IMG/VR virus record: IMGVR_UViG_3300030202_003496
Location: 1-64,000 of that record
DNA from: a virus
Reading direction: 5' to 3' (one strand)
DNA length: 64,000 nt
The notes under the pieces are model-generated. The model searched no databases, was not told where the DNA came from, and saw nothing but the letters and a program-made list of their open reading frames with translations. Within the stretch, counting starts at the first letter, position 1. Every line of letters begins with the position of its first letter. Below are positions 1 to 64,000 of this stretch, piece after piece. The position numbers were made by a program, and so were the translations under genes.

Positions 1-333
1 GTAATTTTAGCTAAACACGCATTAAAAGCTAGACGTGCTATTGAAAAAGCAGGTGGTAATTCTACATCTAGAAAAATCCAAGATTTAATGTTTGATTTAA
101 GATACGAAGGTAATATAAAACTAAAGAATGTATTAGAAGCAAACCCTGATGGAACAATATCTAAAGACGAAGATAAAAAACGTGCAAAGCTTGTTAAAGA
201 TTCTGTTAAGAATATGGAAAAATTTGTAAAAGATATTCAAACACAAGCAGATAAAATTGGAGGCTCTTTTAGAAGTCCTGGTATTAGAGCAGAGGTTAAG
301 AAAGCAATTAAAGGTTTGTTTGAAAAATTATAA
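1..333 (+). CDS. C-terminal part of an unrecognised protein (5' end outside window)
   Basis: The frame is open from the first base of the window, so the gene starts upstream; 110 residues are visible before TAA at 331-333. The visible part is lysine-rich and predicted mostly helical, with no motif I recognise. It lies upstream of bS21, scaffold and capsid genes, so a head or prohead gene is possible. That is context only. A hairpin terminator follows at 352-390. Confidence 0.6.
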   Translation, partial: VILAKHALKARRAIEKAGGNSTSRKIQDLMFDLRYEGNIKLKNVLEANPDGTISKDEDKKRAKLVKDSVKNMEKFVKDIQTQADKIGGSFRSPGIRAEVKKAIKGLFEKL

Positions 334-351
334 TAAAAAATAACAAAAATT

Positions 352-390
352 AAAAAAGTCCGGTATATATTTTTATATGTCGGATTTTTT
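352..390 (+). terminator. Intrinsic terminator
   Basis: AAAAAA-(G)-TCCG pairs with CGGA-TTTTTT, and an inner arm GTATATA pairs with TATATGT around a 4-nt loop. The hairpin ends in a T run. Its 3' arm overlaps the class A promoter motif that appears to drive the next gene, so a stop and a start signal share sequence. Confidence 0.7.
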
Positions 391-401
391 GTTTATATTA
401 G
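376..401 (+). promoter_or_regulatory. Class A (middle-type) promoter for bS21
   Basis: TATGTCGGA lies at 376-384 and a TATATTA -10-like box at about 395-400. Spacing is the same as at the other class A sites in the window (15 nt from the G of GTCGGA to TATATT). Predicted transcript start is near 406. Confidence 0.55.
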
Positions 402-433
402 ATATAAATTAAGTTTAACTAAAAATAATACAA

Positions 434-805
434 ATGGCTTATAACAGAAATCAAAAGCACAGAAATCACTCTTCTACAAATCAGAGAGGTGACAAACCAA
501 GAAAACAATTTAGAAAGAAATTAGGAAGACATGAATTTTTTCTAGAAGGAAATCCATCAGGTGTTAAGGTACCAGATGCTAGTTCAGGTACATTAGAGCG
601 AGCATTAAAATATCTTAAGCGTCAAATGAAAGATGAAGATGTAATAGGACAATATCGTTCTAGAAAAGAATACATAAAGCCTTCTCAAAGAAAACGAGTA
701 CAGAAAAATGAGGCTATAAGAAAAAACAAATACGAGCTTAAAAAACAAGCTATGATGGAAAAGAACTATGTATGGACAGCTATGGTCAAAGACAAGGCTC
801 AATAG
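434..805 (+). CDS. Phage-encoded ribosomal protein bS21 homologue with N-terminal extension
   Basis: 123 residues. Residues about 53-105 match the bS21 pattern: an ALKYLKRQ helix, then a basic helix with RSRKEYIKPSQRKR, corresponding to ALRRFKR and RRREFYEKPTERKR in cellular bS21. The first ~50 residues are a basic, low-complexity extension absent from the ~70-residue cellular protein. bS21 binds the 30S platform near the anti-Shine-Dalgarno end of 16S rRNA and takes part in initiation. The ATG has no GGAG-type sequence upstream, unlike most neighbours, and a class A promoter precedes it. Function as a substitute for host bS21 is inferred; family assignment is fairly secure. Confidence 0.8.
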   Translation: MAYNRNQKHRNHSSTNQRGDKPRKQFRKKLGRHEFFLEGNPSGVKVPDASSGTLERALKYLKRQMKDEDVIGQYRSRKEYIKPSQRKRVQKNEAIRKNKYELKKQAMMEKNYVWTAMVKDKAQ

Positions 806-828
806 TTAAAAAAAGTTAATATTATTAT

Positions 829-859
829 TAAAGAGAGGTAATTTTTATCTCTCTTTTTT
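829..859 (+). terminator. Intrinsic terminator after bS21
   Basis: AAGAGAG pairs with CTCTCTT around an 11-nt loop and is followed by a T run. It separates the bS21 unit from the scaffold-capsid unit. Confidence 0.75.
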
Positions 860-919
860 AGTTTTTTATGAAAGTAGTATATACTTATATATACAACAGG
901 TATACAAAAATGTCACTAT

Positions 920-978
920 CTTCTATATAGTACAGTATACAGATTAAACACAATCTATTATAGGTCCTAATACCTATA
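920..978 (+). promoter_or_regulatory. Structured leader upstream of scaffold gene
   Basis: The 203-bp gap between bS21 and the scaffold gene holds the terminator and then small hairpins: AGATT/AATCT (941-956) and TATAGGT/ACCTATA with loop CCTAAT (959-978). A weaker ACTAT/ATAGT pair lies just upstream. The strong RBS AAGGAG follows near 993. No clear class A or B motif is seen here, so the promoter for the capsid unit is not identified. Confidence 0.35.
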
Positions 979-1008
979 TTTCCAAAAACATATTTAAGGA
1001 GAGTAATA

Positions 1009-1962
1009 ATGTCAAAAGACTTATTAAAAGAAGCAATCGCTGATGCAAAGGCTGTTCGTTCAACTGCTATTGCAAACGCAAAACTTGCTCTTGAAGAAGC
1101 TTTCACTCCAAAACTACAATCTATGTTATCTCAAAAAATCGCTGAAGAGATGGACGAAGAGTTAGAAGAAGAAGAGGATTTAGAAACTACGGATACGTCA
1201 ATCGAAGATGACGAAGCTGCAGTTGCTGATACTACTGCTGACGCTGCTGACACTGGTTCTGCGGATGATGAAACAGAAGAAACTGGTGAAGATGTACCGG
1301 CTGATGAATCATACGAAGAAGGCGAAGAGGTAGAAGAAGAAATGTACGAAGGAGAGGAAGAAGTTGAAGAAGATTTAGAATTAGAATCTATCATTAAAGA
1401 ATTAGAAGCTGACGAAGTAGAAGAGACTGAAGAAGTTGAAGAAACTGAGGAAGTGGAAGAAGCTATGGAAGAGACTGAGGATGAATTATCTGAAACAGAA
1501 GAAGAGAAAGTTGAAGAAGAAGAGATGGATTTAGAAGAAATCATCAAATCTTTACAAGAAGATGAAGAAATGGAAGAATTAGAGGAAACTGAAGAGGTTG
1601 ACGAAACTGAAAAAGAACTTGAAGAAGCTTACAAAGTTATCAAATTCTTAAAAGGTAAAATCAATGAAGTTAATTTACTAAACTCTAAATTACTTTATTC
1701 TAACAAATTATTCAGAAGTAACAATTTGAACGAATCGCAGAAGGTGAAGGTTATCGAAACTTTCGATAGAGCAAATTCAGTAAGAGAAGTTAAATTAGTT
1801 TATTCTACTTTAGCAGAATCTTTAACTGCATATACTCCAAAGAAAAGAGTTAACGAAAACTTTGCATCTAGCACAACGAAATCTACGAAGCCATCGAAAG
1901 ATGTAATCGTCGAAGCTAATACATTTGCAACAAGAATGCAAAGATTAGCGGGATTAAAATAA
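1009..1962 (+). CDS. Prohead scaffolding core protein (gp22-like)
   Basis: 317 residues with a long, extremely acidic Glu-rich centre (about residues 45-205) and a more ordinary C-terminal third ending in FATRMQRLAGLK. Immediate position upstream of the major capsid gene is as for T4 gene 22, whose product forms the prohead core and is removed by proteolysis at maturation. RBS AAGGAGAG precedes the ATG. Identification rests on composition, C-terminal style and gene order rather than on a catalytic motif. The acidic run creates a serine-rich antisense frame that is not a gene. Confidence 0.75.
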   Translation: MSKDLLKEAIADAKAVRSTAIANAKLALEEAFTPKLQSMLSQKIAEEMDEELEEEEDLETTDTSIEDDEAAVADTTADAADTGSADDETEETGEDVPADESYEEGEEVEEEMYEGEEEVEEDLELESIIKELEADEVEETEEVEETEEVEEAMEETEDELSETEEEKVEEEEMDLEEIIKSLQEDEEMEELEETEEVDETEKELEEAYKVIKFLKGKINEVNLLNSKLLYSNKLFRSNNLNESQKVKVIETFDRANSVREVKLVYSTLAESLTAYTPKKRVNENFASSTTKSTKPSKDVIVEANTFATRMQRLAGLK

Positions 1963-1988
1963 TTTTTAGAAAATAGGAGACTTATAAA

Positions 1989-3581
1989 ATGTCACAAATT
2001 AACAATTTATTACAAGATTCTCAAGCGCAATTTAAGGCTCAGAGAAACGAAACAAAAGGTCTTGTAACTAAATGGGAAGGCACAGGTCTTTTAGAAGGAA
2101 TTAGCACAGAGTATGATAAACATAATACTGCAATCCTTTTAGAAAATCAAGCTAAACAACTTATCTCAGAAGCTAATACTACTAGTACTAGTGCTGCAGA
2201 AGAGTGGAATGGTGTTGCGCTTCCATTAGTACGAAGAATCTTTGGCGAATTATCTGCAAAGGAATTCGTTTCTGTTCAACCAATGAATTTACCATCAGGA
2301 CTAGTATTCTGGTTAGACTTCAAATATGGTGGTTCGGCTGGACAAGGAAAAGGACGTCACGCAATCGGTGATTCACTTTTCGGCAACACAACTTCAAAAG
2401 GTAAAGCTGACTTAACAAAAGGACTTTACGACAACTTTGATTTAGGTTCAACTGGTGGACAGGTTGGATATTCTTTAGGGAAAGTTCGATCTGCTTCATG
2501 TGTAATTGAATCTGATGGTAGTGTACACGTACTTGATGCTGATGGTATCGATATGTCAATCTGGAATTCATTCTATGCTATTTCAGGTTCATCTCACAAA
2601 ATTGCAACAGCATCTAATGTACTTAACAACGGTGGTAATTCTAACGTAACAACTGCAGTTGCTCTTGGATTTGATAACACAACTCCAATTTCTGCAACAG
2701 GTGTTATGGATGTATATTACTATACTAACACTATCCTTGCTACTAAGAGAGGTGATTTTGAAGATAGAAATATTCCAGAAATCGGTGGTGCTGTTAGTAA
2801 CGCTGTTGGAATGGCAACTGCATCTAAAGGACTTGACCTTGAAATTCCAGAAATCGAAGTTAACTTAGCTCAAGAGGCTTTAGTTGCTAAGACTAGAAAA
2901 CTTAAAGTTAAGTGGTCACCAGAATTCGCTCAAGATTTGAATGCTTATCACTCAATCGACGCGGAAGCTGAATTAACTTCAATGCTATCTGAATACATTA
3001 CAATGGAAATCGATTTAGAAATCCTTGCAATGCTTCATTCAGCTGCATCTGGTTCAGGATTCAAAAGTGAATTTGCTGGAGCTGCTGCTGCAGGTGGTGA
3101 AACTTACCAAGACCAATACGCTAAGTTAGGTGTAGCTATGCAAGCAATGTCAAATGCTATCCATCAATCAACTATGCGTGGTGGTGCTAACTTTGCTGTA
3201 ATGTCACCAGCTATCGCAACTTACGTTGAGTCAATCCCAGGATATAACGCAAACACTGACGGTACTGCTGGACAGTTTGCAATGGGTGTAGAATCTATTG
3301 GTTCATTAAAGAACAGATGGACAATCTATAAAAACCCTTATATGACTGGTAATGAAATCTTAATGGGATATAGAGGAAATCAATTCCTAGAAACAGGTGC
3401 TGTATTTGCTCCATACATTCCGTTAATCATGACTCCACTAGTTTATGACCCAACTAACTTTACTCCAAGAAAAGGTGTGATGACTAGATACGCTAAGAAA
3501 GTTGTAAGAAACGACTTCTATGGTGTTATCAATTGTAATCTTGCTTCTGAATGGACATCAATAGGTGCTTTACCTTCATAA
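1989..3581 (+). CDS. Major capsid protein (gp23-like)
   Basis: 530 residues, close to the T4 gp23 length (521). The N terminus contains LVTKWEGTGLLEGI, typical of the T4-family propeptide region, and the body has the expected Gly/Ala-rich HK97-type composition. It follows the scaffold gene by 26 bp with RBS AGGAG, and a strong UUCG-loop terminator follows. It builds the icosahedral head; in T4 the N-terminal ~65 residues are cut by the prohead protease, whose gene is not in this window. Confidence 0.92.
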   Translation: MSQINNLLQDSQAQFKAQRNETKGLVTKWEGTGLLEGISTEYDKHNTAILLENQAKQLISEANTTSTSAAEEWNGVALPLVRRIFGELSAKEFVSVQPMNLPSGLVFWLDFKYGGSAGQGKGRHAIGDSLFGNTTSKGKADLTKGLYDNFDLGSTGGQVGYSLGKVRSASCVIESDGSVHVLDADGIDMSIWNSFYAISGSSHKIATASNVLNNGGNSNVTTAVALGFDNTTPISATGVMDVYYYTNTILATKRGDFEDRNIPEIGGAVSNAVGMATASKGLDLEIPEIEVNLAQEALVAKTRKLKVKWSPEFAQDLNAYHSIDAEAELTSMLSEYITMEIDLEILAMLHSAASGSGFKSEFAGAAAAGGETYQDQYAKLGVAMQAMSNAIHQSTMRGGANFAVMSPAIATYVESIPGYNANTDGTAGQFAMGVESIGSLKNRWTIYKNPYMTGNEILMGYRGNQFLETGAVFAPYIPLIMTPLVYDPTNFTPRKGVMTRYAKKVVRNDFYGVINCNLASEWTSIGALPS

Positions 3582-3613
3582 TAGGTAATAACACTTATAT
3601 AGTTGTTAATATT

Positions 3614-3642
3614 AAAGGCCCTACTTCGGTAGGGCTTTTTTT
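3614..3642 (+). terminator. Strong intrinsic terminator after capsid gene
   Basis: AAGGCCCTAC-TTCG-GTAGGGCTTTTTTT: a GC-rich stem capped by a UUCG tetraloop and followed by seven T. Confidence 0.93.
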
Positions 3643-3648
3643 ATGTCT

Positions 3649-3660
3649 GCATATTTATAC
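3649..3660 (+). promoter_or_regulatory. Class B (late-type) promoter motif upstream of phoH
   Basis: GCATATTTATAC, a variant of the recurrent TGATATTTATAT element, directly after the capsid terminator and about 22 bp before the phoH ATG (RBS TGGAGG). Confidence 0.45.
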
Positions 3661-3681
3661 TAAATACAATGGAGGTTCATC

Positions 3682-4344
3682 ATGGCTAAACAGAATATAG
3701 AAAAAACACCACCGAAAGGAAACGTTAAGTTTTCAATAACACTATCAGAAGAGCAGAAAGCCGCAAAACAAGCAGTGCTACACCATCCTTATAATTTTAT
3801 AGTTGGTAAAGCAGGAAGTGGTAAAACTTTATTGGCATGCCAAGTAGCTTTAGATATGTTTTTCAAAAGAATGATTAACAAAATAATTATTACACGTCCA
3901 ACTGTTTCTACAGAAGATAACGGGTTCTTACCAGGTTCTGAAAAAGAAAAGATGGAGCCGTGGTTAGTGCCTATTAGGTCTAATATGAGAAAGGTATATA
4001 ATAAACCTACTATATTAGAGAAAATGGAAAATAACGAAGATATAGAACTTGTATCACTGGCACATTTTAGAGGTAGAACATTTGAAAATTCAGTCGTAAT
4101 AGTAGATGAGTTTCAGAATTTAACTAGGTCTCAATTAAGAATGGCATTAGGTAGACTAGGTAAAGGTTCTACAATGATATTTTGTGGAGATAATCAGCAG
4201 ATAGATTTGAAAGATAAAAACTATTCAGCAATACATGATATAGCAAAAGTCGCTGATTCTGAGTATGTATATAAAAGAATACTATTAGATAACCATAGAC
4301 ACCCAGCAATAGATGAAGTGTTTGAAATGTTAATGGGAATGTAG
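3682..4344 (+). CDS. phoH: PhoH-like P-loop ATPase
   Basis: 220 residues. Walker A GKAGSGKT at about residues 50-57, Walker B VIVDEFQNL at about 138-146, and the PhoH-specific segment TRPTVSTEDNGFLPGS between them. PhoH-like ATPases are widespread in marine phages; some cellular members are fused to RNA-binding or nuclease domains, but their role in phage infection is not settled. The gene forms its own transcription unit between a terminator and a class B motif. Confidence 0.92.
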   Translation: MAKQNIEKTPPKGNVKFSITLSEEQKAAKQAVLHHPYNFIVGKAGSGKTLLACQVALDMFFKRMINKIIITRPTVSTEDNGFLPGSEKEKMEPWLVPIRSNMRKVYNKPTILEKMENNEDIELVSLAHFRGRTFENSVVIVDEFQNLTRSQLRMALGRLGKGSTMIFCGDNQQIDLKDKNYSAIHDIAKVADSEYVYKRILLDNHRHPAIDEVFEMLMGM

Positions 4345-4365
4345 TATAACAAATAGCTTGCTTCT

Positions 4366-4377
4366 TGATATTTATAT
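4366..4377 (+). promoter_or_regulatory. Class B (late-type) promoter motif
   Basis: Exact TGATATTTATAT, 46 bp before the ATG of the next structural gene. Confidence 0.5.
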
Positions 4378-4422
4378 AAAAAGGTAGACTTAGCGAATAT
4401 TGTAATATAAGGAGTGTTAAAG

Positions 4423-4884
4423 ATGGCAAACTTAAAGGTAACTATTAAAGAAGATATAGAATTAAACGGCTCACAGCAAGGTGGCGTTTTTGCAAAAACA
4501 TATACAAATATAACAGATATATATAAAAGAATATTTACTGCACCATCAAACACAGAAGTAAGCTTATATACTACTCACGCATCACAAACAGAAGGTAGTG
4601 TGTTAGATAAAGACTCTATAAAGTATGTAAGAGTAACTAATTTATCTACTCAATATACATCATCTGTACAAATAACTGCTGCTGACGACGGTGTAGCTTG
4701 GGTGCAAATTGCACCTGGAGCTAGTTTTATGTTATCAAATCATTCAGAAGGTATTGATACATCAACATCGGCAGATGTAACACAGCCTAATATAACTTGG
4801 AGCAATATAACATCTATGAGTGCAGCAGGCGTTTCTGGCTCAATGCAGCTAGAATTATTTGCAGCATCTACAACTAACGGATAA
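4423..4884 (+). CDS. Hypothetical virion-associated protein
   Basis: 153 residues from ATG 4423, chosen over an in-frame GTG at 4414 because AAGGAG (4409-4414) is correctly spaced for the ATG and overlaps the GTG. The sequence is Ser/Thr-rich and probably beta-rich, with segments such as VRVTNLSTQYTSSVQI and an alternating hydrophobic C terminus. No family recognised. Its place between capsid and neck genes under a class B motif suggests a minor head or decoration protein. Confidence 0.7.
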   Translation: MANLKVTIKEDIELNGSQQGGVFAKTYTNITDIYKRIFTAPSNTEVSLYTTHASQTEGSVLDKDSIKYVRVTNLSTQYTSSVQITAADDGVAWVQIAPGASFMLSNHSEGIDTSTSADVTQPNITWSNITSMSAAGVSGSMQLELFAASTTNG

Positions 4885-4896
4885 AGAGGATAATAA

Positions 4897-6054
4897 ATGG
4901 CAAATATAACAATATATGATGGTTCAGCAACTTCAATAAGCGGTAACACCCCTTTTGGTTTATATGATGCTGATTTGACATTTCAGAATGATGGTCCTAA
5001 GGTTGCTGATTGGTGCGCGCACCGTTTAGGATATCCTATAACAGATATAGAATTACAGGACGTTCAATTATTTGCCTGCTTTGAAGAGGCAATAACAGAG
5101 TACAGCTCTCAAGTAAATAGATTTAATATAAGAGAAAATCTATTAAGTGCAAAAGGTAATTCAACAGCATCAAATTTTACACAAAAGTTAATAACTCCTA
5201 ATTTAGGAAGACTAATAGGTTTATCAAAGCAATATGGTAGTGAAGTTGGAAGTGGTGGTTTGGTTGATTGGAAGTCAGGTTTTATAACAACAGTAACAGA
5301 ATCATCAGGAGCAAATACTGGCAGTTGGAAACAAGAATATGATTTAGCAACTTACTTAACAGGCTCTGATGGAATCGGCGTAACTAAAGACTTAGAAGTT
5401 AAAAGAATTTTTCACCAAAAATCACCAGCACAATCTAGACATTATGACCCACAGTTTGGTTCAGATTACGCATTAAATAGTATGGGTTGGGGAGGAACAA
5501 TGGCTGGATTAAATTATTTGATGTTACCTCTATACGATGATTTATTAAAAATTCAACAGGTAGAATTTACAGATACAATAAGAAAATCTCACTACTCTTT
5601 TGAGTTAATAAATAATAAATTAAGAATATTTCCTAGACCTAAAGAAGCATTCAGTTTGTGGATACAATATATTGAAACAGAGGATAGAGACACTCTTGTA
5701 GTTGAGGACGCTATTTCTGACTATTCTAACTTTGGTTATGACAATATGGTGTATTCAAATATAAATGACCCAGGAAAACAATGGATAAAGAAATATACTT
5801 TATCGTTGGTTAAACAAGTATTAGGTTCTGTAAGAAGTAAATATAGCTCTATACCAATTCCTGGTTCAGAAACAACTCTTGATGGCGATACACTTAGAAG
5901 TGAAGGGGCTGCAGAAGCTGAAGCTTTAATCGGTAATTTAAGAGAAGATTTAGAAGCTGCATCTCGTAGAAATTTAATGGAAAAAGAAAACGAAATAACA
6001 GATTTTCAACAAGGTATGCTTAATAAAGCACCGCTTAATATATACATAGGATAA
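4897..6054 (+). CDS. Neck / head-completion structural protein
   Basis: 385 residues. The N-terminal third contains ADWCAHRLGYPITDIEL and an acidic helix FEEAITEYSSQV, the style of head-completion adaptor proteins. The C terminus is helical and Glu-rich. It sits where T4-like phages keep neck genes 13 and 14, just before gp14-like and gp15-like genes, with 1 bp to the next gene. gp13-like is the best guess from order; I do not see a decisive motif. Confidence 0.6.
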   Translation: MANITIYDGSATSISGNTPFGLYDADLTFQNDGPKVADWCAHRLGYPITDIELQDVQLFACFEEAITEYSSQVNRFNIRENLLSAKGNSTASNFTQKLITPNLGRLIGLSKQYGSEVGSGGLVDWKSGFITTVTESSGANTGSWKQEYDLATYLTGSDGIGVTKDLEVKRIFHQKSPAQSRHYDPQFGSDYALNSMGWGGTMAGLNYLMLPLYDDLLKIQQVEFTDTIRKSHYSFELINNKLRIFPRPKEAFSLWIQYIETEDRDTLVVEDAISDYSNFGYDNMVYSNINDPGKQWIKKYTLSLVKQVLGSVRSKYSSIPIPGSETTLDGDTLRSEGAAEAEALIGNLREDLEAASRRNLMEKENEITDFQQGMLNKAPLNIYIG

Positions 6055-6055
6055 T

Positions 6056-6658
6056 ATGGCACTATTTGGTTCAGCAAGAGATATAAGCATGTTTAGACAT
6101 GTCAATAGGGAGTTAATCAATGAGATAATTGATACTCGCTGTGATATATACAAGCATTCTATTTTTGATAGCAAAGAAAATCTATATGGAGAAGCACTAA
6201 GAAAAGTATTTTTACCAGGTGTTAGAGTTGCAGGTCTTATAGAAAAAGAAGGTAAAGACTATACATCAAATTCTGAAGGTTCGGATTATACAAGACAAGT
6301 TAAGTTTTCATTTTTAAGAGATGACCTTGCAGCGTTAGAACTAGGTGATATAAACAATACCACTGACCCGAATGAAAATGCTCAACAAGCAAATGTATAT
6401 TTAGAAATTGGTGATGTATTACATTGGGATGGTAATTATCATGAAATAGATACTGTATCTCAAGGACAATATTTATTTGGCAAGAATCCAAGTACAGACT
6501 CTCTTGGTGGAACACACGGAGCTCAATGGTCTGTTATTGTAAATACACATGAAATGAGAAGAAGCAAAATAAACACTCTTGAAAATGTCAGAGCAGGATA
6601 TGATGAGTATGTTAAAGGAAATAAGATAGACGAGCAGAGAGGAGGATTATATGGTTAA
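6056..6658 (+). CDS. Neck protein (gp14-like)
   Basis: 200 residues. The segment YLEIGDVLHWDGNYHEIDTV followed by LFGKNP resembles the gp14 region in which a flat, barrel-type core is followed by an interface description loop. It lies between the adaptor-like gene and the gp15-like gene and overlaps the latter by 8 bp, suggesting translational coupling. Expected role: head closure and tail attachment. Assignment is by pattern and order. Confidence 0.55.
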   Translation: MALFGSARDISMFRHVNRELINEIIDTRCDIYKHSIFDSKENLYGEALRKVFLPGVRVAGLIEKEGKDYTSNSEGSDYTRQVKFSFLRDDLAALELGDINNTTDPNENAQQANVYLEIGDVLHWDGNYHEIDTVSQGQYLFGKNPSTDSLGGTHGAQWSVIVNTHEMRRSKINTLENVRAGYDEYVKGNKIDEQRGGLYG

Positions 6659-7595
6659 TCGAGCCGACCAAATAAGACGTGACGATAAGATTAAAGACTT
6701 ATATGTAAATCTTTATGATGTAGATACTGTAATAAAATACTATTTTGATAATGTAATACAGCCAACTGTTATGGAAGGCGAGCAGAAAATAAATGTACCT
6801 ATAATATATGGTTCACCAGAAAGATGGAAATCAGTTCAAAAATCTGGATTGTTAAGAGATGCAAAAGGCAAAGTTCAATATCCTGCTATTGTATATAAAC
6901 GAACTAGTGTAGAGAAAAATAAATCACTAGGAAATAAAGTTGATGCAAAAAATCCATTATACGCATCTTTTCAAAAGCAATATACTGCAAGAAACAAGTA
7001 TGACAACTTTGAAGTATTAAATAATAGACAGCCTGTAAAACAATTCCATAGTGTAGTTGTACCTGATTATGTAAATTTAACATACACATGTATTATATTT
7101 TCAGAGTATTTAGAACAACTAAATAAGATAGTTGAAGATATAAATTATGCTGGAGGCCAATATTGGGGCCAGGATGAATCATTCAAATTTCTTTCTAAAA
7201 TTGACAGTTTTGACATTGAGTCTGTTGCTGAACAAGGACAAGATAGAATATCTAAAGCCAACTTTACACTTACCCTAAATGGATTTATAATACCAGATAA
7301 TATCCAGAAGTCTATGAGCAATTTCAGTTCTAAGACATTTAGTCAAGTTAAAGTTGAAGTACAAGCAGAATCAGTAAAAACATTAAATGAATTAAATAAT
7401 ATAGGTAGACAACAAACAAATAATATATTCAGTAGTCCTAGTACACCTCAGCAACAAGCGCAAGATTTTGATGGCGCTCAAGCAGACTCAGATAACCCTG
7501 CAGGAGGACCATATAATTATCCAGGAATATGGGACGAGTTAACGACTGAACAACAAGAAGACTGGATTGACCACGTGAATCAAGGTGGTTCGTAA
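6651..7595 (+). CDS. Tail terminator / proximal sheath stabiliser (gp15-like)
   Basis: 314 residues. The N-terminal part has KINVPIIYGSPERW, matching the T4 gp15 stretch IRVPITYASKEHF, followed by the gp15-like order of a beta core, VNLTYTCIIFSEYLEQLNK and a C-terminal FTLTLNGFIIPD. T4 gp15 forms the hexamer that caps tube and sheath and joins the head. The last ~70 residues are Gln/Asn-rich and probably disordered. RBS GGAGG lies inside the preceding gene. Confidence 0.75.
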   Translation: MVNRADQIRRDDKIKDLYVNLYDVDTVIKYYFDNVIQPTVMEGEQKINVPIIYGSPERWKSVQKSGLLRDAKGKVQYPAIVYKRTSVEKNKSLGNKVDAKNPLYASFQKQYTARNKYDNFEVLNNRQPVKQFHSVVVPDYVNLTYTCIIFSEYLEQLNKIVEDINYAGGQYWGQDESFKFLSKIDSFDIESVAEQGQDRISKANFTLTLNGFIIPDNIQKSMSNFSSKTFSQVKVEVQAESVKTLNELNNIGRQQTNNIFSSPSTPQQQAQDFDGAQADSDNPAGGPYNYPGIWDELTTEQQEDWIDHVNQGGS

Positions 7596-7620
7596 CAATT
7601 AAATAAAGGAGAAAAAAGTT

Positions 7621-7890
7621 ATGGCACAAGTAAAAACAAATGAAGGCAAAAAATTTACAGAAGAAGAAATGAAAAAGGTTCAAGAGATTAAAACAAAGTA
7701 TAATGAAATACAAATAAATCTCGGTCAAATAGAATTAGATAAAATACTAATTGACGAACAAAGAAATACGCTTATGAAGGAGTATTCAGAAGTAAGAAAA
7801 GCAGAAGTAGAATATGCTAAGATACTATCAGACAAATATGGTTTAGGTACATTAGATATAGAAACTGGCGTTTTTATTCCTCAGCAATAG
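7621..7890 (+). CDS. Small coiled-coil hypothetical protein
   Basis: 89 residues, mostly charged helix with heptad-like spacing, ending in LGTLDIETGVFIPQQ. RBS AAAGGAG precedes it. It lies between the gp15-like and sheath genes; small coiled-coil proteins at this place may be assembly factors, but no function can be read from the sequence. Confidence 0.7.
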   Translation: MAQVKTNEGKKFTEEEMKKVQEIKTKYNEIQINLGQIELDKILIDEQRNTLMKEYSEVRKAEVEYAKILSDKYGLGTLDIETGVFIPQQ

Positions 7891-7908
7891 CAATTTTTGA
7901 GATTGAAT

Positions 7909-7925
7909 CTTTATATTTATTATAT
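7909..7925 (+). promoter_or_regulatory. Class B-like promoter motif upstream of tail sheath
   Basis: CTTTATATTTATTATAT, a diverged copy of the TATTTATA-centred element. A TAAGGAG RBS follows at about 7966, before ATG 7980. Confidence 0.35.
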
Positions 7926-7979
7926 GAATTAACGTGAATAATGTATCACAATTATTATACAATTTAAGGAGACGAATAA

Positions 7980-10316
7980 ATGGCTGAAAAAATAGTTAGC
8001 CCTGGTGTATTTACAAGAGAAAACGACCTATCTTTTGTGCAACAAGGAATAGGGGCAATCGGTGCTGCAATAGTAGGACCAACAGTAAAAGGTCCGGCAA
8101 TGGTACCAACAAAGGTATTTTCTTATACAGAATATCAAACTTTGTTTGGTGACTCATTCAAGTCAGGAAGTGATTATTTTCAATACTTCACATCAATAAC
8201 CGCAAAAGAATACTTAAAGCATGGAGGCCCGCTAACAGTTGTAAGAACACTGGCAGGTACTTATTCAAATGCTACAGCATCTTCACACTTGGCTAAAACA
8301 TCAACGCCATTAGTTGTTCCAGTAGTCTATACATGGAGTTTAGCAGACGGTGCAATGAACCAAACGTACAATATTGTTGATGGTACTCTAATACAATATA
8401 CTGCATCTAATGGTACAGCTTATTTATTCCAAGCAGAATCAGGTGTAATACCGGCTAACAACCCAACATATCCTACAAACGCTGCAGGAACAACCAAAGG
8501 TATTTATTATTTCGCAATCGGAGCTGCTTTAGATGTAGATGGTGGACAGGCTTTACACAGTACAGCTAATAATTTCTATGCAGGTAATACTGGTTCAGGT
8601 GGTGGTAGTTTTAATGCTATTACAGGTGATACGTTAACTTCTGCATCATTCGATACTTCACAGCCAATTGTAACGTGGCAAATAACAGGTTCAACTTCTG
8701 CAGTAGGTGATATTACAATTATATCAGGTTCAAATACATCACAATCATTAGAAGGTGGTATTGCTGGTGGTGCTTCAACTACATTTACAGCATCTGTTGG
8801 AGGTATTGGAATTCAATCAGGTGTACCTAAAGCTTTATCAAATCAAGGAGTTGCTACAACTTTTGATAACTTTACAGCATCATTCCACTTAAAAACAATT
8901 GGTGATGGTGAAGTTATGAATAGTACTCCAATTAACGACTTAAATGTAATTGATGTTGGTGCAAATGATTTATATACTTGGGGAAATAGAAAATACGGAA
9001 CAAAAGATAATTTAAGATGGGAAGTAAATACAGTATCTCAAACAAAAGGTACATTTACTGTACTTATTAGAAGAGGTGATGATACATCTAAACGTAAAGT
9101 TATTTTGGAAACTTGGAACGGTTGTTCATTAGACCCAGGTGCTAATAACTATATAGGAAATGTAATCGGTACTTCATTCAACATGATTGATACATCAGGT
9201 GCTACACCATTTATCCAGCCAGCTGGTAGTTATCCAAATCGTTCAAAATATGTATATGTAGACGAAGCAACAGTACTTCAAACAGTAGATTATTTAGATG
9301 ACAATGGAGACTTAACAGACGTAACAGCAACAGGTTCGCTACCATTGGAATCTTCTGGTTCATTTGGTGGAGGTAAAGATGGTGATGTTCAACATCCAAG
9401 ACTTATGTATGAAAACTATACACAGACAAATGTACAAGGATTAAACTTAGGCTTAGGTCAAACTGGTAATCAAGCTTATCTAGATGCAATATCTTTATTA
9501 GGTAATCAAGATGAATATGATATTAACCTATTGATTGCTCCAGGTGTTGATGATAACAACCATAACAACATTGTAGAACACATGCTTACTACATGTGAAG
9601 AACGTGGTGATATGATGACAATAGTTGACCCAGTACCTTATGGAATGGCTCTTGCAAATGCAGTAACAGAAGCTCAAGGAAAAGATTCGTCATACGGCGC
9701 AATGTATTGGCCATGGGTTCAAATAGCAGACTCACAAACAGGAAGATATATATGGGTTCCTCAATCGGCAATGATGCCAGGTATCTATGCTTTCAATGAT
9801 AAAGTAGCAGCTGAATGGTTTGCTCCTGCTGGTTTGAATAGAGGTGGTCAAGAAATAGTAGTACAAGCAGAAAGAAAATTAGCTCACGCTGATAGAGATA
9901 CTTTATATGAAGGAAATGTAAATCCAATTGCAACATTCCCTGGTGAAGGTGTTTGTGTATGGGGTCAGAAAACTCTTCAAAAGAAAGCATCAGCATTAGA
10001 TAGAGTAAATGTTAGAAGACTACTTATTAACCTTAAGAAATTCATCGCTTCAGTATCTAAATACTTAATCTTTGAAAATAATACAGCAACAACTAGAAAT
10101 CGATTTTTATCACAAGTTAACCCTTACATGGAATCTGTTCAACAAAGACAAGGTTTATATGCCTTCAAAGTTGTAATGGATGAATCGAATAACACTCCAG
10201 ATGTAATTGATAGAAATATCATGAAAGGAGATATATTCATTCAACCGGCTAAGGCAGCAGAGTTTATTGTTATTGACTTTAACATTATGCCAACTGGTGC
10301 AACGTTTAACGACTAA
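7980..10316 (+). CDS. Contractile tail sheath protein (gp18-like)
   Basis: 778 residues. The start VSPGVFTRENDLS is the classic sheath N-terminal arm. The C-terminal third has the conserved sheath core, including FNDKVAAEWFAPAGLNRGG and INLKKFIASVSKYLIFENN. It is longer than T4 gp18 (659 residues) because of a Ser/Thr/Gly-rich insertion at about residues 100-310, likely a surface-exposed protrusion domain. Forms the contracting outer tube; the tube gene follows directly. Confidence 0.95.
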   Translation: MAEKIVSPGVFTRENDLSFVQQGIGAIGAAIVGPTVKGPAMVPTKVFSYTEYQTLFGDSFKSGSDYFQYFTSITAKEYLKHGGPLTVVRTLAGTYSNATASSHLAKTSTPLVVPVVYTWSLADGAMNQTYNIVDGTLIQYTASNGTAYLFQAESGVIPANNPTYPTNAAGTTKGIYYFAIGAALDVDGGQALHSTANNFYAGNTGSGGGSFNAITGDTLTSASFDTSQPIVTWQITGSTSAVGDITIISGSNTSQSLEGGIAGGASTTFTASVGGIGIQSGVPKALSNQGVATTFDNFTASFHLKTIGDGEVMNSTPINDLNVIDVGANDLYTWGNRKYGTKDNLRWEVNTVSQTKGTFTVLIRRGDDTSKRKVILETWNGCSLDPGANNYIGNVIGTSFNMIDTSGATPFIQPAGSYPNRSKYVYVDEATVLQTVDYLDDNGDLTDVTATGSLPLESSGSFGGGKDGDVQHPRLMYENYTQTNVQGLNLGLGQTGNQAYLDAISLLGNQDEYDINLLIAPGVDDNNHNNIVEHMLTTCEERGDMMTIVDPVPYGMALANAVTEAQGKDSSYGAMYWPWVQIADSQTGRYIWVPQSAMMPGIYAFNDKVAAEWFAPAGLNRGGQEIVVQAERKLAHADRDTLYEGNVNPIATFPGEGVCVWGQKTLQKKASALDRVNVRRLLINLKKFIASVSKYLIFENNTATTRNRFLSQVNPYMESVQQRQGLYAFKVVMDESNNTPDVIDRNIMKGDIFIQPAKAAEFIVIDFNIMPTGATFND

Positions 10317-10318
10317 GG

Positions 10319-10330
10319 TGATATTTATAT
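10319..10330 (+). promoter_or_regulatory. Class B (late-type) promoter motif before tail tube gene
   Basis: Exact TGATATTTATAT immediately after the sheath stop codon and 24 bp before the tube ATG. Confidence 0.5.
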
Positions 10331-10353
10331 TAAATAAATAGGAGAAAAAAAGA

Positions 10354-10845
10354 ATGGCAAATTTAATCGACCCAACAGAAATGATGTTCACAGCCTTTGA
10401 GCCAAAGGTTAAAAATAGATACGTATTCTATGTGGACGGACTTCCTTCATATTTAATCAGAAAAGCTGCAAGGCCAAAGATTACGAATGGAGATGTAACG
10501 CTTAAACATATAAATAACGAAAGACACTTGAAAGGTAGAAGTTCTTGGGAAACTATTTCATTAGAAATGTATGACCCAATTGTACCATCAGGAGCACAGG
10601 CAGTTATGGAATGGGTAAGACTACACCACGAATCAGTAACAGGTAGAAATGGTTATGCAGACTTTTACAAAAAAGACTGTACAATCAATATTTTAGGACC
10701 TGTTGGTGATAAAGTAGAAGAATGGACATTGAAAGGTGCATTTATTGTAGATGCTGATTTTGGAGAAATCACATGGGAAAACGACAATGAAGCAGCAATC
10801 ATAACAATGACATTAAGATTTGATTACGCTATTTTACAATACTAA
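10354..10845 (+). CDS. Tail tube protein (gp19-like)
   Basis: 163 residues, exactly the T4 gp19 length. The beta-rich sequence includes NRYVFYVDGLPSYLIRKA near the start and WTLKGAFIVDADFGEI near the end, both characteristic of T4-type tube proteins. Stacked hexamers form the inner tail tube. It follows the sheath gene and is closed by a terminator. Confidence 0.92.
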   Translation: MANLIDPTEMMFTAFEPKVKNRYVFYVDGLPSYLIRKAARPKITNGDVTLKHINNERHLKGRSSWETISLEMYDPIVPSGAQAVMEWVRLHHESVTGRNGYADFYKKDCTINILGPVGDKVEEWTLKGAFIVDADFGEITWENDNEAAIITMTLRFDYAILQY

Positions 10846-10865
10846 TTAAAATTTAATAACGAAAT

Positions 10866-10896
10866 TATAGCCCAAGTTTTTTGGGCTATTTTTTTG
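10866..10896 (+). terminator. Intrinsic terminator after tail tube gene
   Basis: ATAGCCCAA-GTTT-TTTGGGCTAT followed by a T run. Confidence 0.92.
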
Positions 10897-10900
10897 TTTA

Positions 10901-10913
10901 TATATATTTATAT
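10901..10913 (+). promoter_or_regulatory. Class B-like promoter motif
   Basis: TATATATTTATAT just past the terminator and about 38 bp before the gp26-like ATG (RBS AAGGAG). Confidence 0.4.
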
Positions 10914-10950
10914 ATACTAGTTATATTAAAAACAATAAAGGAGTATCATT

Positions 10951-11814
10951 ATGACAAAAGTGACGGATTCATATCCAGGAAAAGAACTAACTACTGAAGA
11001 ATTAAAAAAGCAGTTAGTAAAAGACACACAAGTAAAAGAATTAAAAGAATCTAAATTCCCTACAGAAATTATTGATTTACCAAGTAAAGGATTGCTATAT
11101 CCAAAAGAGCATCCATTATCTTCAGGTAAAATTGAAATGAAATATATGACAGCAAAGGAAGAAGATATTCTTACTTCTCAAAATCTTATACAAAAAGGTG
11201 TTGTTATTGATATGTTATTACGTTCTCTTATTGTAGGTAACGGTGAAGGTAAAAGAGTTAATTACGACGATTTAATTCTAGGAGACAAAAATGCTGTTAT
11301 GGTAGCTGCAAGAATATTAGGTTATGGTGCAGAATATCCAGTAGAATTAACGTGTCCTGCATGTGGTGCTAAATCTAAGGAAAATATAAATTTAGCAGAA
11401 TTGGAAAATAAGGTAGTTGACTATGAATTTAAGAATGAAAATAGATTCGAGTTTGTTTTACCTCTTTCAAAGAAAACACTTACATTCAAAATTCTATCTC
11501 ATTCAGATGAGTCTAAAGTTGCAGAAACTGCTAAAAGAATGAAAAAGCGTTCATTATCTAATCAGCAATCATATGAATTAACAAGTAGATTAAAAGCAAT
11601 GATTATTGCTGTTGACGGTGAAGAAGATAGAAAAACTATAGATAGTTTTGTTGACAATGAATTCATATCTAGAGATTCATTAGCTTTTAGAAAAGAGTTA
11701 GACAGAATTACACCTGATGTTGATATGAAGGTTTGGTTTGAATGTTCAGAATGTGGACATGAAGAAGCAATCACAATCCCATTAACCGTAGAGTTTTTTT
11801 GGCCTAGGGTCTGA
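10951..11814 (+). CDS. gp26-like baseplate-hub / tail-assembly protein with zinc ribbon
   Basis: 287 residues. IDLPSKGLLYPKEHPLSSG followed by EMKYMTAKEEDILTS is the hallmark of the T4 gp26-type family. CPAC (about 135-138) and CSEC (about 264-267) form a probable zinc ribbon. The protein ends in EFFWPRV. It sits between the tube and tape measure genes, the place where other phages carry tail-assembly chaperones. The stop is 12 nt past a run of seven T at 11794-11800, from which the +1 frame stays open for 81 more codons (see separate entry). Confidence 0.8.
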   Translation: MTKVTDSYPGKELTTEELKKQLVKDTQVKELKESKFPTEIIDLPSKGLLYPKEHPLSSGKIEMKYMTAKEEDILTSQNLIQKGVVIDMLLRSLIVGNGEGKRVNYDDLILGDKNAVMVAARILGYGAEYPVELTCPACGAKSKENINLAELENKVVDYEFKNENRFEFVLPLSKKTLTFKILSHSDESKVAETAKRMKKRSLSNQQSYELTSRLKAMIIAVDGEEDRKTIDSFVDNEFISRDSLAFRKELDRITPDVDMKVWFECSECGHEEAITIPLTVEFFWPRV

Positions 11815-12046
11815 ATACAGGCCCATTCTACACGAACAGATATTTCAGCTTCTGTATTTTTCTAATGGTGGGTTTACTCACGATGATGTATATACGATGC
11901 CTGTTTACCTTCGAGTGTTTTACTTTAAGAAATTAAACGAACAGCACAAGAAAGAAAATGAGGCTGCTGAAAAAGCTAGAAAAGGAAAGGGCTCATCACC
12001 TAAAGGAATAAACATCCCATCATTCGCGAAATCTCCAAAATCTTGA
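11792..12046 (+). CDS. Probable frameshifted extension of the gp26-like gene (tail-chaperone style)
   Basis: This frame opens right after stops at 11783 and 11789 and contains 81 codons from GGC 11801 to TGA 12044. Its product is protein-like: HEQIFQLLYFSNGGFTHDD, then MPVYLRVFYFKKL and a charged Lys/Glu tail. The only ATG (11897) has no RBS and would remove half of it. A +1 or -2 slip on the T7 run at 11794-11800 joins it to the upstream gene, as in phage G/GT tail chaperones. An extra T from a homopolymer sequencing error would give the same appearance. Confidence 0.6.
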   Translation, partial: SFFGLGSEYRPILHEQIFQLLYFSNGGFTHDDVYTMPVYLRVFYFKKLNEQHKKENEAAEKARKGKGSSPKGINIPSFAKSPKS

Positions 12047-12055
12047 TATTTATAT
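12044..12055 (+). promoter_or_regulatory. Class B (late-type) promoter motif
   Basis: Exact TGATATTTATAT overlapping the stop of the frameshift frame; ATG 12085 follows with RBS AAGGAG. Confidence 0.5.
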
Positions 12056-12084
12056 TAAACTAATAATATACAAGGAGACACGAC

Positions 12085-12360
12085 ATGAGTGACGAAAGTT
12101 TACGTGAATACATAAAAAAGAAAATCGCTACCGAAATGTCTGACAATCCAGATATCACAAAAGAAGGTGTTTTGGATTCGGTATTCAATCATATACAAAG
12201 TGTATTAAAAAAATCACGAGACAGAAAATTTGACGCTGCAATGGATAAACTTGCAAAGTCTGGTCCTGATGGTAAAAAAGCTGCAGACCATTATAAAAAA
12301 TCTGTTGATATGATAGATAAGCTTAATATAAATTACGATAAATTTGGTTGGGAAGATTAA
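12085..12360 (+). CDS. Small hypothetical protein before tape measure
   Basis: 91 residues, charged and helical, with a predicted N-terminal helix (LREYIKKKIATEM) and a C terminus ending FGWED. No family recognised. Located between the gp26-like gene and the tape measure with a good RBS, so it probably belongs to tail assembly. Confidence 0.65.
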   Translation: MSDESLREYIKKKIATEMSDNPDITKEGVLDSVFNHIQSVLKKSRDRKFDAAMDKLAKSGPDGKKAADHYKKSVDMIDKLNINYDKFGWED

Positions 12361-12370
12361 AATATAAGCT

Positions 12371-15300
12371 ATGGCATCAGATAGAAAGAAAGAACAAGAA
12401 GAAATAAACTCTTTATTAAGTGAAGAGTCTTCTGCATTAGAAAAGATTTTAGGTCTTCAGAATGATGTCAAAAATATGATGCAGCAAAAGCTGCAACTTA
12501 AAAACAAAGAGCTTCAAGAGCAAAAATCATTAACTCAATTTATTCAGTCAGGTTTAGATATTGAAACTAAACGAGTACAGAATGCTCGTGATTTATCTCA
12601 ACTTGGTAATAGGATATTACAAGGAAAGGTACAAGCACAAGCGTTAGATGACGCAAATCTTGCTAGTGCTCAGGCACAATACGATGCTGCAAATAAAAGA
12701 AAGCTTATAAATGATGCATCATATCAACAAGGTTTATTAGATGCAGAATTAAAGGACGGCATTGTTAGTATGGAGGAAGAAATCCTCGGTATACTTAGAG
12801 ATAAAAAGAAGCTTGAGGACCCTGCATTCAAAGCTAAACAAGAAGAACTTACTCAGTTAAAAAAGAAAGAGGAGTTCCAAAAGAAATCACAAGAGCATAT
12901 AGATTATATTAAAGATAAGTTTGATGATGTAACTGCATTAGCTACAGACCCTAAAATAGCAATGACAGTGTTTGGTGGTGTAATGCTAAATAATGCTTCA
13001 AAATTTGCAAATACTATGACAGAGGTTGGTGCGGATATGGGAGTATCACGAGACCAAGCGTTGGAGATGGGAGCTGCATTAGGACCTGCGTCAATTCAAG
13101 CTTTCGCAATGGGAATAAGTGCTAAAAAAATAGCAGAAGCTTATTCAGGAATTGCAGAGTCTATGGGGCCTATGACTCCTCAAATGGCAGGCATGGCCAC
13201 ACATGCTGCAAAAATGGCAAAAGAATTACAGATTGCTCCAAAAGAAGCAGGTAAGTTATTTGCTCTTACAGCTATGATTGAAGGAGGTACTGCAGAAACC
13301 GCTAAGGCTTCACTGAAAACAGTCGAAAATCTTGCAAGAGGAGCCAATGTTCCTATTGGAGCAGTTATGTCCGATGTAGCAAATAGTGCTGACTTAATTG
13401 CTCAGTATGGATATGACAATGTAGAAGCATTAGGTAAAGCTGCGGTTGAAGCTGCTAAGATGGGTACGTCATTAGACCAGATGGCTAAAACAGCAGACAA
13501 GCTTATGGATATCGACAATGCTAGAAATAATGCAATGCAGCTATCTGTATTATTAGGAAGAAATATAAACATTGATAGAGCTCAACAACTAATATATGAA
13601 GGTAAATTAGAAGAAGGATATAAAGAAATGCTTAATCAGCTTGGTGGTATTAACGCATTTAATCAAATGGATTATTACCAAAAGAAACAAGCGGCAGATT
13701 TAATGGGTGTGTCGGTTGGTGAACTACAAAAGCAGTTAAATTTACAGGCAGGTCTTACAGAAACAGGAGAGAAACAGGCTACAGGCTGGGCAAAGATTTT
13801 AGGTAATGTAAAAGATGGAGCTAAATTTGCAAAAGACAATATGACAACTTTAGCGTCTACACTATCAGTATTAGGCTCAATAAAAAATATGAAGATTGCA
13901 ACTTGGATTAAAGAGAAAGCTCACGCAATTTGGATGAAGACTTTTGGTGGAGGTAGTAAAGTTGCTCAGGCAGCCGCAGGTCCTCTAAAAGCTGATGGTA
14001 CTCCAGATATGAGATTTAAGGCTAATAAAGGATTGATAAGTAAGATTCAAAAACCTGTAGACTCAGGAAACAAACTTACAGATAAAATGGCAAAAACACC
14101 AAAAAAACAGGGTAATGTAATAACAAGGTTTTTTAACTCATTTAAGAAAGTAAATTGGTCTTCGATAGCTAAAGGAATAGTTGCTATGCTAGGTATGGCA
14201 GTTGCGCTAGTAGCATTCGTACCTCCATTCAAGATGTTAGCAGATGTACCAGTTCAAGGTATATTAGCAGGGATAGGTTCAATACTTGTACTATCACAAA
14301 CAATAGGTGCTATGGGTAAAGGAAGTACTAGTACTATGAAAGGCGCTGCAACAATGGCAATAATGGCTGCAGCTTTATTACCTATGGCACTATCTATGCA
14401 AATGATTGCAGGTATAAATCAAGATGCTATGTGGAACTTTACAGGAATAGCTACAGTATTAGGTTTGGTATTTGCAGGTATTGGAGCTTTAGGTGCAGCT
14501 ACAATAACAGGTGCGTTTGCAATGATTTTAATGGCGTCATCAATGATACCTATGGCATATTCAATGCAAATGATAGAAGGACTTTCTTATGCAGATATGT
14601 GGAATTTTACTGCAGTACTTACAGTATTAGGTTTGGTATTTTCTGGAATTGGCTATTTGGCATTATTACCTGTTGGAGCATTAGGTATGATGATGATGGC
14701 TGCTGCAATGATACCTATGGCATATTCATTCCAAATGGTTAACGGTTTACCTTTTGCTGATATGTGGAACTTTACTGGAGTACTTTCTGCACTAGGCTTA
14801 GTATTCTCAATATTAGGAGGCTTTCCTGGTATATTTGTAGGTGCTCTTGCACTGCTAATGATGGGCCCAGCAATGATAGCTATCGTATACGCAATGAAAA
14901 GCTTTGCAGGTCTTGATTGGAAAGCGGCACTTGATGTAGGAAAAACCATTGGAATGTTAGCACTGAGTGTAGCTGGAGTTGGTCTTATGTACCCACTTGT
15001 AATTGCAGGCTCTGTTGCAATGTTAATGGCTTCTGCAGGACTAATGGCCTTTGGCTTAGCAATGAAACAAATACCTACTGATTTACTTCAGGGCCAACAG
15101 ATGTTAATGATGGCTGCAGGTATGGGAGCGATGGGAGCCGCTGGTGTATCTATGTTGTTTGGTGCTCCAGGATTCTTTGCAATGTCTGCAGGACTTATTG
15201 TATTTGCCGGTGCGCTTGCTTTAATAGCACCGTTGTTGCCTGTTGTCGAAAAACTTGCTCAGTTAGGCATAATTGGAAATATGGAAGGAGCTGAAGGTGC

Positions 15301-15454
15301 AGGAGGTGCTGGAGGTGGAGATGAAGGTGAAAATGCAGTAATAGAAAAATTAGATGAACTAATATCACTTATTAGAAGTGGTGGTAAAGTTGTTATGGAT
15401 GGAAGAGAAGTAGGTAAAGTAGTTCAAATGGCAATAGGACCTCAGGGAAGTTAA
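12371..15454 (+). CDS. Tape measure protein
   Basis: 1027 residues. Residues 1-190 are coiled coil. A middle Ala/Met-rich helical part follows, then from about residue 600 a series of long hydrophobic segments, and a Gly-rich linker with a short charged C-terminal domain. This is the usual architecture of tail length tape measures, which fix tube length and enter the host envelope. Position after tube and chaperone-like genes agrees. About four repeats of ~54 residues lie at 670-865. The start at 12371 has no strong RBS. Confidence 0.85.
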   Translation: MASDRKKEQEEINSLLSEESSALEKILGLQNDVKNMMQQKLQLKNKELQEQKSLTQFIQSGLDIETKRVQNARDLSQLGNRILQGKVQAQALDDANLASAQAQYDAANKRKLINDASYQQGLLDAELKDGIVSMEEEILGILRDKKKLEDPAFKAKQEELTQLKKKEEFQKKSQEHIDYIKDKFDDVTALATDPKIAMTVFGGVMLNNASKFANTMTEVGADMGVSRDQALEMGAALGPASIQAFAMGISAKKIAEAYSGIAESMGPMTPQMAGMATHAAKMAKELQIAPKEAGKLFALTAMIEGGTAETAKASLKTVENLARGANVPIGAVMSDVANSADLIAQYGYDNVEALGKAAVEAAKMGTSLDQMAKTADKLMDIDNARNNAMQLSVLLGRNINIDRAQQLIYEGKLEEGYKEMLNQLGGINAFNQMDYYQKKQAADLMGVSVGELQKQLNLQAGLTETGEKQATGWAKILGNVKDGAKFAKDNMTTLASTLSVLGSIKNMKIATWIKEKAHAIWMKTFGGGSKVAQAAAGPLKADGTPDMRFKANKGLISKIQKPVDSGNKLTDKMAKTPKKQGNVITRFFNSFKKVNWSSIAKGIVAMLGMAVALVAFVPPFKMLADVPVQGILAGIGSILVLSQTIGAMGKGSTSTMKGAATMAIMAAALLPMALSMQMIAGINQDAMWNFTGIATVLGLVFAGIGALGAATITGAFAMILMASSMIPMAYSMQMIEGLSYADMWNFTAVLTVLGLVFSGIGYLALLPVGALGMMMMAAAMIPMAYSFQMVNGLPFADMWNFTGVLSALGLVFSILGGFPGIFVGALALLMMGPAMIAIVYAMKSFAGLDWKAALDVGKTIGMLALSVAGVGLMYPLVIAGSVAMLMASAGLMAFGLAMKQIPTDLLQGQQMLMMAAGMGAMGAAGVSMLFGAPGFFAMSAGLIVFAGALALIAPLLPVVEKLAQLGIIGNMEGAEGAGGAGGGDEGENAVIEKLDELISLIRSGGKVVMDGREVGKVVQMAIGPQGS
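14378..14960 (+). repeat. Tandem repeats inside the tape measure gene
   Basis: Three clear and one degenerate copies of a ~162-bp unit, encoding a variant of IPMAYSMQMIEGL, then ADMWNFTAVLTVLGLVFSGIG. Copies begin near residues 672, 726, 780 and 835. Each encodes an amphipathic stretch, the WNF core and a hydrophobic hairpin, suggesting repeated membrane-inserting units. Confidence 0.75.
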
Positions 15455-15455
15455 T

Positions 15456-18332
15456 ATGGCATTCAAATTTAATAATTTAGAAGAATATTTAGAGAAGATG
15501 AGTAAAGGCAAGCAGCCTGTAGGTACAAGCGTAAATCCTTTAGGTCAGTTTGCAATAAAGCCACTTCAGCAAGATATAAAACCAAACGTAAATTTTCCAA
15601 CACCAATAATACCTGATTGGAATTATGAAGTTAACCACCCTGCAAAGGATGGTGTAGCTGCAGAACCAGGTGTACCTCATACAACAGGAGATAAAGCTTT
15701 TGGAATTAAAGGTCCAGATGCGTTAGGTAAAATGCCTCTTCCTAATATAGAAGGAAAAGACCATACTACAGGAAATAAAGCTTTTTCAATACCAGGTGAT
15801 GACCACGAAGGTAGAAATAAAGCATTTAGCTTAGAAGGTTTGGCTCACTCAATGGAAGATAAAGTAAATAAACCTTATAAATTTACACCTCCATTTACAA
15901 CACAAGAGCCTGCTCAGCCTGTGCCAGGTCCAGAGCATACAACTAAGGATGCTGTTAATCCTAAGGTACCAGGACCTGAACATTCAACAGTTGAACCTAT
16001 ACCTAAAGTACCAGGACCTGCTCATTCAACACAAGAGCCTATAAAACCAAGAGCTGCAGCACCTGATTATCCTACACAAGAACCAATAAGTAGACCAGGT
16101 CCTCCTGATTATTCTACAGTTGACCCGGTATCTAGACCAGGAGCTCCTGATTATCCTACACAAGAGCCTATAAAAACACAGTATACTCAAACTCATAAAT
16201 TGGACAAGCTTTCACCAAGTGCAAACGGCGCATTATTAGAGTTGATTGTAAATAAACAATATAAAGATAGAAAAGAACTATTTGGTTCCCCAGAAAAAGA
16301 CGGCTTAATAAATCATCTAAATAACAATCAAAGTAATTATTTAACAATATCAGGTGCACCAGGAAATATGATGTTCAAATTTGGTACTAAAGATGACCAA
16401 GTACCTGCAGGAGGTTCTTCAATATGGACTCATACTAGATTAGGTGGTCCTACATCTCAAGGAGTTCAAGCTCGTAAATATATGGATAAATTTGCTAGAA
16501 TCAAAGATGCAACTCTAGCTCTTTCAGCAAAGGAAATAAATTACGATGGAAATTCAGTACCAGCAGCTGCGTTAATTAGAAGAGGTAATATATTAACAGA
16601 TGACGCACTGACAAAAGGTCTTTATGAAATGGTTGGTAAAAATAAATTTGTAAGTTTAAGAGATGAAGCTGCAAGAAATAACCCTAGGTCACCATTAGGT
16701 GAGTTAGCAAGACAGCCTTTTATACAAAGAGGTATACAAAAAGGACCTGGTAATGAAAATCCAGATTCACCAGGATTTTTACCTTCACTTGACCCGGTTA
16801 ATGGTTCTATAGGAATGTTAACAGCTCCAATGATTGATGCATTGAGAGTTGGTAAATACTTAATAAGTCCTAACGGCTTGTTATTTATGGCAAAGCAAGT
16901 AGGTCTTCAATTAACAAATCCTAGAAGTGAATGGAAAAAAGGTTTACATAGAGGTAGAATTTTTAATCCTTTATCATTCGCACTACAAGTTCCAGCTAAC
17001 GCTTTAGGTATACACATTGACAGACATTATCTAGGCCCGTTTAACGCAGAAGGTAGTAAATACGAAACTCTTGTTACAGATTTAGATAGAGAAGGAGAAA
17101 CACTTGAAGATTCTAAAAACAGGTTAGTAAAACTATTAGATGAGATGAGTGTTGGAATAATAGGTGTAGGCAAAACACCTGGTTCAAAAATAGATTTACT
17201 TTCAGGTCTTATGGGTCCTAAATCTTTATTTGGAATAGGACAAACAAGATTTTTCAAGCATAAATCTGGAATGGATGTGTTTTTCGATGCAGAGGCTGAA
17301 ACTGCTAAATACGAACCTGAAACTCCTTATGTAAAAGGGTTAGCTCACGGTGATGTCTCTGAAGCTTCAAAAGGAAGTGAGGTAGACTTAAAGCCTTTTA
17401 CAAATGATAATGACACAAGTAGAGTTGCATACGCAAGAGAAGATGCAGATACTTACTGGTCAGATAAAGTAGAAAGCGAAGTTAACTTCCCTGGAAATGC
17501 TCATATGTTTGTTGACCCTAAAGGTGAAACAAATGGCATGTTCAATGTTATGGACTATACAACTCTAGGATTATATAGAGATACAAAAAAGAAATTTAGA
17601 GATTTTAGACAAATAGATGGTGAGTACGATGAAGAAAATGCTTATGATGGAGAGGGTAGAGAAAATATAGTTAAAAGACTAGGTTTGGTAGATTGGGGAG
17701 CGTATTCACCAGGATATGGTGATGGTAGTGGTGAAGACATATATGATGAGTTTGAAGGTGAAGAAGCTGTAGATTATGTAAAGGTTACAATATCTAACGA
17801 AGATGATTCAAATAAATGTTATTTACGTGCATATAATTTAGAAATAACAGACAAATTAAATCCTCAATATAGTACAGTTGCATATTCAGGTAATCCTGCC
17901 GAGTCACATATATTTGATAAAATAGGTAGAGCTTGGACTCTTAAGCTTACAATGGCTGCGTTTACATCTAATGAGTTATTAAATAACTATAAAAAATTAA
18001 ATCAGTTAATGCAATTATCGTCACCTAAAATTATATCAGGATATGCTGGTGGACATATAACAAAATTAAATGTAGGCTCAATATGGAAAGACATGCCAAT
18101 TATTATAAAGAGTTTTGACTATCAAATAAATAACGATGCAGGTTGGGATATAGGTCATGGTAAAGAAGCAGGCTGGGATGATGGAACAGGTCATGCAGAA
18201 ACAACTACAAAAGAATTACCTATGATGTGGGATATAAATTTAGGAGGTGAATTCTTAGTTAATGCTGATGGAAATTTATGGACAAATGAATCTAACTTTT
18301 TTCAAAAAGAAATTTTAGGAGTTCAAGAGTAG
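15456..18332 (+). CDS. Large baseplate protein with N-terminal Pro-rich repeats (gp48/gp54-like C terminus)
   Basis: 958 residues, 1 bp after the tape measure. Residues ~40-240 are low complexity with repeats of the type PGPEHSTVEPI. The C-terminal ~250 residues contain WTLKLTMAAFTSNELLNNYK, KLNQLMQLSSPKI and an IIIKSFDY strand, resembling the T4 gp48-type baseplate tube-cap fold. Likely a baseplate component joining tube and hub; the N-terminal part may be a flexible tether. Assignment of the C terminus is moderate. Confidence 0.55.
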   Translation: MAFKFNNLEEYLEKMSKGKQPVGTSVNPLGQFAIKPLQQDIKPNVNFPTPIIPDWNYEVNHPAKDGVAAEPGVPHTTGDKAFGIKGPDALGKMPLPNIEGKDHTTGNKAFSIPGDDHEGRNKAFSLEGLAHSMEDKVNKPYKFTPPFTTQEPAQPVPGPEHTTKDAVNPKVPGPEHSTVEPIPKVPGPAHSTQEPIKPRAAAPDYPTQEPISRPGPPDYSTVDPVSRPGAPDYPTQEPIKTQYTQTHKLDKLSPSANGALLELIVNKQYKDRKELFGSPEKDGLINHLNNNQSNYLTISGAPGNMMFKFGTKDDQVPAGGSSIWTHTRLGGPTSQGVQARKYMDKFARIKDATLALSAKEINYDGNSVPAAALIRRGNILTDDALTKGLYEMVGKNKFVSLRDEAARNNPRSPLGELARQPFIQRGIQKGPGNENPDSPGFLPSLDPVNGSIGMLTAPMIDALRVGKYLISPNGLLFMAKQVGLQLTNPRSEWKKGLHRGRIFNPLSFALQVPANALGIHIDRHYLGPFNAEGSKYETLVTDLDREGETLEDSKNRLVKLLDEMSVGIIGVGKTPGSKIDLLSGLMGPKSLFGIGQTRFFKHKSGMDVFFDAEAETAKYEPETPYVKGLAHGDVSEASKGSEVDLKPFTNDNDTSRVAYAREDADTYWSDKVESEVNFPGNAHMFVDPKGETNGMFNVMDYTTLGLYRDTKKKFRDFRQIDGEYDEENAYDGEGRENIVKRLGLVDWGAYSPGYGDGSGEDIYDEFEGEEAVDYVKVTISNEDDSNKCYLRAYNLEITDKLNPQYSTVAYSGNPAESHIFDKIGRAWTLKLTMAAFTSNELLNNYKKLNQLMQLSSPKIISGYAGGHITKLNVGSIWKDMPIIIKSFDYQINNDAGWDIGHGKEAGWDDGTGHAETTTKELPMMWDINLGGEFLVNADGNLWTNESNFFQKEILGVQE
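15930..16182 (+). repeat. Proline-rich peptide repeats in the baseplate gene
   Basis: Six imperfect 13-15-codon units with the core PGPxH/DYSTxEPI, such as PGPEHTTKDAVNP, PGPAHSTQEPIKP and PGAPDYPTQEPIK. An older-looking set (HTTGDKAF, HTTGNKAF) lies upstream. Confidence 0.7.
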
Positions 18333-18335
18333 AAT

Positions 18336-18659
18336 ATGAAGCGATACGAAGAAAATAAAAATAGAATTACAAAAAACTTTAATGATAAGCCTAAAAGAGT
18401 TTTTAATACAATTCTATATCCAAAGATAGAAAAAAGTGTAAATGATATTTATATTGAATCACGTCAAGGTGATAGGTTAGATAATTTAGCTTATCAGTAT
18501 TATAGAGATACAACTTTGTGGTGGGTATTAGCAGAAGCTAACCATATAGGTAAAGGTACAATGTATGTTGATACCGGTATGAAAATTAGAATACCGCATC
18601 CTCAACATGTATTTGAAATTGTAAATAAGTTATATGAAATACAAAATGAAAGGTTATAG
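18336..18659 (+). CDS. LysM-like baseplate wedge protein (gp53-like)
   Basis: 107 residues. QGDRLDNLAYQYYRDTTLWW followed by a VLAEANHIG segment is the LysM-like signature shared by T4 gp53-type wedge proteins and short LysM tail proteins. It ends with a helix. It lies between baseplate genes with 3-bp and 2-bp gaps. Role: baseplate wedge or hub connector. Confidence 0.7.
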   Translation: MKRYEENKNRITKNFNDKPKRVFNTILYPKIEKSVNDIYIESRQGDRLDNLAYQYYRDTTLWWVLAEANHIGKGTMYVDTGMKIRIPHPQHVFEIVNKLYEIQNERL

Positions 18660-18661
18660 TT

Positions 18662-19507
18662 ATGGCGATAAATCTATTTAACGGCTCAATACTATCAAAA
18701 AAAGTAAGGGAGATATTTGGCCAGAGGTCAAAAAACTCAGGAGCTCATCCGTGGATGCAAGAAAAGCGAGCTTGGATGCGGCTACACTCAAACTCTTCAA
18801 AAGGAATGACAATATCAGGTGAGTCTTCAACATGGAATCAAGCTGGTATGTATAAAGAAGATTCTACAGGTCGAATAACTGCAGCACCAACAATCGAAAG
18901 TATAAGTATTAAAACTACTGGTACAGCAGGCTCTATGAGAAAAGCAGACGTAAAATTTAAGGTATATTCATATGACCAGTTAAAGCAGGTACAAACTGCA
19001 TTTTTTATTCCAGGGATGTCTGCTGTTATAACTTGGGGTTGGAATATGAAAAGCGATGGCTCTCCTATAAATCCTTCCGCAGGTGTAGACAACGAAAGCT
19101 CTCTTAGAGGTATTACAAAAAAAATTAAAAAATGGGTTGAAAGAAATGATGGTAATTGCGATGGTATGGGAGGTTTGATATCAGACTTTGGTTGGTCAAA
19201 AGCGACAGGAGGAGGAGCTGATTCTTCAGGATTCGATTGTAGTATTACATTAGAATCACCTGCAAAAACATATATGACAGGACCTGTTAATATACCTACA
19301 TGTAAAGCATGTGGTTGTCCAGCTCAAGGAGAAGACGGTGGAGCAAAGGCTGCAGGAGGTTGGGTAAAACAAGCACTCAAGGACCAAGCAGAATCTGAGA
19401 TGAGTGTCGAAGGAGGTGAAGGTTCTCAATGGACAGCTCCAAATGGAGCGGTGATGGGATTCTCAATTAAGTTTGACCAAGAATATCAAGAAGAGCCGGA
19501 GGCATAA
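18662..19507 (+). CDS. Baseplate hub component (unassigned)
   Basis: 281 residues. An N-terminal basic/aromatic segment (PWMQEKRAWMRLHS) is followed by a beta-rich core with FKVYSYDQLKQVQTAFFIPG and ITWGWN. A cysteine cluster CKACGCP occurs near residue 219. I do not recognise the family with certainty. Its place directly before the hub-peptidase gene and the tube-like beta segments suggest a hub protein comparable to T4 gp27. Confidence 0.5.
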   Translation: MAINLFNGSILSKKVREIFGQRSKNSGAHPWMQEKRAWMRLHSNSSKGMTISGESSTWNQAGMYKEDSTGRITAAPTIESISIKTTGTAGSMRKADVKFKVYSYDQLKQVQTAFFIPGMSAVITWGWNMKSDGSPINPSAGVDNESSLRGITKKIKKWVERNDGNCDGMGGLISDFGWSKATGGGADSSGFDCSITLESPAKTYMTGPVNIPTCKACGCPAQGEDGGAKAAGGWVKQALKDQAESEMSVEGGEGSQWTAPNGAVMGFSIKFDQEYQEEPEA

Positions 19508-19508
19508 T

Positions 19509-21539
19509 ATGGGAATATCATTAAAAAAAGAAGGAAATAACCTTTGTCTTACTGTATCATTCTATATAGATGTTGGAGTATGGTCTGGAACAATTGCACT
19601 TTCTAAAAGATGTATAGATTTAAGCTGGCTATTCAAAGCAGTCGATTGGGTAAAAGAACAATACAATAAAGTTAAAAATTGGGTAGACGAACAAATAGCA
19701 AAGCTTATGGCATTTTTAGGCTTTCCAACATTAAACTTTTTTGTAACATGGGACTGGTTCGAAACAATATGTGTTACAGATGGACTTTCTACTGTAGGTA
19801 AAGATTATGAGGCAGGTGCACTAGAAGCCTCAGGTCTTCAAGCAGATGACAGGTTTAGTAAAAATGTATGGAGATTAGACAGTACAGGTGTCACACTAGG
19901 ATATCCTGATGGTGATTTATTTGCGTCAACAAATCCTTGGGTGTGTATGTTACCTGGGATGTCACATTGGGATGTAGCAGTATCTTTAGGTGAACTGGAA
20001 GATGCAGAAGATGCAGGTATCAAAGCTACATCAGGATTCGATTCGCTACCAAAATGGAATGGTGATATAAAACAAATATTGTTAAATACAGGATATATAT
20101 GGGAAGTATATCTTCAATCAGAAACAATCAACGATTTTGTAATGAAAGTTGCAGAAGGAGTCAATGATGCATGTGGTGGATTCTGGGACTTAAAACTTGT
20201 TGAGGACCCGTTAGACCCATCAAGGTTAATGGTTGTAGATATGAAAGCTGTTAACTCTCAAAAACAAATACCTGTTTTAGATTTAGGTACAGTATCAGGA
20301 GACTATGCCGCTGGCTTTGACGATGGAATGCACGGCAGGTCAGTTGCAAGAGAGTGGGGTATGACATCTGATATTGATGATTCTATAAAACACTCTATAA
20401 TGATGGGTTCTAATGCAGGTTCTGACACTTCGCAAAACACAAGCGAGCCAACAAAGGTATGGTCAATATATGGTCAGAAAGTTACAGATAGAATGTATAA
20501 AGGATTAAGTTGCAATCCTGATTGTGCAGAAGAATCAAAGCGGGATAAAAATACAGACTGCTCAAATTCAGAAGGTGAAAAATCAGATTCAACAATAGAA
20601 GAAGATTTAGGTAAAGCTATGGAAGAGTTAGCTGATGATATTACAGATGAATCTATAGATACAGCAACAGCTGCAATGAAGACATATTATTCAGGTAAAA
20701 ACGAACAGTCAACTGCAGTATCAAATAAAGATGTTGTAATACCTATAGGTTTTGATGCTACATTTGACGGAATAGGGATGCTTTATTGGGGAGAGTCATT
20801 TGCAGTAAAGCAGATTGTCGATAATTCTTTACTACCTAAAGGGCATAGATTTATGATAACTGATATTGGCCACGAGATAAATAGAACTGATTGGACAACT
20901 AAAATTCAAACACGAATGGTTCTACCTCAAGAAGGAGCTTCACCAAGATATACAGGTGGTGGCTCTTCTGGTGGAGGTGGAAATACTCAAAGTTCATCAG
21001 CTACAGGTGGTAAAACAAAAACAACTAAAAACCCTGCAATTAGACAGCCTGTTGCAAATGAATTGAGAAAATGTATGGATGATTTAGGACCTAACATTTA
21101 TGAAAAAGGAGTGGAGATAGATAACGGTGGAGATATTACAGAATGCTTAAGAGACTATGCTTGTTCATTCTTTACATATATTTCAAAAAACTATCCTAAC
21201 CTTAAAATAAAAGTAACAGGAGCAAACGATGCTTTTCACCACACTCTAAATTATAAAAGTTCACATACTTCAGGTGATGGTTTAGATTTTATTGTAACGC
21301 CATATAGTAATGCAAATCTTGATATTGTTGTAAAAGCATTAGGAGGTTTTCATAAAGGAGCTCCAAGTAAATATCACTGGATAGATGAATATAGAAAGCC
21401 AACTGCTAAAGCGTCTGGTAAACACATGCATATGAGATGTGGAGTGGATACAAAAATGGAGAAGAAGTTAGGACACGGTAAAAAAGCAATAGCAGACGCA
21501 TCTGTACCTAAATTAACAGTAACACCTTATGTTGCATAG
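19509..21539 (+). CDS. Baseplate hub protein with C-terminal M15-like peptidoglycan peptidase
   Basis: 676 residues from ATG 19509, chosen over upstream in-frame starts because it has RBS GGAGGC and lies 1 bp after the previous stop. The N-terminal ~480 residues are hub-like, then a Gly/Ser linker (near residue 482). The C-terminal domain has HHTLNYKSSHTSGDGLDF (about 581-598) and KHMHMRCG (about 638), fitting the His-x(n)-Asp and terminal His zinc ligands of M15 D-Ala-D-Ala peptidases. It likely cuts host wall cross-links during injection, replacing T4 gp5 lysozyme. Confidence 0.75.
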   Translation: MGISLKKEGNNLCLTVSFYIDVGVWSGTIALSKRCIDLSWLFKAVDWVKEQYNKVKNWVDEQIAKLMAFLGFPTLNFFVTWDWFETICVTDGLSTVGKDYEAGALEASGLQADDRFSKNVWRLDSTGVTLGYPDGDLFASTNPWVCMLPGMSHWDVAVSLGELEDAEDAGIKATSGFDSLPKWNGDIKQILLNTGYIWEVYLQSETINDFVMKVAEGVNDACGGFWDLKLVEDPLDPSRLMVVDMKAVNSQKQIPVLDLGTVSGDYAAGFDDGMHGRSVAREWGMTSDIDDSIKHSIMMGSNAGSDTSQNTSEPTKVWSIYGQKVTDRMYKGLSCNPDCAEESKRDKNTDCSNSEGEKSDSTIEEDLGKAMEELADDITDESIDTATAAMKTYYSGKNEQSTAVSNKDVVIPIGFDATFDGIGMLYWGESFAVKQIVDNSLLPKGHRFMITDIGHEINRTDWTTKIQTRMVLPQEGASPRYTGGGSSGGGGNTQSSSATGGKTKTTKNPAIRQPVANELRKCMDDLGPNIYEKGVEIDNGGDITECLRDYACSFFTYISKNYPNLKIKVTGANDAFHHTLNYKSSHTSGDGLDFIVTPYSNANLDIVVKALGGFHKGAPSKYHWIDEYRKPTAKASGKHMHMRCGVDTKMEKKLGHGKKAIADASVPKLTVTPYVA

Positions 21540-21548
21540 GAGAATTAA

Positions 21549-22259
21549 ATGTTAGTATTTAAGGAAAAACATATAACATATGATTGGACAAACGATAATT
21601 CATTAGTATTTGTCAAAGGTGATATGAAAGGGCAGATATATAATGGCCCGATAATGTTATATTTCAATAAGATATTTGCCGGCTCAAAAATGACAAAAGA
21701 AGTTGCAAAATGGAATGCTTTACAGCCTGCTGATGCGGGTGGAGATGCCGAGTATGATTTACTAAAACCTAAGTACGCCGACAAATTTAATTTTCCAGTA
21801 GACAATCCCACAGACCCTACACGAAAAGAAATAAAAGAAGGTAAATATAAAAAATACTTTGTAGAATATTGCGGAGATATATGCGAGGTTAATAAATGGG
21901 ACTATAAATATTTTAAGAAAAATTCTACTCCATATCACAAAGCAATAAAAAAGGTAGAGCTAGAATTAGGATTGAGTGTTTATGATATAGATAAAAATCT
22001 TGCAGCAATTGCAGAAGGTCGTAAAATAATAAAAGACTTAGATACGAGAATATCACCAACAGCTTATATGCAAGCAATTGAAAACTTAAATACAAAAGGC
22101 GGAGAGTTAGAATATGACGATGGAGCAGAGTATGTAGGTGATTATCATATACACCCTGAAAAAGGCCCTATGGTTGGAGCATATCATACAGACGTATATC
22201 ACCATAGATTATATTGGACTCGAAAAACAAGATATGTGCCTAAAGATTTAGTACCATAA
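21549..22259 (+). CDS. Hypothetical tail/baseplate protein with DYHIHPEKGPMVG motif
   Basis: 236 residues. The C-terminal region has YVGDYHIHPEKGPMVGAYHT, a histidine-rich motif I associate with uncharacterised tail-region proteins of environmental phages. The N-terminal half holds FVKGDMKGQIYNGPI. Located directly after the hub-peptidase gene with RBS TAGGAG. Clustered histidines could bind metal. Function unknown. Confidence 0.6.
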   Translation: MLVFKEKHITYDWTNDNSLVFVKGDMKGQIYNGPIMLYFNKIFAGSKMTKEVAKWNALQPADAGGDAEYDLLKPKYADKFNFPVDNPTDPTRKEIKEGKYKKYFVEYCGDICEVNKWDYKYFKKNSTPYHKAIKKVELELGLSVYDIDKNLAAIAEGRKIIKDLDTRISPTAYMQAIENLNTKGGELEYDDGAEYVGDYHIHPEKGPMVGAYHTDVYHHRLYWTRKTRYVPKDLVP

Positions 22260-22266
22260 ATTTTAT

Positions 22267-22293
22267 TATATCACAATTTTTTGTTATATTATA
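22267..22293 (+). promoter_or_regulatory. Class A promoter; transcript probably leaderless
   Basis: TATATCACAATTTTT then TGTTATATTATA. The TATATT box ends at 22290, placing the expected start at about 22297, the A of the polymerase ATG. Confidence 0.5.
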
Positions 22294-22296
22294 TAC

Positions 22297-23304
22297 ATGT
22301 TAAATGAAACCAAAGAGCTTCTTAAAACAAAGCACTATTTATATCACAATAAACAAATAGAAGAAAGTACAATTGAACTTCCTATAAACAAGTTCTATAA
22401 AAGGTTGTATGGCGATAGATATAACATCTATGATATTATACCTCAATGCAAACAAGAAGAAGAAATAGAGTATCTACGCTCTCTCTCGCATGCTTTAGAG
22501 GGAGTGCCTGATAAGGATATTTTAGACTACAATGAAAATATAGTGGCCACCTTTAGAAAAATTGAAGAAAATGGTTTGTATACAAATGATGGTATGGAAT
22601 ATACTAAATATAATGTATATACAACTACAGGAAGACCTGCCAATTCAAATAATGGTATAAATTATGCAGCACTAAATAAGGAAGACGGCACACGTAAAAA
22701 ATATATAAGTAGATTTTCAGGTGGTTATTTGGCAGAATTTGACTATGACGCATATCATTTAAGACTAATAGCTTCATTGATAGGTATGGAACAGCCAGAA
22801 GGTAGTTTTCATAAATACTTAGGTAAGCTATATTTTGATTCTGAAACTCTTACAAAAGAACAATATAATGAATCTAAAAAAATAAGCTTTCAAATACTTT
22901 ATGGCGGTATACCAAAAGAGTTTTTGAGAATAGAATATTTTAATAAAATTTCATCATACATTTCTGAGCTATGGGATATTTATAATAGAAAAGGTTATAT
23001 AAAAACACCAATATTAAATAGAAGGTTATATAAAAGGAATCTAAATAATATGAATCCTCAGAAATTATTTAATTATTTAATACAAGCTTATGAAACAGAG
23101 ATGAACTGTAAAGCAATTAAAAATATTTTTGAGTTATTAGAAAACTATTCTAGTAAAATGATACTATATGTATACGATGCTTTTATATTTGATATAGCTC
23201 CAGAAGAAAAAGAGTTATTAAATAAAATTAAAGATTTAATGTCATTCCCTTCTAATCTTAAAGTTGGTAGAGATTATCATACTATGAGGTCTTTGGACCT
23301 TTAA
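22297..23304 (+). CDS. Minimal family A DNA polymerase (palm/fingers only)
   Basis: 335 residues instead of ~600-900. TTTGRPANSNNGINYAAL matches the PolA TxTGRLSSxxPNLQN block. Motif A is AEFDYDAYHLRLIA (~147-160), motif B KKISFQILYGG (~194-204), motif C YVYDAFIFD (~291-299). The catalytic Asp of A and C are present, but motif C has YDA where PolA has HDE. No 3'-5' exonuclease or full thumb region. It sits between tail genes, away from the C-family replicase at 39 kb. Possible roles: repair or priming-associated synthesis. Confidence 0.8.
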   Translation: MLNETKELLKTKHYLYHNKQIEESTIELPINKFYKRLYGDRYNIYDIIPQCKQEEEIEYLRSLSHALEGVPDKDILDYNENIVATFRKIEENGLYTNDGMEYTKYNVYTTTGRPANSNNGINYAALNKEDGTRKKYISRFSGGYLAEFDYDAYHLRLIASLIGMEQPEGSFHKYLGKLYFDSETLTKEQYNESKKISFQILYGGIPKEFLRIEYFNKISSYISELWDIYNRKGYIKTPILNRRLYKRNLNNMNPQKLFNYLIQAYETEMNCKAIKNIFELLENYSSKMILYVYDAFIFDIAPEEKELLNKIKDLMSFPSNLKVGRDYHTMRSLDL

Positions 23305-23306
23305 TT

Positions 23307-23318
23307 TGATATTTATAT
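23307..23318 (+). promoter_or_regulatory. Class B (late-type) promoter motif
   Basis: Exact TGATATTTATAT, 19 bp before ATG 23337 (RBS AAAGGGAG). Confidence 0.5.
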
Positions 23319-23336
23319 AGATATAAAGGGAGTATT

Positions 23337-24530
23337 ATGAATTTTAATCATTTAGTTAGAGAATGGGCATATAGGGTAAATGATGGTATGCCTGACCCTA
23401 AAAAACGAAGTCATCTTGAATTATTAGAAGATGTCTTAAGACACTATAAATATAGCGAAAACTTTATATCTTCATACATTGATAGCTTAGAAAATATAAC
23501 AGAAGCTAATCTTGCTGGTCGTACAACAAACTATAAACAACCAACAGGTGCATTTTACAAATATGTAGAAATGAATCCTAAAAATGACCAGCCATTTAAG
23601 GCAGATAAAAATGCTGTGTTACTAGATGTCAATACTCAAGCAAAATCAATTGAAATCAAAAAAGGTGAAACATTTGATATGGTCACTAAAAAAGAAAAAG
23701 AATTGATTAAAATTGGTAGGTCTTATTATTGTAAAATTAGATATAAGAAAAAGCCATATCTGATTGCAACAAGTGCTATACTTAAACCTACAGGAAAACA
23801 AGTTGATTTTATAAAAGCTGATTTAACACAGAAAGTAAGAGGTGGCGTATTTAGAGATTTTAAGCCAGGTATCATACATGAAAAACAAATTGTAATGTTA
23901 TTTGTTAACGGCTCAGGTGGAAATTGGGAATTTCAGCACAATGGAAAAGAATATCATATTGAAGAATTAGGTGACCCTGAGTGGAAAGGTAGAGGTATGC
24001 CTAAAACAGATGTATACGTAAGATTAAGACAGGCTGTACCTAAGTTTGGAAAAGAATTAAAAATAAGTCTAAAACAAGATAATGCAGTATTTATTGATAG
24101 CTGGATGTTACCACAAAGATTTGAAGCTTTAGCAGGTAAGTCTGGTGCAAAAAAGATAATTTTAGATATGCTTAAGAAAGTTCAATCAGGAGAGGTTGGA
24201 GTAAGAAGTCCATTTATGTATTGGTTTGTTAAAGACAGAGCATATAATGGTCCTGAACTTTCAGCTGAGGCAAAATATGAAGCAGGTTCTGGTGAAAAGA
24301 AATTTGGAAAATCTTCACCAGCTGCATCAAACTGTTTTTTCAAAGGAGGTGTACCAAAGGATATTACAACTTTAATTAAAAATCTACAACCAATATCACA
24401 AGCTATAAAAAAAGCAGGCTATGCTACAAGAGGATATGGCTCTGATGGTAATGGAGCTTGTTATTTTAAGAACGAAAAAGGCGAGTGGAATGTAACACCA
24501 AAATGGAAAGCGTATTTCGGGATTAAATAA
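23337..24530 (+). CDS. Hypothetical protein, probably virion-associated
   Basis: 397 residues. The N-terminal ~60 residues (LVREWAYRVNDGMPDPKKRS, then a LLEDVLRHY helix) resemble a module repeated at the start of structural or injected proteins in T4-like marine phages. The rest is mixed alpha/beta, with FFKGGVPKDITTLIKNL near the C terminus. Late-type motif upstream supports late expression. Function unknown. Confidence 0.6.
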   Translation: MNFNHLVREWAYRVNDGMPDPKKRSHLELLEDVLRHYKYSENFISSYIDSLENITEANLAGRTTNYKQPTGAFYKYVEMNPKNDQPFKADKNAVLLDVNTQAKSIEIKKGETFDMVTKKEKELIKIGRSYYCKIRYKKKPYLIATSAILKPTGKQVDFIKADLTQKVRGGVFRDFKPGIIHEKQIVMLFVNGSGGNWEFQHNGKEYHIEELGDPEWKGRGMPKTDVYVRLRQAVPKFGKELKISLKQDNAVFIDSWMLPQRFEALAGKSGAKKIILDMLKKVQSGEVGVRSPFMYWFVKDRAYNGPELSAEAKYEAGSGEKKFGKSSPAASNCFFKGGVPKDITTLIKNLQPISQAIKKAGYATRGYGSDGNGACYFKNEKGEWNVTPKWKAYFGIK

Positions 24531-24931
24531 TGAAAACTCAATTATTATGTACATTTACAAAGACAAAGTTATTAACTAAGACAGTAGATAGAATCATACA
24601 GGCTTATGATATATTATACAATAAAATATTTGTATTGAATAATGAAGAAAACAGTAATGAATTGATGTGTACATATAATATTGACGCTTCAATAAAAACA
24701 GAAATACTTCCAGATACAATATCACTACATAGAAAAAAGCAGACAAATACTTTGTATACTATAAATGCACTTAATGAATGTATTAAAATAGTTAATAATG
24801 GTGTATTAGATACATCGTACCAATTAGATTGGGAAAACTATAGAAATAGTATATTGGTTACAAATGACGAAGGTTTACGAAGAATCGACACATCTATAAA
24901 AGAAGTCGTACATATAAAAATTAAAAAATAA
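24530..24931 (+). CDS. Hypothetical protein
   Basis: 133 residues, overlapping the previous stop by one base (TAATG), so probably translationally coupled. Contains LLTKTVDRIIQAYDILYNKI and a Cys/Tyr-rich middle. No recognised family. Confidence 0.6.
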   Translation: MKTQLLCTFTKTKLLTKTVDRIIQAYDILYNKIFVLNNEENSNELMCTYNIDASIKTEILPDTISLHRKKQTNTLYTINALNECIKIVNNGVLDTSYQLDWENYRNSILVTNDEGLRRIDTSIKEVVHIKIKK

Positions 24932-24948
24932 TTGCTGAAAAATTTTTA

Positions 24949-24974
24949 TATCTCGGAAATTTTGCGTATATTTA
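24949..24974 (+). promoter_or_regulatory. Class A promoter (hybrid with class B core)
   Basis: TATCTCGGAAATTTTGCG followed by TATATTTATATA, so the -10 region also matches the class B element. The next ATG is at 25017, after a ~35-nt leader. Confidence 0.5.
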
Positions 24975-25016
24975 TATATAAATAAAAATTACTTAATAAC
25001 AAAAGCGCAATAACGA

Positions 25017-25361
25017 ATGAAACAATTGACACTAGCGATAGTATTATTTTTCGCAGGCCAGACACTAATATGGCTACAGACCAATGGACAATTTCTTTGG
25101 AAATGGTTTGACAGAAATCCACTAATTTTATCTATATCATTTGGGACGATAATTTCGTATATGTTTATATATGCGACAAAACATGTTGTAGGTCACTTTG
25201 ATGGATTGTTGTGGCCAGGAAGATTTATAGGATTTGGTACAGGTATGATATCATTTGTATTATTAACTTGGTTTTTTATGGGTGAAGGCATAACTACAAA
25301 AACTGCAATATCACTTGTATTAGCAACAACTTTGGTATGTATACAAATTTTTTGGAAATAA
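25017..25361 (+). CDS. Small membrane protein, about four transmembrane segments
   Basis: 114 residues. Hydrophobic stretches at ~4-20, ~38-54, ~68-86 and ~94-111, for example LILSISFGTIISYMFIYAT and ISLVLATTLVCIQIFW. No catalytic motif seen. Short inner-membrane protein of unknown function; no RBS of the GGAG type precedes it. Confidence 0.65.
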   Translation: MKQLTLAIVLFFAGQTLIWLQTNGQFLWKWFDRNPLILSISFGTIISYMFIYATKHVVGHFDGLLWPGRFIGFGTGMISFVLLTWFFMGEGITTKTAISLVLATTLVCIQIFWK

Positions 25362-25367
25362 TTTCTC

Positions 25368-25395
25368 TATGTCAAATAAATTTATTATATTATAG
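25368..25395 (+). promoter_or_regulatory. Class A promoter; transcript probably leaderless
   Basis: TATGTCAAATAAATTTATTATATTATA; TATATT ends at 25391 and the UvdE ATG is at 25399, leaving no room for a leader. Confidence 0.5.
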
Positions 25396-25398
25396 AAT

Positions 25399-26412
25399 AT
25401 GGCAAAACAATTAGGATACGCATGTATTAACATGCAATTACGTAAACAAGGTATTTATACAGGTCGCTCAATGATTAGACGTACATTCGATACTAAAGGT
25501 CTAGGCTATGTATCAGAATTGTGTATCGAAAATACCAAAGACTTAATAAAAATCATACAGTGGAATGAGGACAACAACATCAAGGTTTTCCGTATGTCAT
25601 CGGACATATACCCTTGGATGTCGGAATACGAATTCAAAGATTTACCAGGTTATCATACAATCTGTAAACTCCTCAAACAGGCAGGTGACCTTGCTCAAGG
25701 CTATGGCCACCGCTTGTCATTCCACCCAGGTCAGTTTACTGTACTGGCTTCACCTACACAAAAAACAGTGGAAGGTGCTTGGAACGAACTTGACAAATCT
25801 GCACAAATCATGGACCTTATGGGTTTACCACGCACACGTATGGCAAAAATCAATATTCATGTTGGCGGTGCGTATGGAAACAAGGAAACTGCTCTTATCA
25901 GGTTCTGCAAAAATTTCGATAAATTATCAGAATCAGCAAAGTCTAGGCTAACAGTGGAAAACGACGACAAGGCATCAATGTACTCTGTATTGGATTTATA
26001 TAACGGTGTATACCAAAACACAGGTATACCTATTGTATTCGACTACCACCACCACAAATTTTGTACCGGCGGTCTTACTGAGGAAGAAGCACTAAAGCTT
26101 GCTGCTTCAACATGGAATGTAAAACCTTGCACTCATTATTCCGAATCACGTAGGCGCGAGCAATCATTGATTGTAGAAACATTCCTTAAAAACAGCAACA
26201 TAACATTAAACGAAATTAGCAATTTTCCTACTATGGAAAAAATGTATAAGGAATGCCAAAAAATTAAAGTACAGGCACACTCGGATTTAATTGTAGACGA
26301 AATCAACGACTATGGTTTGGATATCGATGTTGTTGTCGAGGCCAAGCACAAGGAATTGGCAATTGAAGGTTATAGAAAAAAATATGAAAAAAAATTAGCA
26401 AAAGTTTTTTAG
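25399..26412 (+). CDS. uvsE: UV damage endonuclease (UvdE/UVDE family)
   Basis: 337 residues, near the family length. Family blocks visible: LGYACINM at the start, RMSSDIYPWMSEYEF, LSFHPGQFTVLASP, INIHVGGAYGNKE, LTVENDDKASMYS and FDYHHHKFC, giving the metal ligands (His, Glu, His, Asp) of this TIM-barrel nuclease. It nicks DNA 5' of UV photoproducts and starts repair without photolyase. Codon use in the middle of the gene is visibly more GC-rich than in its neighbours, suggesting recent acquisition. ATG has no RBS; transcript likely leaderless. Confidence 0.93.
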   Translation: MAKQLGYACINMQLRKQGIYTGRSMIRRTFDTKGLGYVSELCIENTKDLIKIIQWNEDNNIKVFRMSSDIYPWMSEYEFKDLPGYHTICKLLKQAGDLAQGYGHRLSFHPGQFTVLASPTQKTVEGAWNELDKSAQIMDLMGLPRTRMAKINIHVGGAYGNKETALIRFCKNFDKLSESAKSRLTVENDDKASMYSVLDLYNGVYQNTGIPIVFDYHHHKFCTGGLTEEEALKLAASTWNVKPCTHYSESRRREQSLIVETFLKNSNITLNEISNFPTMEKMYKECQKIKVQAHSDLIVDEINDYGLDIDVVVEAKHKELAIEGYRKKYEKKLAKVF

Positions 26413-26437
26413 ATTAAGAAAGTTTTGTTATATTATA
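26411..26437 (+). promoter_or_regulatory. Class A promoter for the Hc1-like/SSB/UvsX unit
   Basis: AGATTAAGAAAGTTTTGTTATATTATA, overlapping the UvdE stop. The left half is diverged, but TTTTGTTATATTATA is typical. Leader of ~20 nt with RBS CAGGAG. Confidence 0.5.
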
Positions 26438-26464
26438 GTAATAATTAAAAAACAGGAGAAAACG

Positions 26465-26641
26465 ATGGCAGTATCAATTCAGGAATTGCAATCAATTTTG
26501 GAAAATATACAGACTGATGTAGACAAATTCAACAATGGAAATATGTCAGCTGGTACCAGAATTAGAAAAGCAATGCAAGAAATTAAAGGTAAAGCGCAAG
26601 ACCTAAGAAAAGATGTGCAAGAAATTAAAAATAATAAATAA
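26465..26641 (+). CDS. Histone H1-like (Hc1 family) small basic protein
   Basis: 58 residues. The second half, NGNMSAGTRIRKAMQEIKG then AQDLRKDVQEIKN, matches the Hc1-type histone-like pattern GNKAAGTRxRKAxxEIKxLAQ common in Bacteroidota and Chlamydiae. RBS CAGGAG and start are clear, and the SSB gene follows 18 bp later. Probable DNA-binding or nucleoid-associated protein acting on phage or host DNA. It supports a Bacteroidota host, though the family is not exclusive to them. Confidence 0.65.
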   Translation: MAVSIQELQSILENIQTDVDKFNNGNMSAGTRIRKAMQEIKGKAQDLRKDVQEIKNNK

Positions 26642-26659
26642 TAATTAAAGGAGAAAACG

Positions 26660-27415
26660 ATGGCAATAGATTTAGATGCAATCAGACGTAAGTTGAATAA
26701 CTTACAAACACAAACAGGTAGACAAGATACTTTATGGAAGCCTGAACCAGGTAAGCAACAAATTAGAATTGTTCCTTATCAATTTAATAAAGACAATCCA
26801 TTTCAGGAATTGTACTTTCACTATGACTTAGGAAAGAAAAATTATCTTTCACCTATCACTTATGGTGAGGCAGACCCTGTAGAGGAATTTGCTCAAAAAC
26901 TTAGAGCTACTGGAAAATCTGATGATTTTCAATTAGCTAAAAAACTTACACCTAAGATGAGAGTTTATGTACCTGTATTAGTTAGAGGTAAAGAATCTGA
27001 AGGTGTAAAACTATGGGGATTTGGTAAGCAGGTTTATACAGAATTATTAGGATTCATTGCTGACCCTGACTATGGTGATATTACAGATGTAAAATCAGGT
27101 AGAGATGTTTCTGTAGAATTTACTCCAGCTGAAGGAGCAGGACAGTTTCCTAAAACTTCAATTAGAGTAAAGCCTAACCAAACAGCAGCTACAGAAGATT
27201 CTAATGTTGCAGAAAAAATCATCAATGGTCAAAAAGATATTTTTGAAATTTTCAGAAAAAATTCTTATGATGACTTAAAAGCTGTATTAGCAGAATGGTT
27301 AGACCCTGAAAGCTCTTCTGAAGAAGAAGCAAAGCCAGTTGCAACAGCAGCAGCAACAGGTGTAAAATCAACTGAAAATATCGAATCTGCATTTGATGAT
27401 TTATTTAACGAGTAA
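26660..27415 (+). CDS. Single-stranded DNA-binding protein (gp32-like)
   Basis: 251 residues. N-terminal LDAIRRKLNNLQ (cooperativity-type arm), then an OB-like core with KQQIRIVPYQF, VYVPVLVRG and KLWGFGKQVYTELL, which parallel T4 gp32. Acidic C-terminal tail ends in ESAFDDLFNE. The zinc-finger cysteines/histidine of T4 gp32 are absent; the equivalent place reads SPITYGEADPVEEF. Coats ssDNA during replication and recombination; uvsX follows 11 bp downstream. Confidence 0.85.
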   Translation: MAIDLDAIRRKLNNLQTQTGRQDTLWKPEPGKQQIRIVPYQFNKDNPFQELYFHYDLGKKNYLSPITYGEADPVEEFAQKLRATGKSDDFQLAKKLTPKMRVYVPVLVRGKESEGVKLWGFGKQVYTELLGFIADPDYGDITDVKSGRDVSVEFTPAEGAGQFPKTSIRVKPNQTAATEDSNVAEKIINGQKDIFEIFRKNSYDDLKAVLAEWLDPESSSEEEAKPVATAAATGVKSTENIESAFDDLFNE

Positions 27416-27426
27416 GGAGAAAATTT

Positions 27427-28557
27427 ATGGCAAAGGCAAAGAAAACAAATAGAGATGAATTAGCCAGTGTATTAGCTGACTCATTAAACAAGCAGTTTAA
27501 GGGAATGAAAGTAGCATACTTTCTTGATGGTGCAGAAGATACACCAACAGACCTAACTGAATGGATAAGTACAGGTTCATCTATTCTTGACCTTGCTATT
27601 TCTAATAGGCCAAATGGTGGTTTACCTGTAGGTCGAATTACAGAAATTACTGGAATGGAGGCTTCTGGTAAATCACTATTAGCTGCTCACTTACTTGCCA
27701 ATACTCAGAAAAAAGGAGGGTTGGCTGTATACATTGATACAGAAAATGCTATGAATGAAGAGTTTTTAAGAGCTATCGGTATTGATATTTCTAAATTACT
27801 TTACATCCAACTTGAAACTGTAGAAGATATTTTTGAGGTAATCGAAAATATTATTCTTAAAATTAAAGAAAGTGATAAAGATAGACTTGTATCAATTGCA
27901 GTGGATTCTGTTGCGGCAGCAACCACAAAAGTTGAACAGGCTCAGGATTATGACAAAGAAGGTTGGGCAACATCAAAAGCAATTGTACTGTCAAAAGGTA
28001 TGAGAAAAATTACTCAGCTAATTGGTAGAGAGCGAGTGGCTTTAATCTTTACAAATCAATTAAGACAGAAGCTTGGAGTTATGTTTGGTGACCCTTGGAC
28101 AACAAGTGGTGGAAAAGCAATACAGTTTCACGCATCATGTAGATTAAGATTAAAAGCAGCTGGTCAAATTAAAGCGAAAATTGCAGGTAAAGAACAAACA
28201 ATAGGTATTAAAACAAAAGCAGTAGTAGTAAAAAATAGAATGGGTCCACCATTACGTACAGCTGAATTTAACATTTATTTCGAGTCAGGAATTGATGATA
28301 CAGGAAGTTGGTTACAAGTAATGAAGGATTATAATTTGTTGAAACAAGGCGGCTCTTGGTATACTTATAGTTGTGATGTTACAGGTGAAGACATTAAGTT
28401 TTTATCTAAGGATTTTGAAACTAAGGTGCTTTCAAATCCTGAAAGAAAAGAAAGTATATATAACAAAATTTGTGAAACAATGGTTATGTCATATAAAACT
28501 GATGATATTGGAATTGATGATATCGAAATTGGAGAAGATGACGTACCAGTAGGATAA
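27427..28557 (+). CDS. uvsX: UvsX/RecA-type recombinase
   Basis: 376 residues. Walker A GMEASGKS (~76-83), Walker B region LVSIAVDSVAAAT, and the RecA L2 region FGDPWTTSGGKAIQFHAS. The TNQLRQKLGVMFGDP stretch is typical of phage UvsX. Acidic C terminus. Forms filaments on ssDNA for strand exchange and recombination-dependent replication, working with the gp32-like protein encoded just upstream. Confidence 0.93.
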   Translation: MAKAKKTNRDELASVLADSLNKQFKGMKVAYFLDGAEDTPTDLTEWISTGSSILDLAISNRPNGGLPVGRITEITGMEASGKSLLAAHLLANTQKKGGLAVYIDTENAMNEEFLRAIGIDISKLLYIQLETVEDIFEVIENIILKIKESDKDRLVSIAVDSVAAATTKVEQAQDYDKEGWATSKAIVLSKGMRKITQLIGRERVALIFTNQLRQKLGVMFGDPWTTSGGKAIQFHASCRLRLKAAGQIKAKIAGKEQTIGIKTKAVVVKNRMGPPLRTAEFNIYFESGIDDTGSWLQVMKDYNLLKQGGSWYTYSCDVTGEDIKFLSKDFETKVLSNPERKESIYNKICETMVMSYKTDDIGIDDIEIGEDDVPVG

Positions 28558-28562
28558 TAATA

Positions 28563-28768
28563 ATCAAACGCGTGGTGGAATGAACAGCGGCAGGACATAT
28601 AAAATCCTAAAGTTGTTCTCGGAAGACACCTTCCTAAGGGAAGTAAAATGAGGCAGTAGCGCTGACCCAATGTTCTTAAAGAGTACAAGGACATATAAGG
28701 CTTTTTTTAAGTTTTTAGCCTCACAATTGGTACTTGAAAAACTGTTGGTTCGAATCCAACCGCTGATT
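28563..28768 (+). ncRNA. tRNA-like structured RNA of unknown class (possible interrupted tRNA)
   Basis: The 3' part has a perfect T arm: GTTGG-TTCGAAT-CCAAC (28744-28760), then CGCTGAT (28761-28767). At the 5' end ATCA and GCG (28563-28566, 28570-28572) would pair with it if the intervening AAC is bulged, and TGGTGGAAT follows as in a tRNA-Leu D arm. Between the halves lie ~165 nt with an exact 11-nt direct repeat AGGACATATAA (28592 and 28688, 96 nt apart), mutually exclusive hairpins GGAAG/CTTCC/GGAAG (28621-28642), and TGAGGC/GCCTCA pairing. No CCA is encoded. Candidates: intron- or insertion-bearing tRNA, tmRNA-like RNA, or new class. Confidence 0.45.
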
Positions 28769-28796
28769 ATTATTTTTTATTAAAAAGGAGAATAAA

Positions 28797-28991
28797 ATGA
28801 ACGATTTAATTATTAAAGCAATTATTGCAAAAGCAAACGCACAAGAGGCTGAAGCAAAAGCGAACTTGGCAAATTATATGTCAAATTCTGTAGGTGTTGG
28901 AGAACACCCAGGTGTTGTTGAAGAGTGTGAAAAATTAGTAAAACAAATCGCTGAAGCAAGAGAATTAAGAGAAACAGCAGAATCACTATAA
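28797..28991 (+). CDS. Small helical hypothetical protein
   Basis: 64 residues, Ala/Glu/Lys-rich helix with a short Gly-Val-Gly-Glu-His turn in the middle (SVGVGEHPGVVEE). RBS AAGGAG. Lies between the two structured RNAs. No family recognised. Confidence 0.65.
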   Translation: MNDLIIKAIIAKANAQEAEAKANLANYMSNSVGVGEHPGVVEECEKLVKQIAEARELRETAESL

Positions 28992-29003
28992 GGAGAAAAG
29001 GTT

Positions 29004-29201
29004 ATGGATATGTATTATTTAGCAAGAGTAAAAGTTGCAACAGATAATGGTAAAAAAGTTACGTGGAAAAAAGAAGCGTATCTTGTAAGTGCAGTATCAG
29101 TTACTGATGCAGAAGTAAAAGTTAATGAAGAGTTTGCAAATGACTCAATTGATTTTGAAGTTGTAGAAGTTAAAAAATCTGATGTGATTAAGGTGTTGTA
29201 A
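29004..29201 (+). CDS. Small beta-rich hypothetical protein
   Basis: 65 residues: MDMYYLARVKVATDNGKK followed by a segment with repeated Val and a KVNEEFANDSIDFEVVEV strand, ending in SDVIKVL. Resembles small phage proteins that carry modified-lysine-type beta folds, but I cannot name it. Its last codons and stop lie inside the hairpin (29190-29211) that directly precedes the ribozyme candidate. Confidence 0.65.
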   Translation: MDMYYLARVKVATDNGKKVTWKKEAYLVSAVSVTDAEVKVNEEFANDSIDFEVVEVKKSDVIKVL

Positions 29202-29211
29202 TATACACCTT
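29190..29211 (+). promoter_or_regulatory. Hairpin at the predicted 3' end of the upstream mRNA
   Basis: AAGGTGT pairs with ACACCTT (7 bp) around TGTAATAT, enclosing the stop codon TAA. It ends one base before the predicted cleavage site of the following ribozyme candidate, so a cut transcript would end in a stable stem. Confidence 0.6.
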
Positions 29212-29212
29212 T

Positions 29213-29314
29213 GTTCTGTGATAAAAGGCCACCTTCCCGTGGTACAGAATGTTAAGAGCTAAAAATCCTCACTACTATTAACGATTTATTTAGCCAACCA
29301 AGAGCCTTTTTTTT
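29213..29314 (+). ncRNA. Candidate HDV-like self-cleaving ribozyme
   Basis: Helices occur in the HDV order P1-P2-P3-P3'-P1'-P4-P2'. P1 GTTCTGT (29213-29219) with ACAGAAT (29244-29250), 7 bp starting with a G-U wobble as in HDV. P2 AAAAGGC (29223-29229) with GCCTTTT (29304-29310). P3 CAC/GTG (29230-29232/29239-29241) with loop CTTCCC. P4 GCTAAAAATC with GATTTATTTAGC (29258-29294). The P4-P2' joint reads CAACCAAGA, containing the CNAAG type of catalytic joining segment. Predicted cut is 5' of G29213. Weak point: only one G for P1.1. An eight-T run at the end could also make it a terminator. Confidence 0.55.
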
Positions 29315-29324
29315 ATTACTAACG

Positions 29325-29336
29325 TGATATTTATAT
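29325..29336 (+). promoter_or_regulatory. Class B promoter motif for hsp20
   Basis: Exact TGATATTTATAT. The transcript start should fall near 29343, at the first base of the left inverted repeat. Confidence 0.5.
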
Positions 29337-29342
29337 ATGATT

Positions 29343-29358
29343 AACGTACTAAGTGGGC
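29343..29358 (+). repeat. Left arm of perfect 16-bp inverted repeat around hsp20
   Basis: AACGTACTAAGTGGGC, the exact reverse complement of 29834-29849. It lies between the class B motif and the hsp20 RBS. Confidence 0.9.
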
Positions 29359-29392
29359 GCTAATCATTAAAAATTATTTAAGGAGATTTATT

Positions 29393-29827
29393 ATGACAAG
29401 ACAATTACTAGGTGAGAGACTCCTCTCGACCGATTTATTATTCAAAAACTTTTTCGATACAAACGTAGGATTTGGTTCTTTTATGGAAGCAAAACCTGAT
29501 TATCCGGTAGATGTATTTACTAAAAACGATACACTCTGCTTTGATATCGCTTGTGTCGGACTAGAGAAAAGCGACATTATGGTATCTGTCGAAGGCAACA
29601 CTTTGAAGGTTGCTTATAAGAAACCAAACATAGAATCAAATCCATCAGATGAAGAAGCTCCAGTATTTATGCATAGAGGTATAGCAAGAAGGAGTTTTGA
29701 TATGGGATGGAAAGTAAGTCCGGACTATGATTTAAGACAGCTGGACGCAACAATGAGAAATGGTTTATTACAAATCACGGTTCCAAAATCAGAAAAAGCG
29801 AAAGCTAAGGTTATAACAATAAAATAA
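29393..29827 (+). CDS. Small heat shock protein (Hsp20 / alpha-crystallin family)
   Basis: 144 residues, normal length. The alpha-crystallin domain spans ~35-140: YPVDVFTKNDTLCFDIACVG, VEGNTLKVAY, an insertion loop ESNPSDEEAP, then MRNGLLQITVPKSEKAK with the conserved G-L-L/I-x-I/V-x-V-P pattern. ATP-independent holdase, common in T4-like marine phages, probably protecting phage proteins during assembly. RBS AAGGAG. The whole gene is enclosed by a perfect 16-bp inverted repeat. Confidence 0.92.
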   Translation: MTRQLLGERLLSTDLLFKNFFDTNVGFGSFMEAKPDYPVDVFTKNDTLCFDIACVGLEKSDIMVSVEGNTLKVAYKKPNIESNPSDEEAPVFMHRGIARRSFDMGWKVSPDYDLRQLDATMRNGLLQITVPKSEKAKAKVITIK

Positions 29828-29833
29828 AAAAAA

Positions 29834-29849
29834 GCCCACTTAGTACGTT
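29834..29849 (+). repeat. Right arm of perfect 16-bp inverted repeat around hsp20
   Basis: GCCCACTTAGTACGTT followed by more T (to 29854). The strand pairs with the 5' end of the same mRNA rather than with a local arm, making a stem that encloses the gene and ends in a U run. Confidence 0.9.
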
Positions 29850-29860
29850 TTTTATTTTAT

Positions 29861-29887
29861 TATGTCCGAAAAATTTGTTATATTATA
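29861..29887 (+). promoter_or_regulatory. Class A promoter; transcript probably leaderless
   Basis: TATGTCCGAAAAATTTG then TTATATTATA. TATATT ends at 29884, so the start should be near 29891, the ATG of the nuclease gene. Confidence 0.55.
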
Positions 29888-29890
29888 TAT

Positions 29891-30937
29891 ATGAAACAAA
29901 ATTATATAGACATTCTAAAAAGTCTTAAAGAGGAAGATACTTTAAGTCAAAATCCTAATGACAGGATTTTATTGATTGACGGATTGAATACTTTTATTAG
30001 AGCATTCGCTGTCAATCCAAGTACTAATGACGATGGTATACATATTGGAGGGATGACGGGTTTTCTGCAATCTATTGGTTATGCAATTAAAAACATCAAA
30101 CCAACTAGGGTAATTATTTGTTTTGATGGAAAAGGTGGTTCTAGTAAAAGGCGAAAACTCTTCCCGGAGTATAAGGCAAACAGAAAAGTTAGAAAGCGGT
30201 TAACCCGTCTAAGCTCCTTCAATAATCAAGAAGATGAACGTATATCTATGAGTCAACAAATAAGTAGACTTGTACAATATCTTGACCAATTACCTGTTAC
30301 TGTTCTTGCACCAGAAAATATAGAAGCTGATGATGCAATGGCTTATATTTCTCAACAAGTATATCCTAAAAGTCAATTCTATATAATGTCAACAGACAAA
30401 GATTTTTTACAATTGGTAGATAATCGAATTCAAGTTTGGTCACCTACAAAAAAGAAATATTATTTCAAAGATACAGTGCAAGAAGATTTTGATATACCTG
30501 CTCATAATTTTTTATTATATAGAACAATGAAAGGTGATTTATCAGATAATATACCAGGTATAAAAGGTGTAGGTGTAAAGACATTGGCAAAAAAATTACC
30601 AATACTGTTTGAGGATAAAAAAATTACAATTGACCAATTGATTGACCATGTAAAAAATTTAGATGATGATTCTAAAATAATTACAAATATAAAAAATAGC
30701 GAGGACATGATTCGCTTAAATTATGATTTAATGCAACTATCAAATGTAGATATAAATGGAAGCGTTAAATCACTTATTATAGACACAGTTAAAAAACCAG
30801 TTAATAGATTGGTTAAATATAAATTTCAAAAAATGATGTTAGAAGACAAATTAAATTCTGCAATTAAAAATCCAGATTTTTGGCTAAAACAATGCTTCTC
30901 ACATTTAGATGTAATGGCGGGTAAAACAAATGAGTGA
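29891..30937 (+). CDS. FEN-type 5'-3' exonuclease / RNase H
   Basis: 348 residues. Acidic-site motifs of the PolA-N/FEN family: ILLIDGLNTFIRAF (~26), IICFDGKGGSSKRRKLFP (~77), IEADDAMAYIS (~142), MSTDKDFLQLV and GDLSDNIPGIKGVGVKTL (helix-hairpin-helix). Equivalent to T4 RNase H, removing primers and flaps. The ATG has no RBS and sits at the predicted start of a class A transcript. Overlaps the helicase gene by 8 bp. Confidence 0.9.
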   Translation: MKQNYIDILKSLKEEDTLSQNPNDRILLIDGLNTFIRAFAVNPSTNDDGIHIGGMTGFLQSIGYAIKNIKPTRVIICFDGKGGSSKRRKLFPEYKANRKVRKRLTRLSSFNNQEDERISMSQQISRLVQYLDQLPVTVLAPENIEADDAMAYISQQVYPKSQFYIMSTDKDFLQLVDNRIQVWSPTKKKYYFKDTVQEDFDIPAHNFLLYRTMKGDLSDNIPGIKGVGVKTLAKKLPILFEDKKITIDQLIDHVKNLDDDSKIITNIKNSEDMIRLNYDLMQLSNVDINGSVKSLIIDTVKKPVNRLVKYKFQKMMLEDKLNSAIKNPDFWLKQCFSHLDVMAGKTNE

Positions 30938-32282
30938 TAGATTAAGTGAGTTCGGTTATTCTTTTCAGATTAAAATTATAACATGTCTGTTAAAGAATAA
31001 AGAATTTTTGCAGCAGATAAACGATATTCTTGAAGATTCGTATTTTGAAAATGAATCAAACCAATTTTTGGTATCTACAATAAAAGATTATTTTAGAGAA
31101 TATAAATCACAACCTACAGCAGAAGTACTAAAAGTAAAGATATCTGAAATAACAGATGATGTATTAAAAAAGAGTGTTGTGTCAAATGTTAAAGATGCCT
31201 TTAGACATCTTGATGCTCCAGATTTAGATTTTGTAATGGAGCAAACTCTTGATTTTTGTAAAAACAAAGTATTGAAAAACGCTATCATGGATTCTGTTGA
31301 ACTTTTAGGCGCAGGTAAATATGACGCAATAAAAACTAAAATAGACAAAGCGATGACAGCAGGAGCAGAAAGAAATGTAGGTCATGAATATGTAGAGTCT
31401 GTAGAAGATAGATACAATCAAGCAACGCGGCATGTACAAAATACAGGTTGGGATGTTATTGATAATCTTATGGATGGCGGTTTAGGAAAAGGAGAGTTAG
31501 GTGTTGTTGTTGCACCAGCTGGTATTGGTAAGTCTTTTCTACTTGTTAATTTAGGTGCAAATGTAATTAAAAAAGGAAAAAATGTTTTACATTATACACT
31601 GGAATTAAATGAAGCCTATGTAGGATTAAGATATGATTCAGTTATAACAGGTATTGCAAATCAAGAATTAAAATATAATATAGATACAGTAAAAGAAACT
31701 GTCGAAAAAATATCAGGTAATCTTGTCATTAAATACTATCCAACAAAAACAGCTGCGATATCTACAATTGCTTCTCATGTTGAAAGATATAGAATACTAG
31801 GTAAAGAACCTGACATGATAATTGTTGACTATGCAGATTTATTACGAGGTTCTGGAGGAGGACATAAAGATTATAGACTTGAGCTAGGTAATATATATGA
31901 AGAGTTAAGAGGTTTAGCTGGACAGTTAGATGTACCTGTTTGGACAGCATCACAAGCAAATAGGTCTGCGCTACAAGAAGATGTAATCCAAGCAGATAAA
32001 ATTGCAGAATCATATTCTAAAATTATGACAGCAGATTTTGTTATGTCTTTAAGTAGAAAGATTGAGGACAAGGTTGGTGGAACAGGTAGAATACATGTTA
32101 TTAAAAACAGGTTCGGTCCTGACGGTATAACATTCCCTAGCCAAATAAATACAAATAACGGAAGCTTTGAAATTTTTGATGAGAAGTCTGTAAAAGGTGC
32201 AGAGCTAAAAGGACAGATGGCAAATCATCAAGAATATTTAAGAAAAGAAATGAAGAAAAGATTTGAAGAATTAGATGACTAG
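30930..32282 (+). CDS. Replicative DNA helicase (DnaB/gp41 family)
   Basis: 450 residues. N-terminal helical domain, then Walker A VVAPAGIGKSFLLVNLG (~190-206), VLHYTLELNEAYVGLRYDS (DnaB H1a-like), MIIVDYADLLR (Walker B, ~300) and TASQANRSAL (H3/H4 region). Very close in plan to T4 gp41, a hexameric 5'-3' helicase. No primase gene is recognised in the window. Ends in a charged helix. Confidence 0.92.
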   Translation: MSDRLSEFGYSFQIKIITCLLKNKEFLQQINDILEDSYFENESNQFLVSTIKDYFREYKSQPTAEVLKVKISEITDDVLKKSVVSNVKDAFRHLDAPDLDFVMEQTLDFCKNKVLKNAIMDSVELLGAGKYDAIKTKIDKAMTAGAERNVGHEYVESVEDRYNQATRHVQNTGWDVIDNLMDGGLGKGELGVVVAPAGIGKSFLLVNLGANVIKKGKNVLHYTLELNEAYVGLRYDSVITGIANQELKYNIDTVKETVEKISGNLVIKYYPTKTAAISTIASHVERYRILGKEPDMIIVDYADLLRGSGGGHKDYRLELGNIYEELRGLAGQLDVPVWTASQANRSALQEDVIQADKIAESYSKIMTADFVMSLSRKIEDKVGGTGRIHVIKNRFGPDGITFPSQINTNNGSFEIFDEKSVKGAELKGQMANHQEYLRKEMKKRFEELDD

Positions 32283-32293
32283 GATATTTATAC
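32281..32293 (+). promoter_or_regulatory. Class B-like motif
   Basis: AGGATATTTATAC overlapping the helicase stop and lying just upstream of a terminator, so its use as a promoter is doubtful. Confidence 0.25.
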
Positions 32294-32298
32294 TAGTA

Positions 32299-32328
32299 GC
32301 CAGCCTAATTCAGGTTGGCAATTTTTTT
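32299..32328 (+). terminator. Intrinsic terminator after helicase gene
   Basis: GCCAGCCT-AATTC-AGGTTGGC with G-T pairing, followed by a seven-T run. Confidence 0.9.
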
Positions 32329-32359
32329 CAAAAATAAAACGAAATAAAGGAAGAGCAAA

Positions 32360-34219
32360 ATGGAGATATCAAATCAAATATTATCAGAAATCACTGTTTA
32401 TATGAAGTACGCAAAATTCGTACCAGAATTGAATAGACGAGAGAGTTGGGAAGAGTTAGTGACAAGAAATAAAGAAATGCACCAAAAGAAATTTCCTATG
32501 TTGAAAGACGAAATAGAGGAAAAATATAAATTGGTATATGATAAAAAGGTATTACCTTCAATGCGTAGTTTACAATTTGGCGGTAAGCCGATTGAAATAT
32601 CTCCAAATAGAATTTATAATTGCGCTTATCTTCCTATTGATTCAGTCGATGCTTTTAGCGAAACAATGTTTTTATTACTAGGTGGTACTGGTGTAGGTTA
32701 TTCTGTACAAAGGCACCACGTAAATAAATTGCCAATGATTCAAAAACCATATCCAAAAAGAAAGCGTAGATTTTTAATTGGAGATAGTATAGAAGGTTGG
32801 GCTGATGCAATTAAAGTTCTTATGAAATCTTATATGAATGGTGGTGGAAGCAGAATCGAATTTGATTATTCAGATGTTAGGCCTAAAGGTGCTATGTTAG
32901 TAACGTCAGGTGGTAAAGCTCCAGGACCTCAACCATTAAAAGAATGTATATTAAAGGTTAAAGGTATATTGGACACCAAAGAAACTGGTGATAGACTAAC
33001 GACATTAGAAGCTCATGATATTGTTTGCCATATTGCAGATGCAGTTCTTGCTGGTGGTATTAGACGTGCAGCACTTATTAGTTTATTCAATGCTGATGAC
33101 GATGAGATGATTGCTTGTAAATCAGGTAACTGGTGGGAAACAAACCCACAACGTGGACGTGCTAATAATTCAGCTTGTTTAATGCGTCATAAAATTACTA
33201 AAGACTTTTTTATGGATTTATGGAAAAGAGTAGAATTGTCTGGTGCAGGTGAACCTGGTATATATCTAAACAATGATAAAGATTGGGGAACAAACCCTTG
33301 CTGCGAAATAGCTTTAAGACCAAATCAGTTCTGTAATCTTTGTGAAGTAAATGTAAGTAATATAGAAGACCAAAATGACTTAAATGAAAGGGTAAAGGCA
33401 GCTGCATTTATTGGTACACTACAGGCTGGATATACAGACTTCCATTATCTTAGAGATGTATGGAAAGAGACTACAGAAAAAGATGCATTGATTGGTGTTT
33501 CAATGACAGGTATAGGTTCAGGTGTGGTACTTGGATATGATATGAAAAAAGCTGCTAGTTTAGTTAAAAGAGAAAATACTCGAGTTGCTAAAATTATAGG
33601 AATCAATAAATCTGCAAGGACAACAACTGTAAAACCTGCAGGTACTACAAGTTTAGTTTTAGGTACAAGTTCAGGTATTCACGCGTGGCATAATGATTAT
33701 TATATTAGACGTATACGAGTTGGTAAAAACGAGTCAATATATAATTACCTAAAAATAAACCATCCAGATTTAGTTGAAGATGAATACTTCAGACCTCATG
33801 ATACAGCAGTTATTCAAGTACCTCAAAAGGCGCCTGAAGGTTCTATTTTAAGAACAGAATCTCCTTTTAATACATTGGAAAGAGTCAAAAAGGTTGCAAC
33901 TGAATGGGTAACTCCAGGTCACAGAGCAGGTTCTAATACTCACAATGTCTCTGCTACAATATCATTAAAGCAAGATGAGTGGGAATTGGCTGGTGAATGG
34001 ATGTGGACTAACAGAAATCATTATAATGGCTTGTCCGTATTACCTTATGATGGTGGTACATATACACAAGCACCATTTGAAGATATTACAAAAGAAAAAT
34101 ATGAAGAAATGATGAAGTCACTTGCTGAAGTTGACTTGTCCAATGTTGTTGAAATAGAAGACAACACAAATTTATCAGGTGAATTGGCTTGCGCAGGAGG
34201 CTCTTGTGAAATACAATAA
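32360..34219 (+). CDS. Class II (adenosylcobalamin-dependent) ribonucleoside-triphosphate reductase
   Basis: 619 residues, monomeric RTPR type. Visible blocks: LPSMRSLQFGG, IYNCAYLPI (N-terminal Cys), LLLGGTGVGYSVQ, NPCCEIALRPN (active-site region), TTTVKPAGTTSLVLG and a C-terminal redox pair CAGGSC. It makes dNTPs from NTPs using B12, so the host must make or import cobalamin. It precedes an operon of nucleotide enzymes. RBS AAAGGAAG. Confidence 0.88.
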   Translation: MEISNQILSEITVYMKYAKFVPELNRRESWEELVTRNKEMHQKKFPMLKDEIEEKYKLVYDKKVLPSMRSLQFGGKPIEISPNRIYNCAYLPIDSVDAFSETMFLLLGGTGVGYSVQRHHVNKLPMIQKPYPKRKRRFLIGDSIEGWADAIKVLMKSYMNGGGSRIEFDYSDVRPKGAMLVTSGGKAPGPQPLKECILKVKGILDTKETGDRLTTLEAHDIVCHIADAVLAGGIRRAALISLFNADDDEMIACKSGNWWETNPQRGRANNSACLMRHKITKDFFMDLWKRVELSGAGEPGIYLNNDKDWGTNPCCEIALRPNQFCNLCEVNVSNIEDQNDLNERVKAAAFIGTLQAGYTDFHYLRDVWKETTEKDALIGVSMTGIGSGVVLGYDMKKAASLVKRENTRVAKIIGINKSARTTTVKPAGTTSLVLGTSSGIHAWHNDYYIRRIRVGKNESIYNYLKINHPDLVEDEYFRPHDTAVIQVPQKAPEGSILRTESPFNTLERVKKVATEWVTPGHRAGSNTHNVSATISLKQDEWELAGEWMWTNRNHYNGLSVLPYDGGTYTQAPFEDITKEKYEEMMKSLAEVDLSNVVEIEDNTNLSGELACAGGSCEIQ

Positions 34220-34281
34220 CTGGATAGAGGAGTTATACTACAAAGAATTTTTGGTAAACAAAAATAACAAGGAGTACTCCG

Positions 34282-34473
34282 ATGGACGTATCCAAATTAA
34301 ACGAAAAAATTCAAAAGCTAAAGAAGGAAATAAAGGAAATTCAAAATAGCTGTATACATAAAGAACAAGAAATAAAATTTACAAAAGGTTATGTTATGAG
34401 ATGGGTTTGTAAAAAATGTAATTTACCTACAAGATGGCCGTCTGATAAAGAAATGAAAAATTGGTTGAAATAA
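34282..34473 (+). CDS. Small zinc-finger-like protein
   Basis: 63 residues: coiled-coil start (LNEKIQKLKKEIKEIQ), then CIH and CKKC, giving a C-x2-H plus C-x2-C set that could bind zinc. RBS AAGGAG. Function unknown; possibly a DNA-binding or redox accessory beside RNR. Confidence 0.6.
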   Translation: MDVSKLNEKIQKLKKEIKEIQNSCIHKEQEIKFTKGYVMRWVCKKCNLPTRWPSDKEMKNWLK

Positions 34474-34480
34474 ATTTTTA

Positions 34481-34506
34481 TATGTCAAAAAAATTTGTTA
34501 TATTAG
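34481..34506 (+). promoter_or_regulatory. Class A promoter for the nucleotide-metabolism operon
   Basis: TATGTCAAAAAAATTTG then TTATATTAG, leader ~17 nt with AAGAGG before ATG 34529. Confidence 0.55.
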
Positions 34507-34528
34507 TACTAAATAAAGAGGTTACAAA

Positions 34529-35470
34529 ATGAAAGCAGAAAATTATATTTTAGGTGCAGGACCTGCAGGTCTTATTGCAGCGTATTACTTTGATGATTTT
34601 AAGGTAATAGACAAAAAGCCTTTGGGCCAATTAAATCTACCTTTTATACCAGGACCAAGATTATTACAAGCAACAGAAAATATGAAAGAGTTTGTAAAAT
34701 CTATATGTCCGGACTTAGAATTAAAGGAAGAGATTGCAATAATAGGTTTTCATGAAGACGGAAATGTTACTGACACTCCTTCTAAAAACTTCAAAGCAAA
34801 TTATGCAATGAAAACTAGAGGTAAAAATAAATCTGAATCAAGTTTTATGTCAGAAGGTATGACAGAAATCAAGCATATAGAAATTGCAGACTATGGAGAA
34901 GATAGCTACAAATTTTTATTTGAAAGTTTATTAAAAATAATTAAAGACCGAGGTCAGTTAATAGAAACAAGCGTAGAAAATATCGATGTATTTGGAAGAA
35001 AAATGCATCTTGAAAACGGAGATGTGTTGGAGTATTGGAACTTGATATCTACACTTAATGTTAACCTGTTAAAAAAACTATGTCCTAATATGAAAGACAT
35101 GCCTCATGACCTGTCAACGTCACCTAAATGTTTTTACAAAACAGAATATAACGAAGATTTAGATTCTATGATGTCGACAAAAAAACATCCTTCTCTTTGG
35201 TTTGACTATGTATATTCTATAGGCACTGATTGGACACGTCAAACATTTTTTAGAGATTATATTGTATATGAATCAGTAAATCCTATAGAAGGTACTCATA
35301 TTCAAGGCAATAAAATACTTATGAAGTTTGAAAATCTTCCCATACAAATAAAAGAAAGTTTAAGATTTGAAACAATAGATGGAATCAAAATGCTAGGAAG
35401 ATTTGCAGAATGGGACCATCAAGTAAAAGCAAATGAAGTTTTAGATAAAGTGAAGTCATGGATAAATTAA
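34529..35470 (+). CDS. FAD-dependent oxidoreductase-like protein
   Basis: 313 residues. Rossmann start YILGAGPAGLIAAYYF (~6-21) and a C-terminal KMLGRFAEWDHQ block typical of the flavin amine oxidase / UDP-galactopyranose mutase-like group, where it closes the FAD site. Substrate unknown. It begins the operon with the dUTPase genes and overlaps the next gene by 13 bp, so a role in nucleotide or sugar metabolism is possible. Confidence 0.65.
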   Translation: MKAENYILGAGPAGLIAAYYFDDFKVIDKKPLGQLNLPFIPGPRLLQATENMKEFVKSICPDLELKEEIAIIGFHEDGNVTDTPSKNFKANYAMKTRGKNKSESSFMSEGMTEIKHIEIADYGEDSYKFLFESLLKIIKDRGQLIETSVENIDVFGRKMHLENGDVLEYWNLISTLNVNLLKKLCPNMKDMPHDLSTSPKCFYKTEYNEDLDSMMSTKKHPSLWFDYVYSIGTDWTRQTFFRDYIVYESVNPIEGTHIQGNKILMKFENLPIQIKESLRFETIDGIKMLGRFAEWDHQVKANEVLDKVKSWIN

Positions 35471-36417
35471 AAGAAATATTTGAAATACAAAAACAGTTTA
35501 CCGAAAAGTTTTTCGAAAAACAAGGTTTAACCGTAAATGAAGTCCTTAATAACAAGGAGCTTAAAGTAAAGTGGAACAAAGAGTACGTTCTGGCGCTGTC
35601 TAAAGAGGTGTATGAAGTATTAGATGAGATTGATTGGAAAATGCATACATCTAAAAATACTGAAGATATAAACGACAATGTATTAGAAGAATGCGTTGAT
35701 GTATTAAAATATCTATTTGGAATTGTACAGCTTAATGGATTTGACGTAAATGATTTATATGAAAAATTTGTAGATAAATCAAAAGTTGTAGAAGCTAAAT
35801 TTAATCAGGAAGAAGTAATGGCTAAAATTAAAGCTTCAGATAAGAAAATAGCTTTTATAGATATCGATGGTGTTCTTGCAGACTGGCCAGGTGGATTTTT
35901 GAAATGGGCAGGATATGATTCTCTTGCTCAATTCAAAAGTCAGGTTGATAAAAAGGAACAATACAGAATAAAATCTGAATATAGAACATGTGGCATAAAA
36001 GGCAAGCTTGATGTATTACACGGCGCAAGGACTTTTATGCAAGAGACTTGTAAAAATTATAATGTTGTATTACTTACAGCAAGGCCATATAAAAAATACT
36101 TTAGAATATATTCTGACACTCTAAGATGGTTAAAGGAAAATGACATTTGCTATGATGCAATTGTATTTGATGAAGAAAAAGAAAAATATATTATCAATAA
36201 TTTTGAACCTGAACAAGTTGCATTTTGTTTAGATGATGATATTGGTAATGCAAATAAATTACACGATAGTGGATTTAAGGTTTTCTTAAAAAAGAATCTA
36301 GGTTTATATACACATGAAATCTTGAATAAAAAATTAAATGAAGGCATACAAATAATTAACGGAAATATATTGGAGATAGTTTACAATGCAGATACGAATA
36401 AAGAAATTACACGATAA
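35458..36417 (+). CDS. Fusion of all-alpha dUTPase-like (MazG superfamily) domain and HAD 5'-nucleotidase
   Basis: 319 residues. Residues ~1-120 are helical with EVYEVLDEIDWK (E-x2-E type) and EECVDVLKYLFGI (E-x2-D), the metal-binding motifs of dimeric dUTPase/MazG proteins. Residues ~128-265 form a HAD domain: FIDIDGVLADWPG (DxD), VVLLTARPY (Thr motif) and FCLDDDIGNA (motif IV). Expected joint activity: dUTP or dCTP pyrophosphohydrolysis, then dNMP dephosphorylation. Overlaps genes on both sides. Confidence 0.75.
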   Translation: MDKLKEIFEIQKQFTEKFFEKQGLTVNEVLNNKELKVKWNKEYVLALSKEVYEVLDEIDWKMHTSKNTEDINDNVLEECVDVLKYLFGIVQLNGFDVNDLYEKFVDKSKVVEAKFNQEEVMAKIKASDKKIAFIDIDGVLADWPGGFLKWAGYDSLAQFKSQVDKKEQYRIKSEYRTCGIKGKLDVLHGARTFMQETCKNYNVVLLTARPYKKYFRIYSDTLRWLKENDICYDAIVFDEEKEKYIINNFEPEQVAFCLDDDIGNANKLHDSGFKVFLKKNLGLYTHEILNKKLNEGIQIINGNILEIVYNADTNKEITR

Positions 36418-36808
36418 AGCAGTAATACCATCATACGCTAAACAAGGCGATGCAGGTATGGATTTAACATGTGTAGGTTGGAAAACAACAGAAACTTATG
36501 TAGAATATGATACAGGATTGGCTATGGAAATACCTGAAGGTCATGTCGGATTTTTATTTCCGAGAAGCTCTGTATCTAAAACAAATTTGATGCTTGCAAA
36601 TTGTGTAGGCGTTGTTGACTCTGGATATAGAGGTCCAGTAAAACTTAGATTTAAGGAATTAAATGGTCCTATTGGTGGAAGATATAAAGAAGGTGATAGG
36701 GTAGGTCAGCTTATTATAATGCCTGTACCTAACTTTAATTGTGTAGAGGTAGAAGAATTAACAGAAACAAGTAGAGGAGAGGGAGGCTTTGGCTCAACAG
36801 GAAATTAA
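36386..36808 (+). CDS. dut: Trimeric dUTPase
   Basis: 140 residues, family-standard length. All five motifs: GDAGMDL (I), PRSSVSKT (II), GVVDSGYRGPVKL (III), YKEGDRVGQLIIMPV (IV) and RGEGGFGSTG (V). Converts dUTP to dUMP for thymidylate synthesis and keeps uracil out of DNA. Directly downstream of a second, unrelated dUTPase-like domain. Confidence 0.95.
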   Translation: MQIRIKKLHDKAVIPSYAKQGDAGMDLTCVGWKTTETYVEYDTGLAMEIPEGHVGFLFPRSSVSKTNLMLANCVGVVDSGYRGPVKLRFKELNGPIGGRYKEGDRVGQLIIMPVPNFNCVEVEELTETSRGEGGFGSTGN

Positions 36809-37181
36809 AATATCGTTTACAAATATAGTAAAATTAACACTTTGTTTTTATGAGAACCCTGCTGCAAAGCAAGAAATAACATTTTGGGAAGGTCTTGTAA
36901 AAGATAAAATAAAAACAAAATCTAAAGTCAATGATATATGGAGCTACCATCTTAATGACGAAGAGGGTGATGAAGTTGTCGTGTGTATTCCAATAGAATT
37001 GACAGAAGAATTTAGAGATATATCTAATGTATCTAGACTTGCTGACAGTGAATTTGACAGGCACCAAGTTACCGGCAAGTTAAAATATGAAAAGACACTA
37101 ATATTTGGTAGAGTAGAATCTGCACAACTACAATTTATTACAGTAATGATGAACCTAATGAGTAAAGGAAAATGGCGCTAG
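36789..37181 (+). CDS. Hypothetical protein with TTG start inside dut
   Basis: 130 residues from TTG 36789; upstream GGAGAGGGAGG within dut is a strong RBS, which favours this start. Mixed alpha/beta, with IWSYHLNDEEGDEVVVCIPI and a C-terminal amphipathic helix. Overlaps dut by 20 bp and the next gene by 10 bp. No family recognised. Confidence 0.6.
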   Translation: MAQQEIKISFTNIVKLTLCFYENPAAKQEITFWEGLVKDKIKTKSKVNDIWSYHLNDEEGDEVVVCIPIELTEEFRDISNVSRLADSEFDRHQVTGKLKYEKTLIFGRVESAQLQFITVMMNLMSKGKWR

Positions 37182-37600
37182 TAAGAATATTACATATTGA
37201 TGGTCCGGATAAGACAGGAAAAGATTCTATAAGAAGGCAAGTTGTTAAAAATGGAAAAGGTAATACATTGGTTTATATTAGGTCTTTTTTATCACAAATA
37301 GTATATTCAAGGTTATACAACAGAAAAATAAATGAAAAAGTATTTTTTATGTCATGGGCAGAGGCAATTGTTCGAGGTGAAGAATTTTATTTTATAGACT
37401 GTTCTTATGAATTGGTAAAAGAAAGATTTATAAAACACGATGAAAAAGATTTGGACATCAAAGATTGGAAAGAACATAGACGAGTTTTTTATGATGTACT
37501 TAAAGAAGCTGAAGAACAATATGATATAGAAGTGATTAGAGTAGATACTACAAAAGACACAATAAAACAATCAGCAAATAAAATACAAAGGGAATTATGA
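37172..37600 (+). CDS. P-loop nucleotide kinase (thymidylate/dNMP kinase-like)
   Basis: 142 residues, shorter than usual (~200). P-loop IDGPDKTGKDSIRRQ at ~9-23 matches the GxDGxGKST style of thymidylate kinases, and the phage deoxynucleoside-monophosphate kinase order follows (helix with YIRSFLSQIVYSRL; CSYELVKERF near 75). Likely phosphorylates dTMP or another dNMP. Part of the nucleotide operon. Confidence 0.65.
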   Translation: MALVRILHIDGPDKTGKDSIRRQVVKNGKGNTLVYIRSFLSQIVYSRLYNRKINEKVFFMSWAEAIVRGEEFYFIDCSYELVKERFIKHDEKDLDIKDWKEHRRVFYDVLKEAEEQYDIEVIRVDTTKDTIKQSANKIQREL

Positions 37601-38661
37601 GAAAATTATTTATCACAGGCGAAAGTGGTATGCTAGCCACTTCAATAATAAAGGCATTAGAACAATCAGGCCAAGATAGATTTGAGGTTATGGATAACTC
37701 AGACATTGCAGAATATACAAATGAATTTAGTTATCTTAATGGAAAACTTGTAAAGGCTAAGGAGGTAGATGTTACAGACAGAAAAGCTCTAAATAAAGTA
37801 CAAGACAAATTAACAAAAGATGATATTATTATACATACCGCTGCGTATGTAAATACAGATAAATGTGATGACTTTTCTTACGAGGCAGTTAACTCAAATA
37901 TTATTAGTACACAATACTTAATTGATGTAGCAAATGCAGTTGGATGTAAGATGATTTATTTTTCTACAACAGCTGTATTTGACCCTGATGAATATATGAA
38001 AGATAATGGTGTATTTGATGAAACTGCTTCAATAGACCCTAAAACACTTTATGGTCTTTCTAAATATTCTGGAGAACTAGCTACAAAGCAATCTATAGAT
38101 TTTGAAAAAATGATGGTAATCAAACCTGTATTTATTTACGGCGATGCGCCATTTGATAATTCTTCTATGATTAGAAAAATTACAGAAAAGGTATATTGTG
38201 ATATGAATAACATACCTTATACTCTTTCACCTCTCAATGAAGATGGAAAGCTTGATGTATTATTGAATCCTGGTATTGAAAAAGACTATATGAGATATGA
38301 ATATTTTGCAGATATGTTTTTAGAATTACTTCTTATGGATAATGGTTGGGGTTATGATTTTATTATAAGTAAAGATGCACCTATACCATTTGCAGAATAT
38401 CTATATCTTATAGAAGAAGTTACAGGATGCGATGACTTATCAAACCATATAAATTTAATACCTGAAGGTGATTATCTTGAAAGACACAATGGAATATCAA
38501 AGAATTTTTATAAATTATTCCAGCATTATCAATTACCTGTATCGGCGTATAATAATAAAGAAGGTATAGAAAAAACATATAAATCAATAGTTGAGCATTA
38601 TGAAGAAAATAGTAAAGAAAATAACGAGCCTGTTAGAAAAACAAGACTCTTCCACATATAG
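37597..38661 (+). CDS. NAD(P)-dependent sugar epimerase/reductase (RmlD-like SDR)
   Basis: 354 residues. N-terminal FITGESGMLATSII (GxxGxxG-like), IIHTAAYVNTDKCD, FSTTAVFDPDEY and YGLSKYSGE (YxxxK catalytic pair) define an extended SDR of dTDP-4-dehydrorhamnose reductase type. It is placed in the nucleotide operon rather than in the glycan island 10 kb downstream. Substrate unknown. Start overlaps the previous gene by 4 bp. Confidence 0.8.
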   Translation: MRKLFITGESGMLATSIIKALEQSGQDRFEVMDNSDIAEYTNEFSYLNGKLVKAKEVDVTDRKALNKVQDKLTKDDIIIHTAAYVNTDKCDDFSYEAVNSNIISTQYLIDVANAVGCKMIYFSTTAVFDPDEYMKDNGVFDETASIDPKTLYGLSKYSGELATKQSIDFEKMMVIKPVFIYGDAPFDNSSMIRKITEKVYCDMNNIPYTLSPLNEDGKLDVLLNPGIEKDYMRYEYFADMFLELLLMDNGWGYDFIISKDAPIPFAEYLYLIEEVTGCDDLSNHINLIPEGDYLERHNGISKNFYKLFQHYQLPVSAYNNKEGIEKTYKSIVEHYEENSKENNEPVRKTRLFHI

Positions 38662-39106
38662 GGAAATATATAATTTCAACTATGATATTGATGTTATACC
38701 TGAATATATGAACACACCAATACCTCCAGCACTTGAGGCAGATGAAACCGAAAGACAGGAGCTTATTGAAGGTATGGTTAAGCTGTGTGTTGAAAAAGGT
38801 ATTGAATCTAGGCAATGTGTACTTCATAAAAAATACCAAAATGACGATACACTTGCAGCATGTCTTTCTACAATACAGGCAATATCTAGAAACAATAAAA
38901 TAGATTTACATATATTTGTAAGAAGTCAAAATTTCGATAAGAATTTTTCTTATGACAATCAAACATATATGATGATTATGTGTGCATTACTAATGCAATT
39001 TCCTGAAAATGATTTTGGTAAAATATATGTTCATATCACATCACTACATAGATTTATGGAAAATGGCGAAAAACCTTTAACATATCTTGTTAATAACTTT
39101 TGCTAA
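38600..39106 (+). CDS. Thymidylate synthase-fold-like protein (tentative)
   Basis: 168 residues from ATG 38600, inside the end of the preceding gene; an in-frame TTG at 38591 is less likely. The stretch LHIFVRSQNFDKNFSYDNQT followed by KIYVHITSLHRF recalls the C-terminal RSxDxxxG...D and SxHxY parts of ThyA/dCMP hydroxymethylase proteins, but the catalytic Pro-Cys loop is not evident, so it may be inactive or something else. Confidence 0.4.
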   Translation: MKKIVKKITSLLEKQDSSTYREIYNFNYDIDVIPEYMNTPIPPALEADETERQELIEGMVKLCVEKGIESRQCVLHKKYQNDDTLAACLSTIQAISRNNKIDLHIFVRSQNFDKNFSYDNQTYMMIMCALLMQFPENDFGKIYVHITSLHRFMENGEKPLTYLVNNFC

Positions 39107-39117
39107 AAATCCTTTCA

Positions 39118-39144
39118 TATGTCGGAAAAATTGCCTATATTATA
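39118..39144 (+). promoter_or_regulatory. Class A promoter for the DNA polymerase gene
   Basis: TATGTCGGAAAAATTG then CCTATATTATAG; ATG 39168 follows with a short A-rich leader lacking a GGAG box. Confidence 0.6.
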
Positions 39145-39167
39145 GTATATAATAAAAAAGATAAAAT

Positions 39168-42100
39168 ATGTGTGTAAAGTGCGACTACAAATTAAAATAC
39201 AAACAAGGTAAGAAATTCACCAGTTATATTCCACTGCATGGACATTCCACTTATTCTCAAGGGGATGGTGTTACGAAGATAGAAGATATAATGACGCGTG
39301 CAAAAGAGGTTGGTGCTCCCGGTATATCATTAACCGAACATGGTAATATGTCGTCCTTCTATAAATTCTACAACCATGCAGTGGAGACTGGAATAAATCC
39401 TATTGTAGGTTGCGAATTATATACAAATGACCTGTACCATTCAGACAATGAAAAGTTCCTTGAATTAAAAAGAGGTACTGCAGATGTAATAGGTGATGCA
39501 GGTGAACATTTGGATAAAACAGATGCAGCAAATAATCACACACTAGTATATGCAAAAAATTATGAAGGTGTAAAAAATCTTCTTAATATATCTAATGAAG
39601 GTTTTGACAATTATTATAGAAAGCCTCTTTCAAGTATGGAAAGAGTATATAATGGACTTAATGAAAATAACATAATTACAACAGGCTGTTTACAGTCAAA
39701 GTGGAATCAACTTGTTTTGGCAGGTAAAGAGGTCGAGGCGTTAGAGTTAATTAAAAAATATCGAGATAAGTTTGGTGATGATTTTTATTTGGAGGTCCAG
39801 TTAAATAATTTAGACATTCAAATGACGTGTAATAATTTCTATAAAAAGGTTTATGAAAAAACAGGAATCAAACCTGTATTTGCACTTGACTATCACTATG
39901 CAAATAAAGATGATTGGTATATACAATATCTACTTTATGTAATACGTCAGCGTGAAACTGTTAAGTCATATACACCACAGGATTGGTTTTATACTGTACA
40001 TTCATTATACATAAAACAAATAGATGAGATTTATGCAGAGGCAGAAAAATATGGTATGGATAAAAAATTCCTTGAACTATCAATTGATTCTACTTTCGAA
40101 ATAAATGACAAGGTAAAGATAGAAATGCCTAAATATCCAGATAATTTTCCAAAGTATCATGAGGATAAGTCATTAAGCGAATCTGAATTCATGTCAAAGT
40201 TAAAAGTAAAATGGGTTGAAAAAATACAAAACGGTTTACTTCCTGACAACAACAAAGAATATACAGACAGACTTAAATATGAATTGGATATTATTAAATC
40301 AAAAGGTTTTATAGACTATTTCTTAATTTTAGATGACTTACTTAATAACTTTGTATATAAGGTAGGCGGTGCAACTGGTGCAGGTCGTGGTTCTGCTGGT
40401 GGCTCTCTTGTATTATTTGTATTAGATATTACAAAAATTGACCCAATAAGACATAATCTAATTTTTGAAAGATTCTTAAATCCTGCTCGTATCGACCCTG
40501 CCGACGTTGATTTAGATATAGATTCTGATACTCAAAAGAAATGTGAGGATTATCTAAAGGACAAGTTTGGTAAACAACGCGTCTGTCATATTGCAAACTT
40601 TGGTAAATTTGGTGCCAAAACTACAGTAAAGGATTTATGTAGAATACATGAACTAGACTTTGTATTATCAAATAAACTTACAGGATATTTTAGCGATGAC
40701 CCGAATTCACCTATAGATTTTGAAATGAAAAATGCATTTAATATTGCACAGAAAAAAGGCGAAAAGGATTTAATGCAGTTCATTAAGGACAACAAAGAAT
40801 TATTCTTAAAAATTGCACCTAAAATGGTAGGTATGGTTAGGCAAACAGGTAGGCATGCATCAGGTATTTTGGTAAGCAATAAAGACTTAAATTGTTCAGA
40901 AATACCTTTATTAAGACTTAAAGGTGAAACTGTTACAGGTGTACAAGAAGGTGGTGATGAACGTGAGGTTAGTGAACTTGGATATTGTAAGTTGGATATT
41001 CTTGGACTTAAGGCGGCGTCCGTTATTAACGATACTTTCAAACTCATTGAGAAAAAGCATGGTGAATCTGATTTAGAACAAAGAATTCTTAAATCTAATT
41101 TTGATGATAAAAAGGTATATGATGAATTTGAAACAGGTAACTGTAAGGATATCTTTCAATTCGGTTCGGACAATATGATAAATTTAATTAGAACAATTAA
41201 ACCTAAAAGTATTGTTGACTTATCTTCTATCAACGCAATGTTTAGGCCTGCTATAATCCAGGCAGGAGGAATTGACGAATATATTAAAAACCGCGAAAAT
41301 CCGGAAGAGGCAAAATTTTTGCTAGACCAAAAATCTCCAATGCTATGGGATATACTTGGTGAATCATTTGGCGTACCTATATTTCAAGAGCAGATTATGT
41401 TTATTCTACAAAAGATTGGCGGCTTTACACTTGCTGAAGCAGATGGTGGTAGGAAAATATTAAAGCTACTTCATAAAGGTAATCAAGACAAAAAGGATAA
41501 TTTTTATGACATGCTTGATAGATTCAAAAAAGGTGCCAAAGCAAATGGTATGAAGGATAGAGATATAGATGAACTGCTTGATGTACTAGGTAAATATTCA
41601 GAATATTCATTTAATAAATCTCACTCTTTGGCATATGCAATGAATGCTTATATATCAATGTGGCAAAAGGTACACTTTCCTTATGAATATTATACTGCTC
41701 TTCTTAACCACTCAACAAATGCAGAATTAAGCTGGTTTGTAAAACAAATTAAAAAGAAAGGTATAAAGTTTAATGAATTTGAAATAGGTCAGACTGGTAA
41801 TAGTTTTGAAATAGATTATGACAATAAATCAATAAAATTTGGTCTTAATCTTGTAAAAGGTATACCAGATAAAGATGCTGCAATTATAAATTCTGTAAAA
41901 CCTGGCGATGTAAATACATTAACAGAGCTTGTTGATTTTATTCTTGACAACAAAATTACAAAGCGTACATACGAACCTTTATGTAGGTTAGGATATTTCA
42001 AAGGAATCATGAAAAATTCAAGAGTTCTTGAGGATATAGTAAATGCATGTAGAAACAAAAAGAAATCTCAGACAATTCAAGGTATTATTGACCAGATAAT

Positions 42101-42521
42101 GGAAGATACTGTTGGTGAAAAGGATTGGGATAAGACACAGAAGTTTGAATGGGAAAAGAAATACTTTGACTTTTATTTTAATGAACATCCTTTTGCAAAA
42201 TATAAAGAGTTTTTCTATGACCACGCACCAGATATTATAGCACAATTGACAAGTCCTAAACAAATTCCAGACGAAACAGAAAAAGGACAATTTCAATTGT
42301 ATGGAATTATTAACAAAATTATTATTAAAAAATCTAAGAAAACAGGTAGAGAATTCTATAAGATAGCTTTAGAAGACGACCAAAAACAATTGTATATAAC
42401 AATATTCAATACAAGGGATATTGCAGGTTTGTCTGAAGGTGAATTCGTATTGATACCTGCATCTAAAAACAAATTTGGTTTTACAAAAAGTAAAAACTCT
42501 TCGATAAAAAAGTTGATATAA
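39168..42521 (+). CDS. dnaE: DNA polymerase III alpha-type replicase (family C, with PHP domain)
   Basis: 1117 residues, nearly the length of bacterial DnaE. N-terminal PHP domain: YIPLHGHSTYSQGDG, ISLTEHGNMSSFYKF and VGCELYTND. Polymerase core: GRGSAGGSLVLFVLDIT, RIDPADVDLDID (the catalytic PDxDxD), RQTGRHASGILVS, and YSFNKSHSLAYAMNAY. An OB-like C-terminal part follows (FQLYGIINKIIIKKS). It replaces the family B gp43 of T4 as probable phage replicase. Confidence 0.95.
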   Translation: MCVKCDYKLKYKQGKKFTSYIPLHGHSTYSQGDGVTKIEDIMTRAKEVGAPGISLTEHGNMSSFYKFYNHAVETGINPIVGCELYTNDLYHSDNEKFLELKRGTADVIGDAGEHLDKTDAANNHTLVYAKNYEGVKNLLNISNEGFDNYYRKPLSSMERVYNGLNENNIITTGCLQSKWNQLVLAGKEVEALELIKKYRDKFGDDFYLEVQLNNLDIQMTCNNFYKKVYEKTGIKPVFALDYHYANKDDWYIQYLLYVIRQRETVKSYTPQDWFYTVHSLYIKQIDEIYAEAEKYGMDKKFLELSIDSTFEINDKVKIEMPKYPDNFPKYHEDKSLSESEFMSKLKVKWVEKIQNGLLPDNNKEYTDRLKYELDIIKSKGFIDYFLILDDLLNNFVYKVGGATGAGRGSAGGSLVLFVLDITKIDPIRHNLIFERFLNPARIDPADVDLDIDSDTQKKCEDYLKDKFGKQRVCHIANFGKFGAKTTVKDLCRIHELDFVLSNKLTGYFSDDPNSPIDFEMKNAFNIAQKKGEKDLMQFIKDNKELFLKIAPKMVGMVRQTGRHASGILVSNKDLNCSEIPLLRLKGETVTGVQEGGDEREVSELGYCKLDILGLKAASVINDTFKLIEKKHGESDLEQRILKSNFDDKKVYDEFETGNCKDIFQFGSDNMINLIRTIKPKSIVDLSSINAMFRPAIIQAGGIDEYIKNRENPEEAKFLLDQKSPMLWDILGESFGVPIFQEQIMFILQKIGGFTLAEADGGRKILKLLHKGNQDKKDNFYDMLDRFKKGAKANGMKDRDIDELLDVLGKYSEYSFNKSHSLAYAMNAYISMWQKVHFPYEYYTALLNHSTNAELSWFVKQIKKKGIKFNEFEIGQTGNSFEIDYDNKSIKFGLNLVKGIPDKDAAIINSVKPGDVNTLTELVDFILDNKITKRTYEPLCRLGYFKGIMKNSRVLEDIVNACRNKKKSQTIQGIIDQIMEDTVGEKDWDKTQKFEWEKKYFDFYFNEHPFAKYKEFFYDHAPDIIAQLTSPKQIPDETEKGQFQLYGIINKIIIKKSKKTGREFYKIALEDDQKQLYITIFNTRDIAGLSEGEFVLIPASKNKFGFTKSKNSSIKKLI

Positions 42522-42527
42522 TTTCAC

Positions 42528-42552
42528 TATGTCGGAAAGTTTTGTTATATTT
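42528..42552 (+). promoter_or_regulatory. Class A promoter for the ThyX-like/GroESL operon
   Basis: TATGTCGGAAAGTTTTG then TTATATTTA; ~25-nt leader to ATG 42579. Confidence 0.6.
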
Positions 42553-42578
42553 ATATTATATAAAAAAGGTTACGAAAT

Positions 42579-43391
42579 ATGGAAAAATTAAGTTATGACG
42601 TGGTTGAAAACCTGAGAATTGTAATGGGAACATTACCTGAGGAACAGCCATTATTAAAAACAGAATTCAAATTATTACAAGACGAGGTTGAGGTTACATT
42701 AGAAGACCACATGTCAAACCCTTATAAGTCTATGTTTGTGACTAGCACTTCTACTTGGGGTGATAATGAATTTAAGAGAAAATGGCCAATTACATCTCCT
42801 GAAGGAAAGCTTGAAGTTGTAAAGGCAGTACTAACTCACAATACTTTACCTCAGGCAAGAGAAATGGTACAGTTTATATTTAGAGTTAGAGGTGTACCAA
42901 GATGGTTATTTGACTATCATACACAAACACCGTTCACAAGCTTTATGAGTATAGGATGTCGAGATAATAATAAGTCAGATGTTGATATTGTTACATTAGA
43001 TGAGTTACCTGAAAAACATAAGAATGTAATGAAGCGACTTAAATCTCTTTATTCATCTGCTCTAAAAACAGACCAAGCATCATGGCAATCAGCAAGGTCC
43101 TTTTTGCCTCAAAGCTATCAGCACTCATATCATTTTGGCCAGAATCTATTGTCACTTGTAAGCATGAGAGGTTTTAATGCGTCAGGAAAATTTGATAATG
43201 TTGATAATAAAGAATGGGCAATGAGTGAATTATATAAAAAAGTTGTTGAGGTCGTTGCTGAAAAATTTCCTTTAATAGGAGAATATCTTAATGTAATACA
43301 TAATGATACAGAAGAAGTTTTAGAATATATTAAGAATATAAAATACGAAAATTTAAGTGAATCAGATAAAAAGTTGTTTACAGATGAATAA
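42579..43391 (+). CDS. ThyX-like flavin-dependent thymidylate synthase homologue with altered signature
   Basis: 270 residues. Layout follows ThyX: FIFRVRGVPRWLFDYHTQ corresponds to the FRIxGISRAxxHQLxRHR block, and a second half with ARSFLPQSYQHSYHFGQN then LVSMRGFNAS corresponds to the NxRSLxxFLxLR block. The RHRxxS signature itself is replaced by YHTQTPFTSF, so activity on dUMP is uncertain; a related base-modifying activity is possible. Overlaps the next gene by 5 bp. Confidence 0.55.
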   Translation: MEKLSYDVVENLRIVMGTLPEEQPLLKTEFKLLQDEVEVTLEDHMSNPYKSMFVTSTSTWGDNEFKRKWPITSPEGKLEVVKAVLTHNTLPQAREMVQFIFRVRGVPRWLFDYHTQTPFTSFMSIGCRDNNKSDVDIVTLDELPEKHKNVMKRLKSLYSSALKTDQASWQSARSFLPQSYQHSYHFGQNLLSLVSMRGFNASGKFDNVDNKEWAMSELYKKVVEVVAEKFPLIGEYLNVIHNDTEEVLEYIKNIKYENLSESDKKLFTDE

Positions 43392-44096
43392 AGTTAATAT
43401 AAAAAAAGGTATAGAATGTTTGGATGTAGAAATACTTAGTTGGAATCCAGATTCTCAAATGATAACATATAAAATTACAGGAACACCTGTATGCCAATAT
43501 GACCAGCATTCAAGAGCTAGAGTAGGTATAAAGTTTAAGGATTATAAAGTTAGTGAAAAACCTAACTACGTTGTATATACACAAGTTTGGGAAACAATGG
43601 AAAAAGACCCTTCATTTAAGAAAGAGGTTATTGATACATTACAAGAACTTGAAGATTTAAGAAACGAAAATGATGAGGTGTTTTCTCAAATAGAAATGTC
43701 ATCACTTAACTTAATGTCAAGAGAATGTAGCTATGTTGTAGAACAAAATATAGGTTCATTACGAGGACAGATGGCAAGGCGACTGCAATTTTGTGAAGAG
43801 GAGTTTATTGTAGGTTTGCACTGGTTATTAAGACAGAAAATGATAGACGCAGGAATTGATTTGGCAAATGGATTCAAGCCTATGTGTGATGTAACAAAGA
43901 AATGTGAATATGCAAAAGCTGATTATCTATCAAATGCTTTTGGTTGTTTATTCGCAGGTTGCGGAAGATGGAAATCACATACAGAATTTGCTTCATTCAA
44001 CCAGTCTTGCACTACACCAGAATTAGTAAAAGAACAAACAGGTGTCACCTGTACAAAATCAGAATACGAATTAGAATTATTAAAAGAGGAAAAATA

Positions 44097-44097
<1 letters not shown>
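43387..44097 (+). CDS. Cysteine-rich hypothetical protein
   Basis: 236 residues from ATG 43387; an earlier in-frame ATG at 43357 lies well inside the previous gene. The N-terminal half is beta/helix with TYKITGTPVCQYDQHSRARV. The C-terminal third has CDVTKKCEY, CLFAGCGRW and two later Cys, possibly a zinc or Fe-S site. No family recognised; translation is coupled to groES by TAATG. Confidence 0.6.
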
Positions 44098-46009
<1,912 letters not shown>

Positions 46010-46010
46010 A

Positions 46011-46259
46011 ATGGGAAAAGAGATTAAGATGAATCAGAATAATATGAATCAACAACAGCAGATACAATTAAATCCAAATGACTTGGAGGATGTTGTTTGT
46101 GAAAAATGTGGTTGCCAAACATTTCAATCTGTATTTTTATTTAAGAAATTATCAGCAGTGCTTGCTCCAACGGGAAGAGATACATTGGTACCAATGCAGA
46201 CATATAAATGTACTGATTGCGGACATATCAATCAAGAGTTTTTGCCTAAAGAACAATAA
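46011..46259 (+). CDS. Small zinc-ribbon protein
   Basis: 82 residues with CEKCGC (~36) and CTDCGH (~69), a four-Cys zinc ribbon. Gln/Asn-rich N terminus. One base after groEL and one-base overlap with the next gene. Function unknown; small zinc ribbons of this type are frequent in phages. Confidence 0.7.
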   Translation: MGKEIKMNQNNMNQQQQIQLNPNDLEDVVCEKCGCQTFQSVFLFKKLSAVLAPTGRDTLVPMQTYKCTDCGHINQEFLPKEQ

Positions 46260-46465
46260 TGTCAAAGGATAACGTAAAACATCCAGAGCACTATACTCAA
46301 GGAATTGAGATGTGGGAATATGCAAGCTCTCACAATCTCGATTTCTTTGAAGGTAATATAATAAAATATGTTACAAGATGGAAGCACAAAAATGGTATCG
46401 AAGACCTTCTTAAAGCAAAGCAATACCTTGATAAGTTAATTGAAAATAATAAAAAAAAGTCGTAA
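46259..46465 (+). CDS. DUF3310 family protein
   Basis: 68 residues. VKHPEHYTQGIEMWEY then NIIKYVTRWKHKNGIEDLLKA is the DUF3310 signature (HPxHYxxG...KYxxRxxxK...DLxKAxxYLxxL). The family is common in phages and often called a nucleotide kinase without firm proof. Confidence 0.88.
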   Translation: MSKDNVKHPEHYTQGIEMWEYASSHNLDFFEGNIIKYVTRWKHKNGIEDLLKAKQYLDKLIENNKKKS

Positions 46466-46476
46466 AATAATTTTTT

Positions 46477-46502
46477 TATCTCGGAAATTTTGCGTATATT
46501 AG
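46477..46502 (+). promoter_or_regulatory. Class A promoter; near-leaderless
   Basis: TATCTCGGAAATTTTGCG then TATATTAG; TATATT ends at 46500 and the next ATG is 46512, leaving a leader of about 5 nt. Confidence 0.55.
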
Positions 46503-46511
46503 TAGTATAAT

Positions 46512-47435
46512 ATGATTCTAAAAACACCTAAAGATTTAGCTATAAAGGCCCGCAAAATGGGCAAAAGGACAATATCTTATAGTCAACTTAACATGTATAA
46601 GAACTGCCCTCTTCAATGGAAACTGTCTTATCTAGACGGAATCAAAGAATTCGAGCCCAATATGTTTTTGGTTTTCGGTACTGCAATGCATGAGGTACTT
46701 CAGAAATATATACATACTATGTACAATGAATCAATAGTATCTGCAGACAAATTAGATTTACATAAAATGTTATCAGATAATATGTCGTCAGAATATAAAT
46801 TGCGAGTAGAAGAATATGAAGGCAAACACTTTAGTTGCAAGGAGGAGATGGAAGACTTTTATCATGACGGTGTTGCAATAATAGATTATTTCAAGCGCAA
46901 GCGTGGTGCTTATTTTTCTAAAAAAAATACAGAATTGGTAGGTATAGAAATGCCAATTTTATATGATGTCGAAGGCAATGATAAACTTATGGTTATGGGT
47001 TTTGCAGACCTTGTTATAAAGGAAGGTGAAAGGTTAAAAATTATAGATATTAAAACATCATATATGGGTTGGAAACCTAAGAAGAAAAAACAAGAAGGTG
47101 ACCAGTTAAGGTTATATAAAAGATATTTTTCAAAACAATATGGTGTTGACGAAAGTCTAATCGATGTAGAATACTTTATTGTAAAACGTAAGTTATATGA
47201 AAACCTAGACTTCCCACAAAAAAGAATACAGCAATATAAGCCAGCTGCAGGAAAGCCATCTATGAATAAAACAACCAAGTTGTTAACAGAGTTTATATCT
47301 AATTCATTTACAGCTGATGGAAAGAAAAACAAAGAAGGTGATTATCCAGCATACAAAACAGGTTGTACATATTGTCCATTCAAAAAACGACACGACTTAT
47401 GTCCACCAAAAAATAGAATGGCAGCTGCAGTATGA
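46512..47435 (+). CDS. PD-(D/E)XK nuclease (RecB-like) with Fe-S type cysteines
   Basis: 307 residues. SYSQLNMYKNCPLQWKLSYL (with the first Cys) and VFGTAMHEVLQKY at the start; catalytic core VMGFADLVIKEG then LKIIDIKTSYMGW (D...DxK); QLRLYKRYF; and a C-terminal CTYCPFKKRHDLCPP giving three more Cys. This is the RecB/AddB-Cas4-like PDDEXK_1 plan with a probable 4Fe-4S clasp. Likely exonuclease in recombination or host DNA degradation. Confidence 0.88.
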   Translation: MILKTPKDLAIKARKMGKRTISYSQLNMYKNCPLQWKLSYLDGIKEFEPNMFLVFGTAMHEVLQKYIHTMYNESIVSADKLDLHKMLSDNMSSEYKLRVEEYEGKHFSCKEEMEDFYHDGVAIIDYFKRKRGAYFSKKNTELVGIEMPILYDVEGNDKLMVMGFADLVIKEGERLKIIDIKTSYMGWKPKKKKQEGDQLRLYKRYFSKQYGVDESLIDVEYFIVKRKLYENLDFPQKRIQQYKPAAGKPSMNKTTKLLTEFISNSFTADGKKNKEGDYPAYKTGCTYCPFKKRHDLCPPKNRMAAAV

Positions 47436-47833
47436 AAATAGGTATAATAGGAAGTAGAGATTATCAAAACTTTAGAAAAGTTAAAGATACTATTTTTGCA
47501 TTAAAAAATAAATTCGAACCTGATTTAACAATAGTATCAGGAGGTTGTTTAGATGGAGCAGATAGATTTGCAAAGAAGTATGCAATAGAATTAGAATGTA
47601 ATTATATTGAATTTAATCCTGCGCATACACCTAAAAACCTATATTCTGCATTGCACGAAAACTACTATGGAAAAATTTATCAGCCTAAGAACTTTTTTCA
47701 TAGAAATAAAATGCTTGCTAATTATGTAGATTGTTTAATTGTGTTTATACCTGAAGGATATAAATCAGCTGGAAGTGAACACACAATAAAAGAGGCGAAA
47801 AAAATGAATAAAAAAGTCGTAATTATTTCATAA
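47432..47833 (+). CDS. SLOG-fold protein (DUF2493-like)
   Basis: 133 residues. KIGIIGSRDYQNF, TIVSGGCLDGADRFAKKYA, and LIVFIPEGYKSAGSEHTIKEA are the nucleotide-binding blocks of SLOG/DprA-like DUF2493 proteins. Such proteins may bind nucleotide-derived signals; function in phages is unknown. Overlaps the nuclease gene by 4 bp. Confidence 0.8.
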   Translation: MKIGIIGSRDYQNFRKVKDTIFALKNKFEPDLTIVSGGCLDGADRFAKKYAIELECNYIEFNPAHTPKNLYSALHENYYGKIYQPKNFFHRNKMLANYVDCLIVFIPEGYKSAGSEHTIKEAKKMNKKVVIIS

Positions 47834-47848
47834 TAAAAATATATAAGT

Positions 47849-47860
47849 ATATATTTATAT
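47849..47860 (+). promoter_or_regulatory. Class B-like promoter motif at the head of the glycan island
   Basis: ATATATTTATAT, ~20 bp before ATG 47880 (RBS TGGAG). Confidence 0.4.
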
Positions 47861-47879
47861 ATTGTATGGAGAATAAGTT

Positions 47880-48086
47880 ATGGCAAAACAAAAATTAACA
47901 TCTGTAAAGGTTAACGAGGAGTCTTGGAATAATTTCAAGAAAATGTCGATAGATGAAAAAATTACATTTAGACAATTGGTTGATATATCAATTGAAGAGT
48001 TTATTAACAACAAGAGTTTTAGAAACACAATAAAAGAAAAGGTTATAGAAAATGGCAAAAAAGAAAATACTATTACTATCAGATGA
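47880..48086 (+). CDS. Small ribbon-helix-helix-like protein
   Basis: 68 residues: LTSVKVNEESWNNFKKMSI followed by a helix TFRQLVDISIEEFINN, the strand-helix-helix order of RHH proteins. Could regulate the downstream glycan genes. Overlaps the next gene by 35 bp. Confidence 0.5.
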   Translation: MAKQKLTSVKVNEESWNNFKKMSIDEKITFRQLVDISIEEFINNKSFRNTIKEKVIENGKKENTITIR

Positions 48087-49455
48087 TTTAAGAATTCATT
48101 CTGGTGTTGGAACAATGTCAAAATCTTTTGTATTAGGTACGGTTAAACAATTTGACTGGGTACAAATGGCAGGTGCAATTAAACATCCTGAAAAAGGTAA
48201 GATTGCAGATTTATCTGAAGATACAAATAAAATATTAGGAATTGATGATGCTTATATAAAGCTTTATCCTGTTGACGGATATGGAAATCAGGCTATATTA
48301 AGAGAAGTTATGGCAATAGAAAAGCCTGATGGCATTATGCACTTTACTGACCCAAGATTCTGGGATTGGTTATACGCAATGGAGCATGAGATTAGAAAGA
48401 ATATTCCTATTATGTATTATAATATATGGGATGACCTTCCTTTCCCACATTGGAATGAAAATGCTTATGAATCTTGCGATGGTTTAATGGCTATTTCAAA
48501 ACAAACATATAACATCAATAAACATGTTTGCCAAAGAAAACCTAGAGTAGAAGGAAAGGACTTGTTTTATGTACAACATGGTATAAACGAAAATGTATTT
48601 TTCCCTATATTAGGAGAAGATGCTGAATTTCAAAAGTTTAAGAATGAAGTATTACAAGGGAAAACTTACGACTTTGTAGCGTTTTTCAATAGTAGGAATA
48701 TAAGACGTAAAGGTACCTCTGATTTGCTATCTGCGTTTGGAAAATTCAATAGAGAAATGACAGAAGAGCAGGCATCGAAAACAGCAATCATATTACATAC
48801 AGACCCAGTCGATACAAATGGTACTGATTTACCTGTATTGATAGAAAAGCTATACCCTAATATGAATGTTATATTTAGTACGCAGAAATTGGCACCTGTA
48901 CAAATGAATTGGCTGTATAATATTGCAGATGTAGTTTGTAACCCTTCTTCAGCTGAAGGTTTTGGATTGAGTCACATGGAAGCTATGATGGCTGCAAGAC
49001 CTACAATTACAACTGTTGTTGGAGGTTTACAAGACCAATTAGGTTTTAAGGTTGATGGTGAAGAATTATCTGTCAAACATTTTACAGCAGAAATTCCAAG
49101 TAATTCTACAGGAGAGATATCAAAAGAACATGGCGAATGGACATATCCATTGTGGCCAAATCAAAGTTTACAAGGCTCACCTCCTACTCCATATATCTAT
49201 GATTCTAGACCTGAAATAAATGATATTGCATCGGGATTAAAATATTGGTATGGACAATCTAAAATGGAGAGAACTAGAAAAGGAATCTTAGGAAGGAATT
49301 GGGCTATAGAAAATAAATTTACAGAAGATGGAATGAATGAGGCTATGCTCAATGCAATTCAAACTACGTTTGATAATTTCAAACCTAAAGCAAATTATGA
49401 ACTTATAGATTTAGACGCAACAAATAAAGTCTATCCAACAGGAGTATTAAGATAA
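48052..49455 (+). CDS. GT4-type glycosyltransferase
   Basis: 467 residues. N-terminal LLLSDDLRIHSGVGTMS (glycine loop), middle FNSRNIRRKGTSDLLSAFGK and IILHTDPVD, and the GT-B donor site NPSSAEGFGLSHMEAMMA (E-x7-E). Retaining GT4-like enzyme. First of a run of sugar genes; overlaps its neighbours by a few bases. Confidence 0.85.
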   Translation: MAKKKILLLSDDLRIHSGVGTMSKSFVLGTVKQFDWVQMAGAIKHPEKGKIADLSEDTNKILGIDDAYIKLYPVDGYGNQAILREVMAIEKPDGIMHFTDPRFWDWLYAMEHEIRKNIPIMYYNIWDDLPFPHWNENAYESCDGLMAISKQTYNINKHVCQRKPRVEGKDLFYVQHGINENVFFPILGEDAEFQKFKNEVLQGKTYDFVAFFNSRNIRRKGTSDLLSAFGKFNREMTEEQASKTAIILHTDPVDTNGTDLPVLIEKLYPNMNVIFSTQKLAPVQMNWLYNIADVVCNPSSAEGFGLSHMEAMMAARPTITTVVGGLQDQLGFKVDGEELSVKHFTAEIPSNSTGEISKEHGEWTYPLWPNQSLQGSPPTPYIYDSRPEINDIASGLKYWYGQSKMERTRKGILGRNWAIENKFTEDGMNEAMLNAIQTTFDNFKPKANYELIDLDATNKVYPTGVLR

Positions 49456-50753
49456 TGAAACCAAGATTAGTTATAAGCTGCCCATCAACAAGCAGAAGTG
49501 GTTATGGAGACCATAGTAGAGATTTAATTAGAAGTTTAATTGATATGAATAAATTTGATATTCATGTTTTTGACCAAGTTTGGGGTACTTGTCCTAAAGA
49601 CGCATTAGGTAAAGATGATAAAGATATAAGTTCTTTAATTATAAAAAATCCTCAGCAATTTATGTCTGAAAAGCAGCCAGATATATGGATTCAGGTTACA
49701 GTACCAAATGAATTTCAACCTGTAGGTAAATATAATATAGGTATTACTGCAGGAATAGAAACAACTCTTTGCGATTCTACGTGGATTCAAGGCTGTAATA
49801 GAATGGATAAAGTCATAGTACCTTCAGAGCATGCAAAATATGTATTTCAAACTGCAAATTATAAAGCAATCAATCCTCAAACAGGACAGGAAGATACAAG
49901 CGCACCTGAATTAAAATTAGAGGTACCTGTTGAGGTTTTGTTTGAAGGTCTAGATATGGACTTTTTCAAAAAGACTAGTGAAATACCTGGTACAATAAAA
50001 TCATCTTTAGATTCGATAAAAGAAGATTTTTGCTTTTTATTTTGTGGCCATTGGCTGCATGGTATTATGGGACAGGATAGAAAAGATGTAGGTATGACAA
50101 TTAGAGTTTTCTTGGAAACGTTCAAAGGAAAGTCAAAAAGAAATATGCCAGCTTTAATACTTAAAACTTCTTCTGCAGGTTTTTCAATTGGAGAAAGAGA
50201 AGATATAATTAAGAAAATAAAACAAATAAGAAGTTACGTACAGCATCAAGGTGATTTACCTAGTATATATTTCTTGCATGGTGACTTAACAAAAGAAGAA
50301 CTTAATGGATTATATAACCATCCTAAAGTAAAAGCTATGGTGTCGTTTACAAAAGGTGAAGGATTTGGTAGACCGTTGTTAGAATATAGCGTTACAGGTA
50401 AGCCTACAATAGCTTCAAATTGGTCTGGTCATATAGACTTTTTATCTGCTTATGGTGTAATGCTTCCAGGTAAATTAAATAAGGTTCATGAATCAGTTGT
50501 TTGGGATAAAGTTATATTAAAAGATTCTGAGTGGTTTACTGTAGACTATGGATATGCATCTGGTATACTGAAAGATGTACATAAAAATTATAAAAAGTAT
50601 CATGAAAAATCTAGAAAGCAAACACAATATGTAAAAGATAATTTTACTCTGAAAGAGATGACAAAAAAGTTTGAAGAAATAATGGATAATTCTGTTCTAC
50701 CTTCATTCGATGTTAAACTTCCAGCTATAGAGGAGATGCAAACTTATGAATAG
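49455..50753 (+). CDS. GT4-type glycosyltransferase
   Basis: 432 residues. STSRSGYGDHSRDLIRSLID at the start, VPSEHAKYVFQ, CGHWLHGI, and a donor site FTKGEGFGRPLLEYSVTGKP with E-x7-E-like spacing. Partner of the preceding gene (one-base overlap). Acceptor unknown. Confidence 0.83.
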   Translation: MKPRLVISCPSTSRSGYGDHSRDLIRSLIDMNKFDIHVFDQVWGTCPKDALGKDDKDISSLIIKNPQQFMSEKQPDIWIQVTVPNEFQPVGKYNIGITAGIETTLCDSTWIQGCNRMDKVIVPSEHAKYVFQTANYKAINPQTGQEDTSAPELKLEVPVEVLFEGLDMDFFKKTSEIPGTIKSSLDSIKEDFCFLFCGHWLHGIMGQDRKDVGMTIRVFLETFKGKSKRNMPALILKTSSAGFSIGEREDIIKKIKQIRSYVQHQGDLPSIYFLHGDLTKEELNGLYNHPKVKAMVSFTKGEGFGRPLLEYSVTGKPTIASNWSGHIDFLSAYGVMLPGKLNKVHESVVWDKVILKDSEWFTVDYGYASGILKDVHKNYKKYHEKSRKQTQYVKDNFTLKEMTKKFEEIMDNSVLPSFDVKLPAIEEMQTYE

Positions 50754-51204
50754 TGATATGAATTGGATTGAAAGTCCGCAGACAAAGAAATTGATGGTGA
50801 TGCAGGAATTTGATAATAAGAATGGAGTATCAAAAATAGATTTAAGTACAGGGTATTATACTAATGAATATCCACTTAATTATAAAAAGCATCCAAATTT
50901 TGATATAGAAAAATATGAAGAAGGAATGCCAGGTGTGGTAAAAGGTAATAGATATGATGATGGTGAATCTTATTGGTACCCTTCGACGATAAGAACTTCA
51001 AAAGAAATGGTGTTTCCTCACGGATTCGGTGAAGATATGATATGGTGCTATGCAAAAGTGAAACCTTTGACAGAAGAAGAAAAGAAAAAGTATTCTGCAG
51101 ATGTAAACTTTGAATCATTTTTAGACATGGCAAATGCAGAAAATTTTGATAGCTATTTAGAAGCGGCAAAAAAATGTAATGGGTTTAGTTTAGGCGATTT
51201 ATAA
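50746..51204 (+). CDS. Hypothetical protein in glycan island
   Basis: 152 residues, overlapping the upstream gene by 8 bp. Contains SKIDLSTGYYTNEYPLNYKK and a Trp/Tyr-rich middle, then a helical C terminus. No family recognised. Confidence 0.6.
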   Translation: MNSDMNWIESPQTKKLMVMQEFDNKNGVSKIDLSTGYYTNEYPLNYKKHPNFDIEKYEEGMPGVVKGNRYDDGESYWYPSTIRTSKEMVFPHGFGEDMIWCYAKVKPLTEEEKKKYSADVNFESFLDMANAENFDSYLEAAKKCNGFSLGDL

Positions 51205-51671
51205 TGAATTTTTTTAATCAACATCTCACATTCAAGCAGTCTGCTGTAATCATACCAAAACATCAGTTACAGAAAGGTATGGTTGTACAGAATAGATATA
51301 AAAATCAGAAAGGAGAGACAAAAGATTATATGTTTCTTATATTGAATCCTGATTATTATCAAAAGGTTCATGTATTAAGCTTAAATGAATTTAGTAATAT
51401 GAGATTTAACGACCTTGCAAGAGATACAGGTATAAGGTTACTGCCTAGATTCAAAAAGAGAGGCTTAATTATACCTCGACTTACAATGATAGAATCTTCA
51501 CAAAGATTTTATTACGGAAGGCTTGCTGTAAATATGGAAAAATTATATAATAACAGTTACAGAACTCTTTTCCTAAGAAATATGAACCTTGTACAGCTTA
51601 TAGATTATAGGTTTGACCAAGACATAGAAGATACTTTAGATAGAAATCCAGGAAAAATAACAACTAATTAA
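51204..51671 (+). CDS. Hypothetical protein in glycan island
   Basis: 155 residues. HQLQKGMVVQNRYKNQKG followed by YMFLILNPDYYQKVHVLSLN suggests a small beta-barrel; C-terminal half basic. One-base overlap with the previous gene. This type occurs in T4-like phages without known function. Confidence 0.6.
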   Translation: MNFFNQHLTFKQSAVIIPKHQLQKGMVVQNRYKNQKGETKDYMFLILNPDYYQKVHVLSLNEFSNMRFNDLARDTGIRLLPRFKKRGLIIPRLTMIESSQRFYYGRLAVNMEKLYNNSYRTLFLRNMNLVQLIDYRFDQDIEDTLDRNPGKITTN

Positions 51672-51681
51672 GGGAACGAAA

Positions 51682-54522
51682 ATGAAGGTAATTTTTATAG
51701 CTGATTTTTTTGTAAATCAAGTTTTTGGTGGGGGTGAGCTTGTTAATGAGGAGATAATAGACGGATTAAAAGCAAGAGGTATAAATGTAGAAAAAATAAA
51801 TTGCGAAAATTTTGATGCAAGCAAATCAGACAAAGATGCAGAATATTTAATAGGTAATTTTATATCTCTTACACCTTTCAGTAAAGATTATATAAAAAAC
51901 AATCTAAATTATTCAATTATAGAACATGACCATAAATATGTAACAGATAGAGATGTTTCAGGATATGAAAATTATATTGCACCTTCATATAAAATAATAA
52001 ATTCAGAATTTTATAAAAAAGCTAAAAGAGTTTATTGTCAATCATATTTACATAGTAACGTTGTATCAATGAATTTAGGATTGGATAATGTTGTAAACCT
52101 TTCAACAAGTATATGGTCTAAAGAACACTTGGACTTAATAGAATCTTATTGTGATACGCCAAAGAATAATAAAACTATGATTTTAGGTTCTAGCAATAAG
52201 ATAAAAAATACGCAAGGATGCATTGACTACTGTAATAACAATAACATCGACTATGACGTTGTAGGACCTCTTCCTTATAATGAGTTAATGAAAGAGATGT
52301 CAAAATATAAAAGCGTTTTGGTTTTACCAGGAGTACTTGAAACTTTTAATAGATTTTTGGTTGAGGCGAGAATGCTAGGCTGTACTATAAAAACAAATAA
52401 TAAGAATGGTTGTACTTCAGAAAGCTGGTTCCCTAAATTAAAAGGAAAAGAGCTTATAGATTTTATTAGAAAATCAAAAGAAGATTTTATAGAATCATTT
52501 ATATCAGAAGAACAAAAATTTCATAAGATAAACTATGGTAATGAAAATCATTTTAAGATTATTATACCTCTTTATAATGTAGAAAAGTGGATTGATAGAT
52601 GTTTAGGCTCTGTTATGTCACAGAATTATAAAAATTTCGAATGTATAATATTAGATGATATATCTACTGACAAGAGTGTAGAAGTAATTAGAAAAACTAT
52701 CAAACAAGATTCTAGATTTACGCTTATTGAAAATAAAGAAAAAGCTCTTGCTCTTAAAAATATATACGATGGTATAAAATATTCAAAGCCAGATGGAGAA
52801 GATATAATTGTAACGCTTGATGGTGATGATTGGTTTGAAAATGACAATGTGCTTACAAGATTAAATTCTATATATAACAATGATGATTGTTGGATAACAT
52901 ACGGAAGCTATATAGAATATCCTTCAAATACAAAAGGTAAATTTGCAAGGCAGGCACCTCAAAATATAATAAATGAAGGTTCATATAGAAAAAATGAATG
53001 GTATTTTTCTCATTTAAGAACATTCAAATATCATTTGTGGAACAGAATTAAAAAAGAAGATTTATTAGATTCTGAAGGTAATTTCTATCCTATGGCTTGG
53101 GACCTTTCATTTATGTTTCCAATGTTAGAGATGTCAGGTAACAAAAGTAGATATATCGACGATATCATGTATGTATATAATCTTACAAATCCTATAAACG
53201 ACCATAAAGTCAATCATGGTTTGCAGCAAAGGTTAGAAAATGAAATAAGAAACAAAAAACCTTATAAAAATCTAAATAAAAACAAATTAAATTTATTTAA
53301 TTGGAGTAGATTTGATTTGCCTATAAAAAGTATATTTCTTAATATGCTAGGTAAAAATACAGCATTTGGTAAAGATATATACAAAGAGCACTTGAGATTG
53401 TGGAATGGATTTAAGGAATACAACAATCCAAATAAAAATACATACGACGCATTTGAATTAGATTTTATTAAAATATATAATGACATGAAATCAAATAACT
53501 TTGATTGGAATAAGTCACCAGTTGTTGTCGATAATGAAGATTATCTTCTTAATGGCTCTCATAGAACTGCAGCTGCATCAAAGCTAGATATAGAAGTAAA
53601 AACAGTAGAAGGTAATAATATAAAAGACGGTCAAAAAGTATGTGATTATAATATGTTCCAAAAGCTAGGACTTAATCAGGATTATATGGATGCTGCAGCA
53701 CTTGAAATGGTAAGAAAAAACAAAGACTTGCTTGTTGTAAATATATTCCCTGCAGCAGTGGGCAATAGAAGAGAGTTAGAGAGCATATTAAATCAGACGT
53801 GTAATATTGCATACAAAAAACATATCAATTTTAACACAAAAGGGGCTCTGAATTATATGTTTCAATTATATAAAGGAGAACCCTGGGCTGGAAATAGAAA
53901 TAATAATTTTGCAGGTTTTAGAGAGAAGATGGGATATTGCTTTCCAAGCGATGGCGATATGACAATGTATTTAATAGAACTAAAAGACAAATCATTAGCA
54001 GTAAATATAAAAGAAAGAATAAGAAAAATATATGGAATAGGAAATCATTCAATTCATATTAACGATACCTACGAAGAAACATTAAGACTTTCTCGATGCT
54101 TATTAAATAAAAATAGTATTCACTTTCTAAATAATTCTCAGTTTAGAGACTATCCTAAATTTTATAATTCATTAAAATATTATGAAGACTACATTGATAA
54201 AAATGGATTAAACCACGAAGATTATTGTATTACAGCTAGTGGAGTTTTATCTTTATATGGATTGAGAGAAGCTGCTGATGTAGATTATATTCACGATTGT
54301 GCTCATGAGGTTATAGACCCTACAGACAACATACATTCTCATAATAAATACGGAGTAGGCATATATAAAAAATCTTATCATGATATTATACATAATCCAG
54401 AAAATCATTTTTATTACGGAAATATAAAGGTTGCATCACTAGATGTTATAAAACAACTAAAAGAATATAGAGGTGAAGAAAAAGACAAGATAGATGTTTC
54501 ACTTATGGAGAAAGTAATATGA
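51682..54522 (+). CDS. Multidomain glycan protein: GT-B-like, GT2, ParB-like and nucleotidyltransferase-like parts
   Basis: 946 residues. Residues 1-280: GT4-like without clear donor motif (VFGGGELVNEEII; LPGVLETFNRFLVEA). ~290-480: GT2 with FKIIIPLYNVEKWIDRCLGS, DDISTDKS and LDGDDWFEND (DxD). ~590-660: ParB/sulfiredoxin-like YLLNGSHRTAAASKL. ~690-940: GMGYCFPSDGDM-like part and ITASGVLSLYGLREAADVD, as in polymerase-beta-type nucleotidyltransferases of capsule loci. Likely assembles and modifies a surface glycan. RBS AAGGGAACG is weak. Confidence 0.65.
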   Translation: MKVIFIADFFVNQVFGGGELVNEEIIDGLKARGINVEKINCENFDASKSDKDAEYLIGNFISLTPFSKDYIKNNLNYSIIEHDHKYVTDRDVSGYENYIAPSYKIINSEFYKKAKRVYCQSYLHSNVVSMNLGLDNVVNLSTSIWSKEHLDLIESYCDTPKNNKTMILGSSNKIKNTQGCIDYCNNNNIDYDVVGPLPYNELMKEMSKYKSVLVLPGVLETFNRFLVEARMLGCTIKTNNKNGCTSESWFPKLKGKELIDFIRKSKEDFIESFISEEQKFHKINYGNENHFKIIIPLYNVEKWIDRCLGSVMSQNYKNFECIILDDISTDKSVEVIRKTIKQDSRFTLIENKEKALALKNIYDGIKYSKPDGEDIIVTLDGDDWFENDNVLTRLNSIYNNDDCWITYGSYIEYPSNTKGKFARQAPQNIINEGSYRKNEWYFSHLRTFKYHLWNRIKKEDLLDSEGNFYPMAWDLSFMFPMLEMSGNKSRYIDDIMYVYNLTNPINDHKVNHGLQQRLENEIRNKKPYKNLNKNKLNLFNWSRFDLPIKSIFLNMLGKNTAFGKDIYKEHLRLWNGFKEYNNPNKNTYDAFELDFIKIYNDMKSNNFDWNKSPVVVDNEDYLLNGSHRTAAASKLDIEVKTVEGNNIKDGQKVCDYNMFQKLGLNQDYMDAAALEMVRKNKDLLVVNIFPAAVGNRRELESILNQTCNIAYKKHINFNTKGALNYMFQLYKGEPWAGNRNNNFAGFREKMGYCFPSDGDMTMYLIELKDKSLAVNIKERIRKIYGIGNHSIHINDTYEETLRLSRCLLNKNSIHFLNNSQFRDYPKFYNSLKYYEDYIDKNGLNHEDYCITASGVLSLYGLREAADVDYIHDCAHEVIDPTDNIHSHNKYGVGIYKKSYHDIIHNPENHFYYGNIKVASLDVIKQLKEYRGEEKDKIDVSLMEKVI

Positions 54523-55337
54523 AAAAATTAAGTGTACCTTTTTATGTTTCTACAAACAATAAAAATATGAGATGTCTACAGGTTTTTGTAGAATTATTTA
54601 ATAAATTTACAAATAAAAGTGAGCTTATTATATTGGGATATGACAAGCCAGATTTTGAACTTACCGAGAACTGCAAATTTGAGTCTATGGGAACTCAAGG
54701 ACCTGTTGAAGAATGGTCAACTGATTTGAGAAAATATTTTATAAAATATGCTCCTAAATATTTTATATATGGTACAGAAGACACATTTTTTTATAAAGAA
54801 ATGAACCACGATTATATAAACTATTTGACAGAGGTTGTAAAACTAAATCATCAAATTGGCAAGGTTCAGCTATGTGATGTAGCAGAAGAAAATGGATTTG
54901 CAATAGAAGAAAATCGTCATTATAAATCTAGAATATTAACAAATGTTAACGTACCTGAATTAAATATTGACTTTGATATGCATGTATTGATGAAATCTAA
55001 TTATTCAATAAACTGTCAACTTTCGTTATGGAATAAAGAATTTTTATTAAAATATTTGGAAGATGGTTATTCACCTTGGGATTTTGAAATAAAAGGCTCA
55101 ATTGCAGCGTATGATGAGACAGAATGGTATTCAATAATACTTGATAGACAATTTGGTATATTTAAGAAAGAAGGTTTTAGTGGTGGTTTAGATATTAAAG
55201 AACAGTGGACTTATAAAGAATATTGGTTTGATAAATTAGAAAATGAATGGCTTAAGACACAAATAAGCGAATGGGGAAACCCTATACTGGCTGGGCCAAA
55301 TGGACAGTTCGGAACATCGAAAATTAGCGAAAGGTAA
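54519..55337 (+). CDS. Probable glycosyltransferase
   Basis: 272 residues. VEEWSTDLRKYFIKYAPKYF then IYGTEDTFFYKE resembles the GT-A acceptor helix and DxD-like region (here TEDTFF) of small LPS glycosyltransferase-like proteins. C-terminal SLWNKEFLLKYLEDGYSPWD matches the xxWxxxxLLxLLxxGxxPWxFE motif of that group. Overlaps genes on both sides. Confidence 0.6.
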   Translation: MKKLSVPFYVSTNNKNMRCLQVFVELFNKFTNKSELIILGYDKPDFELTENCKFESMGTQGPVEEWSTDLRKYFIKYAPKYFIYGTEDTFFYKEMNHDYINYLTEVVKLNHQIGKVQLCDVAEENGFAIEENRHYKSRILTNVNVPELNIDFDMHVLMKSNYSINCQLSLWNKEFLLKYLEDGYSPWDFEIKGSIAAYDETEWYSIILDRQFGIFKKEGFSGGLDIKEQWTYKEYWFDKLENEWLKTQISEWGNPILAGPNGQFGTSKISER

Positions 55338-55338
55338 T

Positions 55339-56001
55339 ATGAAAAATATAGTTATATTAGCAGCAGGTCCACCAAAGCCAAATAGAAATAGACATTTAGA
55401 ATTATATAAAGGTCAAAAAATTATTGACATAGTAATTAAGAAATGTACAATTGAAAATACAAAATTATATGCTGTTGTTGATGAGAGAAATATCGAACTA
55501 ATAAACCATATAAAGGACAGAGTAAAATTACTTTACCCTAAAGATGGTAAAATATATAGTACATTTGAATCTGCTCTTTCTGTAGAAGGAGACACAATTA
55601 TGGTTGTCGGAGACCTTGTAGGATTAAAAGAAGGTGATATAAATAGATTTGTAGAATCGAAATACAAATCAGCAACTTGTATATATAAGCAGGCATGGGG
55701 TTTACATATAAAGTCTAAATATCCTAATCTAATAAGACGAGGTGATTGCGGTGATTGTATATCAATGATAGGTCAAGAACATAAAAAAGAATTTTTAGGT
55801 GAAAAAAATCAAATTGTGTATAAATGGCTATTTCATCAATTTTATCCAGAAAAAGAAATAAACCACGAAATTTATAATGATGTAGGAACATTTATGTCAT
55901 ACGCATTTTTTCAAAAAATATGGTCGAATCCATTATGTAGTGAATTCGGTGACAAAGGCTCTGTATATTTTGAACACAAAGTATATGCAGATAACGACTA
56001 A
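55339..56001 (+). CDS. NTP transferase-like protein
   Basis: 220 residues from ATG 55339 (an in-frame ATG at 55300 lies within the preceding gene). NIVILAAGPPKPNRNRHLEL (20-residue nucleotide-binding loop variant of LAAGxGxR), IIDIVIKKC, and a central MVVGDLVGLKEGD equivalent to the catalytic GD motif. A MobA/IspD-type nucleotidyltransferase that could activate a sugar or phosphonate. It lies just upstream of the phosphonate operon. Confidence 0.65.
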   Translation: MKNIVILAAGPPKPNRNRHLELYKGQKIIDIVIKKCTIENTKLYAVVDERNIELINHIKDRVKLLYPKDGKIYSTFESALSVEGDTIMVVGDLVGLKEGDINRFVESKYKSATCIYKQAWGLHIKSKYPNLIRRGDCGDCISMIGQEHKKEFLGEKNQIVYKWLFHQFYPEKEINHEIYNDVGTFMSYAFFQKIWSNPLCSEFGDKGSVYFEHKVYADND

Positions 56002-56011
56002 AATATTTTTA

Positions 56012-56036
56012 TATGTCGTAAAAATTTATTATATTA
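56012..56036 (+). promoter_or_regulatory. Class A promoter for the phosphonate operon
   Basis: TATGTCGTAAAAATTTATTATATTA; ~20-nt leader with RBS AGAGGA before ATG 56059. It separates the AEP genes from the preceding glycan genes. Confidence 0.6.
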
Positions 56037-56058
56037 AATAAAAACAGAGGAATTAAAG

Positions 56059-56928
56059 ATGAAGACGATTAAAGAATTATTAAACGACAGTTCTAAAACT
56101 AACATAGTTATTGGAGCAAACAATGCTATGATAGCTGAAATAGCTTTACGAGCTGGTTATGATGGTGTTTGGGTATCTAGTTTCGAATCACATGCTTGGA
56201 ATCTATTACCAGATGCAAACATTCTAAATACTGCAGATTATTTTGACACAATCAGTAAAATTAGTGACAGAATAAGTATACCTATTTTAGTTGATGCAGA
56301 TGAAGGCGGGCCAAGTTCTATCAATACAATTAGAATGGTTAGAGAATATGAAAAGGCAGGAGCTTCTGCAATGTGTTTTGAAGACAATCCTTCTCCAAAG
56401 AGATGTTCTTTTTATGGAATGAAGCAGAGTTTAGAGACACCAGAGATTATGTGCGGTAAAATTAAAGCTGCAGTAGAAAAAAGATTGGATAAAGATTTTG
56501 CTATAATTACTAGAACAGAAGCGTTAATTCAAGGACATGGACATGATGTTGCAATGGAAAGAGCTAGAATGTATAATGATGCTGGCTGCGATGCTTTCTT
56601 GATTCATAGTAAAAGTAAGAATCCTGACGAAGTATTAAAATTTGCAGATATGTATCATAAGGCAGGGTTAAGAGCTCCACTTGTATGTGTACCTACAACT
56701 TATAATACAGTAAATATAAGTGAATTAAATAGTGCAGGATTTAGTCTTGTTATATATGCAAATTATTCTGTTAGAGCTGCTGTAAAATCTATAGAAGATG
56801 TATTTGCAAAAATGAAAGAAGGTGGTTCGCTATCTCATGCAAATGATGATATTGTTTCTATGGAAGATATATTCGATTTAATTAGAGTTGACCAATTAAA
56901 AGAAAATCAAGAAAAATATGGCTCTTAA
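56059..56928 (+). CDS. Phosphoenolpyruvate mutase homologue (PepM)
   Basis: 289 residues, the family length. GANNAMIAEIALRAGYDGVW, ILVDADEGGPSS (metal-binding D-x-D), ITRTEALIQGHG, ANYSVRAAVKSIED and the C-terminal IVSMEDIFDLIRVDQLKE match PEP mutase (the last block equals IVSVKEIFRLQRDDEL in the mussel enzyme). PepM forms the C-P bond of phosphonopyruvate. The signature EDKxxxxxNS reads EDNPSPKRCS here: the lid Lys is kept but Asn is Cys. First gene of the AEP operon. Confidence 0.85.
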   Translation: MKTIKELLNDSSKTNIVIGANNAMIAEIALRAGYDGVWVSSFESHAWNLLPDANILNTADYFDTISKISDRISIPILVDADEGGPSSINTIRMVREYEKAGASAMCFEDNPSPKRCSFYGMKQSLETPEIMCGKIKAAVEKRLDKDFAIITRTEALIQGHGHDVAMERARMYNDAGCDAFLIHSKSKNPDEVLKFADMYHKAGLRAPLVCVPTTYNTVNISELNSAGFSLVIYANYSVRAAVKSIEDVFAKMKEGGSLSHANDDIVSMEDIFDLIRVDQLKENQEKYGS

Positions 56929-57349
56929 TAAATTATTTGATAAGTTATACGAAGAAGGTTATAGGTTTTTTACAGGTGTACCTGATAGCTTACTTAAGCC
57001 TTTTCAGGATAGTATTGATGGTGATAGCAAGGCGTCTTTTAATCCTAAAGCTTTACCTGATTGGAAACATATTATTGCAACAAACGAAGGTCAAGCAATA
57101 GGCATGGCTGTAGGTGCTGAACTGGCTGGAACTAAATCTTGTGTATATTTACAAAATTCAGGTTTAGGAAACTGCATAAACCCTTTAACAAGTTTATGCA
57201 TACCTTATAATATAAAACCTTTATTAGTAATAGGCCATAGACACACACTACCTCAGCATAAAGTTATGGGTGAGACAGATGAGGCTATGCTAAAGTTAAT
57301 TGGTTATGAAAATTATATGATAATCAAAGGAGATAACAATGTCGGATAA
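56918..57349 (+). CDS. Phosphonopyruvate decarboxylase, N-terminal (PYR-type) subunit
   Basis: 143 residues. FFTGVPDSLLKPFQDSID, ATNEGQAIGMAVGAELAG (with the TPP-activating Glu), LQNSGLGNCINPLTSL and VIGHRHTLPQHKVMG are the N-terminal half of Ppd/AepY. It ends before the TPP-binding half, which is a separate downstream ORF. Removes CO2 from phosphonopyruvate, driving the unfavourable PepM step. Overlaps pepM by 11 bp. Confidence 0.88.
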   Translation: MALNKLFDKLYEEGYRFFTGVPDSLLKPFQDSIDGDSKASFNPKALPDWKHIIATNEGQAIGMAVGAELAGTKSCVYLQNSGLGNCINPLTSLCIPYNIKPLLVIGHRHTLPQHKVMGETDEAMLKLIGYENYMIIKGDNNVG

Positions 57350-57836
57350 GACAGTAAGCAGAGAAAGAGCAATACAAATAATATTTCAAAAACATGGAAA
57401 GTATGCTATTTATGTGACAAATACAGGTTATATATCTCGAGCTGTATATAAACTGTTTCCTGATATGGAAAATATATTTTATATGCAAGGAAGTATGGGA
57501 CTGGCACCAGCGATAGGCTTAGGAATTGCCGAGCATACTGACAGACCTGTCGTAGTATTAAGCGGTGATGGCGCTCTGTTAATGCATTTAGGAATCACAC
57601 ATACAATTAGAGACACATACAGTAAAAATTTATATGTATATGTTTTAGATAATGGTTCACATGAATCAGTGGGGGATTATCCTGTATCTCAACTACAGCG
57701 TGATGTTGCAGGGCAGTGTTCATATCCAGGTATAGATAAAATATTAAAAATAAAAAAAGATGGAAAGCTTCCTAGAGTAGGAATTGATTGTGTACAGAAT
57801 GCAATAAATATTAAAGAAGAAATAAAAAATGGGTAA
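57339..57836 (+). CDS. Phosphonopyruvate decarboxylase, C-terminal (TPP-binding) subunit
   Basis: 165 residues. YMQGSMGLAPAIGLGIAE, then VVVLSGDGALLMHLG (GDG of the TPP motif) and VLDNGSHESVGDYP (the N-end of the motif) form the PP domain of Ppd. Own RBS AAGGAG and ATG, overlapping the N-terminal subunit by 11 bp in another frame. The split into two chains is as in sulfopyruvate decarboxylase ComDE; together they give phosphonoacetaldehyde. Confidence 0.88.
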   Translation: MSDKTVSRERAIQIIFQKHGKYAIYVTNTGYISRAVYKLFPDMENIFYMQGSMGLAPAIGLGIAEHTDRPVVVLSGDGALLMHLGITHTIRDTYSKNLYVYVLDNGSHESVGDYPVSQLQRDVAGQCSYPGIDKILKIKKDGKLPRVGIDCVQNAINIKEEIKNG

Positions 57837-58800
57837 ACTATTATTAAATCCAGGGCCTACAAATACTAGGTTTAGAACAAAACTTGCTCAATGGCTTGGT
57901 TCTGATATCTGTCATCGAACAGATGAATTTGATAATATTCTTTCTGAAACAAAAAATATTTTACTTAAAGGATTCGAAAACCACCACGCTGCAATAATTG
58001 GAGGTAGCGGTACTACTGCTATGGAAGCAATGATATCCTCTCTTGTCGAAAACATAACTGTTATAAATGCTGGTATTTATGGCCAGCGCGCAGTTGATAT
58101 GATGGAAGTTTATGGAATAAAATATAAAGAAATAAAATGTACTTCCATTGATGAGTTAAAACAAAATAAAAAAATAAAAAATTTATATTTTGTTGAAAAC
58201 GAAACAACAACTGGTGAAAAATTCGACGTAAATAAAATTTCAGAATTATATCCAAATGCTAATTTGTTTATTGATACAACATCTGCATTTGGTGCTTCTG
58301 ACTATTCTAATATTAAAATAGCCGCAATGTGTTTTTGCAGTAATAAATGTTTACAGTCTACTCCAGGTCTTGGTATTGTTATTTTTAATAAAGATTTGAA
58401 AATTAAAAAAAGGTCTTATTATCTAAATCTTGAAAAATATATAGGTAAAGACATACCTTTTACATTACCAGTTCAATCTGTATGTGCCTTAAATAAAACA
58501 CTAAAAATATCTAAAAATAATAAAGATGATTTTGATATTAGAAAAGATAGACTTATTAAAAAGTTTTCAGAAATAGGAATACAATGTATCAATAAAAATC
58601 CTAGTAATTCAATTATAGGTTTTGTGCATCCTAAAATGAGTTATGAAAAGTTGAGAGATTTTTTATTAAACGAAAACATTGTTATTTATGCTGGAATAAA
58701 AGGTATTAAAAATAGTTTTAGAATATCTACTATGAGTACAAAATTTGATAAAAACTTTAATAGAATTATAGGATTGTTTCATGAAACGTGTTTATTCTGA
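57829..58800 (+). CDS. 2-aminoethylphosphonate transaminase-like (class V aminotransferase)
   Basis: 323 residues (family ~360). Start LLLNPGPTNTRFRTKLA; GGSGTTAMEAMISSLV; FIDTTSAFGASDYSNI; and CSNKCLQSTPGLGIVIFNK with the PLP lysine. This is the AEP transaminase (PhnW/AepZ) pattern, and it converts phosphonoacetaldehyde to 2-aminoethylphosphonate. Gene order pepM-ppd-phnW is that of cellular AEP biosynthesis loci. Overlaps genes on both sides. Confidence 0.85.
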   Translation: MGKLLLNPGPTNTRFRTKLAQWLGSDICHRTDEFDNILSETKNILLKGFENHHAAIIGGSGTTAMEAMISSLVENITVINAGIYGQRAVDMMEVYGIKYKEIKCTSIDELKQNKKIKNLYFVENETTTGEKFDVNKISELYPNANLFIDTTSAFGASDYSNIKIAAMCFCSNKCLQSTPGLGIVIFNKDLKIKKRSYYLNLEKYIGKDIPFTLPVQSVCALNKTLKISKNNKDDFDIRKDRLIKKFSEIGIQCINKNPSNSIIGFVHPKMSYEKLRDFLLNENIVIYAGIKGIKNSFRISTMSTKFDKNFNRIIGLFHETCLF

Positions 58801-59173
58801 TATTGTGGGGGACCTGTTTCATATTGGACATATAAATATGTTTAAGCAGGCTAGAGAATATGGTGACTATTTAATTGTAGGTGTGCACTCTGATAAAACA
58901 GTAGAATCATATAAAAGAAAGCCTGTAATATCAGAGAATGATAGATACGAAATTGTAAAAAACTGTAAATTAGTCGATGAGGTAATTATAGATGCACCTT
59001 TGGTAATTACACAAGATTATATAAAAGAAAACAGAATAGATATTATAATACATGGCGACGATAATCTTTTTTTAGAAAATTATAAGATACCAATAGAGAT
59101 GGGGATTATGAAATATACAAAGTATACAAAAGGAATATCAACATCAGAAATTATTGAGAGGATAAAGAAATGA
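58781..59173 (+). CDS. Cytidylyltransferase (phosphoethanolamine/glycerol-3-P type)
   Basis: 130 residues. GDLFHIGHINMFKQAREYG carries the HxGH motif, then VGVHSDKTVESYKRKPVI and the C-terminal YTKGISTSEIIERI (the ISTSxI motif). Nucleotidyltransferases of this type form CDP-activated alcohols or amines. In this operon the natural inferred substrate is AEP, giving CMP-AEP for transfer onto a glycan or lipid. The 20-bp overlap with the transaminase suggests coupling. Confidence 0.85.
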   Translation: MKRVYSDIVGDLFHIGHINMFKQAREYGDYLIVGVHSDKTVESYKRKPVISENDRYEIVKNCKLVDEVIIDAPLVITQDYIKENRIDIIIHGDDNLFLENYKIPIEMGIMKYTKYTKGISTSEIIERIKK

Positions 59174-59574
59174 AAATATATTCAAAGGTTGACGGTAGGT
59201 TATTACATATTATAAACAGAATTCATGACTTTCAAGGTAGAAAAGAAATGATACCCGAGGATAATTTTTTACAATGTGCTACATTAAGAATGGAAAAAGG
59301 AAAGACGTTCCCTCCACACAAACATATTATAAAAGATAGACATTATCCAGAACAGATTGCTCAAGAGTCATGGGTGGTAATCAAAGGAAGCGTAAAATGT
59401 ATATTCTATGACATTGATGATAAAATAATTGCTGAACCTATATTAAAACCAGGTGATGCTAGTTTTACTTTATACGGTGGTCATACATATGAAATATTAG
59501 AAGATGATACTTTGGTATATGAATATAAAACAGGGCCTTATGAAGGACAGAAATTAGACAAGGAGTTTATATAA
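59170..59574 (+). CDS. Cupin-fold protein (WbuC-like)
   Basis: 134 residues. FPPHKHIIKDRHYPEQIAQE gives clustered His and Glu, and LKPGDASFTLYGGHTYEI the second cupin motif with His. Small cupins occur in polysaccharide loci as sugar isomerases or unassigned proteins. Substrate unknown. A dioxygenase acting on the phosphonate is conceivable but unsupported. Confidence 0.65.
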   Translation: MKIYSKVDGRLLHIINRIHDFQGRKEMIPEDNFLQCATLRMEKGKTFPPHKHIIKDRHYPEQIAQESWVVIKGSVKCIFYDIDDKIIAEPILKPGDASFTLYGGHTYEILEDDTLVYEYKTGPYEGQKLDKEFI

Positions 59575-60266
59575 TGACTGATAAAGAAATAAATAAAGAA
59601 TTATTTTTAGACTTTTTTGTAAATAAAAAAGATTTAACAATTATGGATGTAGGGACATACGATGGTAAGGATAGTATGGAATTTAGCAAATTATTTCCTC
59701 AATCAGAAATATACTCTTTCGAGGCAGACAAAAGGTCTGTAGATGTTTTTAATAAAATTGCAGGAGATGTAAAAAATATAAATTTAATTGAAACTGCTCT
59801 ATCAAATGTTGATGGCGAAATAGATTGGTATGCTAGCGATAGTGATACGCGAAGACATTATGATTTTGAAAACGGATGGTCGGCATCAAGCTCGATTAAA
59901 AAACCTGATAATCATTTGAATATATTTAAGGACGTTTCGTTTAACAAAAATTCAAAAGTAAAATCTATGAAACTAGATACTTGGATGAGTGAAAATAAAA
60001 ATATAAAAAATATAGATATAATGTGGGTAGATGTTAACGGAGGTGAAAAAGAGTTTATAGAAGGTGCAATATATACATTAAAAAATAAGGTAAATTATTT
60101 ATATATAGAATTTAATGGCGTTGACAATAGAAAGCTATATAAAGATTGCCCAACAGCAGATGATATAAAAGAAACACTAAGTACATTTTCAGAAATTGGA
60201 ATATACAATTTTATGGGAAATTTTGGAAACATATTATTAAAAAATGGAGCATTAAATGAGCTTTAA
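59574..60266 (+). CDS. FkbM-family methyltransferase
   Basis: 230 residues. IMDVGTYDGKDSMEFSKLFP (SAM loop), IYSFEADKRSVDVFNKIA, KSMKLDTWM and IMWVDVNGGEKEFIEGA are FkbM motifs. O-methylates sugars or other small groups. One-base overlap with the cupin gene. Confidence 0.85.
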   Translation: MTDKEINKELFLDFFVNKKDLTIMDVGTYDGKDSMEFSKLFPQSEIYSFEADKRSVDVFNKIAGDVKNINLIETALSNVDGEIDWYASDSDTRRHYDFENGWSASSSIKKPDNHLNIFKDVSFNKNSKVKSMKLDTWMSENKNIKNIDIMWVDVNGGEKEFIEGAIYTLKNKVNYLYIEFNGVDNRKLYKDCPTADDIKETLSTFSEIGIYNFMGNFGNILLKNGALNEL

Positions 60267-60888
60267 TAAAATAGCAGAGTTCGAAAATAAGATAGCAGAG
60301 TTTTTTGGTGCACCTCATGCAGTTGCTGTCGATTGTTGTACTCACGGAATAGAGCTATGTTTAAGATATCAAAATCTTTCATATATCAATGTTCCTAGAC
60401 AGACATATATTTCAGTTCCTTTTTTATCAAAAAAATTAAATATAGAATTACAATGGACAGATGAAAAATGGAAAGACTATTATTGTGTTAACGAACATTT
60501 TATACCAATATATGATGCAGCAGTACTATGGAAAAAAGATAGTTATATTCCAAAAACTTTTATGTGTATTAGCTTTCAATTTAGAAAACACCTAAGTTTA
60601 GGAAGAGGTGGTGTTATATTATGTGATAATAAGAAAGACGCATTAGAATTAAAGAAAATGACATATGATGGAAGACATCCAGATATCCCTTGGAGAGACC
60701 AAAATATAAGCACAATGGGGTATCATTATTATATGACACCAGAAACAGCAGAATTAGGTTTGTCAAAACTACAAAAAGCAATAGAAACAAAACCTGTGCA
60801 GTGGAAAATTGATGACTGGCCAGATGTTTCAAAGATGGAAATATTTAACAAAAAAGAAGAGGTAGACCCTTACTTACAAACGAGGTAA
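60256..60888 (+). CDS. Short DegT/DnrJ/EryC1-type aminotransferase
   Basis: 210 residues against ~370 in the family. FGAPHAVAVDCCTHGIELCL matches the N-terminal PLP-phosphate region, ISFQFRKHLSLGRGGVIL holds the PLP lysine in the SFxxxKxLxxGxGG context, and a TAELGLSKL helix follows. The C-terminal substrate domain is missing or reduced. With the GDP-mannose dehydratase downstream it could form GDP-perosamine. Internal coherence suggests a compact enzyme rather than a broken one. Confidence 0.7.
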   Translation: MSFNKIAEFENKIAEFFGAPHAVAVDCCTHGIELCLRYQNLSYINVPRQTYISVPFLSKKLNIELQWTDEKWKDYYCVNEHFIPIYDAAVLWKKDSYIPKTFMCISFQFRKHLSLGRGGVILCDNKKDALELKKMTYDGRHPDIPWRDQNISTMGYHYYMTPETAELGLSKLQKAIETKPVQWKIDDWPDVSKMEIFNKKEEVDPYLQTR

Positions 60889-60890
60889 TT

Positions 60891-61862
60891 ATGAAAAAAG
60901 CATTTATAACAGGAATATCAGGTCAGGATGGAAGTTATCTTGCAGAATATTTAGTAGAGCTAGGATATGAAGTTCACGGTATTGTTAGAAGAAATTCTAC
61001 ACCAGAAAACCAACATAATAGAATAGACCATTTAGATGATAAGATACACACGTACTATGGAGATTTATTAGACCAGGGAAGTGTAGAAAGACTTTTAGAC
61101 AAAATTCAGCCAGATGAAATATATAATATTGCAGCACAATCACATGTAAGAATTAGTTTTGACATTCCTCAGTTTACAGTTCAGACAAATGCTTTAGGTG
61201 TCTTGAATATGTTAGAGGCGTATAGAAGAGCATGTCCAGATGCAAAGTTCTATCAAGCTAGTTCATCTGAAATGTTTGGTCTTTCTGTAGAAGAAGATAA
61301 TTTTCAAAGAGAAACTACAATTATGAATCCTGTTTCTCCTTATGGCTGTTCAAAGGTATTTGGATATAATATAGTTAGAAATTATAGACGTGCTTATGGA
61401 TTGCATGCAACAAATGGAATATTATTTAATCATGAGTCACCAAGACGAGGTAGTAATTTTGTAACAAACAAAGTTGTAAAAGCTGCTGTAAGAATAAAGC
61501 TAGGACTACAGGATAAGTTAGAACTTGGTAATATGGATTCTTATAGAGATTGGGGACATTCATACGATTATGTTAGAGCAATGCATTTAATGATGCAGCA
61601 TGATGAGCCAGGTGATTGGGTTGTTTCTACTATGGAAACACATTCAGTAAGAGAGATGTGTGAATTGGTATTTAATTATTTGGATTTAGATTATAAAGAT
61701 TATGTAGTACAAAATCCTAAATTTTTAAGACCTGAGGAATTACCGTACTTAAAAGGTGATTCTACAAAAATAAGAACAGAATTAGGATGGAAACCAAAAT
61801 ATACATTCAAAGAAATGATGGAAGAGATGACAGAGCATTGGTTGGAGTTATATAAAAAATGA
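60891..61862 (+). CDS. gmd: GDP-mannose 4,6-dehydratase
   Basis: 323 residues. FITGISGQDGSYLAEYLVEL, VHGIVRRNST, YQASSSEMFG (Ser/Thr-Glu pair), PVSPYGCSKVFGYN (YxxxK) and LFNHESPRRGSNFVT are diagnostic for Gmd. It makes GDP-4-keto-6-deoxymannose, precursor of GDP-fucose, rhamnose or perosamine. No reductase lies next to it; the DegT-type aminotransferase upstream is the likely partner. Confidence 0.95.
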   Translation: MKKAFITGISGQDGSYLAEYLVELGYEVHGIVRRNSTPENQHNRIDHLDDKIHTYYGDLLDQGSVERLLDKIQPDEIYNIAAQSHVRISFDIPQFTVQTNALGVLNMLEAYRRACPDAKFYQASSSEMFGLSVEEDNFQRETTIMNPVSPYGCSKVFGYNIVRNYRRAYGLHATNGILFNHESPRRGSNFVTNKVVKAAVRIKLGLQDKLELGNMDSYRDWGHSYDYVRAMHLMMQHDEPGDWVVSTMETHSVREMCELVFNYLDLDYKDYVVQNPKFLRPEELPYLKGDSTKIRTELGWKPKYTFKEMMEEMTEHWLELYKK

Positions 61863-62029
61863 AAAAATTCGATAAATTAGATAAACCTGTCACTATGAAG
61901 GTATATACGAAAAAACCTAAAAAATGGACACTTATAGATGAAGAAACAGGTCAGATATATAGAGGTGATGAAGAATTGGCAAAGAAAGAAGGCCACAATG
62001 GTTGGAGGTTTATAGGAAATAAAAAATGA
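61859..62029 (+). CDS. Small hypothetical protein
   Basis: 56 residues, ATG overlapping the gmd stop (ATGA) and its own stop overlapping the next ATG. WTLIDEETGQIYRGDEEL then NGWRFIGNKK. No family recognised. Overlap on both sides supports it as real. Confidence 0.6.
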   Translation: MKKFDKLDKPVTMKVYTKKPKKWTLIDEETGQIYRGDEELAKKEGHNGWRFIGNKK

Positions 62030-62271
62030 CGTATTTTATTATGATGCCAGGTGATACAGAGAAAGAAGTATATTTTGATTCTAATCTTTTAGGTGAAAAT
62101 ACAGGCTTTGGAATATTTTGGGCTGGAGCAGGGTTAAAAATTTTAATGAAAATGGTTGATAGCAATCCTGAACTACTACCAGATGTAAGAATAAAAACAG
62201 ATAAAGGAAATCAACTAACAGTTGAAGAATTTTTAACAGAAATAAAAGGACTTAAGGTCAGAGTAAATTAA
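62026..62271 (+). CDS. Hypothetical protein
   Basis: 81 residues. FIMMPGDTEKEVYFDSNLLG, a glycine-rich GFGIFWAGAGLKILMK helix and ELLPDVRIKTDKG. Similar short proteins occur in T4-like phages; function unknown. Coupled to the preceding ORF by ATGA. Confidence 0.65.
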   Translation: MTYFIMMPGDTEKEVYFDSNLLGENTGFGIFWAGAGLKILMKMVDSNPELLPDVRIKTDKGNQLTVEEFLTEIKGLKVRVN

Positions 62272-62276
62272 AAAAA

Positions 62277-62420
62277 ATGGAAAAGTTATTAGAAAGAATC
62301 GAGTACGTTAAACAGCAAATTGCTGCAGCAGGTCGACATGATGGTTGGGTTGTTGAAGGAATGAAATCCGAACTGGAAAGATTAGAAAGAAAATTGGCTA
62401 AACGCACAAAGAAAAAATAA
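62277..62420 (+). CDS. Very small coiled-coil protein
   Basis: 47 residues: LLERIEYVKQQIAAAG then HDGWVVEGMKSELERLERKL with a basic tail. Starts 5 bp after the previous stop without a good RBS, but codon pattern and heptads look genuine. Confidence 0.5.
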   Translation: MEKLLERIEYVKQQIAAAGRHDGWVVEGMKSELERLERKLAKRTKKK

Positions 62421-62440
62421 AATATATATTTATATATACT
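62421..62440 (+). promoter_or_regulatory. Class B-like motif directly abutting a start codon
   Basis: AATATATATTTATATATACT immediately before ATG 62441, leaving no room for an RBS; a leaderless or near-leaderless transcript is likely if it is used. Confidence 0.35.
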
Positions 62441-62692
62441 ATGGGGAAAAAGGAAAAATACGGAAGCTATTTATGTAAAATTGGTTATTTCGATGTGAGA
62501 CAAAAAATTGAAATGCCAAGAACTAGAAGACTAAATAATGGAGAAAAACAAACAATTCCAGGAAAAGTTGAAGTATTTGTTTATCACGGTAAAAATAAAG
62601 TATCAGGACCGTTTGAGTCTCATATAAAAGCAATAGAATCTGCTAATGTATTGTTAGGTAAGAATTATAAATTTAATAAATTTGATAAATAG
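62441..62692 (+). CDS. Hypothetical protein
   Basis: 83 residues, basic, probably beta-rich: YLCKIGYFDVRQKIEMP and VEVFVYHGKNKVSGPFES. No recognised family. Confidence 0.6.
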   Translation: MGKKEKYGSYLCKIGYFDVRQKIEMPRTRRLNNGEKQTIPGKVEVFVYHGKNKVSGPFESHIKAIESANVLLGKNYKFNKFDK

Positions 62693-62695
62693 GTT

Positions 62696-62881
62696 ATGGA
62701 AGGTAAAAAAGCAATCGCTACTAAAGATATACCATCGTCAAATGGTATGTTATATAAAAATTCAACAGTCACTATAATAAAACAAGAATGTTCTTGCAGC
62801 CACGGCAGTCAAAATATATTGATTCAAGATGATACTGGAAGAGAATTTTGGGTAAGTATCCACGATATTTTAATTCAGTAA
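62696..62881 (+). CDS. Small SH3-like hypothetical protein
   Basis: 61 residues. KAIATKDIPSSNGMLYKN, VTIIKQECSCSHGSQN and FWVSIHDIL give a small barrel-like pattern. Three bp after the previous stop. Function unknown. Confidence 0.55.
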   Translation: MEGKKAIATKDIPSSNGMLYKNSTVTIIKQECSCSHGSQNILIQDDTGREFWVSIHDILIQ

Positions 62882-62883
62882 AC

Positions 62884-62895
62884 TGATATTTATAT
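62884..62895 (+). promoter_or_regulatory. Class B (late-type) promoter motif
   Basis: Exact TGATATTTATAT just after the preceding stop; RBS AAGGAG and ATG 62934 follow. Confidence 0.5.
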
Positions 62896-62933
62896 TCATA
62901 TAGAATAATGTTCGAAATTTAAGGAGAGCTAAT

Positions 62934-64000
62934 ATGTCAATATTGACGAAAATGGTTGAAAGCGAATTAAGTAAGCTTTCAGAACAAGAAAGAGAATTAC
63001 TTAAAGACAAGCTTAAATCAAAAAAGTCTGTGACTATGTCTGAGCTTTCTAAAATCATAGAAGAAGAATACGAATCTTATATTAACGAGCGAAGAGGTAA
63101 AAAGGTCACTAAGCAATGGTGGAAAAAAGCTAGTGAAGATGATAGAGAAAGAGCGATGCTATCTGTTGTTAAGGACCCTGATGATATCGATTATGATTTG
63201 GTTGATGGTAAATGGGAAGACCTTGAAGGATGGATGCAGAGAGATATGTACTTTTTTGAAGGTCAATTAGATGAAAAAGGAAAAGGACTTTGGCATAATA
63301 TTAGAGCTAAAAGAGCTAGAGGAGAAAAACCTGCAAGAAAAGGAAGTAAGGCTTACAAAAAAGCTAAAAAGGCTGCAGATGATATTAACGCATCAGAAGG
63401 CAAGAAAAACGAAGGAGCTTATGGATGGCAAACTATGGACATGTCATCATTCAAAGGTTTGAAAACTGCTAAAAAAGGTTCAAAAGCTACTGGTGGTGGT
63501 TATGGCCCTTTTATAAAAATAGGAAGTGACTCTTGGAAAAATCCAAAAACAGGAAGACTAATGCATAGCAAAGCTCTTGCAAGCCATATTGGCGGATTCA
63601 ATGATTTTATAGTAGAAGTTAAAGAGAAAGGCGCTGACGGTAAGGCATGTTGGAAAGGATATAGATATGCAGGTACTGAAGATGGCAAAGACAAATGCGT
63701 TAAAATTGGTGAAGGTGAATTAAATGAAAGAACTGCAAAAGCTACATTAGAAGATGCAGTAAAAGCTTTGATGAAAACATTTGCTGGTAAAAAATTAGAC
63801 CAAAGATATGTTAAAGACTATCTAAAATCTATGGAAAGATTGGCAAGAAAAAAGCCAATGGATTTTGTAAAAGACTATGGAGATTTTAAGGTTAAAGATT
63901 GGATTGAAGATGTAGAATATAATTTACAGAATGAAGCTAAATTAGAAAAAGAAAAGTTTACTGAACCTGAGCAGATGAAAATGTATGAAATCAAAAAAGG
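62934..64000 (+). CDS. Unidentified late protein, 3' end outside window
   Basis: 355 codons are visible and still open at the window end. N-terminal helices (SELSKLSEQERELLKDKLKS-type), a Lys/Gly-rich middle with GKGLWHNIRAKRARGEKPAR, and ACWKGYRYAGTEDGKDKCVK, a CWxGY...C motif I associate with uncharacterised structural-region proteins of marine phages. Class B motif and strong RBS suggest late expression, possibly a virion or assembly protein. No firm family. Confidence 0.6.
   Translation, partial: MSILTKMVESELSKLSEQERELLKDKLKSKKSVTMSELSKIIEEEYESYINERRGKKVTKQWWKKASEDDRERAMLSVVKDPDDIDYDLVDGKWEDLEGWMQRDMYFFEGQLDEKGKGLWHNIRAKRARGEKPARKGSKAYKKAKKAADDINASEGKKNEGAYGWQTMDMSSFKGLKTAKKGSKATGGGYGPFIKIGSDSWKNPKTGRLMHSKALASHIGGFNDFIVEVKEKGADGKACWKGYRYAGTEDGKDKCVKIGEGELNERTAKATLEDAVKALMKTFAGKKLDQRYVKDYLKSMERLARKKPMDFVKDYGDFKVKDWIEDVEYNLQNEAKLEKEKFTEPEQMKMYEIKK

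What the first reader, a model, noticed from the sequence alone, without database searches (positions are those of the whole stretch)
29190..29314. HDV-like double-pseudoknot RNA (candidate self-cleaving ribozyme) that would give the upstream mRNA a hairpin 3' end
Helix order P1-P2-P3-P3'-P1'-P4-P2', a 7-bp P1 starting with G-U, a 3-bp P3 and a CNAAG-like J4/2 strand all agree with the HDV fold. A 7-bp hairpin enclosing the stop codon ends one base before the predicted cut, so cleavage would leave a protected 3' end on the SSB-UvsX-side transcript. HDV-like ribozymes (theta type) have been reported in phages next to tRNAs; here one seems to process an mRNA end, with a tRNA-like RNA 440 nt upstream.
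Basis: partly seen in the sequence, partly recalled or inferred. Interest (0 to 1): 0.85.

Follow-up and report, generated by a model that had tools for sequence, protein, structure and literature searches.

The report
Phage HDV-like ribozyme at transcript end
A 98-base stretch of a marine phage genome, shared by at least 50 other viral contigs, almost certainly encodes a self-cleaving RNA of the hepatitis-delta kind that appears to trim the 3' ends of phage messenger and structured RNAs, a job not described for this ribozyme class in the sources I could search.

Summary
Window 29213-29310 encodes an HDV-like nested double pseudoknot. Forty distinct homologues on at least 50 IMG/VR contigs keep 98.2% of the proposed pairs; 16 of 29 pairs show compensatory changes (P1 5, P2 3, P4 8), against 6.7 expected from shuffles. 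The HDV active-site equivalents G1, U20, C22, G25, G38, C75 and A78 are invariant. L3 (UUCCCGU) is identical to that of the active ribozyme drz-Mtgn-1. Rfam calls relatives HDV-F-prausnitzii below threshold, aligned exactly at the predicted G1. P3 is ACC/GGU, abutting P1' as in HDV. It has a P4, so it is not a theta ribozyme.

In all 17 gene neighbourhoods examined it lies on the strand of the preceding genes. In most contexts a hairpin or a larger RNA closed by a covarying stem ends 0-4 nt before the cut; a few contexts lack this. A U-rich tract follows P2' and is cut short where a tRNA follows immediately. Best reading: an HDV-like ribozyme that makes a defined, structured 3' end on the upstream transcript, possibly coupled to termination. 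Cleavage itself was not tested. New P4-bearing phage subfamily of a known ribozyme class, in an apparently undescribed role.

The parts
29190..29211 (+). 7-bp hairpin (29190-29196/29205-29211) enclosing the stop codon of the 65-aa ORF; would be the 3' end of the upstream RNA
   Evidence: also AAGGTATT/AATACCTT in L019 and AGGTGTT/AGCACCT in L010; alone not significant in the window (p=0.29)
29212..29213 (+). predicted cleavage site 29212^29213 (-1 nucleotide U; U or A in all 41 members tabulated)
   Evidence: inferred from the HDV fold; the Rfam HDV-F-prausnitzii match in homologue L232 starts exactly at this G
29213..29219 (+). P1 5' strand GUUCUGU (pairs 29244-29250, G.U first)
   Evidence: 5 of 7 pairs with compensatory change in 40 sequences, 99.6% paired
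29223..29230 (+). P2 5' strand AAAAGGCC (pairs 29302-29310, A29303 bulged)
   Evidence: compensatory changes in L117 (C-G to U-A) and L007/L009 (C-G to U-A)
29231..29243 (+). P3 ACC/GGU with L3 UUCCCGU (HDV U20, C22 and G25 equivalents)
   Evidence: P3 invariant in 40 sequences; L3 identical to drz-Mtgn-1 (sequence from PMC10879173)
29244..29250 (+). P1 3' strand ACAGAAU
29251..29256 (+). J1.1/4 GUUAAG; first G is the HDV G38 equivalent (P1.1 with C29236)
   Evidence: G and C invariant in 40 of 40
29258..29294 (+). P4 with its loop, including the conserved UCCUCAC motif
   Evidence: 8 of 10 pairs with compensatory change, 100% paired
29298..29301 (+). J4/2 C-Y-R-A; C29298 is the catalytic C75 equivalent
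   Evidence: C and A invariant in 40 of 40, and J4/2 was not part of any search seed
29302..29310 (+). P2 3' strand G(A)GCCUUUU
29307..29314 (+). U tract following P2 (possible coupled terminator)
   Evidence: U-rich tract in most members, cut short where a tRNA follows at once
29004..29201 (+). 65-aa DUF4494 ORF, last gene of the gp32-uvsX side whose mRNA would be trimmed
   Evidence: PF14902
29393..29827 (+). Hsp20 gene, first gene downstream of the ribozyme
   Evidence: PF00011

Best explanation
The RNA is a self-cleaving HDV-like ribozyme. During or after transcription of the gp32-uvsX-DUF4494 mRNA it folds into the double pseudoknot and cuts 5' of G29213. The upstream mRNA is left with a 2',3'-cyclic phosphate one base after a hairpin that contains its stop codon, giving a defined end expected to resist 3' exonucleases; the ribozyme stays on the downstream piece with a 5'-OH. 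The U tract after P2' may let transcription end there, so that in most phages the unit would be a terminator whose tail is cut off; where a tRNA follows at once (L044, L078, L087, L118) the tract is short and the ribozyme would be a tRNA leader. Shown: the fold, its covariation, the invariant core and the position next to hairpins. Inferred: cleavage, end chemistry, stabilisation and termination.
For: Covariation in P1, P2 and P4 over 40 sequences; HDV active-site equivalents invariant, with C75 fixed while its neighbour is C or U and the next is A or G; L3 and J4/2 match drz-Mtgn-1; Rfam HDV-F-prausnitzii match of relatives at exactly G1, 25.7 bits; -1 nucleotide U or A in 41 of 41; hairpins of 12-20 bp (L043, L056, L068, L071, L073, L082, L087) or a covarying 14-15 bp closing stem (L044, L067, L070, L088) ending 1-4 nt before the cut; in L085, which has the same closed RNA after uvsX, a gene inserted between RNA and ribozyme ends 5 nt before the cut.
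Against: No cleavage data. No Rfam family reached its gathering score; the window's own copy gave no Rfam HDV match even at E<=10. P1.1 would be one C-G pair plus a U.U. P3 never varies. L062, L063 and L085 show no convincing hairpin before the cut, and the stop-codon hairpin is not significant in the window alone (p=0.29).
Confidence: 0.72

Rival explanations
1. A self-cleaving HDV-like ribozyme whose main role is to free or prepare downstream RNA (tRNA leader, or a 5'-OH, ribozyme-capped downstream mRNA), not to shape the upstream 3' end.
For: tRNA-Ala starts a few nt after P2' in L044, L078, L087 and L118, and tRNA-Gln close after it in L055; HDV-like ribozymes remain on the downstream product.
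Against: Most members have no tRNA next to them; the conserved partners are upstream hairpins and closed RNAs ending at the cut; the U-rich tract suggests little downstream transcription.
Confidence: 0.2
2. A non-catalytic structured RNA with an HDV-like shape, acting as terminator, 3'-UTR stabiliser or protein-binding site.
For: U-rich tract after P2' and a highly conserved CUCAC loop with no known role; no activity data.
Against: All tested HDV catalytic nucleotides are invariant in 40 of 40, including C75 in an otherwise variable junction, and L3 equals that of the active drz-Mtgn-1.
Confidence: 0.06
3. Chance resemblance or an ordinary intrinsic terminator.
For: A single-sequence fold is only z=-1.8.
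Against: Covariation far above shuffles and slides; one significant copy per viral record, at E around 1e-20 to 1e-26, by covariance model; no full fold among 78 chance seed matches.
Confidence: 0.01

Closest known systems
drz-Mtgn-1 and theta ribozymes (minimal HDV-like ribozymes of gut phages; PMC10879173)
   Same: Phage-borne; G.U-initiated P1; 3-bp P3 abutting P1'; L3 UUCCCGU identical to drz-Mtgn-1; J4/2 C-Y-A-A.
   Different: Theta ribozymes lack P4 and, in the tRNA-associated majority, cut at tRNA 3' ends; this family has a long P4 with a conserved CUCAC loop and cuts next to mRNA or RNA 3' hairpins. Over 80% of theta ribozymes came from gut phages.
HDV-F-prausnitzii ribozyme (RF02682)
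   Same: Best Rfam match of relatives; P1, P3, L3 and J1.1/4 align, including CGUGGuG and G.UAAG.
   Different: 25.7 bits, below the curated 44; P1 sequence, J1/2-P2 and P4 region differ.
Hepatitis delta virus ribozyme (RF00094) and CPEB3 ribozyme
   Same: Double-pseudoknot order, 7-bp P1 with G1.U37, L3 U20 and G25, J4/2 catalytic C75 (HDV numbering from my own knowledge).
   Different: No Rfam HDV match for the window's copy even at E<=10; AU-rich P1 and P4; bulged A in P2; P1.1 with one Watson-Crick pair.
Intrinsic terminators and 3'-end hairpins of bacterial mRNAs
   Same: Hairpins at the end of the message, U tract nearby.
   Different: The U tract follows a pseudoknot strand (P2') about 90 nt after the hairpin; the predicted end comes from self-cleavage.

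Membership tests
HDV-like self-cleaving ribozymes | Helix order P1-P2-P3-P3'-P1'-P4-P2' (nested double pseudoknot) | tested here: met
   98.2% of cells paired in 40 sequences, both strands changed in 16 of 29 pairs
HDV-like self-cleaving ribozymes | P1 of about 7 bp beginning with G (G.U) at the cleavage site | tested here: met
   G invariant; G.U in 37 and G-C in 3
HDV-like self-cleaving ribozymes | 3-bp P3 contiguous with P1', L3 with U20 and G25 | tested here: met
   ACC/GGU and UUCNCGY in 40 of 40; P3 never varies, so its pairing rests on the exclusion of the alternative by L117 and L118
HDV-like self-cleaving ribozymes | P1.1 (one or two pairs between L3 and the nucleotides after P1') | tested here: inconclusive
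   C-G possible in 40 of 40 but invariant; second pair would be U.U
HDV-like self-cleaving ribozymes | Catalytic C at the start of J4/2, followed by N-R-A | tested here: met
   C-[CU]-[AG]-A in 40 of 40; not part of the search seeds
HDV-like self-cleaving ribozymes | Self-cleavage 5' of G1 | not testable with these tools
   needs RNA
Theta ribozymes | Minimal, without P4 | tested here: not met
   P4 of 10 pairs, 8 with compensatory changes
Theta ribozymes | Cleavage site at the 3' end of a tRNA | tested here: not met
   No tRNA in the window; in the homologues scanned the adjacent tRNAs lie downstream
Rfam HDV-F-prausnitzii (RF02682) | Score at or above 44 bits | tested here: not met
   25.7 bits in L232 and L235; no match for the window's copy

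The most novel reading that the evidence does not exclude
A widespread marine-phage device, a self-cleaving terminator: an HDV-like ribozyme whose last helix runs into a U tract ends transcription and then cuts itself off, giving upstream mRNAs and structured RNAs (a closed uvsX 3' RNA, a manA-like RNA, hairpins) a uniform, protected 3' end. This would be RNA-catalysed mRNA 3'-end formation in phages.
Probability: 0.4. Interest if true: 0.85.

Novelty: new variant of a known kind. Interest (0 to 1): 0.72.

Why it matters
HDV-like ribozymes are known to process viral, retrotransposon and phage tRNA transcripts; I found no report of one making phage mRNA 3' ends. If true, it shows a protein-independent way for phages to fix the ends of replication-gene messages, explains a role for full-size (P4-bearing) HDV-like ribozymes in phages, and supplies a covariance model, at least 50 contigs and an exact, cheap in vitro test. 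The associated 3' RNA modules next to the cut are themselves mostly undescribed.

Tried and rejected
P3 as CCAC/GUGG, favoured by energy folding: rejected because L117 and L118 break it while the P2 changes in L007, L009, L016, L017 and L117 take C29230 into P2. An 8-bp P1: rejected because the eighth pair is not kept (U.U in L010, C.U in L017). Theta ribozyme: rejected (P4 present). Ordinary terminator at 29307-29314: the scan found only the stop-codon hairpin 29190-29211 as terminator-like on this strand near here, with a poor tail. Search for cultured hosts: GenBank phages gave no DNA match; the nearest UvsX is from Microcystis phage Mel-JY01 (54.6%), whose genome has only a weak model match (18 bits, E 0.13), treated as chance. 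A second weak model hit in L092 (20 bits) lies antisense over the uvsX end and was treated as chance. Bacterial genome scan: 78 seed matches, none with the fold. uvsX and helicase were sought in records where the ribozyme sits elsewhere; those records are fragments, so their absence says little. Role of the conserved CUCAC loop in P4: no partner found.

Full report
What is there. The finding lies in a 74.8-kb viral record with T4-like replication genes: gp32-like SSB, RecA/UvsX, a 64-aa ORF, a DUF4494 ORF, Hsp20, 5'-3' exonuclease, DnaB-like helicase and a B12-dependent ribonucleotide reductase. Between the DUF4494 ORF (stop codon 29199-29201) and Hsp20 lies the element at 29190-29314.

Homologues. 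A search with Hsp20 brought in relatives, several of which carry the same element. Pattern scans of IMG/VR, one of which left out the P2-P3-L3 part altogether, gave 40 distinct complete sequences on at least 50 other contigs. A covariance model found one significant copy (E around 1e-20 to 1e-26) in each of 14 viral records searched whole; three further weak hits (E 0.1-0.6) were treated as chance. The same 17-base seed in 84,980 bacterial and archaeal genomes gave 78 matches, none with the full fold.

Structure. On the alignment the double-pseudoknot structure pairs in 98.2% of cells; 16 of 29 pairs have changes on both sides (shuffled mean 6.7), and sliding by 1-3 columns drops pairing to 32-46%. 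P1: 5 of 7 pairs with compensatory change; P4: 8 of 10; P2: 3 of 8, all three in few sequences. These counts are of sequences, not independent events, but P1 alone shows U-A/C-G, A-U/G-C and C-G/U-A exchanges at several positions. P3 is best read as ACC/GGU directly before P1', as in HDV; the shifted CCAC/GUGG of energy folding is broken in L117 and L118, and C29230 changes together with G29302 in L007 and L009.

Active site. Using HDV numbering from my own knowledge, G1, U20, C22, G25, G38, C75 and A78 equivalents are invariant in 40 of 40, although J4/2 was in no search seed. J4/2 reads C-[CU]-[AG]-A. The L3 loop UUCCCGU is identical to that of drz-Mtgn-1, whose sequence is printed in PMC10879173. 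The base before the cut is U (26) or A (15), never G or C. Rfam gives no match above threshold and none to an HDV family for the window's copy even at E<=10, but relatives L232 and L235 match HDV-F-prausnitzii at 25.7 bits (curated 44) beginning exactly at the predicted G1; for the 111-base stretch alone E is 0.0022. P1.1 remains uncertain; one or two pairs are normal in this class (PMC4908430).

Setting. In the 17 neighbourhoods where ORFs were listed the ribozyme follows genes on its own strand. What precedes the cut differs, but in most contexts ends in a helix: 12-20 bp hairpins directly after uvsX (L043, L056, L068, L071, L073, L082, L087; gap 1-3 nt), a ~155-nt RNA after uvsX closed by a 14-15 bp covarying stem (L044, L067, L070, L088; gap 3-4 nt; 16 of 46 pairs with double changes in 7 sequences), an 80-nt element with TAAGACCGGCATCA (L018 and L051 closed by 10 and 8 bp ending at the cut), 7-8 bp stop-codon hairpins (window, L004, L006, L010, L013, L019) and tandem manA-like RNA matches (L055; 29.6 bits and 17.1 bits, below the curated 55.2). 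Twelve of 30 flanks reach p=0.015 or better against shuffles; these are not independent, and L062, L063 and L085 show no convincing helix. In L085, which has the same closed RNA after uvsX, a methyltransferase gene stands between that RNA and the ribozyme and stops 5 nt before the cut.

Downstream, a U-rich tract (typically TTTTATTTTT or T8) follows P2' in most members; it is cut short in L018 and where tRNA-Ala follows within a few nt (L044, L078, L087, L118). This is what one would expect if P2 plus the U tract also helped termination, but that is an inference.

Function. The most economical reading is that the ribozyme defines the 3' end of the upstream RNA, adjacent to a helix, leaving a 2',3'-cyclic phosphate. 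Cleavage, end chemistry and effect on stability were not tested. I put the probability that the RNA is an active HDV-like ribozyme at about 0.92, and that its main role is shaping the upstream 3' end at about 0.72. Relation to the known: it is an HDV-like ribozyme by every sequence and structure feature tested except P1.1 (inconclusive); it is not a theta ribozyme (has P4, no upstream tRNA). The theta study reports minimal drzs mainly from gut phages and mentions isolated ones of unknown function in non-coding regions; I found no paper on this P4-bearing marine family, in an open-access library only.

Noticed in passing
window 28556-28785 (homologues L002, L003, L006, L011, L013, L014, L092): A ~225-nt conserved RNA directly after uvsX with a tRNA-like 5' part (GTGGTGGAAT, then in several homologues a hairpin whose loop resembles an anticodon loop, ATATAAA) and a tRNA T-arm (GTTGGTTCGAATCCAAC) 150 nt later; ARAGORN finds no tRNA or tmRNA and Rfam no match. 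Looks like a tRNA-like RNA with a giant insert.
   Followed up: partly
L044:2996-3149, L067:717-876, L070, L088, L118, L066, L085: A ~155-nt structured RNA after uvsX with a covarying closing stem and an invariant core (TCTGAAGC, TTTTAGGGCTGATACCAAT, GTCACTGTA, AACTAGTACTAAAA); the one member tested at low threshold (L067, as L243) has no Rfam match.
   Followed up: partly
L018:1343-1423, L003:2442-2524, L051:10621-10716, L001, L002, L246: An ~80-nt element with invariant TAAGACCGGCATCA just before the ribozyme; no Rfam match in the members tested at low threshold (L244, L245, L246).
   Followed up: partly
L242 (G003:17278-17700), upstream of the ribozyme of L055: Two tandem sub-threshold matches to manA RNA (RF01745), 29.6 and 17.1 bits, in the 3' region before the ribozyme, whereas manA RNAs are described as 5'-UTR elements in marine samples and cyanophages.
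   Followed up: no
L006:2549-2917, L090:1743-2081: A phage-encoded ribosomal protein bS21 gene is the first gene after the ribozyme in these two contigs.
   Followed up: no
window 29266-29272 (P4 and its loop, UCCUCAC): Nearly invariant motif at the top of P4 of the ribozyme with no evident partner; possible tertiary contact or protein site.
   Followed up: no
window about 29325-29339: GATATTTATATATG upstream of Hsp20; the core ATATTTATATATG is shared by most of the close relatives upstream of Hsp20 and may be a phage promoter.
   Followed up: no
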